DNA from: Cylicocyclus nassatus
Lineage: Eukaryota; Nematoda; Chromadorea; Rhabditida; Strongylidae
Direction of reading: 5' to 3'
DNA length: 64,000 nt
NCBI GenBank assembly: GCA_958299035.1
Contig: CATQJL010000001.1
Location: 1,736,001-1,800,000 of the forward strand
Part shown: positions 1-64,000 of the stretch, one piece after another
Layout: every line of letters begins with the position of its first letter
Numbering within the stretch: the first letter of the stretch is position 1
Notes under the pieces: generated by a model
What the model was told of the DNA's origin: nothing
Seen by the model: the letters and a program-made list of their open reading frames with translations, nothing else
The model's database searches: none
Program-made: the position numbers and the translations under genes

Positions 1-453
1 GTTTAAGTTATTGGATTTAACTAAACGAACTTGACTGGATCGTTAAATCAAAGGCTTCCATTTTCCTGTTGAGATTAGTAGCGCACTGTTCACTTCAATT
101 GACAAATGGATCCATTTTTTTTGAAACTGTATGAGTATTGTATGGTATTGTGATTTTTTAGCGCAGTTAGAAAGGTTGGCAAGCCCTCTTGTTGAAAAAA
201 AAAATCAGATTTTCAGTAAACAGTTTTGAAATCTATATATCCAAAATTTTCAATATGTCATATTTTCCCGTAGCATTTGGTGCTTTACAAGAACTTCATG
301 AGTTCTGAGAAAATAGCTAGCTTTCTTCGCAGACATCCGTACCGGTATTCAAAATTGGTGGATACCAGAAAACATTTGGGTCCGCTCAACCAAAGCATAG
401 TGCAAAACAGAGTGCTGACCCAATGTACTGCGCTCGTGAGTACCGATGTGGCG
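1..453. other. No feature recognised
   Basis: AT-rich sequence. A 73-codon frame opens at 277, but it runs into the inverted repeat at 454 and has no recognisable motif, so it is not called. Confidence 0.5.
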
Positions 454-966
454 GCTATTACCCTAATTTCACGCGTACAAGGCGCGGGGTGGTCCTAGCC
501 AGGGCTCGGCACGAGGTGGCTAGATGAAGATGGAAAAAACGAAGTCCCCCTTGACTTTTGGGAATTTTTACGAAGTCCCCTTTGACCCTCAACCAAATTT
601 CCTCTAAAAACCTGAAAAATTCCCCAAAATCCCCCAAAAAACGAAAAGTCGACTAAAAAAAAAGTCGCCGTCGCCAATTTTCCGTGTCTCTTCGGTCACA
701 AAAACGAAACCCCCTTTGCTTTTCGTCCCAAAAACGATACCCAGCTTGCTTGTAAGCCACCTTGTGCCGAGCCCTGGTCCTAGCTTTCATCGAGCAGCCC
801 GAACACGGCAAAGGACTTCGCAACCAAAGAAACCCCATACCGTGCTGCGTTTTGCCTGACGAATCGTGCGGCATAAGGATCGCTTCTTAAAGCACGTTGG
901 GGCGGGTGAGCAGCTCGATGAAAGCTAGAACCACCCCGCGCCTTGTACGCGTGAAATTAGGGTAGC
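454..966. repeat. Foldback element interrupted by a hAT MITE
   Basis: The left arm (about 454-499, resuming at 785-797) is the reverse complement of 911-966. It includes the shared block ACCCTAATTTCACGCGTACA and continues through the GCGCGGGGTGG segment to the TTTCATCGAGC end. The hAT insertion splits the left arm exactly at its target duplication. The interior (798-910) has no coding signal. The superfamily is unknown. Confidence 0.7.
500..776. mobile_element. hAT-type MITE, 277 bp, with 8-bp TSD
   Basis: The terminal inverted repeats begin CAGGGCTCGGCAC and extend about 22 bp (left AGGTGGCT, right end reading AGCCACCTTGTGCCGAGCCCTG in two parts). The element is flanked by a perfect 8-bp duplication GTCCTAGC at 492-499 and 777-784, the hallmark of hAT transposition. 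It has no transposase and is non-autonomous. Removing it restores the left arm of the surrounding foldback. A related half-end lies near 53431. Confidence 0.85.
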
Positions 967-1439
967 CTATTTCCACTAGGAAACGCCAAATCATAAGCCT
1001 TTCGGAAATCCGCGTCGTGATTTAAGTCTATTTATTGATAGACTTATACACTAAGTTCCTTTGTTGAGTAGTAGTTCGTAATACACCCAGAATTTGGTTT
1101 TCCCAAGTATGAAAATCAACGGACATCACCATAGCACATTAGAGGTGGAAGGGAATAAAGGTAAAATCAAAACTGTTTGATTAGATAAATTAACGTTCAA
1201 GCACAAAGCAAAAGATACAGTTTCTACTAACTTGTGAAAGACATAAGATCCTATATCACAGACTAAAGTTGACGGCCATGCTCATCTCAGTAGAGGTCAA
1301 AAGATCAAGATAGGGCGACAACTTTTTATTAGAGAAGGGCGGCAGATGCAAACAAAGCAGATAATGTCTTTTTGCGTCTTTGACGTGAACATCTTTGAAA
1401 ACTGCTATGAGAGGTGAGAACCTCTCCAACCCTACATGC
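967..1439. other. No feature recognised
   Basis: Unique-looking AT-rich sequence between two mobile elements. No gene signal was seen on either strand. Confidence 0.4.
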
Positions 1440-2147
1440 TTAACACATTCACGACAACACAACCCACCGGCGGGTCGTACGATTCTTGGTGCTCTATTTT
1501 TGTCAATTTACGATGGAGGTCTACAGGATCCATATGATTGGGAACACCCAGGCAAAGTTCCAGTAAGAGTGGTCCGGGATTGGGACATTGTAATGTAGTG
1601 TTACACTAGTTATATTTTGGACAGAGATAAAGCACAAACTTTAGCTCAAATTCTTCGCGGAATTATGCTGTTTCAGAGAATTCAAGTGTACACGCACGGG
1701 TAATTCGCGGCTAGCGAAAGTCTCCTACAAGCCCGTCAAAATTTTTTCGATTTTGTTGATTTTATTGATTTTTTGCAGTGTTCACCTCGGAAAGCTCAAA
1801 TCTTACATTTGTGGGTTTTTTAGCATGCTTATTAAACACTATAATCGTGAACAGCACATGAAACAGCCCTAAAACACACTTTTTCATGAAAATCCATGAT
1901 GTTGGGATAGATGGCTTGTAGCCTTACCGTATAACGCTAAAAATTGAGCATCATATTTTGATAATCAACGCCTTCGATAAGTCGTTTGGTGGAATCCTCG
2001 AAGGCATTTTTTTTAAAAATTTTTTCCAAAAGGCTACCATTTCGGACAATACGACCCACGGGTGGGTCGGGAGTTTGACAAAGCGAAAAAGGCTTCGGTC
2101 CGAAACGGCAACCGATAAATAAATCAGCCTTGTCGTGAATTTGTTAA
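1440..2147. mobile_element. TTAA-flanked MITE (piggyBac-like family 1)
   Basis: TTAA stands at both ends (1440-1443, 2144-2147). The termini read TTAACACATTCACGAC and, inverted, TTAACAAATTCACGAC. Just inside are palindromic blocks around ACCCACCGGCGGGTCGT and ACGACCCACGGGTGGGTCG. The same architecture recurs at 15866-16207 and 57914-58791. TTAA duplication is typical of piggyBac elements; no transposase is present. Confidence 0.75.
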
Positions 2148-2867
2148 TTAAACAATACAAATCTTCGCTAAATTTGCCACTCGTTATGTAAGTAAAACTA
2201 ATTAGCTCAGTAAAGAAAATCCAGGCTTATATTATGGAGCCATTTTCTACGGTATCATCAATAGAAGAAGGGTCTTACTAGTAGCAGGTACGATAGCGCA
2301 GGTGAGCAAAACTAAGCTTTTTGATTTATTGAATCAGTCAAGTTTCCAGGGCATAGCGACTCTAACGCTGTTTGGTCTTTTCATATATTTCATGGTAGAA
2401 GTCTGTCGCTCGCAAACTCAAATTTTCAACAAATATAACGGTAAGTAAAAATCGCAGCATTGGTCGTCGCTACACAGAACTTGCATTGCTGCATTTCTAA
2501 CTACCCTTTAAACTTTGTTTAATTTACTACGCTGTAAATCCAAATTTTGGGCTTAAGTTTGACCTTCTGTGCCTAAATGTATAATTCGGTTATGGTTCTT
2601 GTCAGTGCAGATCATTTGTTTTTTAACCTCCATTACTTCGCAATTTTGTTCCTTGATTTTTGGTGAAAGAAATTGGATTTTTTTATGATAGCTTTTCATT
2701 AAAGAGATTTTCTGCTTAAGCAAAATCGATCGTCTTAATCAATTTAAATTGTTGTTTCCATTGATACCAAACATTTCTATAAAGACCTGTCAGTAACATT
2801 TTTGCAAACCTTCAACGACGGAAGCTATTCATTAGCCAATCTAGTAACAGCAAAGATCGGGTAAATA
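2148..2867. other. No feature recognised
   Basis: AT-rich sequence without long open frames or obvious repeats. Confidence 0.4.
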
Positions 2868-3601
2868 CAGGGTGTCCCAAAAAATGTATCGAACATTTGA
2901 TCTTTAATAACTTCCTTATATGGGAAGCTTTCGCAGATCTTTGAGTGTCATACGGTAAAGCTGGGTTCAACTTAGATTTACAGTATAGAGCGAATTACCG
3001 ATTTCTCTTAGTCACTGTAGGATTACGGTAGGAATTTTCATAATTTTAAGCTTACGACAGGTCAGAATGCTTCTGAAAAATTCCAAAAAATCGAAGGACG
3101 TTAAACTGAGGTTTTAGGGGATGCTGAATCTAATTACAAAGTTTTCCGCTACCGTACTCTTCATCTTCCTACGGTATGCGCACTGTAACGCTAAATTTTT
3201 TCCTTTTTTTTTTCAAAATTTACTAAATCAACGTTGCAATTAAAAACACGACGTCAAATACCTTCGCGTTAGGCAAAGCCTTACAGTGCGCATACCGTAG
3301 GAAGATGAAGAGTACGGTAGCGAAAACTTTGTAATTAGATTCAGCATCCCCTAAACCCCAGTTTAACGTACTTCGATTTTTTGGAATTTTTTAAAAGCAT
3401 TCTCGCTTGTTGTAAACTTAAAATTAATTAAAAATTTTAACCGTAATCCTACAGCAACTAAGAGAAATCGATGATTCACTCTCTACTGTAAATCTAAGGT
3501 GAACCCAGCTCTACCGTATGACACTCAAAGATCCGCGAAAGCTTCCCATACAGGGAAGTTATCAAAGATCAAACCTTCGATACATTTTTTGGGAAACCCT
3601 G
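2868..3601. mobile_element. Tc1/mariner-type foldback, 734 bp
   Basis: The ends begin CAGGGTGTCCCAAAAAATGT and, inverted, CAGGGTTTCCCAAAAAATGT, and are flanked by TA (2866-2867, 3602-3603). Long arms of roughly 330 bp pair across a short AT-rich centre near 3220. Ends and target match non-autonomous Tc1/mariner elements. A degenerate relative occupies 52010-52690. Confidence 0.8.
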
Positions 3602-3778
3602 TATATGAGCTCTGAAGTGATTACGCTGATAGATATCTTAAATTCTAGACGGTGACTTGCTTCTCAGCGAAACAATGTCATTCCAGATCAATACATTCGA
3701 ACTGAAACAACAAGAAAAGTTGACAACGTTGTGAAATTCCGTAAACACTCTTAGCAGAACAGATTGCGCTCTCTAGTA

Positions 3779-4001
3779 CAATACCGCTCATAATTCGTCA
3801 AAAAAGTCGCCGGACTGCGGCGGAGTGCGCCGGAGTGCGGCGGAGTGTGGTGAAGTGTGGCGCAGTGCGCCGGAGTGCGGCGGAGTGTGGTGAAGTGTGG
3901 CGCAGTGCGCCGGAGTGCGGCGGAGTGTGGTGAAGTGCGCCGCACTCCGCCACACTCCGCCGCACTCCGGCGACTTTTTTGACGAATTATGAGCGGTATT
4001 G
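3779..4001. mobile_element. 223-bp TA-flanked MITE, copy 1
   Basis: The ends read CAATACCGCTCATAATTCGT in inverted orientation, flanked by TA. The inside is made of short alternating blocks such as GCGGAGTGCGCCGGAGTGCG. It appears base-for-base identical to 6019-6241, so the two copies are recent or homogenised. A long minus-strand frame through it is only a by-product of the repeat. Confidence 0.8.
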
Positions 4002-4116
4002 TATATGAAGTGAGTGGAAGGAAATATACATATATTAGGTGTATAATAACATCAAGAAGTGGGCGGGGCTTACAGTTCACAGCTAAACAGCGATAAAATC
4101 GATATTTTGAGCTTAG

Positions 4117-4545
4117 AGAACTATCAAACCTCAAAAATCGATAAAATCGACATTCTGGAGGTTGCAAAATCCCGAAAATTGGCGAAAATCGATATTTTGG
4201 AGGTTGCAAAATCCCGAAAATTGGCGAAAATCGATATTTTGGAAGTTGCAAAATCCCGAAAATTGTCAAAAATCGATAAAATCGATATTTTGGAGGTTGC
4301 AAAATCCCGAAAATTGGCGAAAATCGATATTTTGGAGGTTGCAAAATCCCGAAAATTGTCAAAAATCGATAAAATCGACATTTTGAAGGTTGCGAAATCC
4401 CGAAAATTGACAAAAATCGATATCCCAAAAATCGGCAAAATTGATAAAATCGACATTTTGAAGGTTGCAAAACCCCAAAAATCGGCACAAATCGATAAAA
4501 TCGATATTCTGGAGGTTTCGAAATTTCGGAAATCGGTAAAATTAT
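4117..4545. repeat. Tandem repeat, about 42-bp unit
   Basis: About ten units built on AAAATCGATATTTTGGAGGT followed by TGCAAAATCCCGAAAATTGG and CG. Some units carry an extra 12-bp AAAATCGATAAA-like insert. Because 42 is a multiple of three, frames stay open on both strands and give a false 14-residue protein repeat. Confidence 0.85.
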
Positions 4546-6018
4546 TGAAAAACTAAGCGAAAAATTCGAAAAACTCCATAATAAGCTCATTTCCAGTGCT
4601 TTTATACAGCTGAAACTTTTCCAAGCAAGCTCCGCCCACTTTATACCCCACGCCACGATCGAAATTGAAGAAAATAAGAAAAATTAAGAAAAAATAAGCG
4701 AAAATCGCGTTTTTCTAGCCCGATTTACCCCTTTTTTAGCCGTTTTCAGCCCCTAACCAGGTCCAAATGGCCGCGGGAAAACTGTACACGAAGCGGTAAT
4801 AAAGAGAGGGGGAAAAATAAGGGGGGAGAGAGAAAGGGGGGAGAAAGAGGAAAAATCGCGTGTCTAAGTTTTTTTTTTTTCCAAGTCCGGGAAGGTTCAT
4901 AGATAGGCTCCCACAGCCGGAGCCCCTACATTTTCTCCGAATTATATGTGGTGTCCCCCTCGAATACAAACTGATGAATGGCTATCCCAGCTCGTCATCC
5001 CTACTCTCCGCGGAGATAAAATTCAAAATATGCACTATCGCCTTTATATAGCGCCTCTTACGCTGGAGCTGTGAGCACGAGCTACCCCTAGAAAAATAGA
5101 GCTACGAAAACTACATGTCAATGGCCACATGAGATTACCCCAGCCCTGCAACTCTTAGAGATATAAGGCGCCGAAATCGCCCTTATTGACAGATTTCCCA
5201 AGTTCGGCTGTCAATTAGGCACTTTTAATGGAAATTTGTTATTCTACGACCTTCTCTCTAAAAATCATATTTTCAGAGATCTGTCGAATAAAACAAACCC
5301 CAGCCCCGTAGCTGTAATATTCGCAGAGTTATTAGCCCCCCAACATGCATGCTCAAACCGTAAAATCGGCTCTCCCAAAGTTGCTCCGTAATTCCCCCAA
5401 AAATCATGTTAGACACCTCTCTTATACCTATACACACCATATTTTTTCCAGCTTCTTAGAAGCAATACACACTGATATAGCGCGCTCTTGGCCTCTCGCT
5501 CCTCACTCTTGGCCTCGGCGTAAGATTTGGTTAAAATATTGAAGTTCTCGGATTGACTGTAAACTTTACTCATAGTGGTTTTTGGTCCCGATCTTTACGA
5601 AAATCCTATTTATTTTGCACTAGAGAGTCTTACAGTAAGCTAAAGTGAGATAGAAGTAGCTGGACCAACCAAGATCGCAACTTCGCCTGCACTTTTCCCC
5701 TACCTGTTGCGGAAATTGTCTGCAAATTTTTGTGAGTTGAAAACTTTGTGAACACCTCTATCGGACCATGCTTAGCACAGATCTTTATTTGAATTGTTCG
5801 TCAGATTATGATGTTACAAAATCGCCTTCTCATGAATTGTCTTTCAAATTCGAAAGTCGTGTAATTTGGCAGATATTCTATCCTACAATGTGCCACCAGC
5901 AGCAAAACAATATAAGAAATGTTGTTAGCACGTCGAGTACAATACCGCTTACAGAATGTACAAAATTTCCCTGAATATCGCAAAATTCCGAAAATTCCAT
6001 AACAGACTGCTCTACATA
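4546..6018. other. No gene recognised; one stray MITE end
   Basis: Contains a purine-rich stretch (about 4800-4855) and, at about 5939, an isolated TACAATACCGCTTAC end resembling the 223-bp MITE terminus. Short frames here lack motifs. Confidence 0.4.
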
Positions 6019-6241
6019 CAATACCGCTCATAATTCGTCAAAAAAGTCGCCGGACTGCGGCGGAGTGCGCCGGAGTGCGGCGGAGTGTGGTGAAGTGTGG
6101 CGCAGTGCGCCGGAGTGCGGCGGAGTGTGGTGAAGTGTGGCGCAGTGCGCCGGAGTGCGGCGGAGTGTGGTGAAGTGCGCCGCACTCCGCCACACTCCGC
6201 CGCACTCCGGCGACTTTTTTGACGAATTATGAGCGGTATTG
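6019..6241. mobile_element. 223-bp TA-flanked MITE, copy 2
   Basis: Same length, ends and internal GC-rich blocks as 3779-4001, flanked by TA at 6017-6018 and 6242-6243. No difference between the copies was seen by eye. Confidence 0.8.
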
Positions 6242-8137
6242 TATATAGCGACAACGATAGTTGTTTTATTTGGTAGCGCTCACTTTGATATCAAATGGTA
6301 AGATCAAAACATAAGTTAACTCCGCTCAGAATCAAACGTTGCATTGACACTTTTTTTCACTAACAGTAAGTACCATCTATGGTATGGATTGAAAGATAAA
6401 CTCTTTCTATCAATGAAAGCCCTTTTTTAGTGTCAAATAATAATTATATATGAATATATTTTAGTCTCCAAAGGGTACACTATTGCTATGATGATTGATA
6501 CCATCTTAACTACTGCAATTCATCTACTAGCACTCTACTACTGTATCAAAGAATGCAGGTAAACTTTTGATTACAGCATTACTGTGTTTCCTCATGCTAC
6601 AGTGCGTTTATATGTCAGTCTTCCAAAACCACTTTTGTTTTTACCCTGTTAGTATGCATTATTTTGAATAAGTAGCATCTATGGTTTTCGATAAATGGTG
6701 TTTATGCAATTTCTTTACTAGCGCTTTTAGACTGAAAATCATTGTTTCAATTAGAGCTCAGAATTTTAACACTGGCATAAGCCTCACAATTTCAGTCGCC
6801 TCTCTGTTTGGCATTGTAGAATGTATACTAGGATAGCATAATGTCTGAAATGTGATGCGCTCACATGACTCAACAAAAATCACTGTATCATGCATGATTC
6901 ATTCAGTAGATTTTTGCTCACCGAGTAGATCATGATAAATAGTACATAATGGCCCTACCATCAAGTCAGGGACAGGCGCGAGATGGGCAATGTCGAGCTG
7001 AAAAACGTTCTGGATGGAATGCAAAGGGGTTATCGTAAATATCTAACATGTACATACACTTTGAAGTTGCTACACGACTACGCAAAAACACAGTCAACTT
7101 GCGCGTCATCTTCAAAAACACAAATTTTTTCAATGAGTTGTAATTAGATGCCTCGATTACAGCGCGCACATATCTATATGACTAAGAATTTGAAGTATAG
7201 GCGTACATGGACTAGGAGGAGCATGTGCGGAGTATCGTGAAAAATCGTGTGATTGAAGGTCGTGACAAGTTTTTTTTTTAATTCTCTACCACAAAATGAT
7301 AAAATGGCTCGTTTGCAATACCAGATGACGATAAGGCAGGCAGGTGGCAAGTGTGTGTGTGCGCGCGCAGTTGAACTAGGGTACATAGTATGAAAATTTA
7401 TGATAGACTTATTTGAACGAAGATCGTGCTCAAATGTTTTCCAGATTAGGTGTGCAATTGCCCGTCTAATGCCCTGAGGTAGGTAAAACTTTCATTTCAC
7501 TATAATAATTTCGTAAATTTAAAATTTTTACATAAATCTGCTCTACATTTGAAGTCTGGAGTATCGTAACATTTTGTTTAGAAAACTTTTCCTCTCCTCC
7601 TTGTCAAGGATTCTTAACACCAACCCGGTTTTTTTTTTGAGGAAGGAAAAGCGCCAATGGAATAACATACGCAGCTGACGGGATTAAGTGGGAGAGCGTA
7701 GAAATCGATAATGGGCAAAGCGAAGTAGTTTCACCAATTTCCAACTGCCACGTGCTGCCCTGCGGCTTAAATGAGACACTTTCACCATATTATTCAAGTG
7801 GATATCTAGATAACTCTCCTTTAACCTTTGAAGGCTCTGAGGTTTAGGCAAATTTAGCACGTGCGGTTTTCACGAGGGAACTGAAGATTTTGGCTCGAGA
7901 TAACATATTAGATTGTTCCATAAGTCTTTTCATATCTGATTTTTCACTGGCATAAGTTTCTGAATTCCTAGTAGGAACAGGGTACCTTTACAAGGCGTTC
8001 AAAAGTTGGCGCCAAGCTTGATCCGCATTGAGTTTCAACCAAAACGATAAATCCGTATTTCCGAAAAAAATGAAAATATCTTCAAATTACTTCACACAGG
8101 TTTAGTAAGAGGGCTTTTTTTCAATCTCACGGCCCAA
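6242..8137. other. No feature recognised
   Basis: AT-rich, with a short GT/GC microsatellite near 7351-7370. No supportable coding region, RNA gene or transposon end was found. Confidence 0.4.
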
Positions 8138-8164
8138 GGTTTCGACGCCTTCGTCTTCCCCAGT
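8138..8164 (-). ncRNA. Degenerate hammerhead-like core of a PLE
   Basis: On the minus strand, a GACG-loop-CGTC stem is followed by GAAAC and preceded by CTGGGGAA instead of the consensus CTGANGA. It lies downstream, in the same orientation, of the GIY-YIG remnant at 8927-9163, as expected for the hammerhead of a Penelope-like element. The upstream box has decayed, so activity is unlikely. Confidence 0.35.
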
Positions 8165-8189
8165 GGCCTAAAAATGGTTTAAAGTGTAA

Positions 8190-8760
8190 CCCATGAATCA
8201 ACGCCGCCAAGGATCGCCTCTAAACGAGTCAGTTTCCGGCTTTCCCTCAGTCGCGTTAGTGTGGAAATCTGCAGAGCAAGAATGACGTAGCGGAAGACCC
8301 ACGTCATGCGTGAATTCCGCACCGGAAGTAAGTGGTCGCGGCGGACGAATGAGTCACCCTACATCGAATGTGATCTATAGCTGGCGTAGCGATATGAAAG
8401 AAAGGAAATCAGCACTGAGTGACAGAACTGTTGTTCTTCATTACTGGATTCTTTGCGGATATCCAGAATGCTTCAATTGCTTTCCTAGCCGAGGTCTCCC
8501 TTTCGTAAGATAGAATCTTACATGTGTTGAAGGCAGTTTCCGAGCAAAAACTCGATTTTTAGAAAATCCATTTGCCGGAGTTATCCGCAACGCTAAATTG
8601 AAAACCCACATCAAAAGGCGCGAAGGCGGTAAGAACATGCGTTTTCCAAAGCCTCACAATTTAAAATTCGACGGTCCCCGCCAAGGCTGAGACGCAGAGT
8701 CGCTGCGGGATTCTAAGAATTCGATGTGGCGGCATGCGTACTCTGCATAATAGGAATTTA
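8190..8760 (+). repeat. Dispersed repeat, uninterrupted copy
   Basis: The reverse complement of this segment is found in two pieces, 9862-10225 and 14187-14390. The continuous junction here, CTGGCGTAGCGATATGAAAG at 8381-8400, is the unoccupied version of the site where the 10226-14186 element inserted. The repeat family itself is not identified; it flanks PLE sequence. Confidence 0.75.
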
Positions 8761-8926
8761 AACAAGTTGGAGGACCCCGCCCTAAGGCGTAAGTTTCCTT
8801 AATTCCCGATCGTTTTTTAAATTAGGTCGAACGTTATAATTTCATACTAGCGCGATGCTATGTCTGAGGGGGCCACATTCGCATGGCACTGAAATTCCAA
8901 ATCCCCCACCTTTTCCTGACATGCCT

Positions 8927-9530
8927 TTATAACTCCTTTATACGGCATCTGTGCTTTCTTTGCGGTGAAACTAAGCTTTGACGCCTTTTATCTGCTAAGT
9001 GTTCCTTCAAGCTGAGTGATCTTTCAGTTTCAAGAATGCTGAGTGATCTTTCAGTTTCTCCGATATATGATGCTTTGCAGCTAAGACATTCAATTTGGTA
9101 CACCACTCCCACTTTCGCGCAATCTCCTAATCTACCATATGGACATACCATGCATTGCTCCAACGTACAACATTGGTCGTAGAGCCTGTTACAACTAACT
9201 GCATTTTGATGTTGTCGTTCGGAATATTCACTAAAACGACATCATCTTGCAGTTGTGCGCGTTAAGTGCATTTTTGAAATGCCGCGCTAATACTATCAGA
9301 AATGAATGGAAGACAAAGTGGGAGCTTAGTACCGCATTGAACGCTGTTAAATTTCCAGAACGTCGAGTGCGTGGTAAGAAACGATAACCATTGCTACAAG
9401 CAATATTAAGAGTTGACTTTCGTGATTCGCGCCGTTCATGTTTTCCGGAACACATCTGCATTGCTGTTCTAAACATATTTGCAATTATAGCTCCTTTCGT
9501 AGAGGCAGGATGTGCAAATTTTACATTGAC
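8927..9530 (-). pseudogene. Penelope-like element C-terminal (GIY-YIG) remnant
   Basis: The minus-strand frame at 8927-9163 reads GVVYQIECLSCKASYIGETE, the GIY-YIG endonuclease core of PLE polyproteins, preceded by CPYGRLGDC, the usual upstream Cys motif. Further upstream on the same strand (to about 9530), in other frames, lie linker-like pieces such as HSFLIVLARHFKNALNAHN. A short internal duplication (SIGETERSLSI-like, about 9016-9056) and frameshifts show that it is dead. No reverse transcriptase domain was found attached. Confidence 0.7.
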
Positions 9531-9861
9531 AGAAATGTTCTTATAGCCTCCTTTGCGGCGCCATTTGAGACTTGCAATGTCGATAGATAGCCTTACCTGT
9601 GCGCTGAGACAGGAAAGTCATCCGCTTTGTGGTATCGCGAGTGAGCTTTATGACTTGCGATGGCGAATGAGAAGTTTGAAACACTTGTTTATTAAGTAAC
9701 CTCTATGCAGTGATAACACTGGTGGCCTGGTTGTCAACACACAACATTGCGGTAGCTGTTAAACAGTCTAAACTGCAGCCGTAGATCATCAATTCATTTT
9801 GATGTGCTCAAAAATAGCTCGGTCGTCAGCTTGTTAAATTCCTTTATGGACATAAATTTCT

Positions 9862-10225
9862 ACTATGCAGAGTACGCATGCCGCCACAGTCGAAATTTTA
9901 GGGTCCCGCAGCGACTCTGCGTCTCAGTCTTGGCGGGGACCGTCGAATTTTAAATTGTAAGGCCTTGGAAAACACATGCTCGTGCCGTTTTCGCGCTTTT
10001 AATGTGGGTTTTCGGATTTAGCGTTGCGGATAACTCCCGGTAAGTGAATTTTCTAAAAATCGAGTTTTTGCCCGGATACTGCCTTCAACAAATGAAAGAT
10101 TCTATCTTACAAAAAAGAGACCTCGGCTAGGAAAGCAATCGAAGCATTTTGGATATTTGCAAGGAATCCAGTGATGAGTAACAACAGTGTCTGTTATCCA
10201 CTGCTAATTTTCTTTCTTTCATATC
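9862..10225 (-). repeat. Inverted copy of the 8.4-8.75 kb repeat, left of the insertion
   Basis: Reverse complement of about 8395-8760, including GTACGCATGCCGCCACA and the CGCAGCGACTCTGCGTCTCA block. It ends at TTTCATATC just before the CTCAG end of the next element and continues at 14187. Confidence 0.75.
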
Positions 10226-10462
10226 CTCAGACAGTCGATCGGACCCCTCCGGCGGACAGTCGAAATCTGCCAGAGCCGCGGCGGACCCAGTTGACCAATG
10301 AGAGCGGGGCGAGGGGGCGGTTCCTTCTTGTGACGTCACAAAGAAGGCAGATCGGACCCCTCCGGCGGGCTTGCAAACCTCTCGATAGTACGCCAGATTT
10401 GCTGGAGTCGCGGCGCAGAGATTTGCCCGCCGCGAGCCCGCCAGATTTGGAAGAGCCGCGGA

Positions 10463-10627
10463 GCAGAAAGTCGGAGGGGTCCGGGACAGAAAATCGGAGG
10501 GGTCCGGGACAGAAAATGGGAGGCCTCCGGCACAGAAAATGGGAGGCCTCCGGCACAGAAAATGGAAGGCCTCCGGCGCACAAAATGGGAGGCCTCCGGC
10601 GCACAAAATGGGAGGGGTCCGGCGCAC
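10463..10627. repeat. Subterminal tandem repeat, 23-bp unit (left)
   Basis: About seven units of the type AAAATGGGAGGCCTCCGGCG plus CAC, with variants GGAGGGGTCCGGGACAG. Similar units recur at 14037-14110 near the other end of the same element. Frames through it encode only repetitive Pro/Arg-rich peptides. Confidence 0.85.
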
Positions 10628-11539
10628 ATATATGTACGCAGTCAATTTGCTGTGATAAGCAGCTTAGCATTTTCGAAAATAAGTTGCCGTCGCTCTCGTC
10701 CTACTCGTTTTTTGTCGTTCTTTCGCGCTCGTTTTTCTTTTTTTGGTTTTTCGTGTTCCTCGTCGGCGCGCTGGCGTTTATTTGTTCATCTCCTTCTTTT
10801 CAGGTTTCAGGCTTTAGGTTTTCGTGCGGATGCACTTAGTCACTTTTAGTGTTTGGCTCTTTTCGACTTGCTGAGACATCGCTGACTATTGATGGAGTGG
10901 TTTTTGTGATTGAGATTCGGCCTCGGTACCCTTATGTGGTGTCTCTCGAATTATTTCCGTGTTTCCGGGATTGATTAATGCTAGAATTATCCGTACACTG
11001 CTTGGCTCTGTCTCAGGGAATATCTTATACGTTAGTCTGTCGCATTCTTGCTAAATGCAGATCTGCTATGCAAGTTCATGCAACTCTTTCACATTTTTCA
11101 GTATATCGTCTACTTACAGTTTACCTGTTAGAAATTGTGACAGGCGCTCAAGAAATTTTCATTTTTTTCGAGATTCCAAGTTCTCAGACTTTGCACAAAG
11201 TCATAACATGCAGGGAAAGTCTGTGTCCTTGTTCTGATGATAGATAAGTTTTCAAATTTGCATTCCAACGTGAGGGTCACTCTAGGAGAAAAGGTCCACA
11301 GAAATGTCCACGTACCGTCGCACTGCAAACCAAACTTTACGTAGCTGCAGGTGAAAGGAGAGATATCACAGTGAAGGTGAGTGGTACATTCTACGAAGTG
11401 CTCATTTTGAGCTTGGATTTGTAAGGTCCAAAACCTCGATCCGATCTTCATGACGGATTTTCGATGTCACTTCAAAGTAGGAAACGTTGAACGCGAAAAA
11501 CCTGCTGTCGGGACATTCGACGACAATGTGATATGAGGA

Positions 11540-11915
11540 AAATTGCAATTGTTTTGATTTTGCATCCAATTCTGTTTGTGCTTGTGATGAGATGCAGTTC
11601 GATCACTAATGGCTTGGTTATCGGGAGGAACAGCTCCGGTCGAGGTCAACGTTGTGTGGTCCTCGAGCGATTCTTCCAGAAAATACACTTTGGATAACAT
11701 TGGTGGAGTGGCCGTGGAGGTTAATCGGAATTTTTTTAGTGATAGGTGTCGTAATTTTAATTTGTGGTTTTTCCATCTTTATAAGTGCGAAGCTCTTGCA
11801 TCGAACTGTGGCCGATGTCTTACGCTGAATGCTGAAAAGTATGAATGTGGCTGGTGTGTTATAGACAACAGAAGTGTCAGACCAATGGCATGCTTGGCAA
11901 GATGCTTGGCAAGGT
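11540..11915 (+). pseudogene. Plexin-like gene fragment 1 (PSI region)
   Basis: The plus-strand frame contains VVWSSSDSSRKYTLDNIGGV, then about 60 bp that look intronic, then LYKCEALASNCGRCLTLNAE and KYECGWCVIDNR. The spacing of cysteines and the CGWC motif are those of plexin PSI domains, and the preceding strand-rich segment is in the expected plexin order. Plexins are single-pass semaphorin receptors. The exon appears to resume at CTTTATAAGTGC, but the bases before it are CCAT where an AG acceptor would be needed. A Cys after NR is replaced by Ser, and the frame runs out at the palindrome centre near 11915. It is a captured genomic fragment inside a transposon, not a working gene. Confidence 0.65.
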
Positions 11916-12243
11916 ACGTTTAGTTACTGGTTCACTAGTCTCAGTACACATGGTCACCTCACCTGATAGTACTTTCTCGCTAGTAAAAGCGACAATTCCA
12001 CAGTTGAACGCAGCAGCAGTAGACTCAACCTTCGTTTTTCCACCGACGGGTCCCTTTTTAGGACTGAAGTCTTCATTAACTGGATTTGCACACAGCTGCG
12101 TGCTATTCAGCCAATCTTGTGGTGATCTTGTCAAGCATGCCATTGGTCTAACACATCTGTTGTCTATAACACACCAGCCACATTCATACTTTTCAGCATT
12201 CAGCGTAAGACATCGGCCACAGTTCGATGCAAGACATACCTTC
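11916..12243 (-). pseudogene. Plexin-like gene fragment 2 (PSI + start of IPT), inverted
   Basis: The minus strand repeats CGRCLTLNAEKYECGWC and continues NRCVRPMACLTRSPQDWLNS, then NPVNEDFSPKKGPVGGKT. That is the PSI cysteine pattern running into the start of an IPT/TIG fold, the normal plexin order. Here the Cys lost in fragment 1 is present. The copy lies head-to-head with fragment 1, making a local palindrome. It ends abruptly at both sides with no splice or start context. Confidence 0.65.
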
Positions 12244-12935
12244 GATAGCCTAGAGATAGGGCGTCAAAAGTGAAGATTGTTTGAACATCTGACGTCATAA
12301 CTAGTGAAGGTTGTTTAAAGAAGATCGGAGAAGAGAAAATGACATAAAACATATATATAAAAAGTAAAAGAAACTGCTGAAAACCGGATAAAACGCTGCA
12401 ATGAGGCTTGAAATCTTTCATTAGGCGGCTTTCCAAGGTGCAAGTTTTCGCCTCAGGACCAGCAATTCGCAACACGGGGTTTTGATTTTTAATGCGTCCT
12501 TTGAATTTTTACCCCCGCATTAACGTTCCTGTTTCCTGGGACGTTGTCTGGATTGTTGCGCTTATTGTTCTGAGCAACAATCGCTCAAGCTGGAAAAAAA
12601 TCGATGCGAAAGCACTGAAACAGAACAAGATAAAGAAAAATGCACTTTTTACGATTTTTCGCAAAAAATTCCACAATAATCGAAGAGATAAAGGCTGGGT
12701 GGTTGTCTGCATTGTGAACAGAAGCAAGTTCTATAGAATGCACGAAAAAACCGCGTGAAAAGAGGTAAACTAGAAGAAAAACAAGAGATTCTCGAAAACA
12801 AGGTTTTTGCTGGATTTCTCGTTCAAATCAAAAAATATGATTTTTGGACGTTGTCAGCGTAAAAGTAGAGATCAAGAGCTTCAAAACGATGTATAGCTTG
12901 CTAAAATTGGGTTCGAAACAGCGAAGAAAAGTGTA

Positions 12936-13048
12936 CCAGAGCCAAATGCCCCGCGCCCCGCGTTTGGGGTAGCGAGGTAGCGCGCAGCTCGCGGAGACGC
13001 AGACGAGCAGCGGAGACAGACCAGAGCTGGCGGGGCATTTGGCTCTGG
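12936..13048. repeat. 113-bp hairpin/mini-foldback
   Basis: Begins CCAGAGCCAAATGCCCCGC and ends with its perfect 19-bp reverse complement. The interior is GC-rich with smaller palindromes. It may be a tiny MITE inside the plexin-bearing element; no clear target duplication was seen. Confidence 0.6.
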
Positions 13049-13507
13049 TCGTAGATCTCGTCGGGGTCTGAACGAAACCCTGTAACATTATATATCATTC
13101 TGACCGTCATGACACGACGAGGAGAGCTGACAACACCCCAAGCTTTAAAAGTCACTTGCTAACGAGACAGACCAGCATTTTCGTGCGCGACTCTCTGCGC
13201 ACATTTAAGCGCAGTTTCTTGTTCTAATTCAACTCCAACAGCTTTCCCAAACTTTTGAAACTTTTTTTGGTCAAGTAAGAGGCTAACTGGGAAACGTTGT
13301 CCTGAATTCTGAGGAAACTCTCACAGAAATTCTCTTTTCAGTGTTCTCGGTTTCACTGAGATACTCTTCAGATATTCTTCTCCTATATTTGGTTCATTCA
13401 TATTCTTCCGATATAGTCAGGATAATAACATCCGGGGCTTCGCCCGGATGACTTCTGTTTTTTTCCCAGGTGGAGGTTGTGTCCCCTCATAGCCCTCAAA
13501 GTGAAGG

Positions 13508-13830
13508 TTACCAGAGTATGTGGCTCTTATGTATCGAGGGTATGATGCAAGAGCTTCGCACTTATAAAAATGGAAAAACCACAAATTACGACACCTATCA
13601 CTAAAAAAATTCCGCTTAACCTCCACGGCCACTCCACCAATGTTATCCAGAGTGTGTTTTCTGGAAGAATCGCTCGAGGACCACACAACGTTGAACGACC
13701 GGAGCTGTTCCTCCCGATAACCAAGCCCGTAGTGATCGAACTGCATCTCATCACATCTGCCACAAACAGAATTGGATGCAAATCAAAACAACTGCAATTT
13801 TCAGTAAATCGTTTTGCAGTCAATTTGAAA
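13508..13830 (-). pseudogene. Plexin-like gene fragment 3, inverted
   Basis: The minus-strand frame reads YGLGYREEQLRSFNVVWSSS and TLDNIGGVAVEV, then intron-like sequence, then FYKCEALAS, after which it departs from the plexin sequence. It matches fragment 1 closely but extends further upstream (REEQL), and the intron-like stretch is retained with the same CCAT in place of an acceptor AG. Shared damage suggests that fragments 1 and 3 derive from one already-captured copy. Confidence 0.6.
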
Positions 13831-14036
13831 TAAATGTTTCGTCTTGTCATCATTCTTCTATTTTCTATCTACAAACGCTAGGGGTGAGAGGGAGGGGGTA
13901 GAGTACGGGGGTGAGGGTCGCGCTGAAGTCCTTACCGGGGGGGTCGTATTCGGCTAATTTGGGTGAGGTTTAGAGACATAATTGGGGTTTGGAGCTTATT
14001 TAGGGTTAGTTACAGTATGCCGCTGCAGACTTGCGG

Positions 14037-14110
14037 AGCACAAAATCGGGGGGCTCCGGCGCACAAAATCAGGGGGCTCCGGCGCAGAAAATCGGGGGCT
14101 CCGGCGCACG
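14037..14110. repeat. Subterminal tandem repeat (right)
   Basis: Three units like AAAATCGGGGGGCTCCGGCG plus CAC, related to the array at 10463-10627. Both arrays sit within about 240 bp of the ends of the same transposon. Confidence 0.8.
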
Positions 14111-14186
14111 AGTGGCAGACCCCCCGCTGGGGAAACCCCGCGGCCCTGCCATTTCTGCGCCGGAGGGGTCCGATCGGCTGTCTGAG

Positions 14187-14390
14187 TCGGTACGCCAGAC
14201 CACATTCGATGTAGAGGTAACTCATCCATCCGCCGCGACCGCTTCCGGTGCGGACTTCACGCATGTCGTAGGTCTTCCGGTACGTCATTCTTGCTCTGCA
14301 CGATTTCTACACTAGCGCGACTGAGAGAAAGCCGAAAATAACTCGTTTAGAGACGATCTTTGGCGGCGTTGATTCATGACATGAATGACA
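14187..14390 (-). repeat. Inverted copy of the 8.2-8.4 kb repeat, right of the insertion
   Basis: Reverse complement of about 8190-8395. Together with 9862-10225 it reconstitutes the repeat interrupted by the CTCAG element. Confidence 0.75.
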
Positions 14391-15457
14391 CAGACCCAGG
14401 TTTCATAAAAACGGGACTTGGAAGTTATTGAAAGATGGAACGAGAATAACTGTATTTCAGTTCGAAGGAGTTTTGCAAATTTCTTACTCCATATACTCTA
14501 CCCATCAGTTCTATACAGTCAATTGCTGTAATTTCTGGCGCCTAGAAAAGAAAAAGTAATGCGCTGGATTTTTGAACTTTGCCTGTAGCGATTCTGTGTT
14601 CCACGCGAATATCTGGTTATATAGCTTATTCCCTCAGAAACATGCCACAAATTTGTAACCTTGTAGATGTTTCAGTTTTTGAGAAATATTAATTAAAGGT
14701 TCAAATATGAAAAGATAAGGACAATCTAACTGGGAGACGCTTGTATAGAGGTAATGTGAATTCTGGACAGAGATCTCTTTTTGAACAGAACAGTGCAATG
14801 TCACGAATCAATCTACTTGTCATGAAATGACTAGGAAAACAGACGCGTAAAGTCTGCGACCCTCTGTAACCAGACGGACTTGCATTCTTGTCTGCACATC
14901 TTTGAACGGAACTTCAAGTGTTTTCAGTGTTTATTGTACTAAATGAACTATTAGTGACTACTATGCCTGATGAAGCTTAGTTATCGCAAATGTATGATTT
15001 TGGCGTTGGCTCTCGCCTGTGTGTCAGCATTACATTACCGGATTAAATCGTTAGCCCACTAGGCAAAGGACACCTGAATAAACGGCTTACTTTTTAGGCC
15101 AAAGGACGAATCGGAAGAGCCACCCATTGCGGCTATGGCAATAAATACAGAGCTGGATTATCCTCAACCGTAGGTTCTTCCATGATCTAATACGCGTAAA
15201 GACTGAATATTGAAACATTCTTTCTTTCTTTGAATCTAGATTTGGTGGAGCAGCACTTCCAACAGTTTTGAGGTCTACGGAATCGCGTTTTTGTACAGAA
15301 ACCGATTTGACACCTAGAACGTTACTCAATTAAGTCTCGTAGTGATGAACGAAAGTAATCCTTATATGCGCTTGGAAGCTCTGTATTCTCCGCTGCTTGT
15401 CTACTCTTGAAAGCGATATCCGAGCAAAAAGGATATGTTGGATCTTGGCTCTATACA
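14391..15457. other. No feature recognised
   Basis: AT-rich, with no supportable gene or transposon end. Confidence 0.4.
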
Positions 15458-15865
15458 TTAGGTTGGAAATTAAGTTTTGTAACTCTCTTCATAACTTTAC
15501 TCGCTTTGGATGTTGTGCACTCAAACTTTGGCAATAGTAAAACGTACTGCGTTCTACAACTATGCACAAACTATATGAATTTTAAAGTTGAATTAGAAAA
15601 ATCAGAGGCGTTTTCCAAAAACTAGTGATTTCCGAGAATTTTTGGAGTTGTAAGCTAAAATGAAGCCGTTAGCAACTTTGTCGGTGCGAAATGATCTCAA
15701 ATTGTGTGTGAATTATTGCTAGAAGTTGATTTACTAATTATGAAAACTAACTTGATGAAAAGATAACCTAGTGAAAAAAAATGAAATTTGAAGATAACTT
15801 GAGATATGACGCCCGCACAAAGTTGATCGACACTGTACGCAACTGCTAGGGACGACCGTCAATGG

Positions 15866-16207
15866 TTAACACATTAACGACTGCTTGACACACATGGTGT
15901 GTCAAGCAGACCGCTTGACACACACGGTGTGTCAAGCAATGACTACCGCGTGGGACCGCTTGACACACCATGTGTGTCAAGGCTTGATGTAAAAATGACT
16001 ACTATACTGGTATAGACTCCATGAGCTTTCTTCTGCACTGCATCTGGGGATGACCTCTACCTTTTTTATCGGCCTTTCAGATTTAATGTAAGTGTGCTGT
16101 AGATGGAAGCATGCATAATTATAGTCGAAAAATATGGGCTGGCCTGTAAAAGGCCTTGGTCCCAAAAGGCAGACAACTAAAAATCTGCAGGGTCGTCAAA
16201 GTGTTAA
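15866..16207. mobile_element. TTAA-flanked MITE (family 1), short form
   Basis: TTAA at both ends with termini CACATTAACGAC and GTCGTCAAAGTG. Just inside the left end are three consecutive palindromes around CTTGACACACATGGTGTGTC (15882-15980). It is inserted in the mariner-like foldback; the flank GACGACCGTCAATG also occurs uninterrupted near 41137. Confidence 0.7.
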
Positions 16208-16234
16208 TGAGGCGAAACCTCAGAATTCGCTGAG

Positions 16235-17660
16235 GGCCGCATGCACTAACCTCCCCGCTGGGGAGGGAATTGCAGCTTAGAAGAAAGTTTCATATTCTGA
16301 AGCTCCAGATATCTGGATTTCACGTTGTGTACCTATCCGTAAGTATTCCTACTACCCTTCACTATGAACATGTTAAACAGGAGCGAGAAGATGTACAAAC
16401 CGCATTTTCCAGCTTTTGTATGATCCCTGATGATCCCCGGCGCTTTTCTTCAAAGTCATTTTTCTTTCTCCGAAGTTACCGAAAACCTTCCAAAGTTGTA
16501 CTGAACATCTAACACAACAGTGCTAAGCATGTTGCTGATGAGAACAAATGAGTTTTTGAAAAGTCGAATTTTTCGGTAAACCTCAAATTTCGACCTGTGG
16601 ATCATCGATAATTTCATGACTTCAAAACATCATTTGTTCTTATCAGCAACATGCTTAGCACTGTCGGGTTAGACAATCTGCACAACTTTGGAGGTTTTTC
16701 GTTAACTTCGGAGAAAGAAAAATGACTTTAAAGAAAAGCGCCGGGGATCATCAGGGATCATACAAAAGCTGGAAAATGCGGTTTGTACAGATTCTCGCTC
16801 CTGACCAACATGTTCATAGTGAAGGGTAGTAGGAATACTTACGGATAGATACACAACAAATCCAGGTATCTGGAGTTTCGAAATATAAAGCTTTCTTTTA
16901 GGGCCGCATGCACTAACATCCCCGCGGGGAGGGGATCGCAGCTTAAAAGAAAGCTTTATATTTCGAAACTCCAGATACCTGGATTTCACATTGTATACCT
17001 ATCCGTAAGTATTCCTACTACCCTTCACTATGAACATGTTGAACAGGAGCGAGAAGCTGTACAAACCGCATTTTCCAGCTTTTGTATGATCCCTGATGAT
17101 CCCCGGCGCTTTTCTCTAAAGTCATTTTTCTTTCTTCGAAGTTAACGAAGAATCTCCAGAGTTGTGCAGATTGTCTAACCCGACAGTGCTTAGCATGTTG
17201 CTGCTAAGAACAAATGATGTTTTGAAGTCATGAAATTTGCGATGATCCACAGGTCGAAATTTGAGGCTTACCGAAAAATTCGACTTTTCAAAAACTCATT
17301 TGTTTTCATCAGCAACATGCTTAGCAGTATTGTGTTAGATGTTCAGTACAACTTTGAAAGGTTTTCGTTAACTTCGGAGAAAGAAAAATGACCTTAAAGA
17401 AAGACGCCGGGGATAATCAGGGATCATACAAAAGCTGGAAAATGCGGTTTGTACAGCTTCTCGCTCCTGTGCAACATGTTCATAGTGAAGTGTAGTAGGA
17501 ATACTTACGGATAGGTAGACAGCGTGAAATCCGGATATCCGAAGCTTCAGGATATGAAGCTTTCTTCTGAAGCTGCGATCCCCTCCCCGCGGGGATATTA
17601 GTGCATGCGGCCCTTAAGCTGCGATCCCCTCCCCGGCGGGGATGTTAGTGCATGCGGCAC
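16235..17660. repeat. Array of palindromic MITEs (alternating orientation)
   Basis: A module starting GGGCCGCATGCACTAAC, with a CCCCGCGGGG hairpin and the block GATCCCTGATGATCCCCGGC, occurs four times in + - + - order (from about 16235, 16680, 16901 and 17340), with a further terminal piece to 17660. Each +/- pair folds into a near-perfect hairpin about 680 bp long. An isolated end of this family lies at 20950-21064. Confidence 0.75.
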
Positions 17661-18205
17661 TGAGTCTTTGCATATTGGGGTTATTTGACCTGATAAACGC
17701 GAACGTCATATGCATGTTGAATAATACAGTTTTTCTTGATTGAGATGAAACCATAAACCGTAAACCTACCCTTACAAAAAAGCGCATGCAACTTCAGTTT
17801 ATTAGCGTAATCAGCATGTCGAATAACCGCCTTGTGCCAAATTAGCTAAATCTATAAATATTCTATAATTTTTCTCCTTGTACAGTATCATCCGTACCCC
17901 CTCCCCCCCGTTCAGAATTTGGCAGAAGAACAGCTGCTTTTGCAGCTTACATCATAACCAATATAATGGCAAGATTTTAGTGTGCCATGCTGAAAAAGAA
18001 AAAAGTCATTGAAGTAATTGCAAAACTTTGTTTCCAACCAAACAAAGGTGGTTGCCCTCGGGCCAGTCAATTTCAAATGCGTGCTGATTTTTAGTGACGA
18101 TTAACAGGCCCTAAACTTGGTCGCTTATGAATCTTGGCATAGAGTTGATTACTGGTATTTCTTATACGGCCTGCCACCAAGATTTTTGATAGTTTATTAC
18201 GGTAA

Positions 18206-18233
18206 GCGTTTCGGCGTCGTCGCCTTTTCCAGC
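18206..18233 (-). ncRNA. Hammerhead-like core, minus strand
   Basis: The minus strand reads CTGGAAAA, a GGCG-loop-CGCC stem, then GAAACGC. The stem and GAAAC box fit a hammerhead core of the PLE type, but the CTGANGA box is altered. A decayed PLE terminus is the likely source. Confidence 0.3.
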
Positions 18234-18334
18234 CTGAAAAGATTATAAAAATTGTGCTATTCTCTGAAACACCTACCCGACGGCAAAAAAATTAGCGCTT
18301 ACCGAGACGTATGTGGAATCTGCCTGTTAATTAC

Positions 18335-18445
18335 TCTAATTACAACAAAACGCACCTACTTTTTTTTTCTAAAGTACCAGCCTGAATACACCGAAAAATT
18401 TCGCGATCAAAGGACCCTATACCGTGTTGCTCATTGCGTGAAGAT
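18335..18445 (+). repeat. Short dispersed repeat (partner at 25.6 kb)
   Basis: The segment around GCGATCAAAGGACCCTATAC matches the reverse complement of about 25575-25680. It may be a SINE-like or MITE fragment; no ends could be set. Confidence 0.4.
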
Positions 18446-18689
18446 ATCATGTCAAGTGGCAAAAGTTTCGTCCTTCGAAAACAACGACGCGTCTTAGCGG
18501 CTCGCTTGGAAGAGCGAAAAAAGTGCGGCTTGTATATCTAAAATTAGGGTATTGCGAGCCCTTAAAGCATCTGACCTTGGACAAATGAGAGATTGATAAG
18601 AGGCCAACTTTCTAATCACGGCGACTATTCGTCTTCATGGTTCATTTTCGAGTTTTTGAAGGTAAAAAGACCTCTAACGCAAGCAGCTA

Positions 18690-19689
18690 TTAGGTTGTTG
18701 CATAATTCCTGCACCAAAATAGGTACAGACCGCAATAACTCGGAATAATCCTATATCCCAAGTAGGATTCGATATATCGTTTGATAGCGCAATCCTAGCT
18801 CTACAAGATAGTGCTCAAATATCTACACCAGCTCTAATCCACGCGAAGTTTTGAGCCAAAAACTGAAAAAAACCATGCGTCCGAAAACCTTGAGACAGAT
18901 CTTAAAAAAATCGTAGCTTCGTTCAAAAAGCTCGTACAAATTTTCTTTCTTGCTCATGCGTAGACATTCCACGTAAAACATTTATCTAGCGGTTGCTGTA
19001 TTTTTTTCTCAACTAGACGATGAGAAAACGAAGTTTTTCATGTTTTTTCCAAAACAATGCTGAAATGTTCTAGCACTGACAGTTGTATACTATAGGACCT
19101 TAGAAGCGTGAATTTGAATTTTCAGCTCTTTAGAGCAGCTGGTTTACGAAAAATATCGAATTTTTAGCAACTAGGCAAGAAAAATTTGGATAAGGAGAGC
19201 TAGATTCGTTATTTCTCGCGAACTAGCAGTTCTAGAAGGCTGAAAATGTAAAGTTTCACTGCTAACGGCATGTATTATACTATACAACTGTTAATACTAG
19301 AACATCTCAGCACTAATTTGGCAAAAACAAGAAAAACTTCAAAAACTTTTTTTTTTCATCGCCTGGTTGAGAAAAAATACAGCAACCGCATAGATAAATG
19401 TCTTACGTGGAACGTCTACGCGTGAGCAAGAAAGAAAATTTGTATGAGCTTTTTGAACGAAGTTACAATTTTTTTAAGATCTGTGTTAAGGTTTTCGGAC
19501 GCAGGGTTTTTTTCAGTTTTTGGCTCAAAACTTCGCGTGGATTAAAGCTGGTGTAGATATTTAAGCACTATCTTGTAGAGCTAGGATTGCGCTATCAAAT
19601 GATATATCGAATCCTACTTGGAAAATAGGATTATTCCGAGTTATTGCGGTCTGTACCTATTTTGGTGCAGGAATTATGCATCAACCTAA
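18690..19689. mobile_element. 1000-bp mariner-like foldback, almost fully palindromic
   Basis: The ends are TTAGGTTGTTGCATAATTCC and TTAGGTTGATGCATAATTCC inverted, flanked by TA duplications (18688-18689, 19690-19691). The two arms of about 490 bp are nearly perfect complements meeting near 19190. The arms share the GTTTTGAGCCAAAAAC block with 50591-51390. There is no coding capacity. Confidence 0.85.
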
Positions 19690-20022
19690 TAGTTTTGGTT
19701 CGTGCGATAAGTTAGGTACGTTGAAAAAAGTTGTATGGCATTGCCTGCGATGCTCACCTAGAGCTGTAGACAACTTTGACCTTGTCAAGGCCGCTCAAGG
19801 CTGCTCCTTAAACTTTACGCTTACAGGCCTACCAGTTTCACCCACTATTGATTCCTACATACTCCGCTCCCAACTCTTAGCAATCATTGGCCTCCCATAC
19901 GGATATATAGCGTAGTGAAGACTTGAGCATAAGCGGTCATATACACGATTACATGACAAATGTTTTTTGAGCATGGGGACGGAATGACTAACCTTAACGT
20001 GTTCTTTAAGCCCTGCATGCTG

Positions 20023-20601
20023 CTCAGATAATCGCCGGGGGGAAGGCGGTCCGCAAACTCGCGCTTTTCTGCAGGCGGTCAGCAGGGTTTCGGGGCGTGG
20101 CCAAATCTTCAGCGGGCGGTATTTGCGTTTTCTGCAAGCGGGCATCAATACAAAATTTTCTGCAAGCGCTCGTCAAACAATCTCTTTCAGCAAGCGCTGG
20201 CCCAACTTTCAGCAGGCGCTCAGACTCTTTTTACGCAGTTTCGGGCGTACGCCGAGAAAAGATGAGACTCTATGTGGCAGAGGTGCCATCGATGGTTTTA
20301 TTACCCAAGTTCGGGGTACTTTCTTTCAGCGGAAAGTACCTGAGGGCTGTGCGGTCCTTCAAAAAGGACTGTGCGGCTCTCATTAATTTTGCATGTTCTC
20401 GCGGAAAATCCGCGAGAATGCGGCCACTGTGCCGCAACTTATGTATAGAAAAACCGCGATAGATCTTCGAGCGTTCGTCTAAAAATTGGCCAAAATTATT
20501 CGAAATTTCTGCAAGCGGACCACAAAAAATCAGCGAACTATTTTTCCGGTGCCCGCTTGCTCAAAATTCGCATGGCCGCTTGCCCCCGGCGATTATCTGA
20601 G
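20023..20601. mobile_element. CTCAG-ended TIR element carrying an SL RNA gene, copy A
   Basis: The TIRs begin CTCAGATAATCGCCGGGGG on the left and, inverted, CTCAGATAATCGCCGGGGGC on the right. A 2-bp duplication TG flanks it (20021-20022, 20602-20603). The empty site at about 22764-22774 (inverted) reads GCATGCTGTGAAC where this copy reads GCATGCTG-element-TGTGAGC. Subterminal sequence is rich in GCAAGCG/CGCTTGC motifs. The only recognisable cargo is the SL-like RNA gene in its middle. 579 bp; no transposase. Confidence 0.8.
20294..20419 (+). ncRNA. Spliced-leader (SL1-like) RNA gene, copy A
   Basis: SL RNAs donate a 22-nt leader to the 5' ends of mRNAs by trans-splicing. Here the first 22 nt (20294-20315, GGTTTTATTACCCAAGTT...) match nematode SL1 at 19 of 22 positions, with changes at positions 6, 19 and 21. 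A GT donor follows at once (GTACTT). Stem I pairs the donor region GGTACTTTC with GAAAGTACC. Stem II is a 16-bp helix (AGGGCTGTGCGGTCCT with its partner). Next comes AATTTTG, a good Sm-protein site, and stem III is TTCTCGCGGA/TCCGCGAGAA. This order is that of nematode SL RNA. The leader is somewhat decayed. It lies alone in a transposon, not beside 5S rRNA. Confidence 0.75.
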
Positions 20602-20949
20602 TGTGAGCTTCTCTTTTGCTCTACTGAAATCATCCGATATGAAAAAACGCGGAATGGAATTTTGGAAGGACACTTCCTGCGGTCGTGCGCTAGCCGACGA
20701 GTATACTTTGATGGATCATTTTTAAAGGATAACACTTGGACTGCGCGATCTTTTTGGCCAGATTTAGCGACTTCCCGCATTCGCAGGGATTTGAGGCTGC
20801 CTTGGTTATTTGAACATACTGCCTACCACGGAGCTTTTCTGCTAGGAGCAGAGCGGTAATGTACAATGATATTCGCCGCTCCATTTTCTGCTCCAAAAAT
20901 TTTTTGCCGCTTCCCCCCCCCCTCCTGAAGGGAAATGCTGGATTCGCCA

Positions 20950-21064
20950 CGCCACTGACGGATAGGTAGATAACGTGAAATCCAGATATCTGGAGCTTCA
21001 GGATATGAAGGTTTCTTGTAAGCTGCGATTCCCTCTTCGGCGGGATGTCAATGCATGCGGCTCT
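20950..21064. repeat. Single end of the 16-17 kb palindromic MITE
   Basis: Contains GGATAGGTAGATAACGTGAA and ends in TGCATGCGGC, matching the terminal arm of the array at 16235-17660. A hAT-like half end (GCCACGCCACTG) abuts it at about 20945. Confidence 0.5.
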
Positions 21065-21096
21065 AAGTGAGGCTCAGCTAGGTAGGTGTTGCATTA

Positions 21097-21640
21097 TTAA
21101 CACGTTGACGACGAGCCATTTTTTTGCGGTCTGTCCCTGTGGACGAGACGTTTCCATGCATTCCTACGCGTGGCCATGTATGTATGCATGCATCCATGCA
21201 CGAAGTACAAAATGTGCAAGCCCCGCCCCTTCTGGCAAGCCCACTCGACCAAAAATGTCGGAAATTGCCCGAATTTCAAGAATTTATGCCACTTTTGAAA
21301 AGTGGGCGGAGCTTGCAACTCAGGGGGCGGAGCTTTCCTGACGGTGGGCGGGGCCTGGCCAGAAGTTGTTGAAGTCTTTGCGTTCATCTACAGCCTCATC
21401 CATGCTTTTTGTGGACAAAAGGATCCTTGTGAGAGGCATAAAAGTGGGCGGAGTTTGCCAAAAGGGGCGGGGCTAATACATGAAGTACATCTGAGCCTAT
21501 GTTGATTATATGAACAAAAACTGAGAGGACTGTACAGATAGTATTGAATTTAAGGCCGCCGCGCACCATTGCGCGGCGTCGTCCACAGGGACAGACTGCC
21601 TGCCGCGCACCATTGCGCGGCACTGTCGTCAACGTGTTAA
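21097..21640. mobile_element. TTAA-flanked 544-bp MITE (family 2), copy 1
   Basis: TTAA at both ends; termini CACGTTGACGACGAG and, inverted, CACGTTGACGACAGTGCC. Inside the right end are two GCCGCGCACCATTGCGCGGC palindromes. It has the same length and is nearly identical to 29089-29632. It is inserted in PLE reverse transcriptase sequence just before the TTCTTTGATGTGACC motif. Confidence 0.8.
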
Positions 21641-21880
21641 GTTCTTTGATGTGACCTCTTTGTAGACCAACGTCTCAAATGAAGCCGCTATGCAGGCTCT
21701 ATTTGACTTCTTTGTAAACATTAGGACTCTTTGAACATGTATGAATTCAACATCAAGCAGATCACGACACTTTTGGGGAAATGCTTACTTCAACATTTCC
21801 CGGTGTCCGGGCAGTATAATCAACAAGTAAGGGTGTTGGCCATTGAGAGACGCTTGCACCTACTGTAGCCATAACCTTCA
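21641..21880 (+). pseudogene. PLE reverse transcriptase fragment
   Basis: The sequence after the MITE translates as FFDVTSL-stop-TNVSNEAAMQALFDFF, the reverse transcriptase A motif of Penelope-like elements (normally FDVTSLYTNVP), with the Tyr codon changed to TAG. Further in-frame stops follow. The equivalent motif in the better preserved copy is at about 30228-30270. Confidence 0.65.
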
Positions 21881-22133
21881 TGTCAAAGAAAGTCCTGTAC
21901 TCGCGCAAGGGCTGCTGTTATACTGCCTTTGCAGGCGAGTGTTGCATTGTATGCCTTACATAACAGGAGATAGAAATTTGCTTCAGATTTCTCAACAACA
22001 AATTTAACAGCGTAAGGTTGATTGAAAGGCGCCCCGTGACAACTGGTTAGCCTCTCTTGATGTGCAAGTACATGTATCCAATGGCTCATACAAAACAAAG
22101 CGGTATCGCGAGCTTAGCCAGGAACATCACTGT

Positions 22134-22892
22134 ACATTACCGCTCTGCTCCTAGCAGCAAAGCTCCGTGGTAGGCAGCATGTACAAATAGCCAAGGCGGC
22201 CTCGAATTCCTGCGAGTGCGAGAAGTTGCTAAATCTGACCAAAAGGATAGCGCAGTGTTGTCCTACAAAAAAAATAACCCATCAGAGTATACTCGTCGGC
22301 CAGCACACGACCGCAAGTAACCATACTGCCAAAATTCCATTCTGCGTTCCTTTCATGTTCCTGCCTTGCAATCACCAACGAACTCGCGCCTTATCGGGCT
22401 CTCTGTGGTTTGACTGAAGTCAGGTCACTCAGGCGCATAAATAGAGGTTGGAGGCACAGTCTTGCATAAGGTGGTGTGGTCTGTTCTCCAACTACCTATT
22501 GTGCTGCGTATAAGCTGAGTATGTATTCTTGTGGCTCTGATAATGTCTTTGACTATTCTCCTCGGGTTTGTTTTGTTCCTAGCACTTGGCGTCTGAATGG
22601 ATAGACACTTATGACTTCGTCTTTTCAGGGTCCGAAGAAGGCGTAGATCGCCGAAACGTCGACGTTAGCCAATAAAAGTTGTTATAACAATCTTGTTCAA
22701 GCTCAGCAGTTGTACCGAAAAGTCTTTTCATATCGGATGATTTCAGTAGAGCAAAGGAGAAGTTCACAGCATGCAGGGCTTGCAGAGCACGTTAGGGTCG
22801 TAGACACCCACCCCCATCCTCAAAAAAAGTTGGCGCGTAATCGCGCATATGACCGCTTATGCCCAGGTCTTCGCTGCGCTATATGTTCACAT
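22134..22892 (-). repeat. Inverted copy of the 20-kb repeat, without the SL element
   Basis: 22134-22345 matches the reverse complement of about 20660-20880, and 22700-22862 matches that of 19920-20022 plus 20602-20650. The uninterrupted junction at about 22764-22774 is the empty target of SL element copy A. Between the two pieces lies the hammerhead-like motif at 22632. Confidence 0.6.
22632..22660 (+). ncRNA. Hammerhead-like ribozyme core
   Basis: Reads CCGAAGA, a GGCG-loop-CGCC stem, then GAAACGTC. This fits the hammerhead core CTGANGA-stem II-GAAA apart from T to C at the second position. It is embedded in PLE-derived sequence; PLEs of many animals carry such ribozymes. Confidence 0.4.
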
Positions 22893-23274
22893 CAGTGGCG
22901 TACCGAGGGGGGGGGGGCAGGGAGGGGGCGCGCGCCCCCCCCCCCCCCCCGAGAATGGGTCGCGAAATTTTTGAAAGTTACTTATATGGGTTATAAAAAT
23001 GTGCAAGTGACTTGTTTATTTTTGTAAATAATTAAGATAATTTTTAAAAATTTTTAAAAATTCAAATTAGCTTTGTAAAAAAATTTTTTTCGGGGGCGTG
23101 GCTGACGCCACGCCCCCTTTTTCCAGATTTTAGGGGTCGGAGACCCGCAAAAGTTTTGAGAACCACCCCAAAAATTTTTTCGGAGTGCGTGGCTAACGCC
23201 ATGCACCTTCTTTAGAAAAAAATTTTTGTCGCGCCCCCCCCCCCCCCCAAGCCGAAATCCTGGGTACGCCACTG
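22893..23274. mobile_element. hAT-type MITE, 382 bp, with 8-bp TSD
   Basis: Begins CAGTGGCGTACCGAGG and, inverted, CAGTGGCGTACCCAGG. It is flanked by a perfect 8-bp duplication GTTCACAT (22885-22892, 23275-23282). It contains long G and C homopolymer runs just inside both ends and a GGGGCGTGGCTGACGCCACG palindrome. No transposase. Confidence 0.85.
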
Positions 23275-23389
23275 GTTCACATGGAATGTCAATGTGCAAT
23301 GAGTCGAGGGATAAGATAGTGGAGAGAAATATTGGAGTCTTGCCGTCAATTCCAGAGAATGGCACAGATGTTTATGGTTTTTACTCGCT

Positions 23390-23417
23390 CTGAGAAAGGC
23401 GACGACGCCGAAACGTC
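23390..23417 (+). ncRNA. Hammerhead-like ribozyme core
   Basis: Reads CTGAGAA, a GGCG-ACGA-CGCC stem, then GAAACGTC. The first box has one change relative to CTGANGA. It lies in sequence continuing the PLE region at 19.9-22.9 kb. Confidence 0.4.
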
Positions 23418-24900
23418 AGTCGTAATAATGCTATTAACACTCTTGGTGACAGGCTAAAGAAGAAATAGCAGTAAGGCATAGGGGTATCGTAAAACATGCT
23501 TGCCGCCACACAGACGATATTGTACGCTTTAGGAACAAATCACTTCATGATGACTATCATGCTCCATGTGTTATTTCGCAAAGTGCGTCCTGTCCAAATG
23601 TAAGTAAATAAACATGGCCTGTTTACAGCGCGAAGGCAAGCATATGACATCAAATTTGGACTACATTTATGATATCTATCTAATATATAAAGAATCGTAA
23701 GTGCAATTCGAAAATGTGCAAATAGCGGGAAACCGCATGGCGGTCCTGAAGAGAACGCTCTTTTGAATAGCACCTTTAGATTACTGGTTCACTAATCATT
23801 GAACGAAATATTGTGTGAAAAGTTTGAAACATATGCAATGTGAGTTTTCTCGAGGTAGTCCGTTTCCAGGACAGCTGAGTGAATTAGTTTAGAGCACATA
23901 TTCTGTCTACATGAGTTCTAAATTTTTCTATCGTGTCCTATTGATTTTTTGCCTTCGATCTGTTCCATACTTGCTCGGCTTTTTGTGACCCCAGCCTTGT
24001 AATCGATAGATTTTTGGGTCAAAGTGTCAGATGTAATTTTATAAGACTGCGGAATCAAAGGGAAATTTGTCCAAAAGTCCTCAGAAACCAACTCGTGCCG
24101 GACTTTCTGGAGAATTACTCAGTTGAGTTTATAATGTTGAGCCACAAGCAAGAAATTCACTTGAAATGGATTAGGCCCCGCATCCTCCCCCTCTCGGTCC
24201 GCCACTGCTACTATAGTATGCTGCCAAGACCCCTAATTCAAGGTGCACCGGGAGCAAACGAGAGAGGGTGCTTCTAAATCTGCTTCAAACTCAACGGAAG
24301 AAAAGATTCAAATCACAAAGAGCATTCACGCAGAGAGCACGCTCGCGAGTGAGAGCAAATGCATTGCGGGTGCAGCTGTCGCCTTCCGCGCGCCAATCCC
24401 GTGGAATCAAAGGGTATAGCCTATTAAGTTGAGTTTAAAGAAAACGTTACAAGAGGCTGATTATTCATTCAATTCAAACGAATGCCAAATGCGACGTAAA
24501 GCAGCAAACAAGTTCACAAAATTCTCCTATTCTCGGAAAATCAAACTGTTAAGAAACATACTTTGTAAGGGGATATATAACTCGGGATAAACGGCGGCAA
24601 GCCTTCGAAATATTTTTAAAAATTGCTTGTAAGAACACGTATGTGTTCACCTTGGCCCCGGTTCAGGAGTGAAAGGCGGGTGAGCAATTTCTCACACTGT
24701 TGCATTTATGAGACTCTCCTCAAGTCACGGCTCAGAATATTGCTTCATTTAGAAAATCGCTCCTCGAACGATGAAGAGATCAGAAGAAGAGCCTGTACCA
24801 TGGGTTTTCTTTTAAAAATTCGCAATCAGTGACATGAGAAAGGCCCCGAAATGACAAAATCATGGAAGCCAAGAATCTGGGGGGCGGTGCTTTTAAATTC
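23418..24900. other. No feature recognised
   Basis: No supportable gene, RNA or transposon ends. Short frames lack motifs. Confidence 0.4.
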
Positions 24901-25066
24901 AATAAAATATCAACCACTTCTATTTTCTTGCATTTACAGATGTAATGACTTTGTTTAAAGCGAGCTCAGCGCACCACGCTCGTTGTCTTTCACACATTTG
25001 TTTTAATATAACTCTCTTTCGCAAAATCTTTACCATACATGTGATTGCAAGCGTTCTATTTGCAGG

Positions 25067-25369
25067 TTGGATATACCGCATCTACAAACAAAACTATGCA
25101 ATAGGGGTGTCAGTGGAATACGAGAAGTACACTTTCCTGACTACGTTGGTCAACCACCAGTACCGCATCAAAATATTTCTGACTTTATTACACGAGAACA
25201 CCAACTCTATGGCAACGACAATCTATCCACAATTTCCAACGAGGACACTGCGAATGTTAACTACACTCGGGGATATAAGTTCTACGTTAACGTGGATCAG
25301 GGCACGTTGTATGAAGGCCTTGCTGATGGTCGCATGCGAGCAAAACTTGATTACAGTGGCTTAAAGTGA
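25067..25369 (+). CDS. Candidate terminal exon of an unrecognised host gene
   Basis: An open frame of 100 codons ends in TGA after DGRMRAKLDYSGLK. It starts right after a pyrimidine-rich tract and TTTGCAG, a good nematode 3' splice site, so the exon probably begins at 25066 and the ATG is internal. The peptide has ordinary, non-repetitive composition (for example DYVGQPPVPHQNISDFITRE and NYTRGYKFYVNVDQG), unlike the repeat-derived frames elsewhere. A second acceptor-like TTTACAG lies at about 24940. No family was recognised, and the upstream exons could not be found. It may instead be a fragment. Confidence 0.35.
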   Translation: MDIPHLQTKLCNRGVSGIREVHFPDYVGQPPVPHQNISDFITREHQLYGNDNLSTISNEDTANVNYTRGYKFYVNVDQGTLYEGLADGRMRAKLDYSGLK

Positions 25370-25574
25370 AGACTGAGTTATAGAATTTTGATTCGTGAAA
25401 GCGTTATAAGTTTTCATTTGAAACATCTCGGATTTCCTTCTAGAAACGATTACCCTGATCTTACGACTACAAGACGCACCTTCTTGGATTTTTTTTTGAG
25501 CGAGCTGCTCTCGCTCAGCCGCCTCTTTGGGTTGCGCAGACTTACAAAAAACTAACGAAACTTACACCACACGA

Positions 25575-25680
25575 TACTCTAAAGCAATACGCAGCACTGT
25601 ATAGGGTCCTTCGGTCGCGAAATTTTTGGTGTGTTCAGGCTGGCTGAATTTAGAAAAAAAACAGGTGCGTCTTGTTGTAA
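25575..25680 (-). repeat. Short dispersed repeat (partner at 18.3 kb)
   Basis: Reverse complement matches about 18335-18445, with roughly four fifths of bases shared by eye. Confidence 0.4.
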
Positions 25681-26116
25681 AATTGGGGTACATAAATTCA
25701 TCATGTGGTTTTGAATTCGTTGCGACTAAGGAAAAGCCTCCCAGATAGCATTTGTATAATATCTTTCCAGTCTCATTATTACGTGTTCTTGTGTTTTCGC
25801 CTTTTGTCACGCTCATTATTGTTGCCAGATATGGCTTTCATCTAATCAGTCTACCACTTTCAAACCATTTGCAGTGTATAACGAAATGCATGAACACAAG
25901 GAACCTTACAACAGTCACTCATGCGCGTCTTTTTGTAACAGTCTCGGCTCAGTCCATAGATTCTTAGCCACAAAACAGATCCTACTATTTATATTGTCAC
26001 TTTATTCAGAGAGCTTATTGATGTTATCTTGGAGAAGGTAAAAGCATGGTTTTAAGGCAATTATACTACTAATAAATTATTTGTATACAGCAAGAATTGT
26101 TGTAAGTGTAACCATT

Positions 26117-26760
26117 TTTGCGGTCAATTCCTGATGCAAAGACAATAGATAAATATGAGGATGCCCCAAAAGTTTTGTCCGTTTTTGCAAAGGATGTGAA
26201 ACCTCATACAATAAAGACCCAGCTGCGTTCAAGGATGCACCTTCATCTTCTTTCTGATTGTTACGATTTTGGACCACGACTTGTTGCACACAACTTCTCA
26301 CTTTTTACATCTAAGGAGACTTCGTGGAAGTGTGTGAACTCAAAAGGGGATTTAATCTAGAATTCCCAGATGTCAGCTTGTGTTGAAAGCTTAGAGTTAA
26401 CTTCAAACGTAGACAACGTTTAAATTGATAAGTCATGCAGGGGCGTTTGAGATTTTTTGGCCTTAAATACTTTAGTTGCGAATTTTAATCAGCTTTTGCT
26501 TCATGCATTCCCAAACATAAAGATTAGTAAATCAACAGAGACTTTTTTGCTTCGAGATACTCCTAAAAATTTGGAAGCACCCAGTTTTTGGTCCCCTTTA
26601 AAAGGCGGAAAAGTGCGTAGACTAATTTGTTCTACTTTTTTAACTCCAGGAAATGGAGACAACTTTCCGTTTTCATATTACAAAAAGTCCTAAGCCCATG
26701 ATTCCCTTTTTATAACGAAAATCCTCCAGTAGCTTGCAAATAAAGATTTTTCATGTCGCT
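26117..26760 (+). other. Possible exons with a poly(A) signal
   Basis: Two frames with non-repetitive composition follow each other: one ending ETSWKCVNSKGDLI at 26360, another (about 26471-26693) with STETFLLRDTPKNLEAPSFW ending at 26693. AATAAA follows at about 26740. Splice sites are not convincing and no family is recognised, so this may be a decayed gene. Confidence 0.2.
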
Positions 26761-26823
26761 GAGTACTGTGTGTTTTTGTAACAGTATATGTATCTTTTTA
26801 CATATGTATTTTTCAAATATATA

Positions 26824-27734
26824 TTAGGTCGATTCATAATTAATGCACTTTTTTCTTATCTCTTCTTCCAAGAGCTAGTTTTTGATGAGTGACCAATTTC
26901 CTCAAAAACTTTTTATGCATTCTAAAAGAGCGTTTTTCTAGTTTCTTATGCGGACCTTCGCTTTCATACATCTCCTCTCGTTTCAAAGTTCTAAGCCTTC
27001 AAATAAAAGAGGCTAAATCCCAAAATTTTTGCTTTTCACTCTGTTTGCCCTAAATTCATGAGGAATGGCTGGATTAATTTCAAAAAATAAGCATAAGGAT
27101 TATGAAATTTTGTGTTACAAGACGCTTTCTGATCAAAATATTCCATGGATACTGAGCCGAGAAATTCAATTGCGAACTTGAATGAGCGTCGTGGCCCTTT
27201 CGTGCCATATAAAACTTTGAAGCAAAAAACGATCACAGGTCTTTTGCACTATTCAGCAAGGGTAGACCTAGTTGATTTGATGATAGAAAAGCGCTAGGGT
27301 TTTCTCACTTTCCAGTGGAAAAAAATGAAATTATTTCAAAAATGACCCATTTTTGAACAAGCCGAGATGCCAAAAAAAGTGAGTGCTTTCGATTTTTTGC
27401 GATATTTTTTTCAAAAATTTTCCGTAGAATCCAAACCTGGCCTTACTGCTCAAGAGACCCTTGGCTACACGATGAGTTAAGTCTACTTTATCCTACTTCA
27501 TTTCAGCATAAGTTATGCTCTCTCAAAGAGGCTTCTGAAAAAAGTTGTTGGCAATCATCAGGCCAGAAAATGTTTCTTGTAATGGATGCGGTCACGCATA
27601 AGTATTTGTTTCATAGCCACTGACTTGGTGGTTATAGTAGTTTTTATTGCGCCCAGGAATGTCTTTTCAAAAAAGAATTATCTCGGTCGAAAGTTGAACT
27701 ATAGAAAACAAGCATTAATTATGAATCAACCTAA
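26824..27734. mobile_element. Mariner-like MITE, 911 bp
   Basis: The ends read TTAGGTCGATTCATAATTAA and, inverted, TTAGGTTGATTCATAATTAA, flanked by TA (26822-26823, 27735-27736). The interior has no transposase motif. Confidence 0.75.
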
Positions 27735-27736
27735 TA

Positions 27737-29088
27737 CATATGTACATGTGCACAAACATACATCCACACATATAACTGAGTACTTATTAGTTGCCCTTGA
27801 TTTATATTCTAAGGATCGTGCAGTATACGTCTTAACAATCATTTAAGTCATGCATTGCCGCCATTCGATCGCTTGACACTTTCGCTTGGCTATTACGAAA
27901 TAGTACCGGGCTGAAAAGTCAGGATTCATTCATCTAGTTGGTGGATGAGTCATACATCGTCCGCCTATCAATTGGATTCTTACGAATAGCGCTGGGTTTG
28001 ACATATTTCTGATATTTGAAACCATATGTTTTATCGATTTCCTGCAGCAGGTGTAATGATTCATTTGTTCTAGTCTATGGATTTAACATCGCACAGTAGT
28101 ATATTTACTGTAAATCCATATTTGGTTCTTTGTTTCTTTGACCTATTCCGTCTTTGTAGTAACTACTAAGGTAGTTATGTTTTGGGTTTGTTTCGTTTGT
28201 AGTAGCGTGTTTTTTTGATGGTTGTATCTTACTTTACTGAATGAATTGTTACGTAATATGTAGTACATATTGTTGGACACTGTTTTGTCTACGTTCTAAT
28301 CCACATGATCACCTAATTATGTGATTTTGTTTAAATTTTATCTTAGCATGGTTAGGCTCTGAGTTTAGTGATTAGTGCTATACTTAATTTTTTCATCGAT
28401 TGTTTGATTTCGCATTTCGAAGTGGAATTTGTCAAAGCAACATCTAGTAATTGATAATTTATAATTTCTCACGGGAATACCATGTGAACTTTTTGTTTGC
28501 TGACTGTTTACGTAAACCATCGACTTCAAGTGAGTAAATACCACTATTTTTTGAGTTTATTTTGTCTTGTATATATTTTTTCTCCTCTTATTAGTAACGC
28601 TGTTTTTTCGGAACGGCTGTGTTTTTCAATGTCTGGTTTTCGCCTTGGATGTTTTTCTTTCCCATATTATGGGTTTTACGAAGATGTTAGTCGATGCCGT
28701 AAGCTTCATCATATCACAGTCTCTATGTTGGTGATATGTGTATAAATGGCTTGCTTAGGAGATAGTCTTGGGACAATGATTCCGAAGTTCTTCGTTCTTA
28801 ATGCAGAAAGTAAGTTGTTGTTTAGTTTGTGTTCTGACTGATTATTTGCTTACAGCTTATCATTGTTGTTGCAAATTATACAGCTGGGTACTCTTAATAT
28901 TCTTTTTTTCCTTTTTTTTTGTTTTTTGTTATTTTGCTTATCTCTGTTTTCATACATTCAAAAGGCCAAGTAGAGTTAGATAAATCTACTTTTTGATCTA
29001 GATTCAGTATTTTTAGATCTTTATCCATGATGGTAGATTTGTCCATGCTCTTTTGTCATCTAGCCCAACTACAACGTAGACATCAAAT
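27737..29088. other. No feature recognised
   Basis: Very T-rich sequence. Frames at 28497-28983 are hydrophobic because of poly-T runs and are not called. Confidence 0.4.
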
Positions 29089-29632
29089 TTAACACGTTGA
29101 CGACGAGCCATTTTTTTGCGGTCTGTCCCTGTGGACGAGACGTTTCCATGCATCCCTACGCGTGGCCATGTATGTATGCATGCATCCATGCACGAAGTAC
29201 AAAATGTGCAAGCCCCGCCCCTTCTGGCAAGCCCACTCGACCAAAAATGTCGGAAATTGCCCAAATTTCAAGAATTTATGCCACTTTTAAAAAGTGGACG
29301 GAGCTTGCAACTCAGGGGGCGGAGTTTGCCTGACGGTGGGCGGGGCCTGGCCAGAAGTTGTTGAAGTCTTTGCGTTCATCTACAGCCTCATCCATGCTTT
29401 TTGTGGACAAAAGGATCCTTGTGAGAGGCATAAAAGTGGGCGGAGTTTGCCAAAAGGGGCGGGGCTAATACATGAAGTACATCTGAGCCTATGTTGATTA
29501 TATGAACAAAAACTGAGAGGATTGTACAGATAGTATTGAATTTAAGGCCGCCGCGCACCATTGCGCGGCGTCGTCCACATGGACAGACTGCCTGCCGCGC
29601 ACCATTGCGCGGCACTGTCGTCAACGTGCTAA
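29089..29632. mobile_element. TTAA-flanked 544-bp MITE (family 2), copy 2
   Basis: Nearly identical to 21097-21640. The left TTAA is intact, the right one reads CTAA. It lies immediately upstream of PLE sequence, as copy 1 lies within it. Confidence 0.8.
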
Positions 29633-30712
29633 ACTTTCGCTACATCTGTCTGCTCTCTTCTCAGTCAAATAAAACAGGGCAAAAGTAATTTAACCTCGTC
29701 AGAAAAGCGGTTTACGTGAAGTCCGTAACCTTGCGACTCGAAAGAAATCAACGTTCTGTAAGTGACAAAGGAGGAGAGTTTGCAGTCATCTCAACGGAGC
29801 TTGATAAAGCTATAACGCAAGTCCACTTACAAGATGACACTCTCTACAAATTTTCTTCCATTGATGAGTACAAGAAGCAGTATCGTCGATTAAATAGAAT
29901 ATGGGAAGACGTAGCGTGTTGCGCAGGATTACCAAGACGCACCATCTCGCGACTTAAAAACGATTTACCCATTTGTCCCGTCCTCTATACATTGATTAAA
30001 ACACATAAACCTCCATCTACTGGCCTAACGTCGACCGATCCGCGCGAATTCAGAGTTAGACCTATAATAAGTGGCATAGATGGTCCGACGGACAGGATTT
30101 CATGGTTTTTTAACATAATTCTCTCGCCTTTGCTCAACTACGTTCCATCCCATCTATCTAATACCCAAATGTTCTTTGAGCGCCTGCGGAACACCACTCC
30201 GACCAACGGTAGCGTTGGAGAGTCTTTCGATGTTACGTCTGTACACTAACGTTCCTAACGATGCAGCCATGCAGGCAGTTTTCGAGCTTTTAACACAACA
30301 TCAATTCACTCTTGCCTTGTATGGGTTTGATGTTAAGGGCATAATGACCCTTGTAAACAAATGTTTTCAATGTTCCATTTTTCGATGGTCGGAGCACTAT
30401 TACAAGCAGGTTAGAGGTCTGGCCAAGGGACAGAGAATAGCTGGCTGTATTGGCTGTCGTCTTCATGTCCAAAGTTGAAGCGCCAGTCATGGAACGCAAA
30501 CCTCTTTTGTATTGTAGGTACATAGATGACTGTTTAATAGTATGCCCCACTCAGTGCGAAATGGACACTTGTTTTGATCTTTTGAATCGGCAGTACTCAC
30601 AAATCCAACTCACAAGAGAGAGAGAGACCCAAGGGTGACTGGCTTGCATTCTTAAACGTGCAGGTGAGAATTGCTAATGGGGAATTCGAGACAAGATGGT
30701 ATCGCAAACTCA
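29633..30712 (+). mobile_element. Penelope-like retroelement, truncated
   Basis: Contains most of a PLE reverse transcriptase (next entry). Upstream is interrupted by the TTAA MITE. Downstream, the PLE stops at about 30712, where the 8-kb duplicated segment begins. The C-terminal GIY-YIG part is missing here. Confidence 0.75.
29716..30700 (+). pseudogene. PLE reverse transcriptase with frameshifts
   Basis: Reverse transcriptase of the Penelope class, copying element RNA for insertion. In order and in three frames: VSDKGGEFAVIS near the start; KTHKPP and FRVRPIISGIDGPTDRISWF (fingers); FDVTSVH broken by a shift before TNVPNDAAMQAVFELL (motif A region); GLAKGQRIA (motif B); then, in another frame, YCRYIDDCLIVCP with the catalytic YIDD (motif C); and after a stop, FLNVQVRIANGEFETRWYRK. 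At least three frameshifts or stops break it. Motif order and residues are otherwise well kept, so inactivation may be fairly recent. Confidence 0.75.
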
Positions 30713-30789
30713 GCTATAAGGGTCACCCACCGAGCGCTAGAGTGCAGTCTTCTAAAGATGATGCGACACAAATAACATCTTGTCGGACT

Positions 30790-31026
30790 TCGCAGTACGG
30801 ATATGAGAAAATGTCTCGTCTTCATCTTCATGACCCAGCGGAGTACGTTGAGAAGGCGAAGCATCGATGGGCCGGTCACATTATGAGGAAAACAGACGAC
30901 CGATGGACACCAAGAGCATCAGAGTGGATTCCTCGCGAAGCAAAACGTTCCCGAGGAAGACCACCGACGAGGTGGGCAGACGTGTTCGTGAAACGGATGG
31001 ACCAGCTGGACGCGATTTGTATTTGA
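30790..31026 (+). pseudogene. RTE-type LINE C-terminal fragment (copy 1)
   Basis: The frame reads KHRWAGHIMRKTDDRWTPRA, EWIPREAKRSRGRPPTRWAD and ends VKRMDQLDAICI-stop. This HRWAGHxMR...RGRPPxRW tail is characteristic of the end of RTE-type non-LTR retrotransposon proteins in nematodes. Endonuclease and reverse transcriptase parts are absent (5' truncated), and stops follow. An almost identical copy is at 55305-55506. Confidence 0.65.
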
Positions 31027-32043
31027 AACTCGTGGACGCAGCCACCGACGTCGGCCAAGGAGATCAGGGATGTCTGAAGCAAGGCAGGGATCGATGGAAT
31101 CTTTGAAGACGGGCCATATGACTATTTAAGTAAGGAGAGACTAAAGAGGTGGTGTACAAAATTTTTTGGTGGTGAATATTTTCTCCTGTAATAAGCATTG
31201 CAGAGAAGAGGCGTGAAAAGCCTCTCTCACGAAAGTGCTCTCTGATCATTCTCTAACCTCAATTAGGTCGTAAAGCCTCGCCTTCAGGCCGCCAAACAAT
31301 TTGAATCAGAGGGATCCAAATATATATCTCCGCTAAGCGTCGTACTTTTATTCACCAATCGCCTGAACATGTCCTTCAGATTTACAATCGCTGTGCACTG
31401 GGTGATTCTTCATTCGATCCGCTAAAAAAAATTTTCATACAAGTATGCATGATAATCTGTGTAATCTGTTTTCTTAACATTATAAGAAAGCTTGAATATC
31501 GCACCTAAAATATCACGTCAGAGTTAAATTAAACACAATTGAGCTGTCGTGCGTTTCTCAAAAACAACAAACTGATCTGATTTATTGCAGTAAACAACTG
31601 AGAAATGTTTTTAAAAAAACTGACGTAGAAGAACGATTATCACTTGACCACAGTCTAAGTCATTACGAGACGGTTGCAAACACCAGCCAGTTGCCTTCAA
31701 ATATTACGTTTTGTATGTAACTATCATGTCGCAATGTCCGTTTTGTGTGCTTGCTTACCGCGCCCCGGAGTTTGCTAAACAGAAACAAATTTTCTGAACA
31801 CCAGTGGTACCAAGTCCGGATGATAGCATGCACTGCTTCAATCTTTGAACCAAAATCGCGTCAGACGGCAAGGACAGTCCGCAACTGTAAATGCATTTTT
31901 TTGTGCATCGACATGCTATAACTTTGGGTCATGCATTGCACATGAACAGATTCAAGTGATGTTGTATTGGCAAGCTGCAAAAATTACCTGATTAGAATAG
32001 CATTCTGAAAGTGAATGGGGCTTTCCCTTTGCTTCGTAGAGCA

Positions 32044-32051
32044 TATATAGG
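32044..32051 (+). promoter_or_regulatory. TATA-like box upstream of a small ORF
   Basis: ATATATAG lies about 45 bp before an ATG at 32093, a plausible spacing for a start site near 32073. It is identical in the second duplicate (about 56860). No transcript evidence. Confidence 0.25.
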
Positions 32052-32092
32052 CGATTAGAATTACGCACAGACTAGACTGGCGTTCGTCCAAG

Positions 32093-32278
32093 ATGTCTTC
32101 TCATGGGGAGACAGCAACGCTAAGTGGTGTAAAGAAGGCTCGATCAGTAAGACGCCGACAACGTCTGCAGTGTCGCCCTGTCTCTGCGTGCGATGAAATT
32201 AAGTGGTCCATAAGCCCTGCACTAAATCAATTTACTCCGCGACAGAATATGTTTTTTTCGAATTCTGTAGAAGTTTAA
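32093..32278 (+). CDS. Small basic ORF, 61 codons, uncertain
   Basis: Starts MSSHGETATLSGVKKARSVR and is Arg-rich in its first half. Preceded by the TATA-like box. The identical frame occurs at 56909-57094, but the duplication is too recent for that to show selection. It could be a first exon, a retroelement leader frame or chance. No family recognised. Confidence 0.2.
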   Translation: MSSHGETATLSGVKKARSVRRRQRLQCRPVSACDEIKWSISPALNQFTPRQNMFFSNSVEV

Positions 32279-33226
32279 GGATGCCGGTCAGAAAGAAAAG
32301 CAAGTTTTACATTACAAGACGTTGTTCGGAACTTGCATCAAATTTGATTTACGGTGAAGTCTGGAGCCAAACAAAAGGACCACAATGCCCGAAAAATCGA
32401 AAAAAATTCAATTTTTACTCAGTCGTACATGATTTTCTACTTTCTCATATACATTCGCATAAAACACTCATACGCATACTTACTACAACTTTTTCCTGTC
32501 AGAAATTGAGAGACGAGAATTTTCATGCTTTTCTCACAGCGATGCTAAGTTCTTGCAGCACTAATGAATGTATGCTACAAACCCTCGAAAGTACAAATAA
32601 TTTTCTAGCTCTCTAAGAGCTATTTCTTGAGAAATCTTGAAATGTGCTTAAAGAACCGAGATTGGAGGCTAATTTCGATTTTAGAGCTTGCAGCCCTTGC
32701 AAGAGGCTAAAAATCCAAGGTTATACTTTCAAGAGCTATACAATCAATATTGTGAAGACAGCTCAGCTTCGCTATAGCGAAAGCATGGAATTCTTGGTTT
32801 CTCGGCTTCTAACCTAAGTATAGGCTGATGCATGACGAAGGCGCAATATCTTTGAGCGTGAACGCGGCTTTGGCCACAGAGCGCATGAGGGGGCAGGATT
32901 TACAAAGGTAATTTACGCGCGCGTTGCGCTCGCGCCCGTTCAACTAATCCTGCTTCTGCGCCTTGGTCATGCAGTAGCCTTTGCCTTAACTGCACATATA
33001 AACGTCTTATGTTGCAAATAGCTAAGCGGTCAGGAAATCCATACGATGTTCCTTAGACAGAGCTATGATTTTTTTGGTTCTACGGACACTTGGACCTTCT
33101 TAAAAAGGAAGGGTACTTGTCGAAATGGCGCATCCATATAAAAGTATACTATCTTATAGAGCATGAAATGCTAATTTCAAACATGCTTTCGCGTCTACAA
33201 ACCGAAGCGCTTCTGGTAGGGAAGTC

Positions 33227-33678
33227 ATGGAATTTTTTGGTGCAAGTATTGAAATTGCCGCTACAATAAAATCATTCAGAACTTTAGTCCGTGAGCTCAG
33301 ATCGGGCTATGATCACTACCAGGGAGCTTCAACAAATATCCTCAAGTTAACAAACTTACGTCAGTCATTACTTCTTTCATGGCGGAAAGAACTCATCACC
33401 AGTTACTTTGCTATGCCGTGTACAGGTTGTTAAAGTCAATGTCTCATTTTTGCATAGTGCAAGCCATTTCATTCCTGTGTAACTCAGTGCGGATCCAAAA
33501 TTGTTCTTTGAACCAGTGGGAGCAACACGGACGAGTTGTGCCTTCTCAGCCTAGCCTTCCCGACATTAGCAGCAACACTATGGAGGTGGACGCTAAGTGG
33601 AGGGACATGTTGAAACATGTGAGGGGCAAACCGGAGTGCCGGCCGTGCGCGCCAAACCGCGCTTTGCGGTTACTTTGA
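33227..33678 (+). other. Overlapping short frames, uncertain
   Basis: Two frames with ordinary composition: 33227-33433 (contains RELRSGYDHYQGASTNILKL) and a second ending at 33678 (contains SSNTMEVDAKWRDMLKHVRG). Both persist in copy 2 (58915-59365) with small changes. They may be parts of one retroelement or host gene. Not recognised. Confidence 0.2.
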
Positions 33679-33828
33679 GGGCAAATTTTTCGGCTTAGAA
33701 GGGCCTGAATCGTATTATTGCTTAGGGCGGTCGCCTACAGGAGGTCCCCTGACGGAATGCGTAGAGACCCGCACTACCTCAATTTTGGGGAGATACTGCT
33801 TTCAATGATGATCCAACTCTATTGCCTG

Positions 33829-33855
33829 GCGTTTCGGCAGGGAGTCTTCTTCAGA
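33829..33855 (-). ncRNA. Hammerhead-like core with damaged stem II (copy 1)
   Basis: The minus strand reads CTGAAGA, then a GAC...GCC stem with a mismatch, then GAAACGCC. The equivalent position in copy 2 (59515-59540) has a paired GGC...GCC stem. Confidence 0.4.
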
Positions 33856-34732
33856 TATTAAAAAGGTGTCAGCTATAGTGATATACGTTTCTGAGCCGCC
33901 AAATATCTCCTCCTGTTCGCCATCCCATTCGCCTCAAATGGAAATAGAGAGTTCAGGAGAAGCTGTGTACACGCCAAATGCATCATCGTTTGCAGCGGAT
34001 AGCCTTTCAAGCTACTGCTGTTGGCCGTTGTGAGTGAATGTGACATTGAGCAACCAAGATGATAAAATGTTGCTTATTTGATGGCAAACAGTCTTATAGT
34101 TCACAGAACGATAGATACGGCAGTAGATCACTCGTCAAAGATAATGTTCTATTCTTGCTGTTCAGTTTCGGCTCGGGAGAGAATGTAGGATGCTGCTAAC
34201 AAGGGGAGGATACTAATTAAGATTTGCCTTTTGAGATGTGACGCATATAATTGGAATAAGCTTTAAACGCTGATTCGAAGTATGCTGTTCCTAGCTGGTT
34301 GGCATTATTTCAAAGCGAGTTATGGGCTTGCTGTTGTGAATAATCAACGAACTTTCGAATGTCGTAAGACGGCGTATAGATAAGAATCTGCTCGAAGAAA
34401 GTGCTAGGATGTTGAATCAACATCAGATTAAATCTTGCTTTTGAAAGGGAGCATTATTCAATTACAAATTCACCTAGACGTCGACAGCGTAGCATCAGAG
34501 GTCGAGGAACATGCAAACTTTGTATAGAAAGAAGACCATAACTCGCTTCAGAATGAAGCTAAGCAGCTAGGAACAGCATATTTGAGATCAGCGTTACAAG
34601 CTGATTCCAAATGTTTGTATATCATCTAAGAAGGTGAATCTAAGTTAGTATCCTTCCCTTGTAAGGTTTTTTGTGCAGAAATTTGTCACCCGTAGGCTAG
34701 AGTTTTCATTAACTAATTTCGTAATCACCGCC

Positions 34733-34969
34733 ATGTCTAATTCTATGCTTTCTAGCGGACTTATCATGTTTTGTCTCTTTTGGCTAGCTAAATGCTTTAA
34801 TCCGTACACACAATGGTCGGCTGGTTTCACCGACATAAATGGCACAGCTCTCCATGCATTCAATTTCATGCTTGCTTTGCTTTGTAAAACGGTAACTGAA
34901 GCCTATCAAAATATTAAAATTGTATGTGGTATGAATCAATTTTGGTGCAAGATTTACGGACAAACCTAA
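34733..34969 (+). CDS. Hydrophobic small ORF, 78 codons, uncertain
   Basis: Begins MSNSMLSSGLIMFCLFWLAK, which resembles a signal peptide or membrane anchor, followed by FNPYTQWSAGFTDINGTALH and a second hydrophobic stretch. It stays open in copy 2 (60417-60653) despite several substitutions. A GTAACT or GTAAGT site lies inside, so this may be a first exon. Not recognised. Confidence 0.2.
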   Translation: MSNSMLSSGLIMFCLFWLAKCFNPYTQWSAGFTDINGTALHAFNFMLALLCKTVTEAYQNIKIVCGMNQFWCKIYGQT

Positions 34970-35117
34970 ATGGAATTATGTGCAAGAAATAGACATGAAG
35001 TCATAGAAACAAAACGCTTGAATTTATCCTGTGTCTAAATTTTATCTCAATTCACACGCGCATCACTTACTGATTTTGTCGGTTTAAAAACCGGCTACGC
35101 GGCTAAGAGTTGGCTTG

Positions 35118-35137
35118 AGGGGGGGGGGGGGGGGGAG
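35118..35137 (+). repeat. Poly-G tract
   Basis: A homopolymer run of about 18-20 G within an otherwise ordinary sequence. Its length and sequence differ in copy 2 (about 60803-60820), so it is unstable or miscalled. Confidence 0.7.
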
Positions 35138-35711
35138 GGTGGATGAGCACACTGTTTACGAGTACAATAATCGCTTGTAAAAGTGACCATTTCTATGATT
35201 TTCATCGATTTTTGCAGTTCAACTAAGTTGAAAATTGGTGCGGAGGAGTAAGTGAGCATGCTGATCATGAATACAATAGCTGTTTGTGAAGGGGCCATTT
35301 TTTGATGATATTTATCGATTTTTGCAAATATTGATCAGCTGTGCTACGAGTTGATACCGGGGAAGGAGAGTGAGGATTACGAATTAGGACATGGATAGAG
35401 AAATGTTATGTAAAAGTGAGAAGGGATGATTAGTTGTATCATGTGATATTGATAGGAATTGAGCAATGCAGGGTACCCTAGTTTGTTAATAATTTGTCTG
35501 CTGATCAAATCCAAGTTTTGCTTTTGAGTTTGTCATCTGCTCTTTCTTCTGAAAATGTGCGGATTGAAAGAATCCACAAATAGTTGTTGTTATTATTCTC
35601 TACTTCTTTTATTTTTTTTCATATGATTCCAAAAATCTATTGCCTACAATAAAGTACAACTTTTAGATGAGTATATAACGAGTTTGCAGCGTGTCGCAGA
35701 CGTACCAGCTT

Positions 35712-36300
35712 CTCAGATAACCGTCGGGGGCAGGCGGCCATGCGAATTTTGAGCAAGCGCGCACCGGAAAAATAGTTCGTTGATTTTTTGCGACCCGCTT
35801 GCAGAAATTTGGAAGAAAGTTGGCGAAATTAAAGACGAATGCTTGAAGAACAATCGCGGTTTCTTTATGGATTAGTTGCGGCGCAGTGGCCGCATTCTCG
35901 CGGACTTTCCGCGAGAATATGCAAAAATTTCGAGGGCCGCACGGTCCTTTGTGGAGGACCGCGCAACCCTCAGGTACTTTCCGCTGAGAGAAAGCACCTC
36001 AAACTTGAGTAATTAAACCAACGGTGACACCTCTGCCACACAGAGTCTTACCTGCGCTCGACGTACGCCCGAAAATGCCTACAAAGAGTCCGAGCGCTTG
36101 CTGAAAGTTTGGCCAGCGCTTGCTGAAAGAAATTATTTGCCGAGCGCTTGCAAAAAATGCTGTATTGCTGCCCGGTGGCAGAATATGCAACCGTAAAGGA
36201 AGTGCCGCCCGCTGAAGGTTTGGCCACGCCTCAAAATTCTGCTGACCGCCTGCAGAAAAGGGCGAGTTTGCGGACCGCCTGCCCCCGGCGATTATCTGAG
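35712..36300. mobile_element. CTCAG-ended TIR element carrying an SL RNA gene, copy B
   Basis: The TIRs are CTCAGATAACCGTCGGGGGC on the left and, inverted, CTCAGATAATCGCCGGGGGC on the right (3 mismatches over about 28 bp). Copy 2 of the segmental duplication lacks it: there AGCTTGCTGCATGAG reads through (about 61390). Relative to that site, the left flank has lost GCTG, consistent with a TG target duplication plus a 4-bp deletion. Subterminal GCAAGCGCT motifs repeat near the end upstream of the gene (about 36075-36155). 589 bp; the SL RNA gene is on the minus strand. Confidence 0.85.
35894..36019 (-). ncRNA. Spliced-leader (SL1-like) RNA gene, copy B
   Basis: Minus strand, 36019 to 35998: a 22-nt leader beginning GGTTTAATTACTCAAGTT that matches nematode SL1 at 21 of 22 positions (C to T at position 12). 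The donor follows directly (GTGCTT). Stem I: AGGTGCTTTC with GAAAGTACCT, sequestering the donor. Stem II: 16 bp, AGGGTTGCGCGGTCCT with AGGACCGTGCGGCCCT. Then AATTTTTG, an Sm site, and stem III ATTCTCGCGGA/TCCGCGAGAAT. Differences from copy A keep all stems paired through G-U exchanges. A block upstream of the gene (GTGGCAGAGGTG) is shared with copy A and could be promoter sequence. Length about 126 nt, near the usual SL RNA size. Confidence 0.82.
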
Positions 36301-36744
36301 TGCATGAGTTCTGTCCTTTTCGCAGTTTCAAGTCCAAAATACTAAAACTCTTTTGGAATAAACGTTTTCGACAACTTTTCTTCGGATAAAGCACCTTTTT
36401 GGCTATCAAAGGAATACTAAGCCTTGCAAAAACACTATTAAAAAAACCCAAACTCAAAAATTCTACACGTCTCAGCATTTTTCCCTTATCCTTGCGTTAA
36501 TCCTTCCTGTTAGTTCTTCGAACGGAAATAACCAGCAGTTACATCGCCGTGAAAAAGCAAGGTAATCCTTTGAGCTTTTTCTAGCATGTGGAATATGTAA
36601 GCCTTTATGAATGATCAGAAAAGGAGGAAATTCAGTGAAAACACATGAAATTTGAATTCCCTTTTGCTTATTGAAAGAATGAGGGTGAGCTGATTGCGCA
36701 CTAGAGCACCTGGCAGTTCGCGACTGACACGGCTATCGTTATTC

Positions 36745-37088
36745 TTAAAGGCACCGTCCACCCAGATTTTCGACTTCCAGGTTTTTATCGTTTCAGGGCC
36801 TTCTCATGTCTCTGATTCCGAATATGAAGTCGAGAATGCGCGAAAACCCCGACAATCCCCGTTCCGGAGAACCACAGGCTGGCTTTCCAGAACGGTGATT
36901 GGATGGGTGCGCACAAATGAGCGGGCATGGATGGGAGTCCTCGTGCATTTTCACTAATCCGGAGCGATTTTCTCGCTTCCGAAGCTTTGTTTTGCGTCGC
37001 GACTTGGGCAGTGGATTGATAGAGGGCCCTACTAATATATGCTGCCAGAAGCTCAACACCCTCAACTTAGGGTGGACGGTGCCTTTAA
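36745..37088. mobile_element. TTAA-flanked 344-bp MITE (family 3), copy 1
   Basis: TTAA at both ends; both termini read AGGCACCGTCCACCC going inward. Other copies: 43546-43889 (inverted) and 61843-62186. Confidence 0.8.
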
Positions 37089-37473
37089 ACGCCACTCCGC
37101 AAAACAGGGAAAACCTCAGCTTGCATGGCGATGCTCTAGCATCCACTGCTCTCAATCATCAAGATTAGAACATTCATAAGATATGCGGACAAAAAAGAAT
37201 ACAAATATCTGAAACAGCGCAATATAACGCGCCCTTTTCAATTCCCCCCACTTCCCAGCGGAGTTGTGCATACGGGTTTTAGAGTGACAGCTGCTCGAGT
37301 TTTTAGATATTTTAAGTTTTTATTAGGTTATTGTAAAAATAATGCCAGTTTTTCCGGCCTGTTTTTGAACAACTTTTTTCCATCACACTTGTTTTCGATA
37401 GGGTTTTTGCATATCATTGGAAAGCTCTCTTTGTGTACTTCCTAATAGTGGGAAATTAGGCGGGGGGCGGGCG

Positions 37474-38962
37474 TTAGGTACCCAGCCATTAGTGATATAC
37501 ACTAGGCCACGCCTCTTGGCTGCTTTAACAGCGGGTACCTAACGATACACCAGATTCTAGCTGCTAGAAAGGCTCACCAAACTCGCTAAAGCGCTGGCGC
37601 TTGCGACCCACAGAAAAATGATAGTTCGAGAAAGTCAAAAAAATGCGCGAATGAAAGCGTAAGTTTACAACGCTTTTTCTATTGCTTTTTTAAAATTAAT
37701 TTTAGAACTACAGAAATTCGGTGATAAAAGCTGAAAACAGGATGAGGCTTTTATGAGCAGTTCACATAGTTTTGCAAAAAAATTGTGATAATCTGATCTA
37801 ACCGATAAGTCAGCGGGAGTTCCAAAAAAGTAAACTTTGTAGAATTAATTTTATGATATTACCGAAGCAAAGCTTTCGGAGACGCTCCTGAAATAAGTTG
37901 CACGCAACATTCCTTTGTTTCAAAATAACTGCTTCAAATATATTTTTGACAATGAGAAGAGGAACCGATTGAAAGAAGAGCTTCGACGAGAACTTGTCAT
38001 ACTGGCCCATTGATATGGGAAGGGCACTAGCTCTGTTCCAGTCAACGAAAATTGTAAATTACAGAGCTATGCCAATTTCGGATGAGTATCGCCAAGAATG
38101 CAACAGGAAAAAGCAGCAACTCTACCAAGAACAATTATTGGCAAAATCTTTCGCTTTCTAGGGAATTACAAAAAAATTCATAGCTTTGGTTAAATAAACT
38201 GAAAATATTTTTGCTGCTAAAAAAGAAAATGAATACGAAACAATGCAATATGAAGGCCTCCAAAAAAGCATTACAGAGAACGTAGGCATGATGAAATACA
38301 GTAGCTCAATGAAATATTCACACGAGAAATCTTCCAAAATATAGAAAAATGTGTGCTTATCAATGCCCCATAAATCTGTTGGTCTTAACTATAACCGAAA
38401 TAATAACCTTAATAATCTACTTTGACATAGTTCACAATTCCTGTGGCAATATTAACGCAAGTGTTACGACCCTTAACTTCACACCTCAAAACGAGCCTGA
38501 AGACATATGTGAAAGGAATATTTCGTTTAATATTTGCCAGAGGCGCATTTGAAAGTGCGCTTTTCTTCATTGAAATCATAAAATTTTGATAATGGTATTC
38601 TACAATGTTTACTTTCATAAAATTCCCTCTGATATTATCGGTTCAAATTATCTCAATTTTTTGCAAAACTTGAACTGCCAAATATGGACATACAAGCCTT
38701 ACCCTGTTTTTAGCTTTCATCAGCGAATTTCTGTGGTTCTGAATTTGATTTAAAAAAGCATTAGAAAAAGCATTGTACTTTCATTCGCGCATTTTTTTTG
38801 ATTTTCTCGAACTACATTTTTCATGTGGTTCGCAAGCCTCAGAGCCTCAGTGAGCTAGGTGGGCTGTTCTAGCAGCTTGGATTTGCTGTATGGTTAGGTA
38901 CCCGCTGTTAAAGGAGCCAATGGGCGTGGCTTAGTGTATACCACTAATGGCTGGGTACCTAA
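37474..38962. mobile_element. Foldback element with long arms, 1.49 kb
   Basis: Ends TTAGGTACCCAGCCATTAGT and the inverted equivalent. Arms of about 330 bp or more pair, including the TCGAGAAAGTCAAAAAAATG region and a region near GAAAGCTGAAAACAGG. GCG stands at both flanks (37471-37473, 38963-38965), possibly a 3-bp duplication. An 80-90-bp block (37377-37460) is directly repeated at 38984-39063. Loop frames (for example 38349-38552) show no motif. Confidence 0.65.
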
Positions 38963-39065
38963 GCGCCACGCCCCCTTTTTTCCATCAAACTTTTTTGTCG
39001 ATAGGGTTTTTGCATATCATCGGAAAGCTTTCTTTGTGTATTTCCTAATAATGGGAAATTAGGCT

Positions 39066-39970
39066 TTCAGTTCATCTGTGAAATTGCACAGCCGCACTCA
39101 AAATCAAAGATTAATTGCTTTCATTCTTTTGGCCACGATTCAAGCGCAGATGAACGGATTCTTTTGAGGACAAAGTATCATAAAGGATATATAGTTCACC
39201 TATTATATGCTTAAATAAATTTTACGAAAATATCTGGGCTGAGTAATCGACGCCTCAAAATAAGTACTCGCTGCTTGCATTCTATTAGCCAAGAATTTTT
39301 CATAATGAAGGCAATCGCCGAAACTTTGCTCACGTCTGTAAGCTCAAGATTAGGACATCTTGCCACCAATTTCCTCAGAAAAATTCAGCTATTCAGTGCT
39401 GAAAGATTCCAAATTTGCATAATTTGGGACCATCAGGCCTACCATGAATAAGCTTCAAAGATGAACAATTTTGGAAGTGAACAAGTCCTTCGTTGAAGTC
39501 TTTCTTACACATTCATGTACCATTGGCTTGTTGCTACAAAATAAGCTTACCAGCCATAGGAATTTAAGCTGGGGAGTTGTGATATCCCAAAAACGAAATT
39601 TACAAAACAAAAAGTTTCGGTTTTTTGACGCATGTTTTTCTTCCCGCTGCGATATTAGTATGAGCAGTCGCACTAAGTCACAAAAGTTTTACTGCTTTTG
39701 ATGTTTTTGACTACATCTAAAAATATAAAGACTGGAGAAAGTTATACTTCTTCAAGTAAAAATTTGCAAAACGAACACTATTTTTCCACCAACCAATAGT
39801 TAATGTACATACCTAAACTTTTCAGCAGATCTAATTTTCGAAAATCTACAAGAGCAACTAATCTTTTGAGTTTGCAGAGCAACTAATCTGTTTTGTTTCC
39901 TTCTCTGAACTATTGCATTTTTTATATCTGGCATACAATTAAAGTGTACTCAAAAAATTAACAAATAATC
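39066..39970. other. No feature recognised
   Basis: AT-rich; short frames on both strands at about 39455-39701 are mirror shadows without motifs. Confidence 0.4.
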
Positions 39971-40197
39971 ATTCGTATACGTATTCTATAGCCGATAACC
40001 AAGATCGTTAACACGCTTTATTCAGACAGGCTAACGTTTCGGTGCCTTCACCTTCGTCGGAGCCTCGGCAATCTTCGAATCAAGGTTGAGCAACCACCAA
40101 GCACAGCGTCTGTACAGTTAGTAGTCTATTAAGTAGCCTGTCTGAATAAAGCGTGTTAACGATCTCGGTTATCGGCTATAGAATACGTATACGAATA
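39971..40197. repeat. Small foldback enclosing a hammerhead-like motif
   Basis: About 60-bp arms (39971-40030 and 40138-40197) are near-perfect complements, reading ATTCGTATACGTATTCTATA outward in each direction. The 107-bp interior contains the minus-strand hammerhead core at 40034-40060. It resembles a minimal PLE- or retrozyme-derived unit. Confidence 0.6.
40034..40060 (-). ncRNA. Hammerhead-like ribozyme core
   Basis: The minus strand reads CCGACGA, a 4-bp GGTG/CACC stem II, then GAAACGTTA. One base differs from CTGANGA. Confidence 0.4.
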
Positions 40198-40271
40198 ACT
40201 CACTCATGCCAAGATTCATCGATAATCGAGCTTGGACTTTAACAAAGAATCTTCTTTGCGAAATAATATGC

Positions 40272-42149
40272 TAGGTTGATTCAAAAGTTCTGCCTTTTGA
40301 TTTGTATGTGACTGCTTCGTATGTGAGTGTATTGTTGGAAAAATCTCCTGATAGAAAAAATTCATTTATTTTCTAACCACGTCGTCGCTGCTCTTTGACG
40401 ATAAAAGACTCCAGAAATAAAAATTCGAATAAGAGAACCACTCAAACTCGTGATTTTCGAAAATAATTGTAAAAAATCTGTAACACCATAGAAAATCTGG
40501 AAACATGATTTTAAAGGTTTTGTGAGCTGCTCTTTCTAACAGTTTAAGCTTGTGTTAATTGAGCTCTTCTATCCAAAATCATGGTTTTCGTGAGAAGTGC
40601 AGAAAAATGCAAAAAACATAAAGACGTTTGCTGTTTCTTGCATTTTTCACGAAAGTCATAACTTTTCTTAGAAAAACTCGATCAGCGCAGTCTTGGCACC
40701 ATCAGAAAAACTTATTCGAATTTCTATCTCTGAAATCTTTTATCGTCAAACAGCATCGAAGATGTATTAGGCTGGAAACTAAGTTTTGCAACTACCTTCA
40801 AAACTCAACTCTCTTTAGAGTTGCGCACTCAAACTTTGGAATTATATACAGTGTAATGTGAGCTACAATTTACAAAAACTGTTTAAATTTTGAAAACGAA
40901 ACAGAAAAATTTCGGGCAATTTCGAAAACCAGTGAATTTTGAGAAATTTTGGGCCTATAAGCCCAAATGAAGCCATTAGCGGCCTAGACCATGCGCAATA
41001 ATCGGAATCGTGTACGAATTGTTGCTAAAGGTTGACTTATTCGGCTCGCCAAGAAAGAAATAAAATTTAGGGGCAAGTCGAGATTTGGAGCCCTCACAAA
41101 TTCGAACAAGTCGATGTACGCAAGAGCTGCTGGGGACGACCGTCAATGACTAAGGAATCAGAACACAAAATTCCCCGAGCCTTTACATATTGAGATTTTT
41201 TGATCTGCTAAACACGATTATCATATTCATTTGTTGAGTCAACGCCTCTTTTCTTGTTTAGGGTGAGACCCCATATCGTACACCTACAGTAATCTTACAA
41301 AAAAGCTTTTAGCACGCAACTTCAGTATCGTTTTCGTGATTAGCATGTCGAATAACCCCCCTATGCCAAGTTCCAGCCAAATCAGTTGAATTTTATAATT
41401 TTTCTCTTTATACCGCCCACCTACCGTAATCCTCACTGCGACATCAGAATTTGACAGAACAGCAGCTGCGCTTGTAGCCTTCTTCATAGCCAACACAGTG
41501 GCAAAATTTGAATGCGCCATGTTGAGTGAGAGAAAAGGTATCAAATGAGTTGCAAAACTTACAAGGGAGGTGTTTTCGGTCGAAGTGGCCTTTTCACATG
41601 AATTTGCTATGGCTATAAAGAGCATCAAACGCTAATTTCAAGTCTGTCTTCGTTATCTGCCGAGCGCCTCTAGACGTCGATTTATGAATATTTTCTTGGT
41701 GCGAAAAATGAACGCATAATCCAATTAAAATAAAATTTTACGGTCTTCTCAGCGCTCAAGTAGAGCAGTGTTAAGTATGAGTGCTTTAGATAGAAGGTAT
41801 TGTTCAGATAAAGTGCTGATAATCAACATTGGACCATTTGAGCAAATCTGACGAATATTGTCCTAATTATGCATTTAATTTCTCAACTCAAAAAACGCTC
41901 ATAACTCGACGTCTAGAGGCGCTCGGCAGATAATGGAGACAGATTTGGAATTAGCGTTTGATGCTCTTTATAGCCGTATCAATTTCATGTGAAAAAGCCA
42001 TTTCGACAGAAAACACCTCCCTTGTTAGTTTCCAACCTAATAATTAGAAAGTAAATAAATTTTTCTATTAGGAGGTATCTTTTGTAAGTACGTTTACTAG
42101 GGGTACGAATTCTTCAAAATCAATGTGACAGAACTTTTGAATCAACTTA
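40272..42149. mobile_element. Nested mariner-like elements
   Basis: Outer ends read TAGGTTGATTCAAAAGTTCT and, inverted, AAGTTGATTCAAAAGTTCTG, with about 100 bp of paired arm. Inside, at about 40770-42040, lies a second foldback with ends TAGGCTGGAAACTAAG and, inverted, TTAGGTTGGAAACTAAC, related to 15458-18041. Its inner arms (41555-41700 and 41890-42040) include TCTAGAGGCGCTCGGCAGAT. No transposase. Confidence 0.65.
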
Positions 42150-42155
42150 AAAATA

Positions 42156-43001
42156 TTAGGTTGTAAAGAAAGTTCCGGGGCACTTGCGAATTTTTTCTGT
42201 AACTTCGAGCAGATTAATCCTTTTTCAGAGCTACAAATTCCACTGCGAAGAGAATTTCGTCTACAACTTATATTTGTCGTGCTGGCTTTTCAGCACCTCA
42301 TAGCGGTCCACCAGCATGCCCAGAAGGGAAAACGGTCGACTTGAAAGTGACCTATTTGTGCAGGATTATCTCAGACATGGTAAAAGCTGGAGAGCTCAGA
42401 TATTGTAGCTATGTAGAGGGCTGCTAAGGCTGTTATGAGGGCATTTTTGCCTTCAAAAATGCACCATTTTCGAGTAATTGATTTTGAAGTCTTCTCGTTC
42501 TGCACAGGAGGGACCAAATCTTTGATTACTGCGAACATTGTTGGGGGTAATGTCTTACACATCTTTTGGATCCATCCCCCAGGCGTGACGATCCCCGTAT
42601 AAGCGACGTCTGCTGCGAAAAGAGTTGCAGTCAGAAACAAGTTCGACAGCTTGTAATTTCTGAGCACAAGTCGCACTACTCGAGTGCAGCTGCGGGTCAG
42701 AAGTTAACAGGTTCCTCAATCAGATCACACTCATGATTTGGACGAAGTTCTTTGAACTGCGCAAAAAATGAGCGCAGGAAGAAAAATCGCGAAATTTTTA
42801 TGGGTGGAAAGACTTCCTTTTTTGATGTGCAGGTCAAGCACGCCCTGGCATCGATAAAAATCAGAAGCGGTATTGAAAAGTTCACGCTTCGCTTTACTGA
42901 ACGCTATACAACATTTGGTGTCAAAGTCCGAGCGAGCGCCAAAAAATGCGTTTGAAAATGAAATATTTCCAAATTGCCCCGGAACTTTCTTTACAACCTA
43001 A
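42156..43001. mobile_element. Mariner-like MITE, 846 bp
   Basis: Ends TTAGGTTGTAAAGAAAGTTC at the left and the same sequence inverted at the right, preceded by TA (TG on the right). A 101-codon minus frame (42371-42676) does not resemble a transposase. Confidence 0.75.
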
Positions 43002-43418
43002 TGAGCAAGAGGCAGTTTCTAATACTGCAGAACACTTTTTTCCTACTCGAGGTTGGCCTAAAGAAGCTCTTGCCCTGATTTTTGCCTGTATCTATTAAGT
43101 GGGTCCGAAAGTTCGTGCCATTTTTTAGACCTATCTTCAAACCATTCAGAATGACGATAGACAAAAATAAGCATTGTTCTACGCAGAATTTCTTCTTCTT
43201 TTCAGCAGTGATGCTTTTGTTAAGATTCCTTGATTTTTCCGAATAATCGCCACAATCTCTAGCCAATGTGTATTTTACGAACTCTAAGTTTAGCTATGTT
43301 TTAGAATTTTCGTTTTGGGCTTTTGAAAAAGCTATGATAACAGCTGGATGGAGTAAACAAAATGCTACAAAACCCAATTTTTTGACATCGATAGCTTGCT
43401 GTTCAGTATTTTCAAACA

Positions 43419-43450
43419 CTCAGATAATCGCCGGGGGCAGGCGGTCCGCA
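43419..43450. mobile_element. Remnant end of the SL-carrying element
   Basis: CTCAGATAATCGCCGGGGGC plus AGGCGGTCCGCA, identical to the terminal 32 bp of SL element copy B (right end), then a switch at GTCCGCA into an inverted copy of 37.17 kb. GTCCGCA is present in both parents, so the junction formed at a 7-bp microhomology. Confidence 0.75.
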
Positions 43451-44148
43451 TATCTTATGAATGTTCTAATCTTGATGATTGAGAGCAGTGGATGCTAGAG
43501 CATCGCCATGCAAGCTGAGGTTTTCCCTGTTTTGCGGAGTGGCGTTTAAAGGCACCGTCCACCCTAAGTTGAGGGTGTGAGCTTCTGGCAGCATATATTA
43601 GTAGGGCCCTCTATCAATCCACTGCCCAAGTCGCGACGCAAAACAAAGCTTCGGAAGCGAGAAAATCGCTCCGGATTAGTGAAAATGCACGAGGACTCCC
43701 ATCCATGCCCGCTCATTTGTGCGCACCCATCCAATCACCGTTCTGGAAAGCCAGCCTGTGGTTCTCCGGAACGGGGATTGTCGGGGTTTTTCGCGCATTC
43801 TCGACTTCATATTCGGAATCAGAGACATGAGAAGGCCCTGAAACGATAAAAACCTGGAAGTCGAAAATCTGGGTGGACGGTGCCTTTAAGAATAACGATA
43901 GCCGTGTCAGTCGCGAACTGCCAGGTGCTCTAGTGCGCAATCAGCTCACCCTCATTCTTTCAATAAGCAAAAGGGAATTCAAATTTCATGTGTTTTCACT
44001 GAATTTCCTCCTTTTCTGATCATCATAAAGGCTTACATATTCCACATGCTAGAAAAAGCTCAAAGGATTACCTTGCTTTTTCACGGCGATGTAACTGCTG
44101 GTTATTTCCGTTCGAAGAACTAACAGGAAGGATTAACGCAAGGATAAG
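43443..44148 (-). repeat. Inverted copy of 36486-37178
   Basis: Reads as the reverse complement of the segment that contains family-3 MITE copy 1 and its flanks, ending at AGGATAAG immediately before the N gap. Nearly identical to its source. Confidence 0.85.
43546..43889. mobile_element. TTAA-flanked 344-bp MITE (family 3), inverted copy
   Basis: Same ends (TTTAAAGGCACCGTCCACCC) as 36745-37088 in opposite orientation, carried along by the inverted duplication. Confidence 0.8.
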
Positions 44149-44648
44149 NNNNNNNNNNNNNNNNNNNNNNNNNNNNNNNNNNNNNNNNNNNNNNNNNNNN
44201 NNNNNNNNNNNNNNNNNNNNNNNNNNNNNNNNNNNNNNNNNNNNNNNNNNNNNNNNNNNNNNNNNNNNNNNNNNNNNNNNNNNNNNNNNNNNNNNNNNNN
44301 NNNNNNNNNNNNNNNNNNNNNNNNNNNNNNNNNNNNNNNNNNNNNNNNNNNNNNNNNNNNNNNNNNNNNNNNNNNNNNNNNNNNNNNNNNNNNNNNNNNN
44401 NNNNNNNNNNNNNNNNNNNNNNNNNNNNNNNNNNNNNNNNNNNNNNNNNNNNNNNNNNNNNNNNNNNNNNNNNNNNNNNNNNNNNNNNNNNNNNNNNNNN
44501 NNNNNNNNNNNNNNNNNNNNNNNNNNNNNNNNNNNNNNNNNNNNNNNNNNNNNNNNNNNNNNNNNNNNNNNNNNNNNNNNNNNNNNNNNNNNNNNNNNNN
44601 NNNNNNNNNNNNNNNNNNNNNNNNNNNNNNNNNNNNNNNNNNNNNNNN
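44149..44648. other. Assembly gap, 500 N
   Basis: Exactly 500 unknown bases, a conventional placeholder size. Frames spanning it are meaningless. Confidence 0.99.
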
Positions 44649-44673
44649 AACAGTGGTATCAACGCAGAGTACT
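44649..44673. other. Library amplification-primer sequence left in the assembly
   Basis: Reads AACAGTGGTATCAACGCAGA then GTACT, matching the widely used SMART-type PCR primer (one base missing near its start). It sits exactly between the N gap and the first base of a terminal inverted repeat, so it is foreign to the genome. Confidence 0.93.
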
Positions 44674-44802
44674 AAGACCCCAGAATGTATCTGAGACGAG
44701 ACCGAAAACCGAAAAGCCAACAAGGCTCTACCTCGAGTAGGAAGCCCGGCGGCTCTACTTCGAGTACCGAGGAGCTTATTGCCCGAAGGCTCTCATCACA
44801 AG

Positions 44803-44967
44803 ATGCCGCCGAAGAAGCGTGCATTTACCGGAAGAGTTGATTCCAAGGCCAAAAAGGTCAGGGATCAGCGAGACGCTGAGACATCGGAGCAGCGCCAGGA
44901 ACGGCTAGAAGGCAATCGTGCCAGAATAGCCGAGGCGAGAGCAACGCAAACGCCTGAACAGCGTTAA
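44803..44967 (+). pseudogene. N-terminal remnant resembling Helitron/PIF1-type proteins
   Basis: Starts MPPKKRAFTGRVDSKAKKVR and continues with charged repeats such as SEQRQERLEGNRARIAEARA and TPEQR before a TAA. Beyond the stop the same frame goes on with RLAVLRASESRKSRDSRLDD and RHAEARSQETAKERDSRNQS, then enters the minisatellite. Such Arg/Glu-rich 'ETPEQR' repeats are common at the start of Helitron and PIF1-like helicase proteins in invertebrates. The resemblance is to the style of sequence only; no catalytic part is present. Confidence 0.4.
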
Positions 44968-45139
44968 GCGAGTCTCTCGCAAACTCGCCTGCGGCTTGCT
45001 GTTCTGAGAGCCTCAGAGTCACGAAAAAGTCGTGACTCTCGACTCGATGACGACCGAGTCAGACACGCCGAAGCCAGATCTCAAGAGACGGCTAAAGAGC
45101 GCGATTCTCGAAATCAATCAATTACTGACACAAACCACT

Positions 45140-46250
45140 CGATTGTCTCCACTCGGAGGAACAACCACTCGATTGTCTCCACTCGGAGGAACAATCACTC
45201 GATTGTCTCCACTCGGAGGAACAACACTCGATTGTCTCCACTCGGAGGAACAACCACTTGGTCTCCACTCGGAAGAACAACCACTCGGTTGTCTCCATTC
45301 GGAGGAACAACTACTCGATTGTCTCCACTCGGAGGAACAACCACTCGATCAGATCAAGTGACGGAAATGAGTGACGTCCGCTATTGTCCCCTTGTGCGGA
45401 CTTACTGGTATGCGGTGGAGTCAAGACTTCTTGAAAAAGACGAGCACGTCGAAACGTCGGTCGAGTAAACATCCACCAAGAAATCTGGTTTCGGCACAAC
45501 AATCAATTACTGACACAAATCACTCGAGTGTCTCCACTCGGAGGAACAATCACTCGATTGACTCCACTCGGAGGAACAACCACCCGATTGTCTCCGCTCG
45601 GAGGAACAACCACTCGATTGTCTCCACTCGGAGGAACAACCACTCGATTGTCTCCACTCGGAGGAACAACCACTCGATTGTCTCCACTCGGAGGAACAAC
45701 CACGCGATTGTCTCCACTCGGAGGAACAACCACTCGATTGTCTCCACTCGGAGGAACAACCACTCGATTGTCCTCCACTCGGAGGAACAACCACTCGATT
45801 GTCTCCACTCGGAGGAACAACCACTTGGTCTCCACTCGGAAGAACAACCACTCGGTTGTCTCCATTCGGAGGAACAACTACTCGATTGTCTCCACTCGGA
45901 GGAACAACCACTCGATCAGATCAAGTGACGGAAATGAGTGACGTCCGCTATTGTCCCCTTGTGCGGACTTACTGGTATGCGGTGGAGTCAAGACTTCTTG
46001 AAAAAGACGAGCACGTCGAAACGTCGGTCGAGTAAACATCCACCAAGAAATCTGGTTTCGGCACAACAATCAATTACTGACACCAACCACTCGAGTGTCT
46101 CCACTCGGAGGAACAACCACTCGATTGTCTCCACTCGGAGGAACAACCACTCGATTGTCTCCACTCGGAGGAACAACCACTCGATTGTCTACACTCGGAG
46201 GAACAACCAATCGATTGTCTCCACTCGGAGGAACAACCACTTGGTTGCCT
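45140..46250. repeat. 30-bp minisatellite in a 567-bp higher-order repeat
   Basis: Unit TCTCCACTCGGAGGAACAAC plus CACTCGATTG. Three arrays (about 45140-45355, 45525-45925, 46090-46250) are separated by a unique spacer (GATCAGATCAAGTGACGGAA through CAATCAATTACTGACAC) present twice, 567 bp apart. The spacer also contains AAAAAGACG-AGCA-CGTC-GAAACGTC, a hammerhead-like stem and GAAAC box without a good CTGANGA. Units of 30 bp keep several frames open on both strands, so apparent proteins are false. Confidence 0.9.
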
Positions 46251-46457
46251 CTGTCGGACAACCGAGATTGTAACAAAAATTGAACCACTGGCTCAACACC
46301 TCCGTCGAGATGAGCCATCCGGCCACCTCAGTCGAGGCGGAACCCGAGGTTCACTCGCTGAAAGCGTACGGATATATCAACACTCGGTGAAACCGGATTT
46401 TTGCAAAAAAATCAAAAATGCTTGTATCTCGTCTCAGATACATTCTGGGGTCTTGCG

Positions 46458-47039
46458 TCAGAAACACGTATATGCTAACTTTTGATGGTCAATCCAACGG
46501 TTCTACTCAAATATTTTTTCTCCTTCTCATTCGAAGACGCCATCATGATTTCCTTCCAATAAATTTAAAAAACTCCTGCAGGAACGGTTTTTTCTTAAAA
46601 TATTCATGTATGTTTACCCACATATACAATGTATGCATGCAAAAATTTAACAATTTGTCTAGGTCTTCAGAACCTGAAATCCAAAAGAGTGTCTCATAAA
46701 TAAAACATTCAGAATACGCCAAAAAAAATCTTCAAATCCAGACTTCGCCAAAAAGCAAAATTGTGATTTTAAATGATCAATGTACTCTTTCAATACGTTT
46801 GATCGTGGCATTAGCACTCGAATTATTTTAAGGAGGCTGTTTTGTAATCAGCGCACTCGCTTATCCCTTACCGAAATCCAGTCCCAGATGACAGGAGAAA
46901 TATTCTGATTCAGGATTGAGGATGATAGATAAAGAATAGCTCGCTTGAATAAGCATAACCAAGCACCAACTTACATCTTTCTAATCCAAGGCTCTAAAAA
47001 AACAAAATGGATATTCTCACAAACAGTACTATATCCGTT
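46458..47039. other. No feature recognised
   Basis: AT-rich, without motif-bearing frames. Confidence 0.4.
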
Positions 47040-47610
47040 ATCAAAAAAATGCTCAGTAACCCCACTGTGCCAACTCCCAGCCCCGTAGCTCAAACTTCGC
47101 AAAAAATCGATAAAATCGATTAAAGTAATGCACGATTTCAAAAACTAATATTGTATTCGTAATTAGCATGCTCGATTACCCCCCTGTGCCAAATCCCAGC
47201 CCCGTAGCTCAAACTTTGCAAAAAAATCGATAAAATCGATAAAAGTAACGCACGATATAAAAAATAATATTGTATTCGTAATTAGCATGCTCGATTACCC
47301 CCCTGTGCCAAATCCCAGCCCCGTAGCTCAAACTTTGCAAAAAAATCGATAAAATCGATAAAAGTAATGCACGATATAAAAAATAATATTGTATTCGTAA
47401 TTAGCATGCTCGATTACCCCCCTGTGCCAAATCACAGCCCCGTAGCTCAAACTTTGCAAAAAATCGATAAAATCGATAAAAGTAATGCACGATTTTAAAA
47501 ACTAATGTATTCGCAATCAGCATGCTCGATTACCCCCCCCCCCCCCGTGCCAACTCCCAGCCCCGTAAGTGAACTCTGCAAATCGATAAAAATCGATAAA
47601 ATCGATTTTG
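47040..47610. repeat. Satellite-like array, about 119-bp unit
   Basis: About five units marked by ATTAGCATGCTCGATTACCC at 47162, 47281, 47400 and, altered, 47516. Each contains CAGCCCCGTAGCTCAAACTT and AATCGATAAAATCGATAAAA. The first and last units are diverged, and a C homopolymer expands in the last. Confidence 0.85.
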
Positions 47611-47795
47611 ATCGATGACGAAAAGTAGCCTATGACACCCGCCGGGGCCCGAAGTGTATGTGTGCCAAGTTTGGTCCGGATTGGTTCAGAAATGGAATTT
47701 TCTATTCGGAACATACGTACAGACATACATACAGACAGACAGACATACAGACAGACAGACACACAAACAGACATTCAGCTTTATATATAGGATAC
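47611..47795. repeat. Retroelement-type tail with (CAGA/CATA)n microsatellite
   Basis: The segment with GCCAAGTTTGGTCCGGATTG, followed by CAGACAGACATACAGACAGA tracts (47708-47775) and TTTATATATAGGAT, resembles 3' ends of non-LTR or SINE-type repeats seen widely in animal genomes. The exact family was not determined. Confidence 0.5.
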
Positions 47796-48949
47796 TGAAG
47801 AGTTACTTGATGAAGCCAAAATAGTTCATTGTATTGCATTTTGTTTATTCTATAAAACTGTTATCAAAGCTAGTCCAAAAGTTGAAAATGGGAAAATTGT
47901 TGAAATTGGAGTTTCAAAAATAGCCAAACTGGAGATGGGTGAAAATATGGGTTGGAGATCCCTGCCAATTACTGAGCGGGCATTAAGGGAATCTGAACAA
48001 AAACATAACCGTTAGAAAGAAAAAGAAATTCTGCATCGGATAGTACTTACAGCGTTTGTCTATCTTCATTCTAAGTAGTTTGAGCATGGGTCTGAAAAAC
48101 AGCGCGAACCTTCGGAGCGACCTAATATAATATTAGGTTGTCCCGAAAGTTTTGTCGGTTCCTTTCATCGCTCACTAAAATTCACGGAACACCAATCCAT
48201 AGATGGCTTAGGCACCATTTGGTTCAAATTATTTTTTTTTATTTTTTTTTGAGCAGCTAAGCAGTAACGCCAAATCTTTCCTGAATTTTAGAATTCTTTA
48301 TTCTGATGTTTTCAAAGGGCGCTGGTAAATGCTATGTAGACCAAACCTTTGGCTACATTGTATCTATTTTAGATCACATGATCCGCGCTTACCAAGTCTG
48401 TTATAATTATTTATTTATTATAAACCGCGGCTTTTTGATTAAGTTTAACAAGTAAAAGTACCAAAAATTCCAAAAAGCTGCTTTTTCGAAGCGAATCAAA
48501 GTTGGTGATGTTGCATAAATGATGTTAAATAAGAATTATGTTTAAAACCGCAGAAACTTCAAAAGCTTTCGTATGTTTTATGCAGTTGCGTGTTTCATGA
48601 CTTTGACAAAAATCGAGACCTCCGGAGAACAAATTTTTTAATTTTTTAAAATCAGCAGATTAGAAGGATCTAAAAATACATGCTTGTAGTCCGAGAGTTG
48701 CTCTATTTGATCCAATGCACTCAATGCATTTCGAGACTTTGTAATAAATCTTTTAAAAATTAGCCTAACTTTGAGCAGGTAAAATTGACAGGTGGAGAAT
48801 TTTGGCAATTCAAAAAAAGCACACAAGATTATGGTATGAAAATGTATCCGTAATAAAGAGAAGGAAAGACTGCATCGAATGCATCTTGAAGCTATTGTAG
48901 TTGTTTATGTAAGCCGCGCTCGAGATTGGTAACAATTATTGGGTGGCTG

Positions 48950-48976
48950 ACGTTTCGGCAGATCACCTTCTTCAGA
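48950..48976 (-). ncRNA. Hammerhead-like ribozyme core (left arm)
   Basis: The minus strand reads CTGAAGA, then GGT-GATCT-GCC as a 3-bp stem II, then GAAACGTC. Both core boxes match the hammerhead consensus. It lies downstream of the GIY-YIG frame, the expected place in a PLE. Confidence 0.5.
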
Positions 48977-49179
48977 GCCTGAAATGAGCAAAACGATCTG
49001 CAACCTATCCGATCAAACGTCTCTGCAGCTCCACAAGCAAAGTTCTAGGACTCTGCCTGTTCACTGACTAGACTGCCAAACCAAACACTTACCTTTTTGA
49101 AAATGCCGATAGCATACAAGTGCCTGAGCGAGCGCTAGAATGGCCATGTATGCGACGCTATTTATATGCCTACAGTGAG

Positions 49180-49660
49180 TCAAAAGAGGTGACCCAGGTA
49201 AGGTGCGAGTTCACGAGTGATAGAGAGGCACTCCTCCTTGCGGTTCATTTGTGGACTTTTTGGGTGAATCCAAAAGGCTTCCATACATTTGCGAGCTGAT
49301 GTTTGGGATTCATGCGCTAAGATCTTCACTGAAACTTCAAAGTTTTCTCCAGCGTGCTTCAGCAGCCTGTGAGTGCCTAAAGGTGTGGTCGTGCGTGATC
49401 TATCCCTGCCGTCTAAATGCTCCTTAATGCGGACGCATAAAGGGCGCGCCGTTTCGCCGATATACGTGTCACCACAGCCCGCGCAGGTGATAAGGTAGAT
49501 GACCCCTGACGTCATGCAGTCCCCGCCCCTGCCCGCAGGAGGCGTTGTGCAGGTGCGATCGTAGATGCGACTGCGGACCAAAATACCTTTTAGGTTATTT
49601 GGGGGTATCTCCACCATCGCAACAGAGTTTTTTAACCAGCATCTCCTCAGACACTGCCTT
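49180..49660 (-). pseudogene. PLE C-terminal domain with GIY-YIG (left arm)
   Basis: The minus-strand frame from the palindrome centre reads SVAMVEIPPNNLKGILVRSR and YDRTCTTPPAGRGGDCMTSG, then VIYLITCAGCGDTYIGETAR and VRIKEHLDG, ending at 49180. GIY-YIG is the endonuclease that PLEs use to nick target DNA; the VIYLIT and TYIGE core and downstream Arg/Glu are kept. The usual Cys pair between CTTP and GDC is missing. The frame stays open past the centre into antisense of the other arm, so no true start exists; it is a 5'-truncated insertion. Confidence 0.75.
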
Positions 49661-50087
49661 AAGGCAGTGTCTGAGGAGATGCGGGTTAAAAAACTCTGTT
49701 GCGATGGTGGAGATACCCCCAAATAACCTAAAAGGTATTTTGGTCCGCAGTCGCATCTACGATCGCACCTGCACAACGCCTCCAGCGCGGGCTGTGGTGA
49801 CACGTATATCGGCGAAACGGCGCGCCCTCTATGCGTCCGCATTAAGGAGCATTTAGACGGCAGGGATAGATCACGCACGACCACACCTTTAGGCACTCAC
49901 AGGCTGCTGAAGCACGCTGGAGAAAACTTTGAAGTTTCAGTGAAGATCTTAGCGCATGAATCCCAAACATCAGCTCGCAAATGTATGGAAGCCTTTTGGA
50001 TTCACGCAAAAAGTCCACAAATGAACCGCAAGGAGGAGTGCCTCTCTATCACTCGTGAACTCGCACCTTACCTGGGTCACCTCTTTT
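49661..50087 (+). pseudogene. PLE C-terminal domain, deleted (right arm)
   Basis: Plus-strand counterpart of the left arm. It reads the same up to YDRTCTTPPA, then a deletion of about 52 bp removes the first half of the GIY-YIG motif (VIYLIT) and shifts the frame. Downstream sequence (GDTYIGETARPL, then EHLDG) survives in another frame and ends at 50087. Confidence 0.7.
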
Positions 50088-50292
50088 GACTCACTGTAGG
50101 CATATACATAGCGTGGCATACATGGCCATTCTAGCGCTCGCTCAGGCACTTGTATGCTATCGGCATTTTCAAAAAGGTAAGTGTTTGGTTTGGCAGTCTA
50201 GTCAGTGAACAGGCAGAGTCCTGGAACTTTGCTTGTGGAGCTGCAGAACGTTTGGTCGGATAGGTTGCAGATCGTTTTGCTCATTTCAGGCT

Positions 50293-50319
50293 CTGAAGAA
50301 GGTGATCTGCCGAAACGTC
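50293..50319 (+). ncRNA. Hammerhead-like ribozyme core (right arm)
   Basis: CTGAAGA, a GGT/GCC stem II and GAAACGTC, identical to the left arm's motif. Followed by CAGCCACCCAATAA. Confidence 0.5.
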
Positions 50320-50590
50320 AGCCACCCAATAAATAATTGTTACCAATCTCGAGTGCGGCTTACATAAACAACTACAATATCTACGTCATGCCGAGGTTCA
50401 TAGAAAGTCGAACAATCCATCTTAAAGCTCATTCAGGTCCTTATTGTGCATGGTTCTACAATGGTTTAAAAAAACCGGCCATATTTTCGTGACAACCTAA
50501 CAAATTAGATAAATCGTTTATTGGCAGGCTTTCAAAATTCCGTTCGTTTTGATTAACAACTGCATCAAGTCATATACTTCCCATTTCTTA

Positions 50591-51390
50591 TTAGGTCGCA
50601 ATGTACCATTCGATATAGCAAGGCAATGCTCTACAATACATCATCTTGCTTTTGCACCAGCTCTGACCCAGCTCAAGTTTTGAGCCAAAAACAAAAAAGA
50701 TTCAAGCCCAAAAATCGACAAAAAATAGTAGCTACCTCCAAAAAATCCTACAAATTTCTAACTTGCCCACGTATATATCCACATCAAGCATTTATGTGTG
50801 CTGCTGCCCTAACTTTTTCTTGGTTGAAATCAAGAAAACGAAGATCTTTATGATTTTGCTAAAGTAAACCTGTGCTGCCCCTAAATGAGTGATTGTATAC
50901 CACAAACCTGTGGAGTACGAACGTGAATTCCCAGACTCTACAAACTTTAGTTGTCGAGAAATACAAATTTTAGCATAAGTGTTGAAATAAGAAAAGCTAT
51001 TTTTTTACATTTCTTGAGAACCTAAAACTTTGTAAAGAGCGAATTTACGTCAGCACTTCGACGAGCTATTAGTATACAATCACTCATATGAGAGTAGCAC
51101 ATTTTCACTTTGGCAAAAACATAAAAATTTTCGCTTTCTTATTTTTACTAACAGGGGAAAAAATACGACAGCGGCATGTATAAATGTATGGTGTGGATAG
51201 CGTAAACATGAGAATTCAGAATTTTTGTAGAATTATTTTTGGACAAGGTTATAACTTTTTTCCGTCTTTTCGGGCATTTGGACCCTTTTGCTTTTTGACT
51301 TGTGACTCGAGGTGGATCAGAATTGGTGCAAAAGCAAGATGACCATATTGTAAAGCTTGCCTTGCTCTATCGAACCTGTGTTACAGTCTA
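50591..51390. mobile_element. Mariner-like foldback, about 800 bp
   Basis: The left end TTAGGTCGCAATGTACCATT follows TA. The right arm pairs through GGTGCAAAAGCAAGATGA and TTGCTCTATCGAACC. It is related to 18690-19689 by the AGTTTTGAGCCAAAAAC block. More decayed than that copy. Confidence 0.6.
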
Positions 51391-51546
51391 TGTAGGAGTG
51401 AAAGTATGAATTACTTACTGCAGTTGAAATTCAAAACGGACGGAACTTATGAGACAACTGAAATACTAGTGTGTTTTTAGAAGGGAAGAGGTGATCTAAC
51501 TCGTCCACTTCATAAAAAGAAGGAGAAGGAAATGAAAAGGTACATT

Positions 51547-51894
51547 TCAGATCTTGTTAATTAAACACAAGTAATTATAAGAACTATGCATTACAGGGAC
51601 CGGTTTGTAAAAGACATAGGTGTGACGACATGGAGCCCCATTGCTTGGCACAGCTCGTCTGGAAGCATGCTGGACTTCGTTTTCAGAGCAAAAAGCAAAG
51701 GAGGTTTTGTTTTTGCGGAGTTGGGGCCCAGCACCAAGGATAAGCGCCATTAAGTCGAACACAAGCTCTTCGGACAGATCATCACACGATTGACATGCTC
51801 TATTGTGTATAACGAAAAGTGCGCGCGATTCAGAAGCAAAGCTAAAATAGAAGAATTGCTTTTTTAGAGCGCACACAGAATCGAATGACACCAA
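51547..51894 (-). CDS. Unrecognised ORF, 115 codons
   Basis: A non-repetitive minus-strand frame with several Cys (IHNRACQSCDDLSEELVFDL, FCSENEVQHASRRA). It is the longest frame in the window that is not explained by a repeat, a gap or a PLE. No family, start context or splice signals could be recognised, so it may be an exon, a decayed retroelement frame or chance. Confidence 0.2.
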   Translation of the reverse strand: MVSFDSVCALKKQFFYFSFASESRALFVIHNRACQSCDDLSEELVFDLMALILGAGPQLRKNKTSFAFCSENEVQHASRRAVPSNGAPCRHTYVFYKPVPVMHSSYNYLCLINKI

Positions 51895-52009
51895 AATTGA
51901 ATCTTATACATGGAAAATTATTTGTATAAGAATTATATAAAAAGATTTGAGAACTTCTGTGAATTTTCCAAAATCTGTCCGTCTGCAGACCTGAGATCGT
52001 CTGGAGCAT

Positions 52010-52690
52010 GATAGTGTGGCTTAAAAGTATGTACGCATTGTTTGACCTTAACTCTCTTGCTTTGATGCCTTTCGGCAGACTTTAGTTACCATTTTGTAGA
52101 GGCGAGATTCAATTTAGATTAGAGTTTGGAGCGGATTACCGACTGCTCTTCAATAATGTAGGATTACGGTAGGAAATTTAAGAAGGGATTTGAGCGGTTG
52201 AGCCATTGAGGGCCCTATTTCGCCTCATAAGCAAGCAAACAAACTGGAAACTTTTACACTAGGCTAATTAAAGTCGCTAAAACCAAATATAAACTTTGCA
52301 TTCTACCGCAGTGCTTTTTTCATGACTTATGCTAGGTAAACCGCAAACTATCTTTACAATGCTTCGTGAGACTGTGAGTACACCATCTGAAAAGCTTACA
52401 GACTCTCAAAACGTTGAGTAATGAAATCAGCACGCAGAGTCCCTCATACACCACTTTTAGAATTTTTGAAAAACTTTTTGATACGCGACTAATTTACAAT
52501 GATGCTATAAGCCGAAAGTTCCTAATGAAATCCTACAGTAACGAAGAGTGATAGGTGTTTCGCTCTATACTGTAAATCTAAGTTGGAGACAGCTCTATAA
52601 AATGGTACTTGGACGCAGGCAGAAGACTTTTTGAGAAGAGAGATATTGTCGATTAGGCAGTGTATACATACTTTTGGGACAACTTGTATT
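52010..52690. mobile_element. Degenerate Tc1/mariner-type foldback
   Basis: Arms pair through AAAAGTATGTA(C/T) ends and the blocks GTACCATTTTATAGAGCTGT and ATGTAGGATTACGG. Internal blocks are shared with 2868-3601. Ends are eroded. Confidence 0.5.
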
Positions 52691-54543
52691 CCTATCACTT
52701 AATATGTTTCGGTTTTTTTAAGCATGGATGGATGCCCCCCGTCAAGAAATTACTCCTGAGCATAGAGACAGTTTCATATCGCCCCCCTGTTCGTGGTTAT
52801 TTTCCTTTTCTCCAAAAATCGCCTTGTTAGATATTGCGCCCCAACGTTGAGTTATCTGCATCCTCTCCCCTTAAATTTTCCATCTCGGTTTTAGCTTTCT
52901 TTTCAGTATTTTAATGATTTTATACTTCTTCTTTCTCCTTCTTCTTCTTCTTTCTTGTGCTCGTGATCTGTCTTGATCTGTTCTGTGACCATGTAGGGCT
53001 TGATGAAGGAAATTTAATTTTGTGATTTTTCTTTTGAGAGTTTAATCTGAAGTCGCAAAATTTTCACAAAATATTTTTATCAAAATATTTATGTCTGAAC
53101 GTTTGTAAAGGTCTTCTACTTTGCCCGAATGTCCTAGTAGTGTTTTCCAGCGTTTTCTTTGCGTATTCTTTGCTTTTTAGGTGATCGTCGCCGATGAAGG
53201 AGAAAAAGATAAGTGGTAAGGGAATAGTTTTGTTTTTTGAGCAGTTACAATCAAATTATTTTGTATGATCATGTTTACTTGTGAGCTTCATACTTAGGTA
53301 CATAAAACAAACGAAAACAAACTTATTCTAAAACAACCAGAATCTCATTTGAGAAAGAAAGGAATTTCAAACTCAAACTTGCATGTAATTTTCATTAGAT
53401 GTAGAAGCGGCAAAAGTGCTTAGCTCAGAGCCCGGCACGAGTCGGTCTCTAGGCTTCTTGTAACGAAATCCCCGTGATTTTCAAAAATCTTGTGAAGTCC
53501 CCTTTGACCCTTGTTCCCCTCCCCCCACCTCTTCACCCTCCGATTGGTGAAACTGCTCGATCAAATAGTATTTTTTTCTAGGTGGAAACCGAAAGCTGTA
53601 GAGGTCTACTAGCGCTCAAAGAAAAGCTTTGGAAAAAAAAGAGCGTCAAGTGGCAAAAAATACATATGGAACTGACCTTAGCTTTCACATAAATATCTGA
53701 GAATATGCTATGATATACAGTCGATTCATTTCATATAATCATGTGTGCATTGCACACACCGTCCATCTTTGGCGTCCTCATCTTGGAATTGCAACCCGCA
53801 AAAACGCAAGAGATTGACGGATTGTTATCGCTTACGTCACTTCGTGGTGATCCAAAAACGAAGGACACCAACACATCAAAAACACCCATCTGAAGAGTTG
53901 TCTGTGCCAAGAATCCAGAATAGGCACGCAAAAGATGGACAGTATGTGCAATGACGATTTGCTGGTATGCAGTTCGTTTGGATTGGCCACTTTAATTCTG
54001 ACCATGCTCTTGTTAGCTATATTAAGAAAAGAAGAAAACTGGGTAGTATTTAATTCTTGCTCATGCCTTCTACTAAACGGAAATAGATAGAAGTACGACC
54101 TTCCCCGAGAGTCCTCCGCCGTCTGGATTTCCGCGCTGGTCCGTGGTCCCCTCCTACACCCGGGGTCAGCGATCACCCCCGTTGAAATCAAAAGTAGCCT
54201 CAATTAATCTGCTCTTATAGGGGGATAATTTTCACCACTCCACCAGCTAAAAGAATAAAAGAAACCCTGAACGTCCGATCTCGCGTACGGCGCCGGATCG
54301 TAGCAAGAACGAGACGATGTAGTGGGTGGGGTGATAGCATGGACAATGCTGGGAACTGAACGAAGTAGGGAAGAAGATCAAAATGCGAAGAAATTGGAAG
54401 AAGACTTAGTTCATGAAGGACCTTTGTTGAAATGCAGAATTGCAGTTAGAATGCGACCCTATTATGGAAGGAAGTCAGCGACCAAGTGATGGACGCGGAG
54501 CTTCGTGCCCATCTGTCCCACTCGACCGTTCTCCCGGCGCCCT
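52691..54543. other. No gene recognised; microsatellite and hAT remnant
   Basis: Contains a CTT-rich polypyrimidine tract (about 52926-52957) and a half end AGAGCCCGGCACGAG (about 53428) related to the hAT MITE at 500-776, followed by similar GTCCCCTTTGACCC sequence. Frames at 53745-54203 lack motifs. Confidence 0.4.
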
Positions 54544-55173
54544 CTCAGACAATTGCATCGGAAAGTTCGCGGTTTCAAAGCGTGCTACATGGCGCGCCGC
54601 GGCCCTTAAAATTTCAGCCGCGCACGCCGCGGCCCATGTATATTTTACCGGGAACGCCGCGGCCAAAGTTAAAATTGGAAAGAGATTATCGGGAGAGTCG
54701 CGGCCCAATCACCTCACTCGGCGTGCCGCGGGCCTTATCAAAGGCCGCAATTCTTACACGCTGTAGGTTAGAGCGCAACCCGCATGAGGTACGCCGCAGC
54801 GATGGGGCTACCCTAAATGTTTGTGAGGCTGGTAATCGCTTCTCGGATTTGACGCTGTGTGACAGTTGAGTTCATATGCTTGCAAGATAAACTTCAGCAG
54901 TCGGATGAGTGTTATCGACGACACTAGATGATGTCGAGAGATGAGCTAACAAGTTGCTCAATTTGCACTCAGTCGTTGTCATGAAAGACAGGCTAAAAGT
55001 TTTTTCACTCTTCCTAGGCCTCACAAGCATGCTAATCGGGTCAACATCGGGCGCTTACAGGATGCGCCGCGGTCACTTATTGGGTCCAATATCGGTTTAT
55101 ACCGGGCAGCTCGCGGCGTGGATGATTGGTAGCCGAGCAAGCACCCGCGAACTTCCCGATGCAATTGTCTGAG
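54544..55173. mobile_element. CTCAG-ended TIR element, third family, 630 bp
   Basis: 29-bp TIRs begin CTCAGACAATTGCATCGG in both directions (one mismatch). A 2-bp duplication CT flanks it (54542-54543, 55174-55175). Just inside the left end, a GCCGCGGCC motif recurs about five times at 27-43-bp intervals (54594-54735). The architecture equals that of the SL-carrying and plexin-carrying elements, but no cargo was recognised. Confidence 0.75.
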
Positions 55174-55304
55174 CTGTTACGCAGCTTAGACTTAGGCTTA
55201 CACCGCAGCCACCTTGAAAGCTATAAGGGTCACCCACCGAGCGCTAGTGCGACACAAATAACATCTTGTCGGACTTCGCAGTACGGATATGAGAAAATGT
55301 CTCG

Positions 55305-55506
55305 TCTTCATGACCCAGCGGAGTACGTTGAGAAGGCGAAGCATCGATGGGCCAGTCACATTATGAGGAAAACATACGACCGATGGACATCAAGAGCATC
55401 AGAGTGGATTCCTCGCGAAGCAAAACGTTCCCGAGGAAGACCACCGACGAGGTGGGCAGACGTGTTCGTGAAACGGATGGACCAGCTGGATGCGATTTGT
55501 ATTTGA
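55305..55506 (+). pseudogene. RTE-type LINE C-terminal fragment (copy 2)
   Basis: Reads KHRWASHIMRKTYDRWTSRA and EWIPREAKRSRGRPPTRWAD to the same stop as 30790-31026, with Gly to Ser in the otherwise constant HRWAGH motif. A short in-frame deletion lies upstream. Confidence 0.65.
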
Positions 55507-55700
55507 AACTCGTGGACGCAGCCACCGACGTCGACCAAGGAGATCAGGGATGTCTGAAGCAAGGCAGGGATCGATGGAATCTTTGAGGACGGGCCATATG
55601 ACTATTTAAGTAAGGAGAGACTAAAGAGGTGGTGTACAAAATTTTTTGGTGGTGAATATTTTCTCCTGTAATAAGCATTGCAGAGAAGAGGCGTGAAAAG

Positions 55701-56036
55701 CTATATTGACTATGTTCAAACTACCCCTATTTCCAGGAGTATGAGCCGCACTTTTTAGATTTTTTGCGACCCCTATGCTGCACGCTTCTCTCAAACAATG
55801 CGCAGCACTGGTAGGCTCCATAAACCGCAATGTCTTTTGGCTGTTTGGTCAATCACACGAAAATGTCCCCATTTCTCCCATTGGCTTATACACAGAAAAT
55901 TAGAAAATCACGAAGAAACCTGGTTTTCAAAAAAAATGATGTCTTTTTGATGAGCACAATGAAACGATAGGCACGCCAGAATTCGAATTGGAAGTACGTC
56001 AGGCCAGTGGTGGCCTTATAAATCAACCGCAGTCTG
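55701..56036. other. 336-bp insertion present only in copy 2
   Basis: Copy 1 reads GTGAAAAGCCTCTCTC at 31215 without a break. Here about 336 bp lie between GTGAAAAG and CCTCTCTC. No clear inverted ends or target duplication were found. It contains CATTGTTTGAGAGAAGCGTG-type sequence on the minus strand that may be a SINE; unclassified. Confidence 0.6.
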
Positions 56037-56908
56037 GCCTCTCTCACGAAAGTGCTCTTTGATCATTCTCTAACCTCAATTAGGTCGTAGAGCCTCGCCT
56101 TCAGGCCGCCAAACAATTTGAATCAGAGGGATCCAAATATATCTCTCCGCTAAGCGTCGTACTTTTATTCACCAATCGCCTGAACATGTCCTTCAGATAT
56201 ACAATCGCTGTGCACTGGGTGATTCTTCATTGGATCCGCTAAAAAAAATTTTTCATACAAGTATGTATGATAATCATCTGTGTAATCTGTTTTCTTAACA
56301 TTATAAGAAAGCTTGAATATCGCACCTAAAATATCACGTCAGAGTTAAACACAATTGAGCTGTCGTGCGTTTCTCAAAAACAACAAACTGATCTGATTTA
56401 TTGCAGTAAACAACTGAGAAATGTTTTTAAAAAAACTGACGTAGAAGAACGATTATCACTTGACCACAGTCTAAGTCATTACGAGACGGTTGCAAACACC
56501 AGCCAGTTGCCTTCAAATATTACGTTTTGTATGTAACTATCATGTCGCAATGTCCGTTTTGTGTGCTTGCTTACCGCGCCCCGGAGTTTGCTAAACAGAA
56601 ACAAATTTTCTGAACACCAGTGGTACCAAGTCCGGATGATAGCATGCACTGCTTCAATCTTTGAACCAAAATCGCGTCAGACGGCAAGGACAGTCCGCAA
56701 CTGTAAATGCATTTTTTTGTGCATCGACATGCTATAACTTTGGGTCATGCATTGCACATGAACAGATTCAAGTGATGTTGTATTGGCAAGCTGCAAAAAT
56801 TACCTGATTAGAATAGTATTCTGAAAGTGAATGGAGCTTTCCCTTTGCTTCGTAGAGCATATATAGGCGATTAGAATTACGCACAGACTAGACTGGCGTT
56901 CGTCCAAG

Positions 56909-57094
56909 ATGTCTTCTCATGGGGAGACAGCAACGCTAAGTGGTGTAAAGAAGGCTCGATCAGTAAGACGCCGACAACGTCTGCAGTGTCGCCCTGTCTC
57001 TGCGTGCGATGAAATTAAGTGGTCCATAAGCCCTGCACTAAATCAATTTACTCCGCGACAGAATATGTTTTTTTCGAATTCTGTAGAAGTTTAA
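56909..57094 (+). CDS. Small basic ORF, 61 codons (copy 2), uncertain
   Basis: Identical to 32093-32278 with the same TATA-like box upstream. The same doubts apply. Confidence 0.2.
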   Translation: MSSHGETATLSGVKKARSVRRRQRLQCRPVSACDEIKWSISPALNQFTPRQNMFFSNSVEV

Positions 57095-57913
57095 GGATGC
57101 CGGTCAGAAAGAAAAGCAAGTTTTACATTACAAGACGTTGTTTGGAACTTGCATCAAATTTGATTTACGGTGAAGTCTGGAGCCAAACAAAAGGACCACA
57201 ATGCCCGAAAAATCGAAAAAAATTTAACTTTTACTCAATCGTACATGATTTTCTACTTTCTCATATACATTCGCATAAAACACTCATACGCATACTTACT
57301 ATAACTTTTTCCTGTCAAAAATTGAGAGACGAGTTTTCATGCTTTTCTCACAGCGATGCTAAGTTCTTGCAGCACTAGTAAATGTATGCTACAAACCCTC
57401 GAAAGTACAAATAATTTTCTAGCTCTCTAAGAGCTATTTCTTGAGAAATCTTGAAATGTGCTTAAAGAACCGAGATTGGAGGCTAATTTCGATTTTAGAG
57501 CTTGCAGCCCTTGCAAGAGGCTAAAAATCCAAGGTTATACTTTCAAGAGCTATATAATCAATATTGTGAAGACAGCTCAGCTTCGCTATAGCGAAAGCAT
57601 GGAATTCTTGGTTTCTCGGCTTCTAACCTAAGTATAGGCTGATGCATGACGAAGGCGCAATATCTTTGAGCGTGAACGCGGCTTTGGCCACAGAGCGCAT
57701 GAGGGGCAGGATTTACAACGGTGAAGATACGCGCGCGACGCGTTCGCGCCCGCTCAACTGAAACTGCTTTTGCGCCTTGGTCATGCAGTAGCCTTTGCCT
57801 TAACTGCACATATAAACGTCTTATGTTGCAAATAGCTAAGCGGCCAGGAAATCCATACGATGTTCCTTAGACAGAGCTATGATTTTTTTGGTTCTTCGGG
57901 CACTTAGACCTTT

Positions 57914-58791
57914 TTAACACATTGACGACAATACGACCCACCGGTGGGTCGTACGTGTACTGCCATTTCGGACAATACGACCCACCGGTGGGTCGTAAGT
58001 TTTCGAAAGCTCTAACTTTGCCAGCATGCGATGGAATTCTACGGTATTCTGGCACATGATTGGGGACACCTTGGCGAAGCTCTAGCCGGAGTGGTCTGGG
58101 TCCGGGATACTGTAATGTAATGTTACGGTAGGTATACCGTAGATAGAGGTGAGGCACAGATTTTAGCTCGAATTTCTCGCAGGGTGGTGCTGTTTTTGAC
58201 AATTCAAGTTTACATGCACAAGAAATACAGGGAGAGCATGAGACTGATGTCAGCCCATCAAAAATTATCGATTTTATTGATTTTATTGTTTTTTCGCATT
58301 GTTCATCTCAGGAAGCTCAAACCTTGCATATATAGGTTTTTTAGCATGCTGATTACGAAAATGATAGTATCAAGTTCTAATACCGCCTTCTTACATAAGT
58401 TTCTTAATTCTTAAAAAAATTCTACCGTACTGCTGCCGTAGTCCCACTGTGGGAAAGTAGTGAACAAAGTGGACACTATAATTGTGATCAGCATGTGAAA
58501 TAACCCCAAAATACAATTTTCCACGAAAATCCGTAATGTTGGGTTCGTACAGAGTGACTACCGTAACCTTACCGTATACTGCCAAAAACTGAAACAAATC
58601 ATTATTTGATAATCAGCGCCTTCGATAACCTTTGTGGGGATATTCTCAGAGATATGTTTTGAATTTCTTACAAAAAGACTACCATTTCGGACAATACGAC
58701 CCACGGGTGGGTCGTAAGTTTGGCAGAGCAAAAAAGGCTCCTGTCCGAAATGGCAGTAATCGAAAAATCGGCCTTGTCGTCAATGTGTTAA
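57914..58791. mobile_element. TTAA-flanked MITE (family 1), present only in copy 2
   Basis: TTAA at both ends; termini CACATTGACGACAATACGAC and, inverted, CACATTGACGACAAGGCC. Copy 1 of the duplication reads CTTCTTAAAAAGGAAGG (33098-33114) at the same place, a single TTAA. This shows directly that the element duplicates TTAA on insertion. Confidence 0.9.
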
Positions 58792-59514
58792 AAAGGAAGG
58801 GTACTTGTCGAAATGGCGCATCCATATAAAAGTATACTATCTTATAGAGCATGAAATGCTAATTTCAAACATGCTTTCGCGTCTACAGACCGAAGCGCTT
58901 CTGGTAGGGAAGTCATGGAAATTTTTGGTGCAAAAATTGAAAGCGCCGCTACATTAAAATCATTCAGAACTTTAGTCCGTGAGCTCAGATCGGGCTATGA
59001 TCACTACCAGGGAGCTTCAACAAATATCCTCAAGTTAATAAACTTACGTCAGTCATTACTTCTTTCATGGCGGAAAGAACTCATCACCAGTTACTTTGCT
59101 ATGCCGTGCACAGTTTGTTAAAGTCAATGTCTCATTTTGCATAGTGCAAGCCATTCCATTCCTGTGTAACTCAGTGCGGATCCAAAATTGTTCTTTGAAC
59201 CAGTGGGAGCAACACGGACGAGTTGTGCCTTCTCAGCCTAGCCTTCGCGACATTAGCAGCAACACTATGGAGGTGGACGCTAAGTGGAGGGACATGTTGA
59301 AACATGTGAGGGGCAAACCGGAGTGCCGGCCGTGCGCGCCAAACCGCGCTTTGCGGTTACTTTGAGGGCGAATTTTTCGGCTTAGAAGGGCCTGAATCGT
59401 ATTATCGCTTAGGGCGGTCGCCTACAGGAGGTCCCCTGACGGAATACGTAGAGACCCGCACTACCTCAATTGGGGAGATACTGCTTTCAATGGTGATCCA
59501 ACTTTATTGCCTGC

Positions 59515-59540
59515 CGTTTCGGCAGGGAGCCGTCTTCAGA
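59515..59540 (-). ncRNA. Hammerhead-like core with intact stem II (copy 2)
   Basis: The minus strand reads CTGAAGA, a GGC-TCCCT-GCC stem, then GAAACGGC. The same site in copy 1 has lost the pairing. Confidence 0.45.
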
Positions 59541-60416
59541 TATTAAAAAGGTGTCAGCTATAGTGATATACGTTTCTGAGCCGCCAAATATCTCCTCCTG
59601 TTCGCCATCCGATTCGCCTTAAATGGAAATAGAGAGTTCAGGAGAAGCTGTGTACACGCCAAATGCATCATCGTTTGCAGCGGATAGCCTTTCAAGCTAC
59701 TGCTGTTGGCCGTTGTGAGTGAATGTGACATTGAGCAACCAAGATGATAAAATGTTGCTTATTTGATGGCAAACAGTCTTATAGTTCACAGAACGATAGA
59801 TACGGCAGTAGATCACTCGTCAAAGATAATGTTTTATTCTTGCTGTTCAGTTTCGGCTCGGGAAAGAATGTAGGATGCTGCTAACAAGGGGAGGATACTA
59901 ATTAAGATTTGCCTTTTGAGATGTGACGCATATAATTGGAATAAGCTTTGAACGCTGATTCAAAGTATGCTGTTCCTAGCTGGTTGGCATTATTTCAAAG
60001 CGAGTTATGGGCTTGCTGTTGTGATTAATCAACGAACTTTCGAATGTCGTAAGACGGCGTATAGATAAGAATCTCTCGAAGAAAGTGCTAGGATGTTGAA
60101 TCAGCATCAGATTAAATCTTGCTTCTGAAAGGGAGCAATATTCAATTACAAATCCACCTAGACGTCGACAGCGTAGCATCAGAGGTCGAGGAATATGCAA
60201 ACTTTATATAGAAAGGAGACCATAACTCGCTTCAGAATGAAGCTAAGCAGCTAGGAACAGCATATTTGAGATCAGCGTTACAAGCTGATTCCAAATGTTT
60301 GTATATCATCTAAGAAGGCGAATCTAAGTTAGTATCCTTCCCTTGTAAGGTTTTTTGAGCAGAAATTTGTCACCCGTAGGCTAGAGTTTTCATTAACTAA
60401 TTTCGTAATGACCGCC

Positions 60417-60653
60417 ATGTCTAATTCTATGCTTTCTAGCGGACTTATCATGTTTTGTCTCTTTTGGCTAGCTATATGCTTTAATCCGTACACACAATGG
60501 TCAGCTGGTTTCACCGACATAAATGGCACAGCTCTCCATGCATTCAATTTCATGCTTGCTTTGCTTTGTAAAACGGTAAGTAAAGCCTATCAAAATATTA
60601 AAAATGTATGTGGTATGAATCAATTTTGGTGCAAGATTTACGGACAAACCTAA
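60417..60653 (+). CDS. Hydrophobic small ORF, 78 codons (copy 2), uncertain
   Basis: Counterpart of 34733-34969 with a few substitutions, still open. The internal GTAAGT here is a better 5' splice site than the GTAACT of copy 1. Confidence 0.2.
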   Translation: MSNSMLSSGLIMFCLFWLAICFNPYTQWSAGFTDINGTALHAFNFMLALLCKTVSKAYQNIKNVCGMNQFWCKIYGQT

Positions 60654-61384
60654 TAGGAATTATGTGCAAGAAAAAGACATGAAGTCATGAAAACAAAACG
60701 CTTGAATTTATCCTGTGTCTAAATTTTATCTCAATTCACACGCGCATCACTTACTGATTTTGTCGGTTTAAAAACCGGCTACGCGGCTAAGAGTTGGCTT
60801 GAGGGGGGGGGGGGGGGGGTGGATGAGCACACTGTTTACGAGTACAATAATCGCTTGTAAAAGTGACCATTATTTCTACGATTTTCATCGATTTTTGCAG
60901 TTCAACTAAGTTGAAAATTGGTGCGGAGGAGTAAGTGAGCATGCTGATCATGAATACAATAACTGTTTGTGAAGGGGCCATTTTTTGATGATATTTATCG
61001 ATTTTTGCAAATATTGATCAGCTGTGCTACGAGTTGATACCGGGGAAGGAGAGTGAGGATTACGAATTAGGACATGGATAGAGAAATTTTATGTAAAAGT
61101 GAGAAGGTATGATTAGTTGTATCATGTGATATTGATAGGAATTGAGCGATGCCGTGTACCCTAGTTTGTTAATAATTTGTCTGCTGATCAAATCCAAGTT
61201 TTGCTTTTGAGTTTGTCATTTGCTCTTTCTTCTGAAAAATGTGCGGATTGAAAGAATCCACAAATAGTTGTTGTTATTATTCTCAACTTCTTTTATTTTT
61301 TTCATATGATTCCAAAAATCTATTGCCTACAATAAAGTACAACTTTTAGATGAGTATATAACGAGTTTGCAGCGTGTCGCAGAC

Positions 61385-61405
61385 GTACCAGCTTGCTGCA
61401 TGAGT
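61385..61405. other. Empty target site of the SL-carrying element
   Basis: Reads CCAGCTTGCTGCATGAG without interruption, where copy 1 has 589 bp of the CTCAG element. Confidence 0.85.
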
Positions 61406-61842
61406 TCTGTCCTTTTCGCAGTTTCAAGTCCAAAATACTAAAACTCTTTTGGAATAAACGTTTTCGACAACTTTTCTTCGGATAAAGCACCTTTTTGGCT
61501 ATTAAAGGAATACTAAGCCTTGCAAAAACACTATTAAAAAACCCAAACTCAAAAATCCTACACGTCTCAGCATTTTTCCCTTATCCTTGCGTTATATTAT
61601 CCTTCCTGTTAGTTCTTCGAACGGAAATAACCAGCAGTTACATCGCCGCGAAAAAGAAGGTATTCCTTTGAGCTTTTTCTAGCATGTGGAATATGTAAGC
61701 CATTATGAATGATCAGAAAAGGAGGAAATTCAGTGAAAACACATGAAATTTGAATTCCCTTTTGCTTATTGAAAGAATGAGGGTGAGCTGATTGCGCACT
61801 AGAGCACCTGGCAGTTCGCGACTGACAGGGCTATCGTTATTC

Positions 61843-62186
61843 TTAAAGGCACCGTCCACCCAGATTTTCGACTTCCAGGTTTTTGTCGTTTCAGGGTATT
61901 CTCATGTCCCTGATTCCGAATATAAAGTCGAGAATGCGCGAAAACCCCGACAATCCCCGTTCCGGGGAACCACAGGCTGGCTTTCCAAAACGGTGATTGG
62001 ATGGGTGCGCACAAATAAGCGGGCATGGATGGGAGTCCTCGTGCATTTTCACTAATCCGGAGCGATTTTCTCGCTTCCGAAGCTGTGTTTTGCGTCGCGA
62101 CTTGGGCAGTGGATTGATAGAGGGCCCTACTAATATATGCTGCCAAAAGCTCAACACCCTCAACTTAGGGTGGACGGTGCCTTCAA
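61843..62186. mobile_element. TTAA-flanked 344-bp MITE (family 3), copy 2
   Basis: Counterpart of 36745-37088, with the right-hand TTAA mutated to TCAA. Confidence 0.8.
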
Positions 62187-62571
62187 ACGCCACTCCGCAA
62201 AACAGGGAAAACCTCAGCTTGCATGGCGATGTTCTAGAATCCACTGCTCTCAATCATCAAGATAAGAACATTCATAAGATATACGGACAAAAAAGAATAC
62301 AAACATCTGAAACAGCGCAATATAACGCGCCCTTTTCAATTCCCTCCACTTCCCAGCGGAGTTGTGCATACGGGTTTTAGAGTGACAGCTGCTCGAGTTT
62401 TTAGATATTTTAAGTTTTTATTAGGTTATTGTAAAAATAATGCTAGTTTTTCCGGCCTGTTTTTGAACAACTTTTTTCCATCAAACTTGTTTTCGATAGG
62501 GTTTTTGCATATCATTGGAAAGCTCTCTTTGTGTACTTCCTAATAGTGGGAAATTAGGCGGAGGCGGGCGT

Positions 62572-64000
62572 TAGGTACCCAGCCATTAGTGATATACACT
62601 AGGCCACGCCTCTTGGCTGCTTTAACAGCGGGTACCTACCGATACACCAGATTCTAGCTGCTAGAAAGGCTCACCAAACTCGCTAAAGCGCTGGCGCTTG
62701 CGACCCACAGAAAAATGATAGTTCGAGAAAGTCAAAAAAAATGCGCGAATGATAAGTTTACAATGCTTTTTCTATTGCTTTTTTAAAATTAATTTTAGAA
62801 CTACAGAAACTCGGTGATGAAAGCTGAAAACAGGGTAAGGCTTTTATGAGCAGTTCACATAGTTTTGCAAAAAAATTGTGATAATCTGATCTAACTGATA
62901 AGTCAGCGGGAGTTCCAAAAAAGTAAACTTTGTAGAATTAATTTTATGATATTACCGAAGCAAAGCTTTCGGAGACGCTCCTGAAATAAGTTGCACGCAA
63001 TATTCCTTTGTTTCAAAATAACTGTTTCAAATATATTTTTGACAATGAGAAGAGGAACCGATTGAAAGAAGAGCTTCGACGAGAACTTGTCATACTGGCC
63101 CATTGATATGGGAAGGGCACTAGCTCTGTTCCAGTCAACGAAAATTGTAAATTACAGAGCTGTGCCAATTTCGGATGAGTATCGCCAAGAATGCAACAGG
63201 AAAAAGCAGCAACTCTACCAAGAACAATTATTGGCAAAATCTATCGCTTTCTAGGGAATTACAAAAAAATTCATAGCTTTGGTTGGATAAACTGAAAATA
63301 TTTTTGCTGCTAGAAAAGAAAATGAATATGAAACAATGCAATATGAAGGCCTCCAAGAAAGCATTACAGAGAACGTAGGCATGATGAAATACAGTAGCTC
63401 AATGAAATATTCACACGAGAAATCTTCCAAAATATAGAAAAATGTGTGCTTATCAATGCCCCATAAATCTGTTGGTCTTAACTATAACCGGAATAATAAC
63501 CTTAATAATCTACGTTGACATAGTTCACAATTCCTGTGGCAATATTAACGCAAGTGTTACGACCCTTAACTTCACACCTCAAAACGAGCCTGAAGACATA
63601 TGTGAAAGGAATATTTCGTTTAATATTTGCCAGAGGCGCATCCGAAAGTGCGCTTTTCTTCATTGAAATCATAAAATTTTGATAATGGTATTCTACAATG
63701 TTTACTTTCATAAAATTCCCTCTGATATTATCGCAAATTATCTCAATTTTTTGCAAAACTTGAACAGCCAAACTATGGACATACAAGCCTTACCCTGTTT
63801 TTAGCTTTCATCAGCGATTTTCTGTGGTTCTGAATTTGATTAAAAAAGCATTAGAAAAAGAATTGTACTTTCATTCGCGCATTTTTTTGATTTTCTCGAA
63901 CTACATTTTTCATGTGGTTCGCAAGCCTCAGAACCTCAGTGAGCTAGGTGGGCTGTTCTAGCAGCTAAGATTTGCTGTATGGTTAGGTACCCGCTGTTAA
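62572..64000. mobile_element. Foldback element (copy 2), cut by the window end
   Basis: Counterpart of 37474-38962 with the same TTAGGTACCCAGCCATTAGT end. The last bases of the right arm are beyond the window. Confidence 0.65.

Follow-up and report, generated by a model that had tools for sequence, protein, structure and literature searches.

A short inverted-repeat transposon of Cylicocyclus nassatus with a putative SL1-type spliced-leader RNA gene as its cargo

Introduction

Can a spliced-leader (SL) RNA gene be multiplied as the cargo of a DNA transposon? SL RNA genes are known mainly from clusters, and in many nematodes they stand in a 5S-linked arrangement. The question is raised by a 64,000-nucleotide stretch of contig CATQJL010000001.1 of the strongylid nematode Cylicocyclus nassatus (C1:1736001-1800000, here called the window), in an assembly of 514,686,895 bases and 369 contigs. 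A sequence-only reading of the window described two elements with terminal inverted repeats (TIRs), each holding an SL1-like RNA. We followed up this reading by genome searches, RNA folding, promoter comparison and alignment of copies.

Results

Two copies of a TIR element in the window

Both elements were found where they had been described. Copy 1, of subfamily k1, was delimited by its TIRs and by genome search at positions 35712..36300 of the window and carries the SL RNA on the minus strand; copy 2, of subfamily k2, occupies positions 20023..20601 with the SL RNA on the plus strand. The size of the element is 580-590 bp in these two copies. The TIR pair of copy 1 (35712..35737 and 36275..36300) is 26 nt long with 92% agreement, that of copy 2 (20023-20045 and 20579-20601) 23 nt long with 96%, and the TIR sequence of the element is CTCAGATAATCGCCGGGG. 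The two copies lie in opposite orientation and are 84% identical over their whole length, and the similarity ends at the TIRs. Copy 2 is flanked by an exact 2-bp target duplication (TG/TG), while copy 1, flanked by TT and TG, is without one. The earlier reading of a second insertion of this element, with the same RNA, holds.

The same TIR family also has a solo end of 32 bp at 43419..43450; no second end for it was found in the window. Positions 36793-37155, 43540-43900 and 61799-62253 apparently hold one dispersed repeat (GGCACCGTCCACCC...), as judged by eye, a copy of which adjoins this solo end. Also by eye, frames at 29689-31026, 49180-50089 and 55126-55506 resemble remnants of Penelope-type (GIY-YIG) and non-LTR reverse transcriptases.

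The element is a transposon

Genome search with copy 1 gave 3405 first-look candidates, of which 40 were scored, and the top 40 of 59 rows were 97-100% identical; with copy 2 there were 3477 candidates, 40 of them scored, and the top 40 of 58 rows were 98-100% identical. Copies taken from such best-match searches are the better-kept ones. The places lie dispersed over six large contigs with distinct flanks and fall into three diverged subfamilies. The third, k3, was found at 39 further places, 89-93% identical to the query copy in locus L007. Median divergence from the consensus was 1.2% for k1 (31 copies) and 0.3% for k2 (18 copies), both picked by best match; the sampled k1 and k2 copies are young and k3 is older.

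Sharing of TIRs and target duplications by other copies had been set beforehand as a test. Matches had to span at least 540-560 bases of the element to be counted. Of these, 27 of the 36 full-length copies in loci L001-L030 and 14 of the 16 full-length k2 copies were flanked by exact 2-bp duplications, which varied in sequence, where 1 in 16 would be expected (binomial p below 1e-14 for each set). The element is therefore a transposon. TIRs, target duplications and many short dispersed copies, the characters by which a MITE is recognised, were all found. Target duplications of 2 bp are made by the ISL2EU and Mirage/CMC superfamilies; a strict TA target is disfavoured here because the duplications vary in sequence.

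Anatomy of the SL1-like RNA

As reference for the leader we used the 22-mer of nematode SL1; it had 582 exact matches in the genome, and its reversed control had none. The leader of copy 1 (GGTTTAATTACTCAAGTTTGAG; 35998..36019, minus strand) aligned to SL1 with one mismatch, C12 to T, so that the 21 of 22 identities read earlier hold. The leader of copy 2 (GGTTTTATTACCCAAGTTCGGG; 20294-20315, plus strand) has three mismatches (19/22) and differs at one base from the k2 consensus, which has 20/22 identities with the changes A6 to T and A21 to G. The k1 and k3 consensus leaders share C12 to T (T-type leader) and are both 21/22 identical to SL1. A chance origin of the leader was rejected, the expected number of leaders with at most one mismatch in such an element being about 4e-9.

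A GT, the putative 5' splice site, follows directly after the leader in copy 1 (35996..35997, minus strand) and copy 2 (20316..20317, plus strand), and it is kept in 34/34 k1, 23/23 k2 and 35/36 k3 copies. Folding of both copies confirmed that this site is held in stem I, at whose foot it stands (35972..35999, minus strand, in copy 1; 20314..20341, plus strand, in copy 2). Stem II (35932..35971, minus strand; 20342..20381, plus strand) had been given as 16 bp, a figure to be corrected to 17 pairs including G.U. The terminal stem III (35894..35918, minus strand; 20395..20419, plus strand) has the 11 pairs that had been read, with a loop of 3. The stems of 11, 17 and 11 pairs are all internal to the element.

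Between stems II and III lies an Sm-like site, AATTTTTG at 35922..35929 (minus strand) in copy 1, unpaired except for its last base, and AATTTTG at 20385..20391 (plus strand) in copy 2, unpaired except for its last bases. The earlier description of this site as Sm-type holds in part: A-U4/5-G is present in 34/34 k1, 23/23 k2 and 28/36 k3 copies, and the base that follows is C, not a purine.

In the folds of both copies the leader is free and the Sm-like site unpaired. Folding z-scores were -8.9 and -9.1 on the SL strand of copies 1 and 2, against -6.3 and -5.3 on the other strand. For the k1, k2 and k3 consensus sequences, the SL strand folded at about -68 kcal/mol and the opposite strand at -53 to -56 kcal/mol; the stems of the SL strand contain many G.U pairs. 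The predicted RNA, from the leader to stem III, is about 125-126 nt long.

Copy number and integrity of the cargo

The copy count over the whole assembly that had been proposed as a check was made with short patterns, each of which counts that motif alone with no whole element implied; the places known individually are the first 100 per pattern. The exact T-type leader occurs at 1,105 places in the genome, the T-type leader followed by GTAC[CT]TTC at 913, the k2 leader with GTACTTTC at 268, and TTTTG of the Sm-like site with stem III at 923; all four reversed controls gave 0. The exact TIR and leader patterns were absent from viral contigs, and the exact leader pattern from bacterial and archaeal contigs. 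With TIRs, target duplications and many hundreds of copies, a unit with the SL RNA gene parts in their proper order has been multiplied as transposon cargo, as had been claimed.

We extracted 100 cores, of which 93 entered the subfamily counts and 7 fell below the identity cuts. Consensus leader, GT and Sm-like site were all intact in 29/34 k1, 22/23 k2 and 16/36 k3 cores, fractions that are biased upwards because the cores are best-match copies. A further 30 cores were viewed and kept outside all counts; a few of these had damaged leaders.

A promoter-like site at -47

A PSE-like core starts at -47 of the leader in both window copies, GTACGTC at 36060..36066 (minus strand) in copy 1 and GTACGCC at 20247..20253 (plus strand) in copy 2. 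Most of the U2 genes seen have a common block with the core GTMCGAC at -46, and most of the U1 genes seen have RTACG in common at -44. The core by which the promoters were aligned was noticed on visual inspection of U2, host SL1 and the element, ahead of the building of a matrix. Upstream regions were fetched for 18 of 46 U2 matches and 16 of 25 U1 matches; two of these 34 (L119 and L175) were without the core and were excluded. The matrix was made of the 32 remaining U1/U2 promoters of this genome only, with an effective number of 9.4.

The top site of this matrix was at -47 in k1, k2 and k3 and at -46 in host SL1. Over both strands of the consensus, the -47 site ranked 1 of 1140 in k1 and 1 of 1118 in k2; in k3 it ranked 1 of 41 in the 60 upstream bases. 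A candidate snRNA-type proximal promoter element, looked for at about -46, was thus found at -47, where the matrix scored higher than anywhere else in the element. The best-of-5-positions p was 0.0005 for k1, 0.0025 for k2, 0.013 for k3 and 0.011 for host SL1. No site below p 0.05 was found with the same matrix at 12 leaders of LTR-type loci (hand-picked from 27 fetched) or at one leader of an 82-bp repeat type, both described below. An earlier matrix of U2 alone placed the k1 site as expected (p = 0.0035) and did not place the k2 and k3 sites at the expected position. Since the subfamilies share ancestry, the -47 site is one observation, not three. The promoter match is the strongest test of an SL RNA gene versus a leader alone.

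Pairing within and between subfamilies

The consensus sequences are separated by 9 pair changes, located at 8 pairs, and 7 of these changes retain a standard pair. They include a double change in stem I, where k3 has C-G and both k1 and k2 have U-A; the exceptions are two foot pairs of stem II, broken in k3. Within subfamilies, distinct variants at Watson-Crick pairs kept the pairing in 30 cases and broke it in 50, and counted per copy the Watson-Crick stem pairs had changed to 54 G.U, 50 A.C, 30 transversions and 2 others. The contrast of changes within and between subfamilies gave p = 0.031-0.036 at Watson-Crick pairs, p = 0.085-0.096 with G.U pairs included and p = 0.12 for transitions alone. 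It is fragile, because it weakens when pair changes are recounted per distinct variant and G.U pairs are included.

Non-CpG change per site in the leader versus the upstream flank was 0.038/0.032 in k3, 0.008/0.015 in k1 and 0.002/0.001 in k2. Stem changes near-indifferent to pairing, together with a leader not clearly slower than the flank, indicate that single copies drift. A comparison of k1 with k2 shows differences at 15/126 sites of the SL RNA and at 27/135 sites of its two immediate flanks (p = 0.09).

Over the 81 distinct rows of the 100 cores, 94.1% of the cells of the stems were paired, against 36-50% when slid. A second alignment (A2) held 41 sequences, namely 40 of 61 cores and window copy 2, the other 21 having been dropped by hand as mostly near-identical; two of those dropped (L025 and L013) were diverged copies with stem deletions, so that the result of A2 leans towards structure. 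In A2, 91.6% of cells were paired, and the covariation score was 0.089 versus 0.080 in shuffles, equalled by 2 of 500. Pairs changed on both sides numbered 4, which was equalled by 240 of 500 shuffles. When the classical leader stem replaced stem I, the score was equalled by 105 of 500 shuffles; the classical leader/splice-site stem itself had 96.8% of cells paired and showed no covariation above shuffles. Covariation in the SL RNA stems is modest. The data suggest that structure was retained between subfamilies and give weak evidence that the transposon lineages that spread preserved the RNA structure.

Host SL1 genes and Rfam scores

Among the first 100 listed of the 582 exact SL1 places there were tandem arrays with a spacing of about 680 bp. 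The host unit, of about 680 bp, has a normal SL1 RNA body (L058-L060 and L136), and both this body and its flanks are unrelated to the transposon. That the element might simply be the spacer of a tandem SL array, which the sequence-only reading had named as fatal to its view, was rejected: the array unit is 680 bp with another body and other flanks, and the element is dispersed with TIRs of its own. In the array of L060 no 5S rRNA was detected at the Rfam cut-off, which sets it apart from the 5S-linked arrangement of many nematodes. Past the leader, the similarity of k1 to host SL1 runs from the Sm site into stem III (AAAATTTTGGATA-TCTC) and was equalled by 40 of 2000 shuffles; the matches of k3 and k2, equalled by 268 and 625 of 2000, do not stand out. 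The match to host SL1 outside the leader is thus weak.

With the Rfam SL1 model (RF00198), copy 1 scored 16.1 bits, below the cut-off of 75, and copy 2 was not listed. At gathering thresholds Rfam gave nothing in the window, nor in L060, L061, L002 or L009. A covariance score as SL RNA had been expected of the element, and in this it fell short. The arrayed SL1 gene of the host, at 39.9 bits, is itself below 75, so the failure of the element says little; as evidence against an SL RNA it was set aside.

SL1 leaders in other mobile elements, a sister element and candidate transposases

We also fetched 27 dispersed exact SL1 leaders (L031-L057). GT follows straight after the leader in 20 of them, and CG[TC]GGC is found within 160 bases in 18. 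Two gag-like frames near such leaders were tested and both matched PF03564, presumably a domain of BEL/Pao elements. Judged from these features, the loci are probably LTR retrotransposons with SL1 at the start of the transcript. In L061 (G000:C1:31163500-31168500), a repeat unit of about 82 bp forms inverted arrays at 1591-1900 and 2805-3230. The unit has TGACGTCA sites before an SL1 leader, which is exact in most copies of the unit, and it has GTAC; inspection by eye showed no Sm-like site in it. It appears to be a further mobile element with the SL1 leader in use at a promoter. As the LTR-type loci and the 82-bp repeat also carry SL1, the leader has entered mobile elements in several ways.

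A sister element of 319 bp (L005:2213-2531 and L014:3167-3485) has the same TIRs and related arms, is nearly palindromic and contains no SL RNA; with the SL RNA part it shares short matches only. Both copies seen have 2-bp duplications, so the SL RNA is apparently unneeded for movement. PF13359 (DDE_Tnp_4) had 149 matches in the genome. At 8 of these loci, no two facing ends of the element TIR were found, only single weak matches, and no autonomous version with the leader as an exon.

Discussion

The element is best explained, with moderate confidence, as a MITE-like transposon that captured an SL1-type SL RNA gene and carries it as an SL donor. In this explanation, a short non-autonomous DNA transposon, mobilised through its ends by a transposase from elsewhere, would have taken up a gene with the order PSE-like element at -47, 22-nt leader, stem-held 5' splice site, stem II, Sm-like site and stem III. 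RNA polymerase II would transcribe this inner gene into an RNA of about 125 nt, which would presumably be capped, be bound by Sm proteins and donate its leader, possibly to the benefit of transposon or host. Messenger RNAs would then receive the T-type leader (from k1 and k3) or a k2-type leader. We are quite confident that an SL RNA gene was captured as the cargo, as opposed to a resemblance due to chance or to a cis exon, and we think it somewhat more likely than not that some copies at least function in trans-splicing. The proposal that a transposon carries an SL RNA gene has gained support from the TIRs, the duplications, the promoter-like site at -47 and the suggestive keeping of structure between subfamilies. 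The SL1-type assignment is provisional because the Rfam score lies below the cut-off, as does that of the host gene, the Sm-like site is without its last purine and activity is a prediction.

The gene might have been captured once and been nonfunctional ever since, copied as a passenger between the ends. Such a passenger fits the leader's rate of change within subfamilies, which is not clearly below that of the flank, the duplications of the 319-bp sisters that lack the gene, and the imperfect Sm-like site. We nevertheless regard it as unlikely: the promoter-like site, leader, GT, stems and Sm-like site are retained at equal spacing in the three subfamilies, k1 and k2 differ less in the SL RNA than in the flanks (at the p of 0.09 given above), and pair changes between consensus sequences tend to preserve pairing. 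The presence of exact SL1 in LTR-type loci, mostly with GT behind it, and in the 82-bp repeat shows that elements of this genome acquire the leader outside SL RNA genes, and our leader could likewise be the first exon of a transposon transcript that mimics a trans-spliced 5' end, the stems being incidental. Against such a cis exon, the present element lines up a promoter site and a leader with an Sm-like site and stem III in the order of an SL RNA gene. None of the 13 leaders tested from other mobile elements has a PSE-like site, the 82-bp unit has no Sm-like site to the eye, and the 8 transposase loci hold no autonomous version with such an exon; we think this origin improbable.

Hairpins can also serve transposition of the DNA itself, as in foldback elements, with the RNA reading an accident. 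The sister element does fold on itself almost end to end, and the arms of the present element are inverted repeats. The three stems, though, are internal and lie in the part with which the sister shares only short matches, the SL strand is favoured by 12-16 kcal/mol, and a 21/22 leader, its GT and the -47 site would be left unexplained, so that we give this idea very little credence. Still less do we believe in an artefact of assembly or a mis-assembled SL-array spacer, given an element dispersed over six large contigs with distinct flanks, target duplications and three diverged subfamilies, and an array unit unrelated to it.

A captured SL RNA gene as cargo, the reading we prefer, places the element between several known systems. 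On paper it combines the workings of a nematode SL1 RNA gene with the mobility of a MITE, a provisional placement. With the SL1 RNA genes in tandem arrays (680-bp units here) it shares the leader (21/22), GT, stems, an Sm-like site and a PSE-like site at -46/-47; it differs in being dispersed by transposition, in its length of about 126 nt, in its longer stems and leader variants, and in copies that drift singly. With MITEs and foldback elements it has in common the short length, TIRs, target duplications and many copies, but it harbours a gene for a small RNA, complete with a promoter-like element. LTR retrotransposons with SL1 in the LTR, of which Tas of Ascaris is one, are likewise mobile elements bearing the leader; there the leader probably marks the start of the transcript, and the 12 tested here are without a PSE-like site. 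SINEs, derived from tRNA, 7SL or snRNA genes, are also small-RNA genes multiplying as mobile elements. They move by reverse transcription of their RNA, whereas here the RNA is the internal cargo of a TIR element.

A survey of flatworm SL RNAs reports 597 leader-like loci associated with mobile elements, mainly LTR and LINE (PMC12582326). These are comparable to the present case in joining leader-like loci to mobile elements and differ from it in that they held partial leaders only and were discarded; the survey excluded loci for their proximity to mobile elements and applied a rescue step later (PMC12582326). Transposon-borne SL genes could therefore escape annotation, since at least one published pipeline excludes candidates near mobile elements, with that later rescue (PMC12582326). 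Another paper speculates that SL RNAs may retain an ability to transpose (PMC4233971). Topic searches of open-licence PMC papers, among them PMC12582326, PMC4233971, PMC8570151, PMC3229502 and PMC3169594, turned up no DNA transposon that carries an SL RNA gene.

The transposon copies possibly outnumber the arrayed SL1 genes of the host, whose 582 exact leaders include copies in mobile elements. We tentatively suggest, while thinking it rather doubtful, that the transposon-borne genes are active, with more than 1000 dispersed copies of intact leader and donor site supplying a variant share of the leader pool and spreading lineages keeping a working SL RNA. The variant leaders (C12 to T; A6 to T with A21 to G) are distinguishable in ordinary RNA-seq. 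If the explanation is true, a DNA transposon with an SL RNA gene would be a new route by which the trans-splicing leader is multiplied, dispersed and altered, and would offer a model for the origin of new leaders. If the copies are active, transposition would multiply and diversify a core component of RNA processing.
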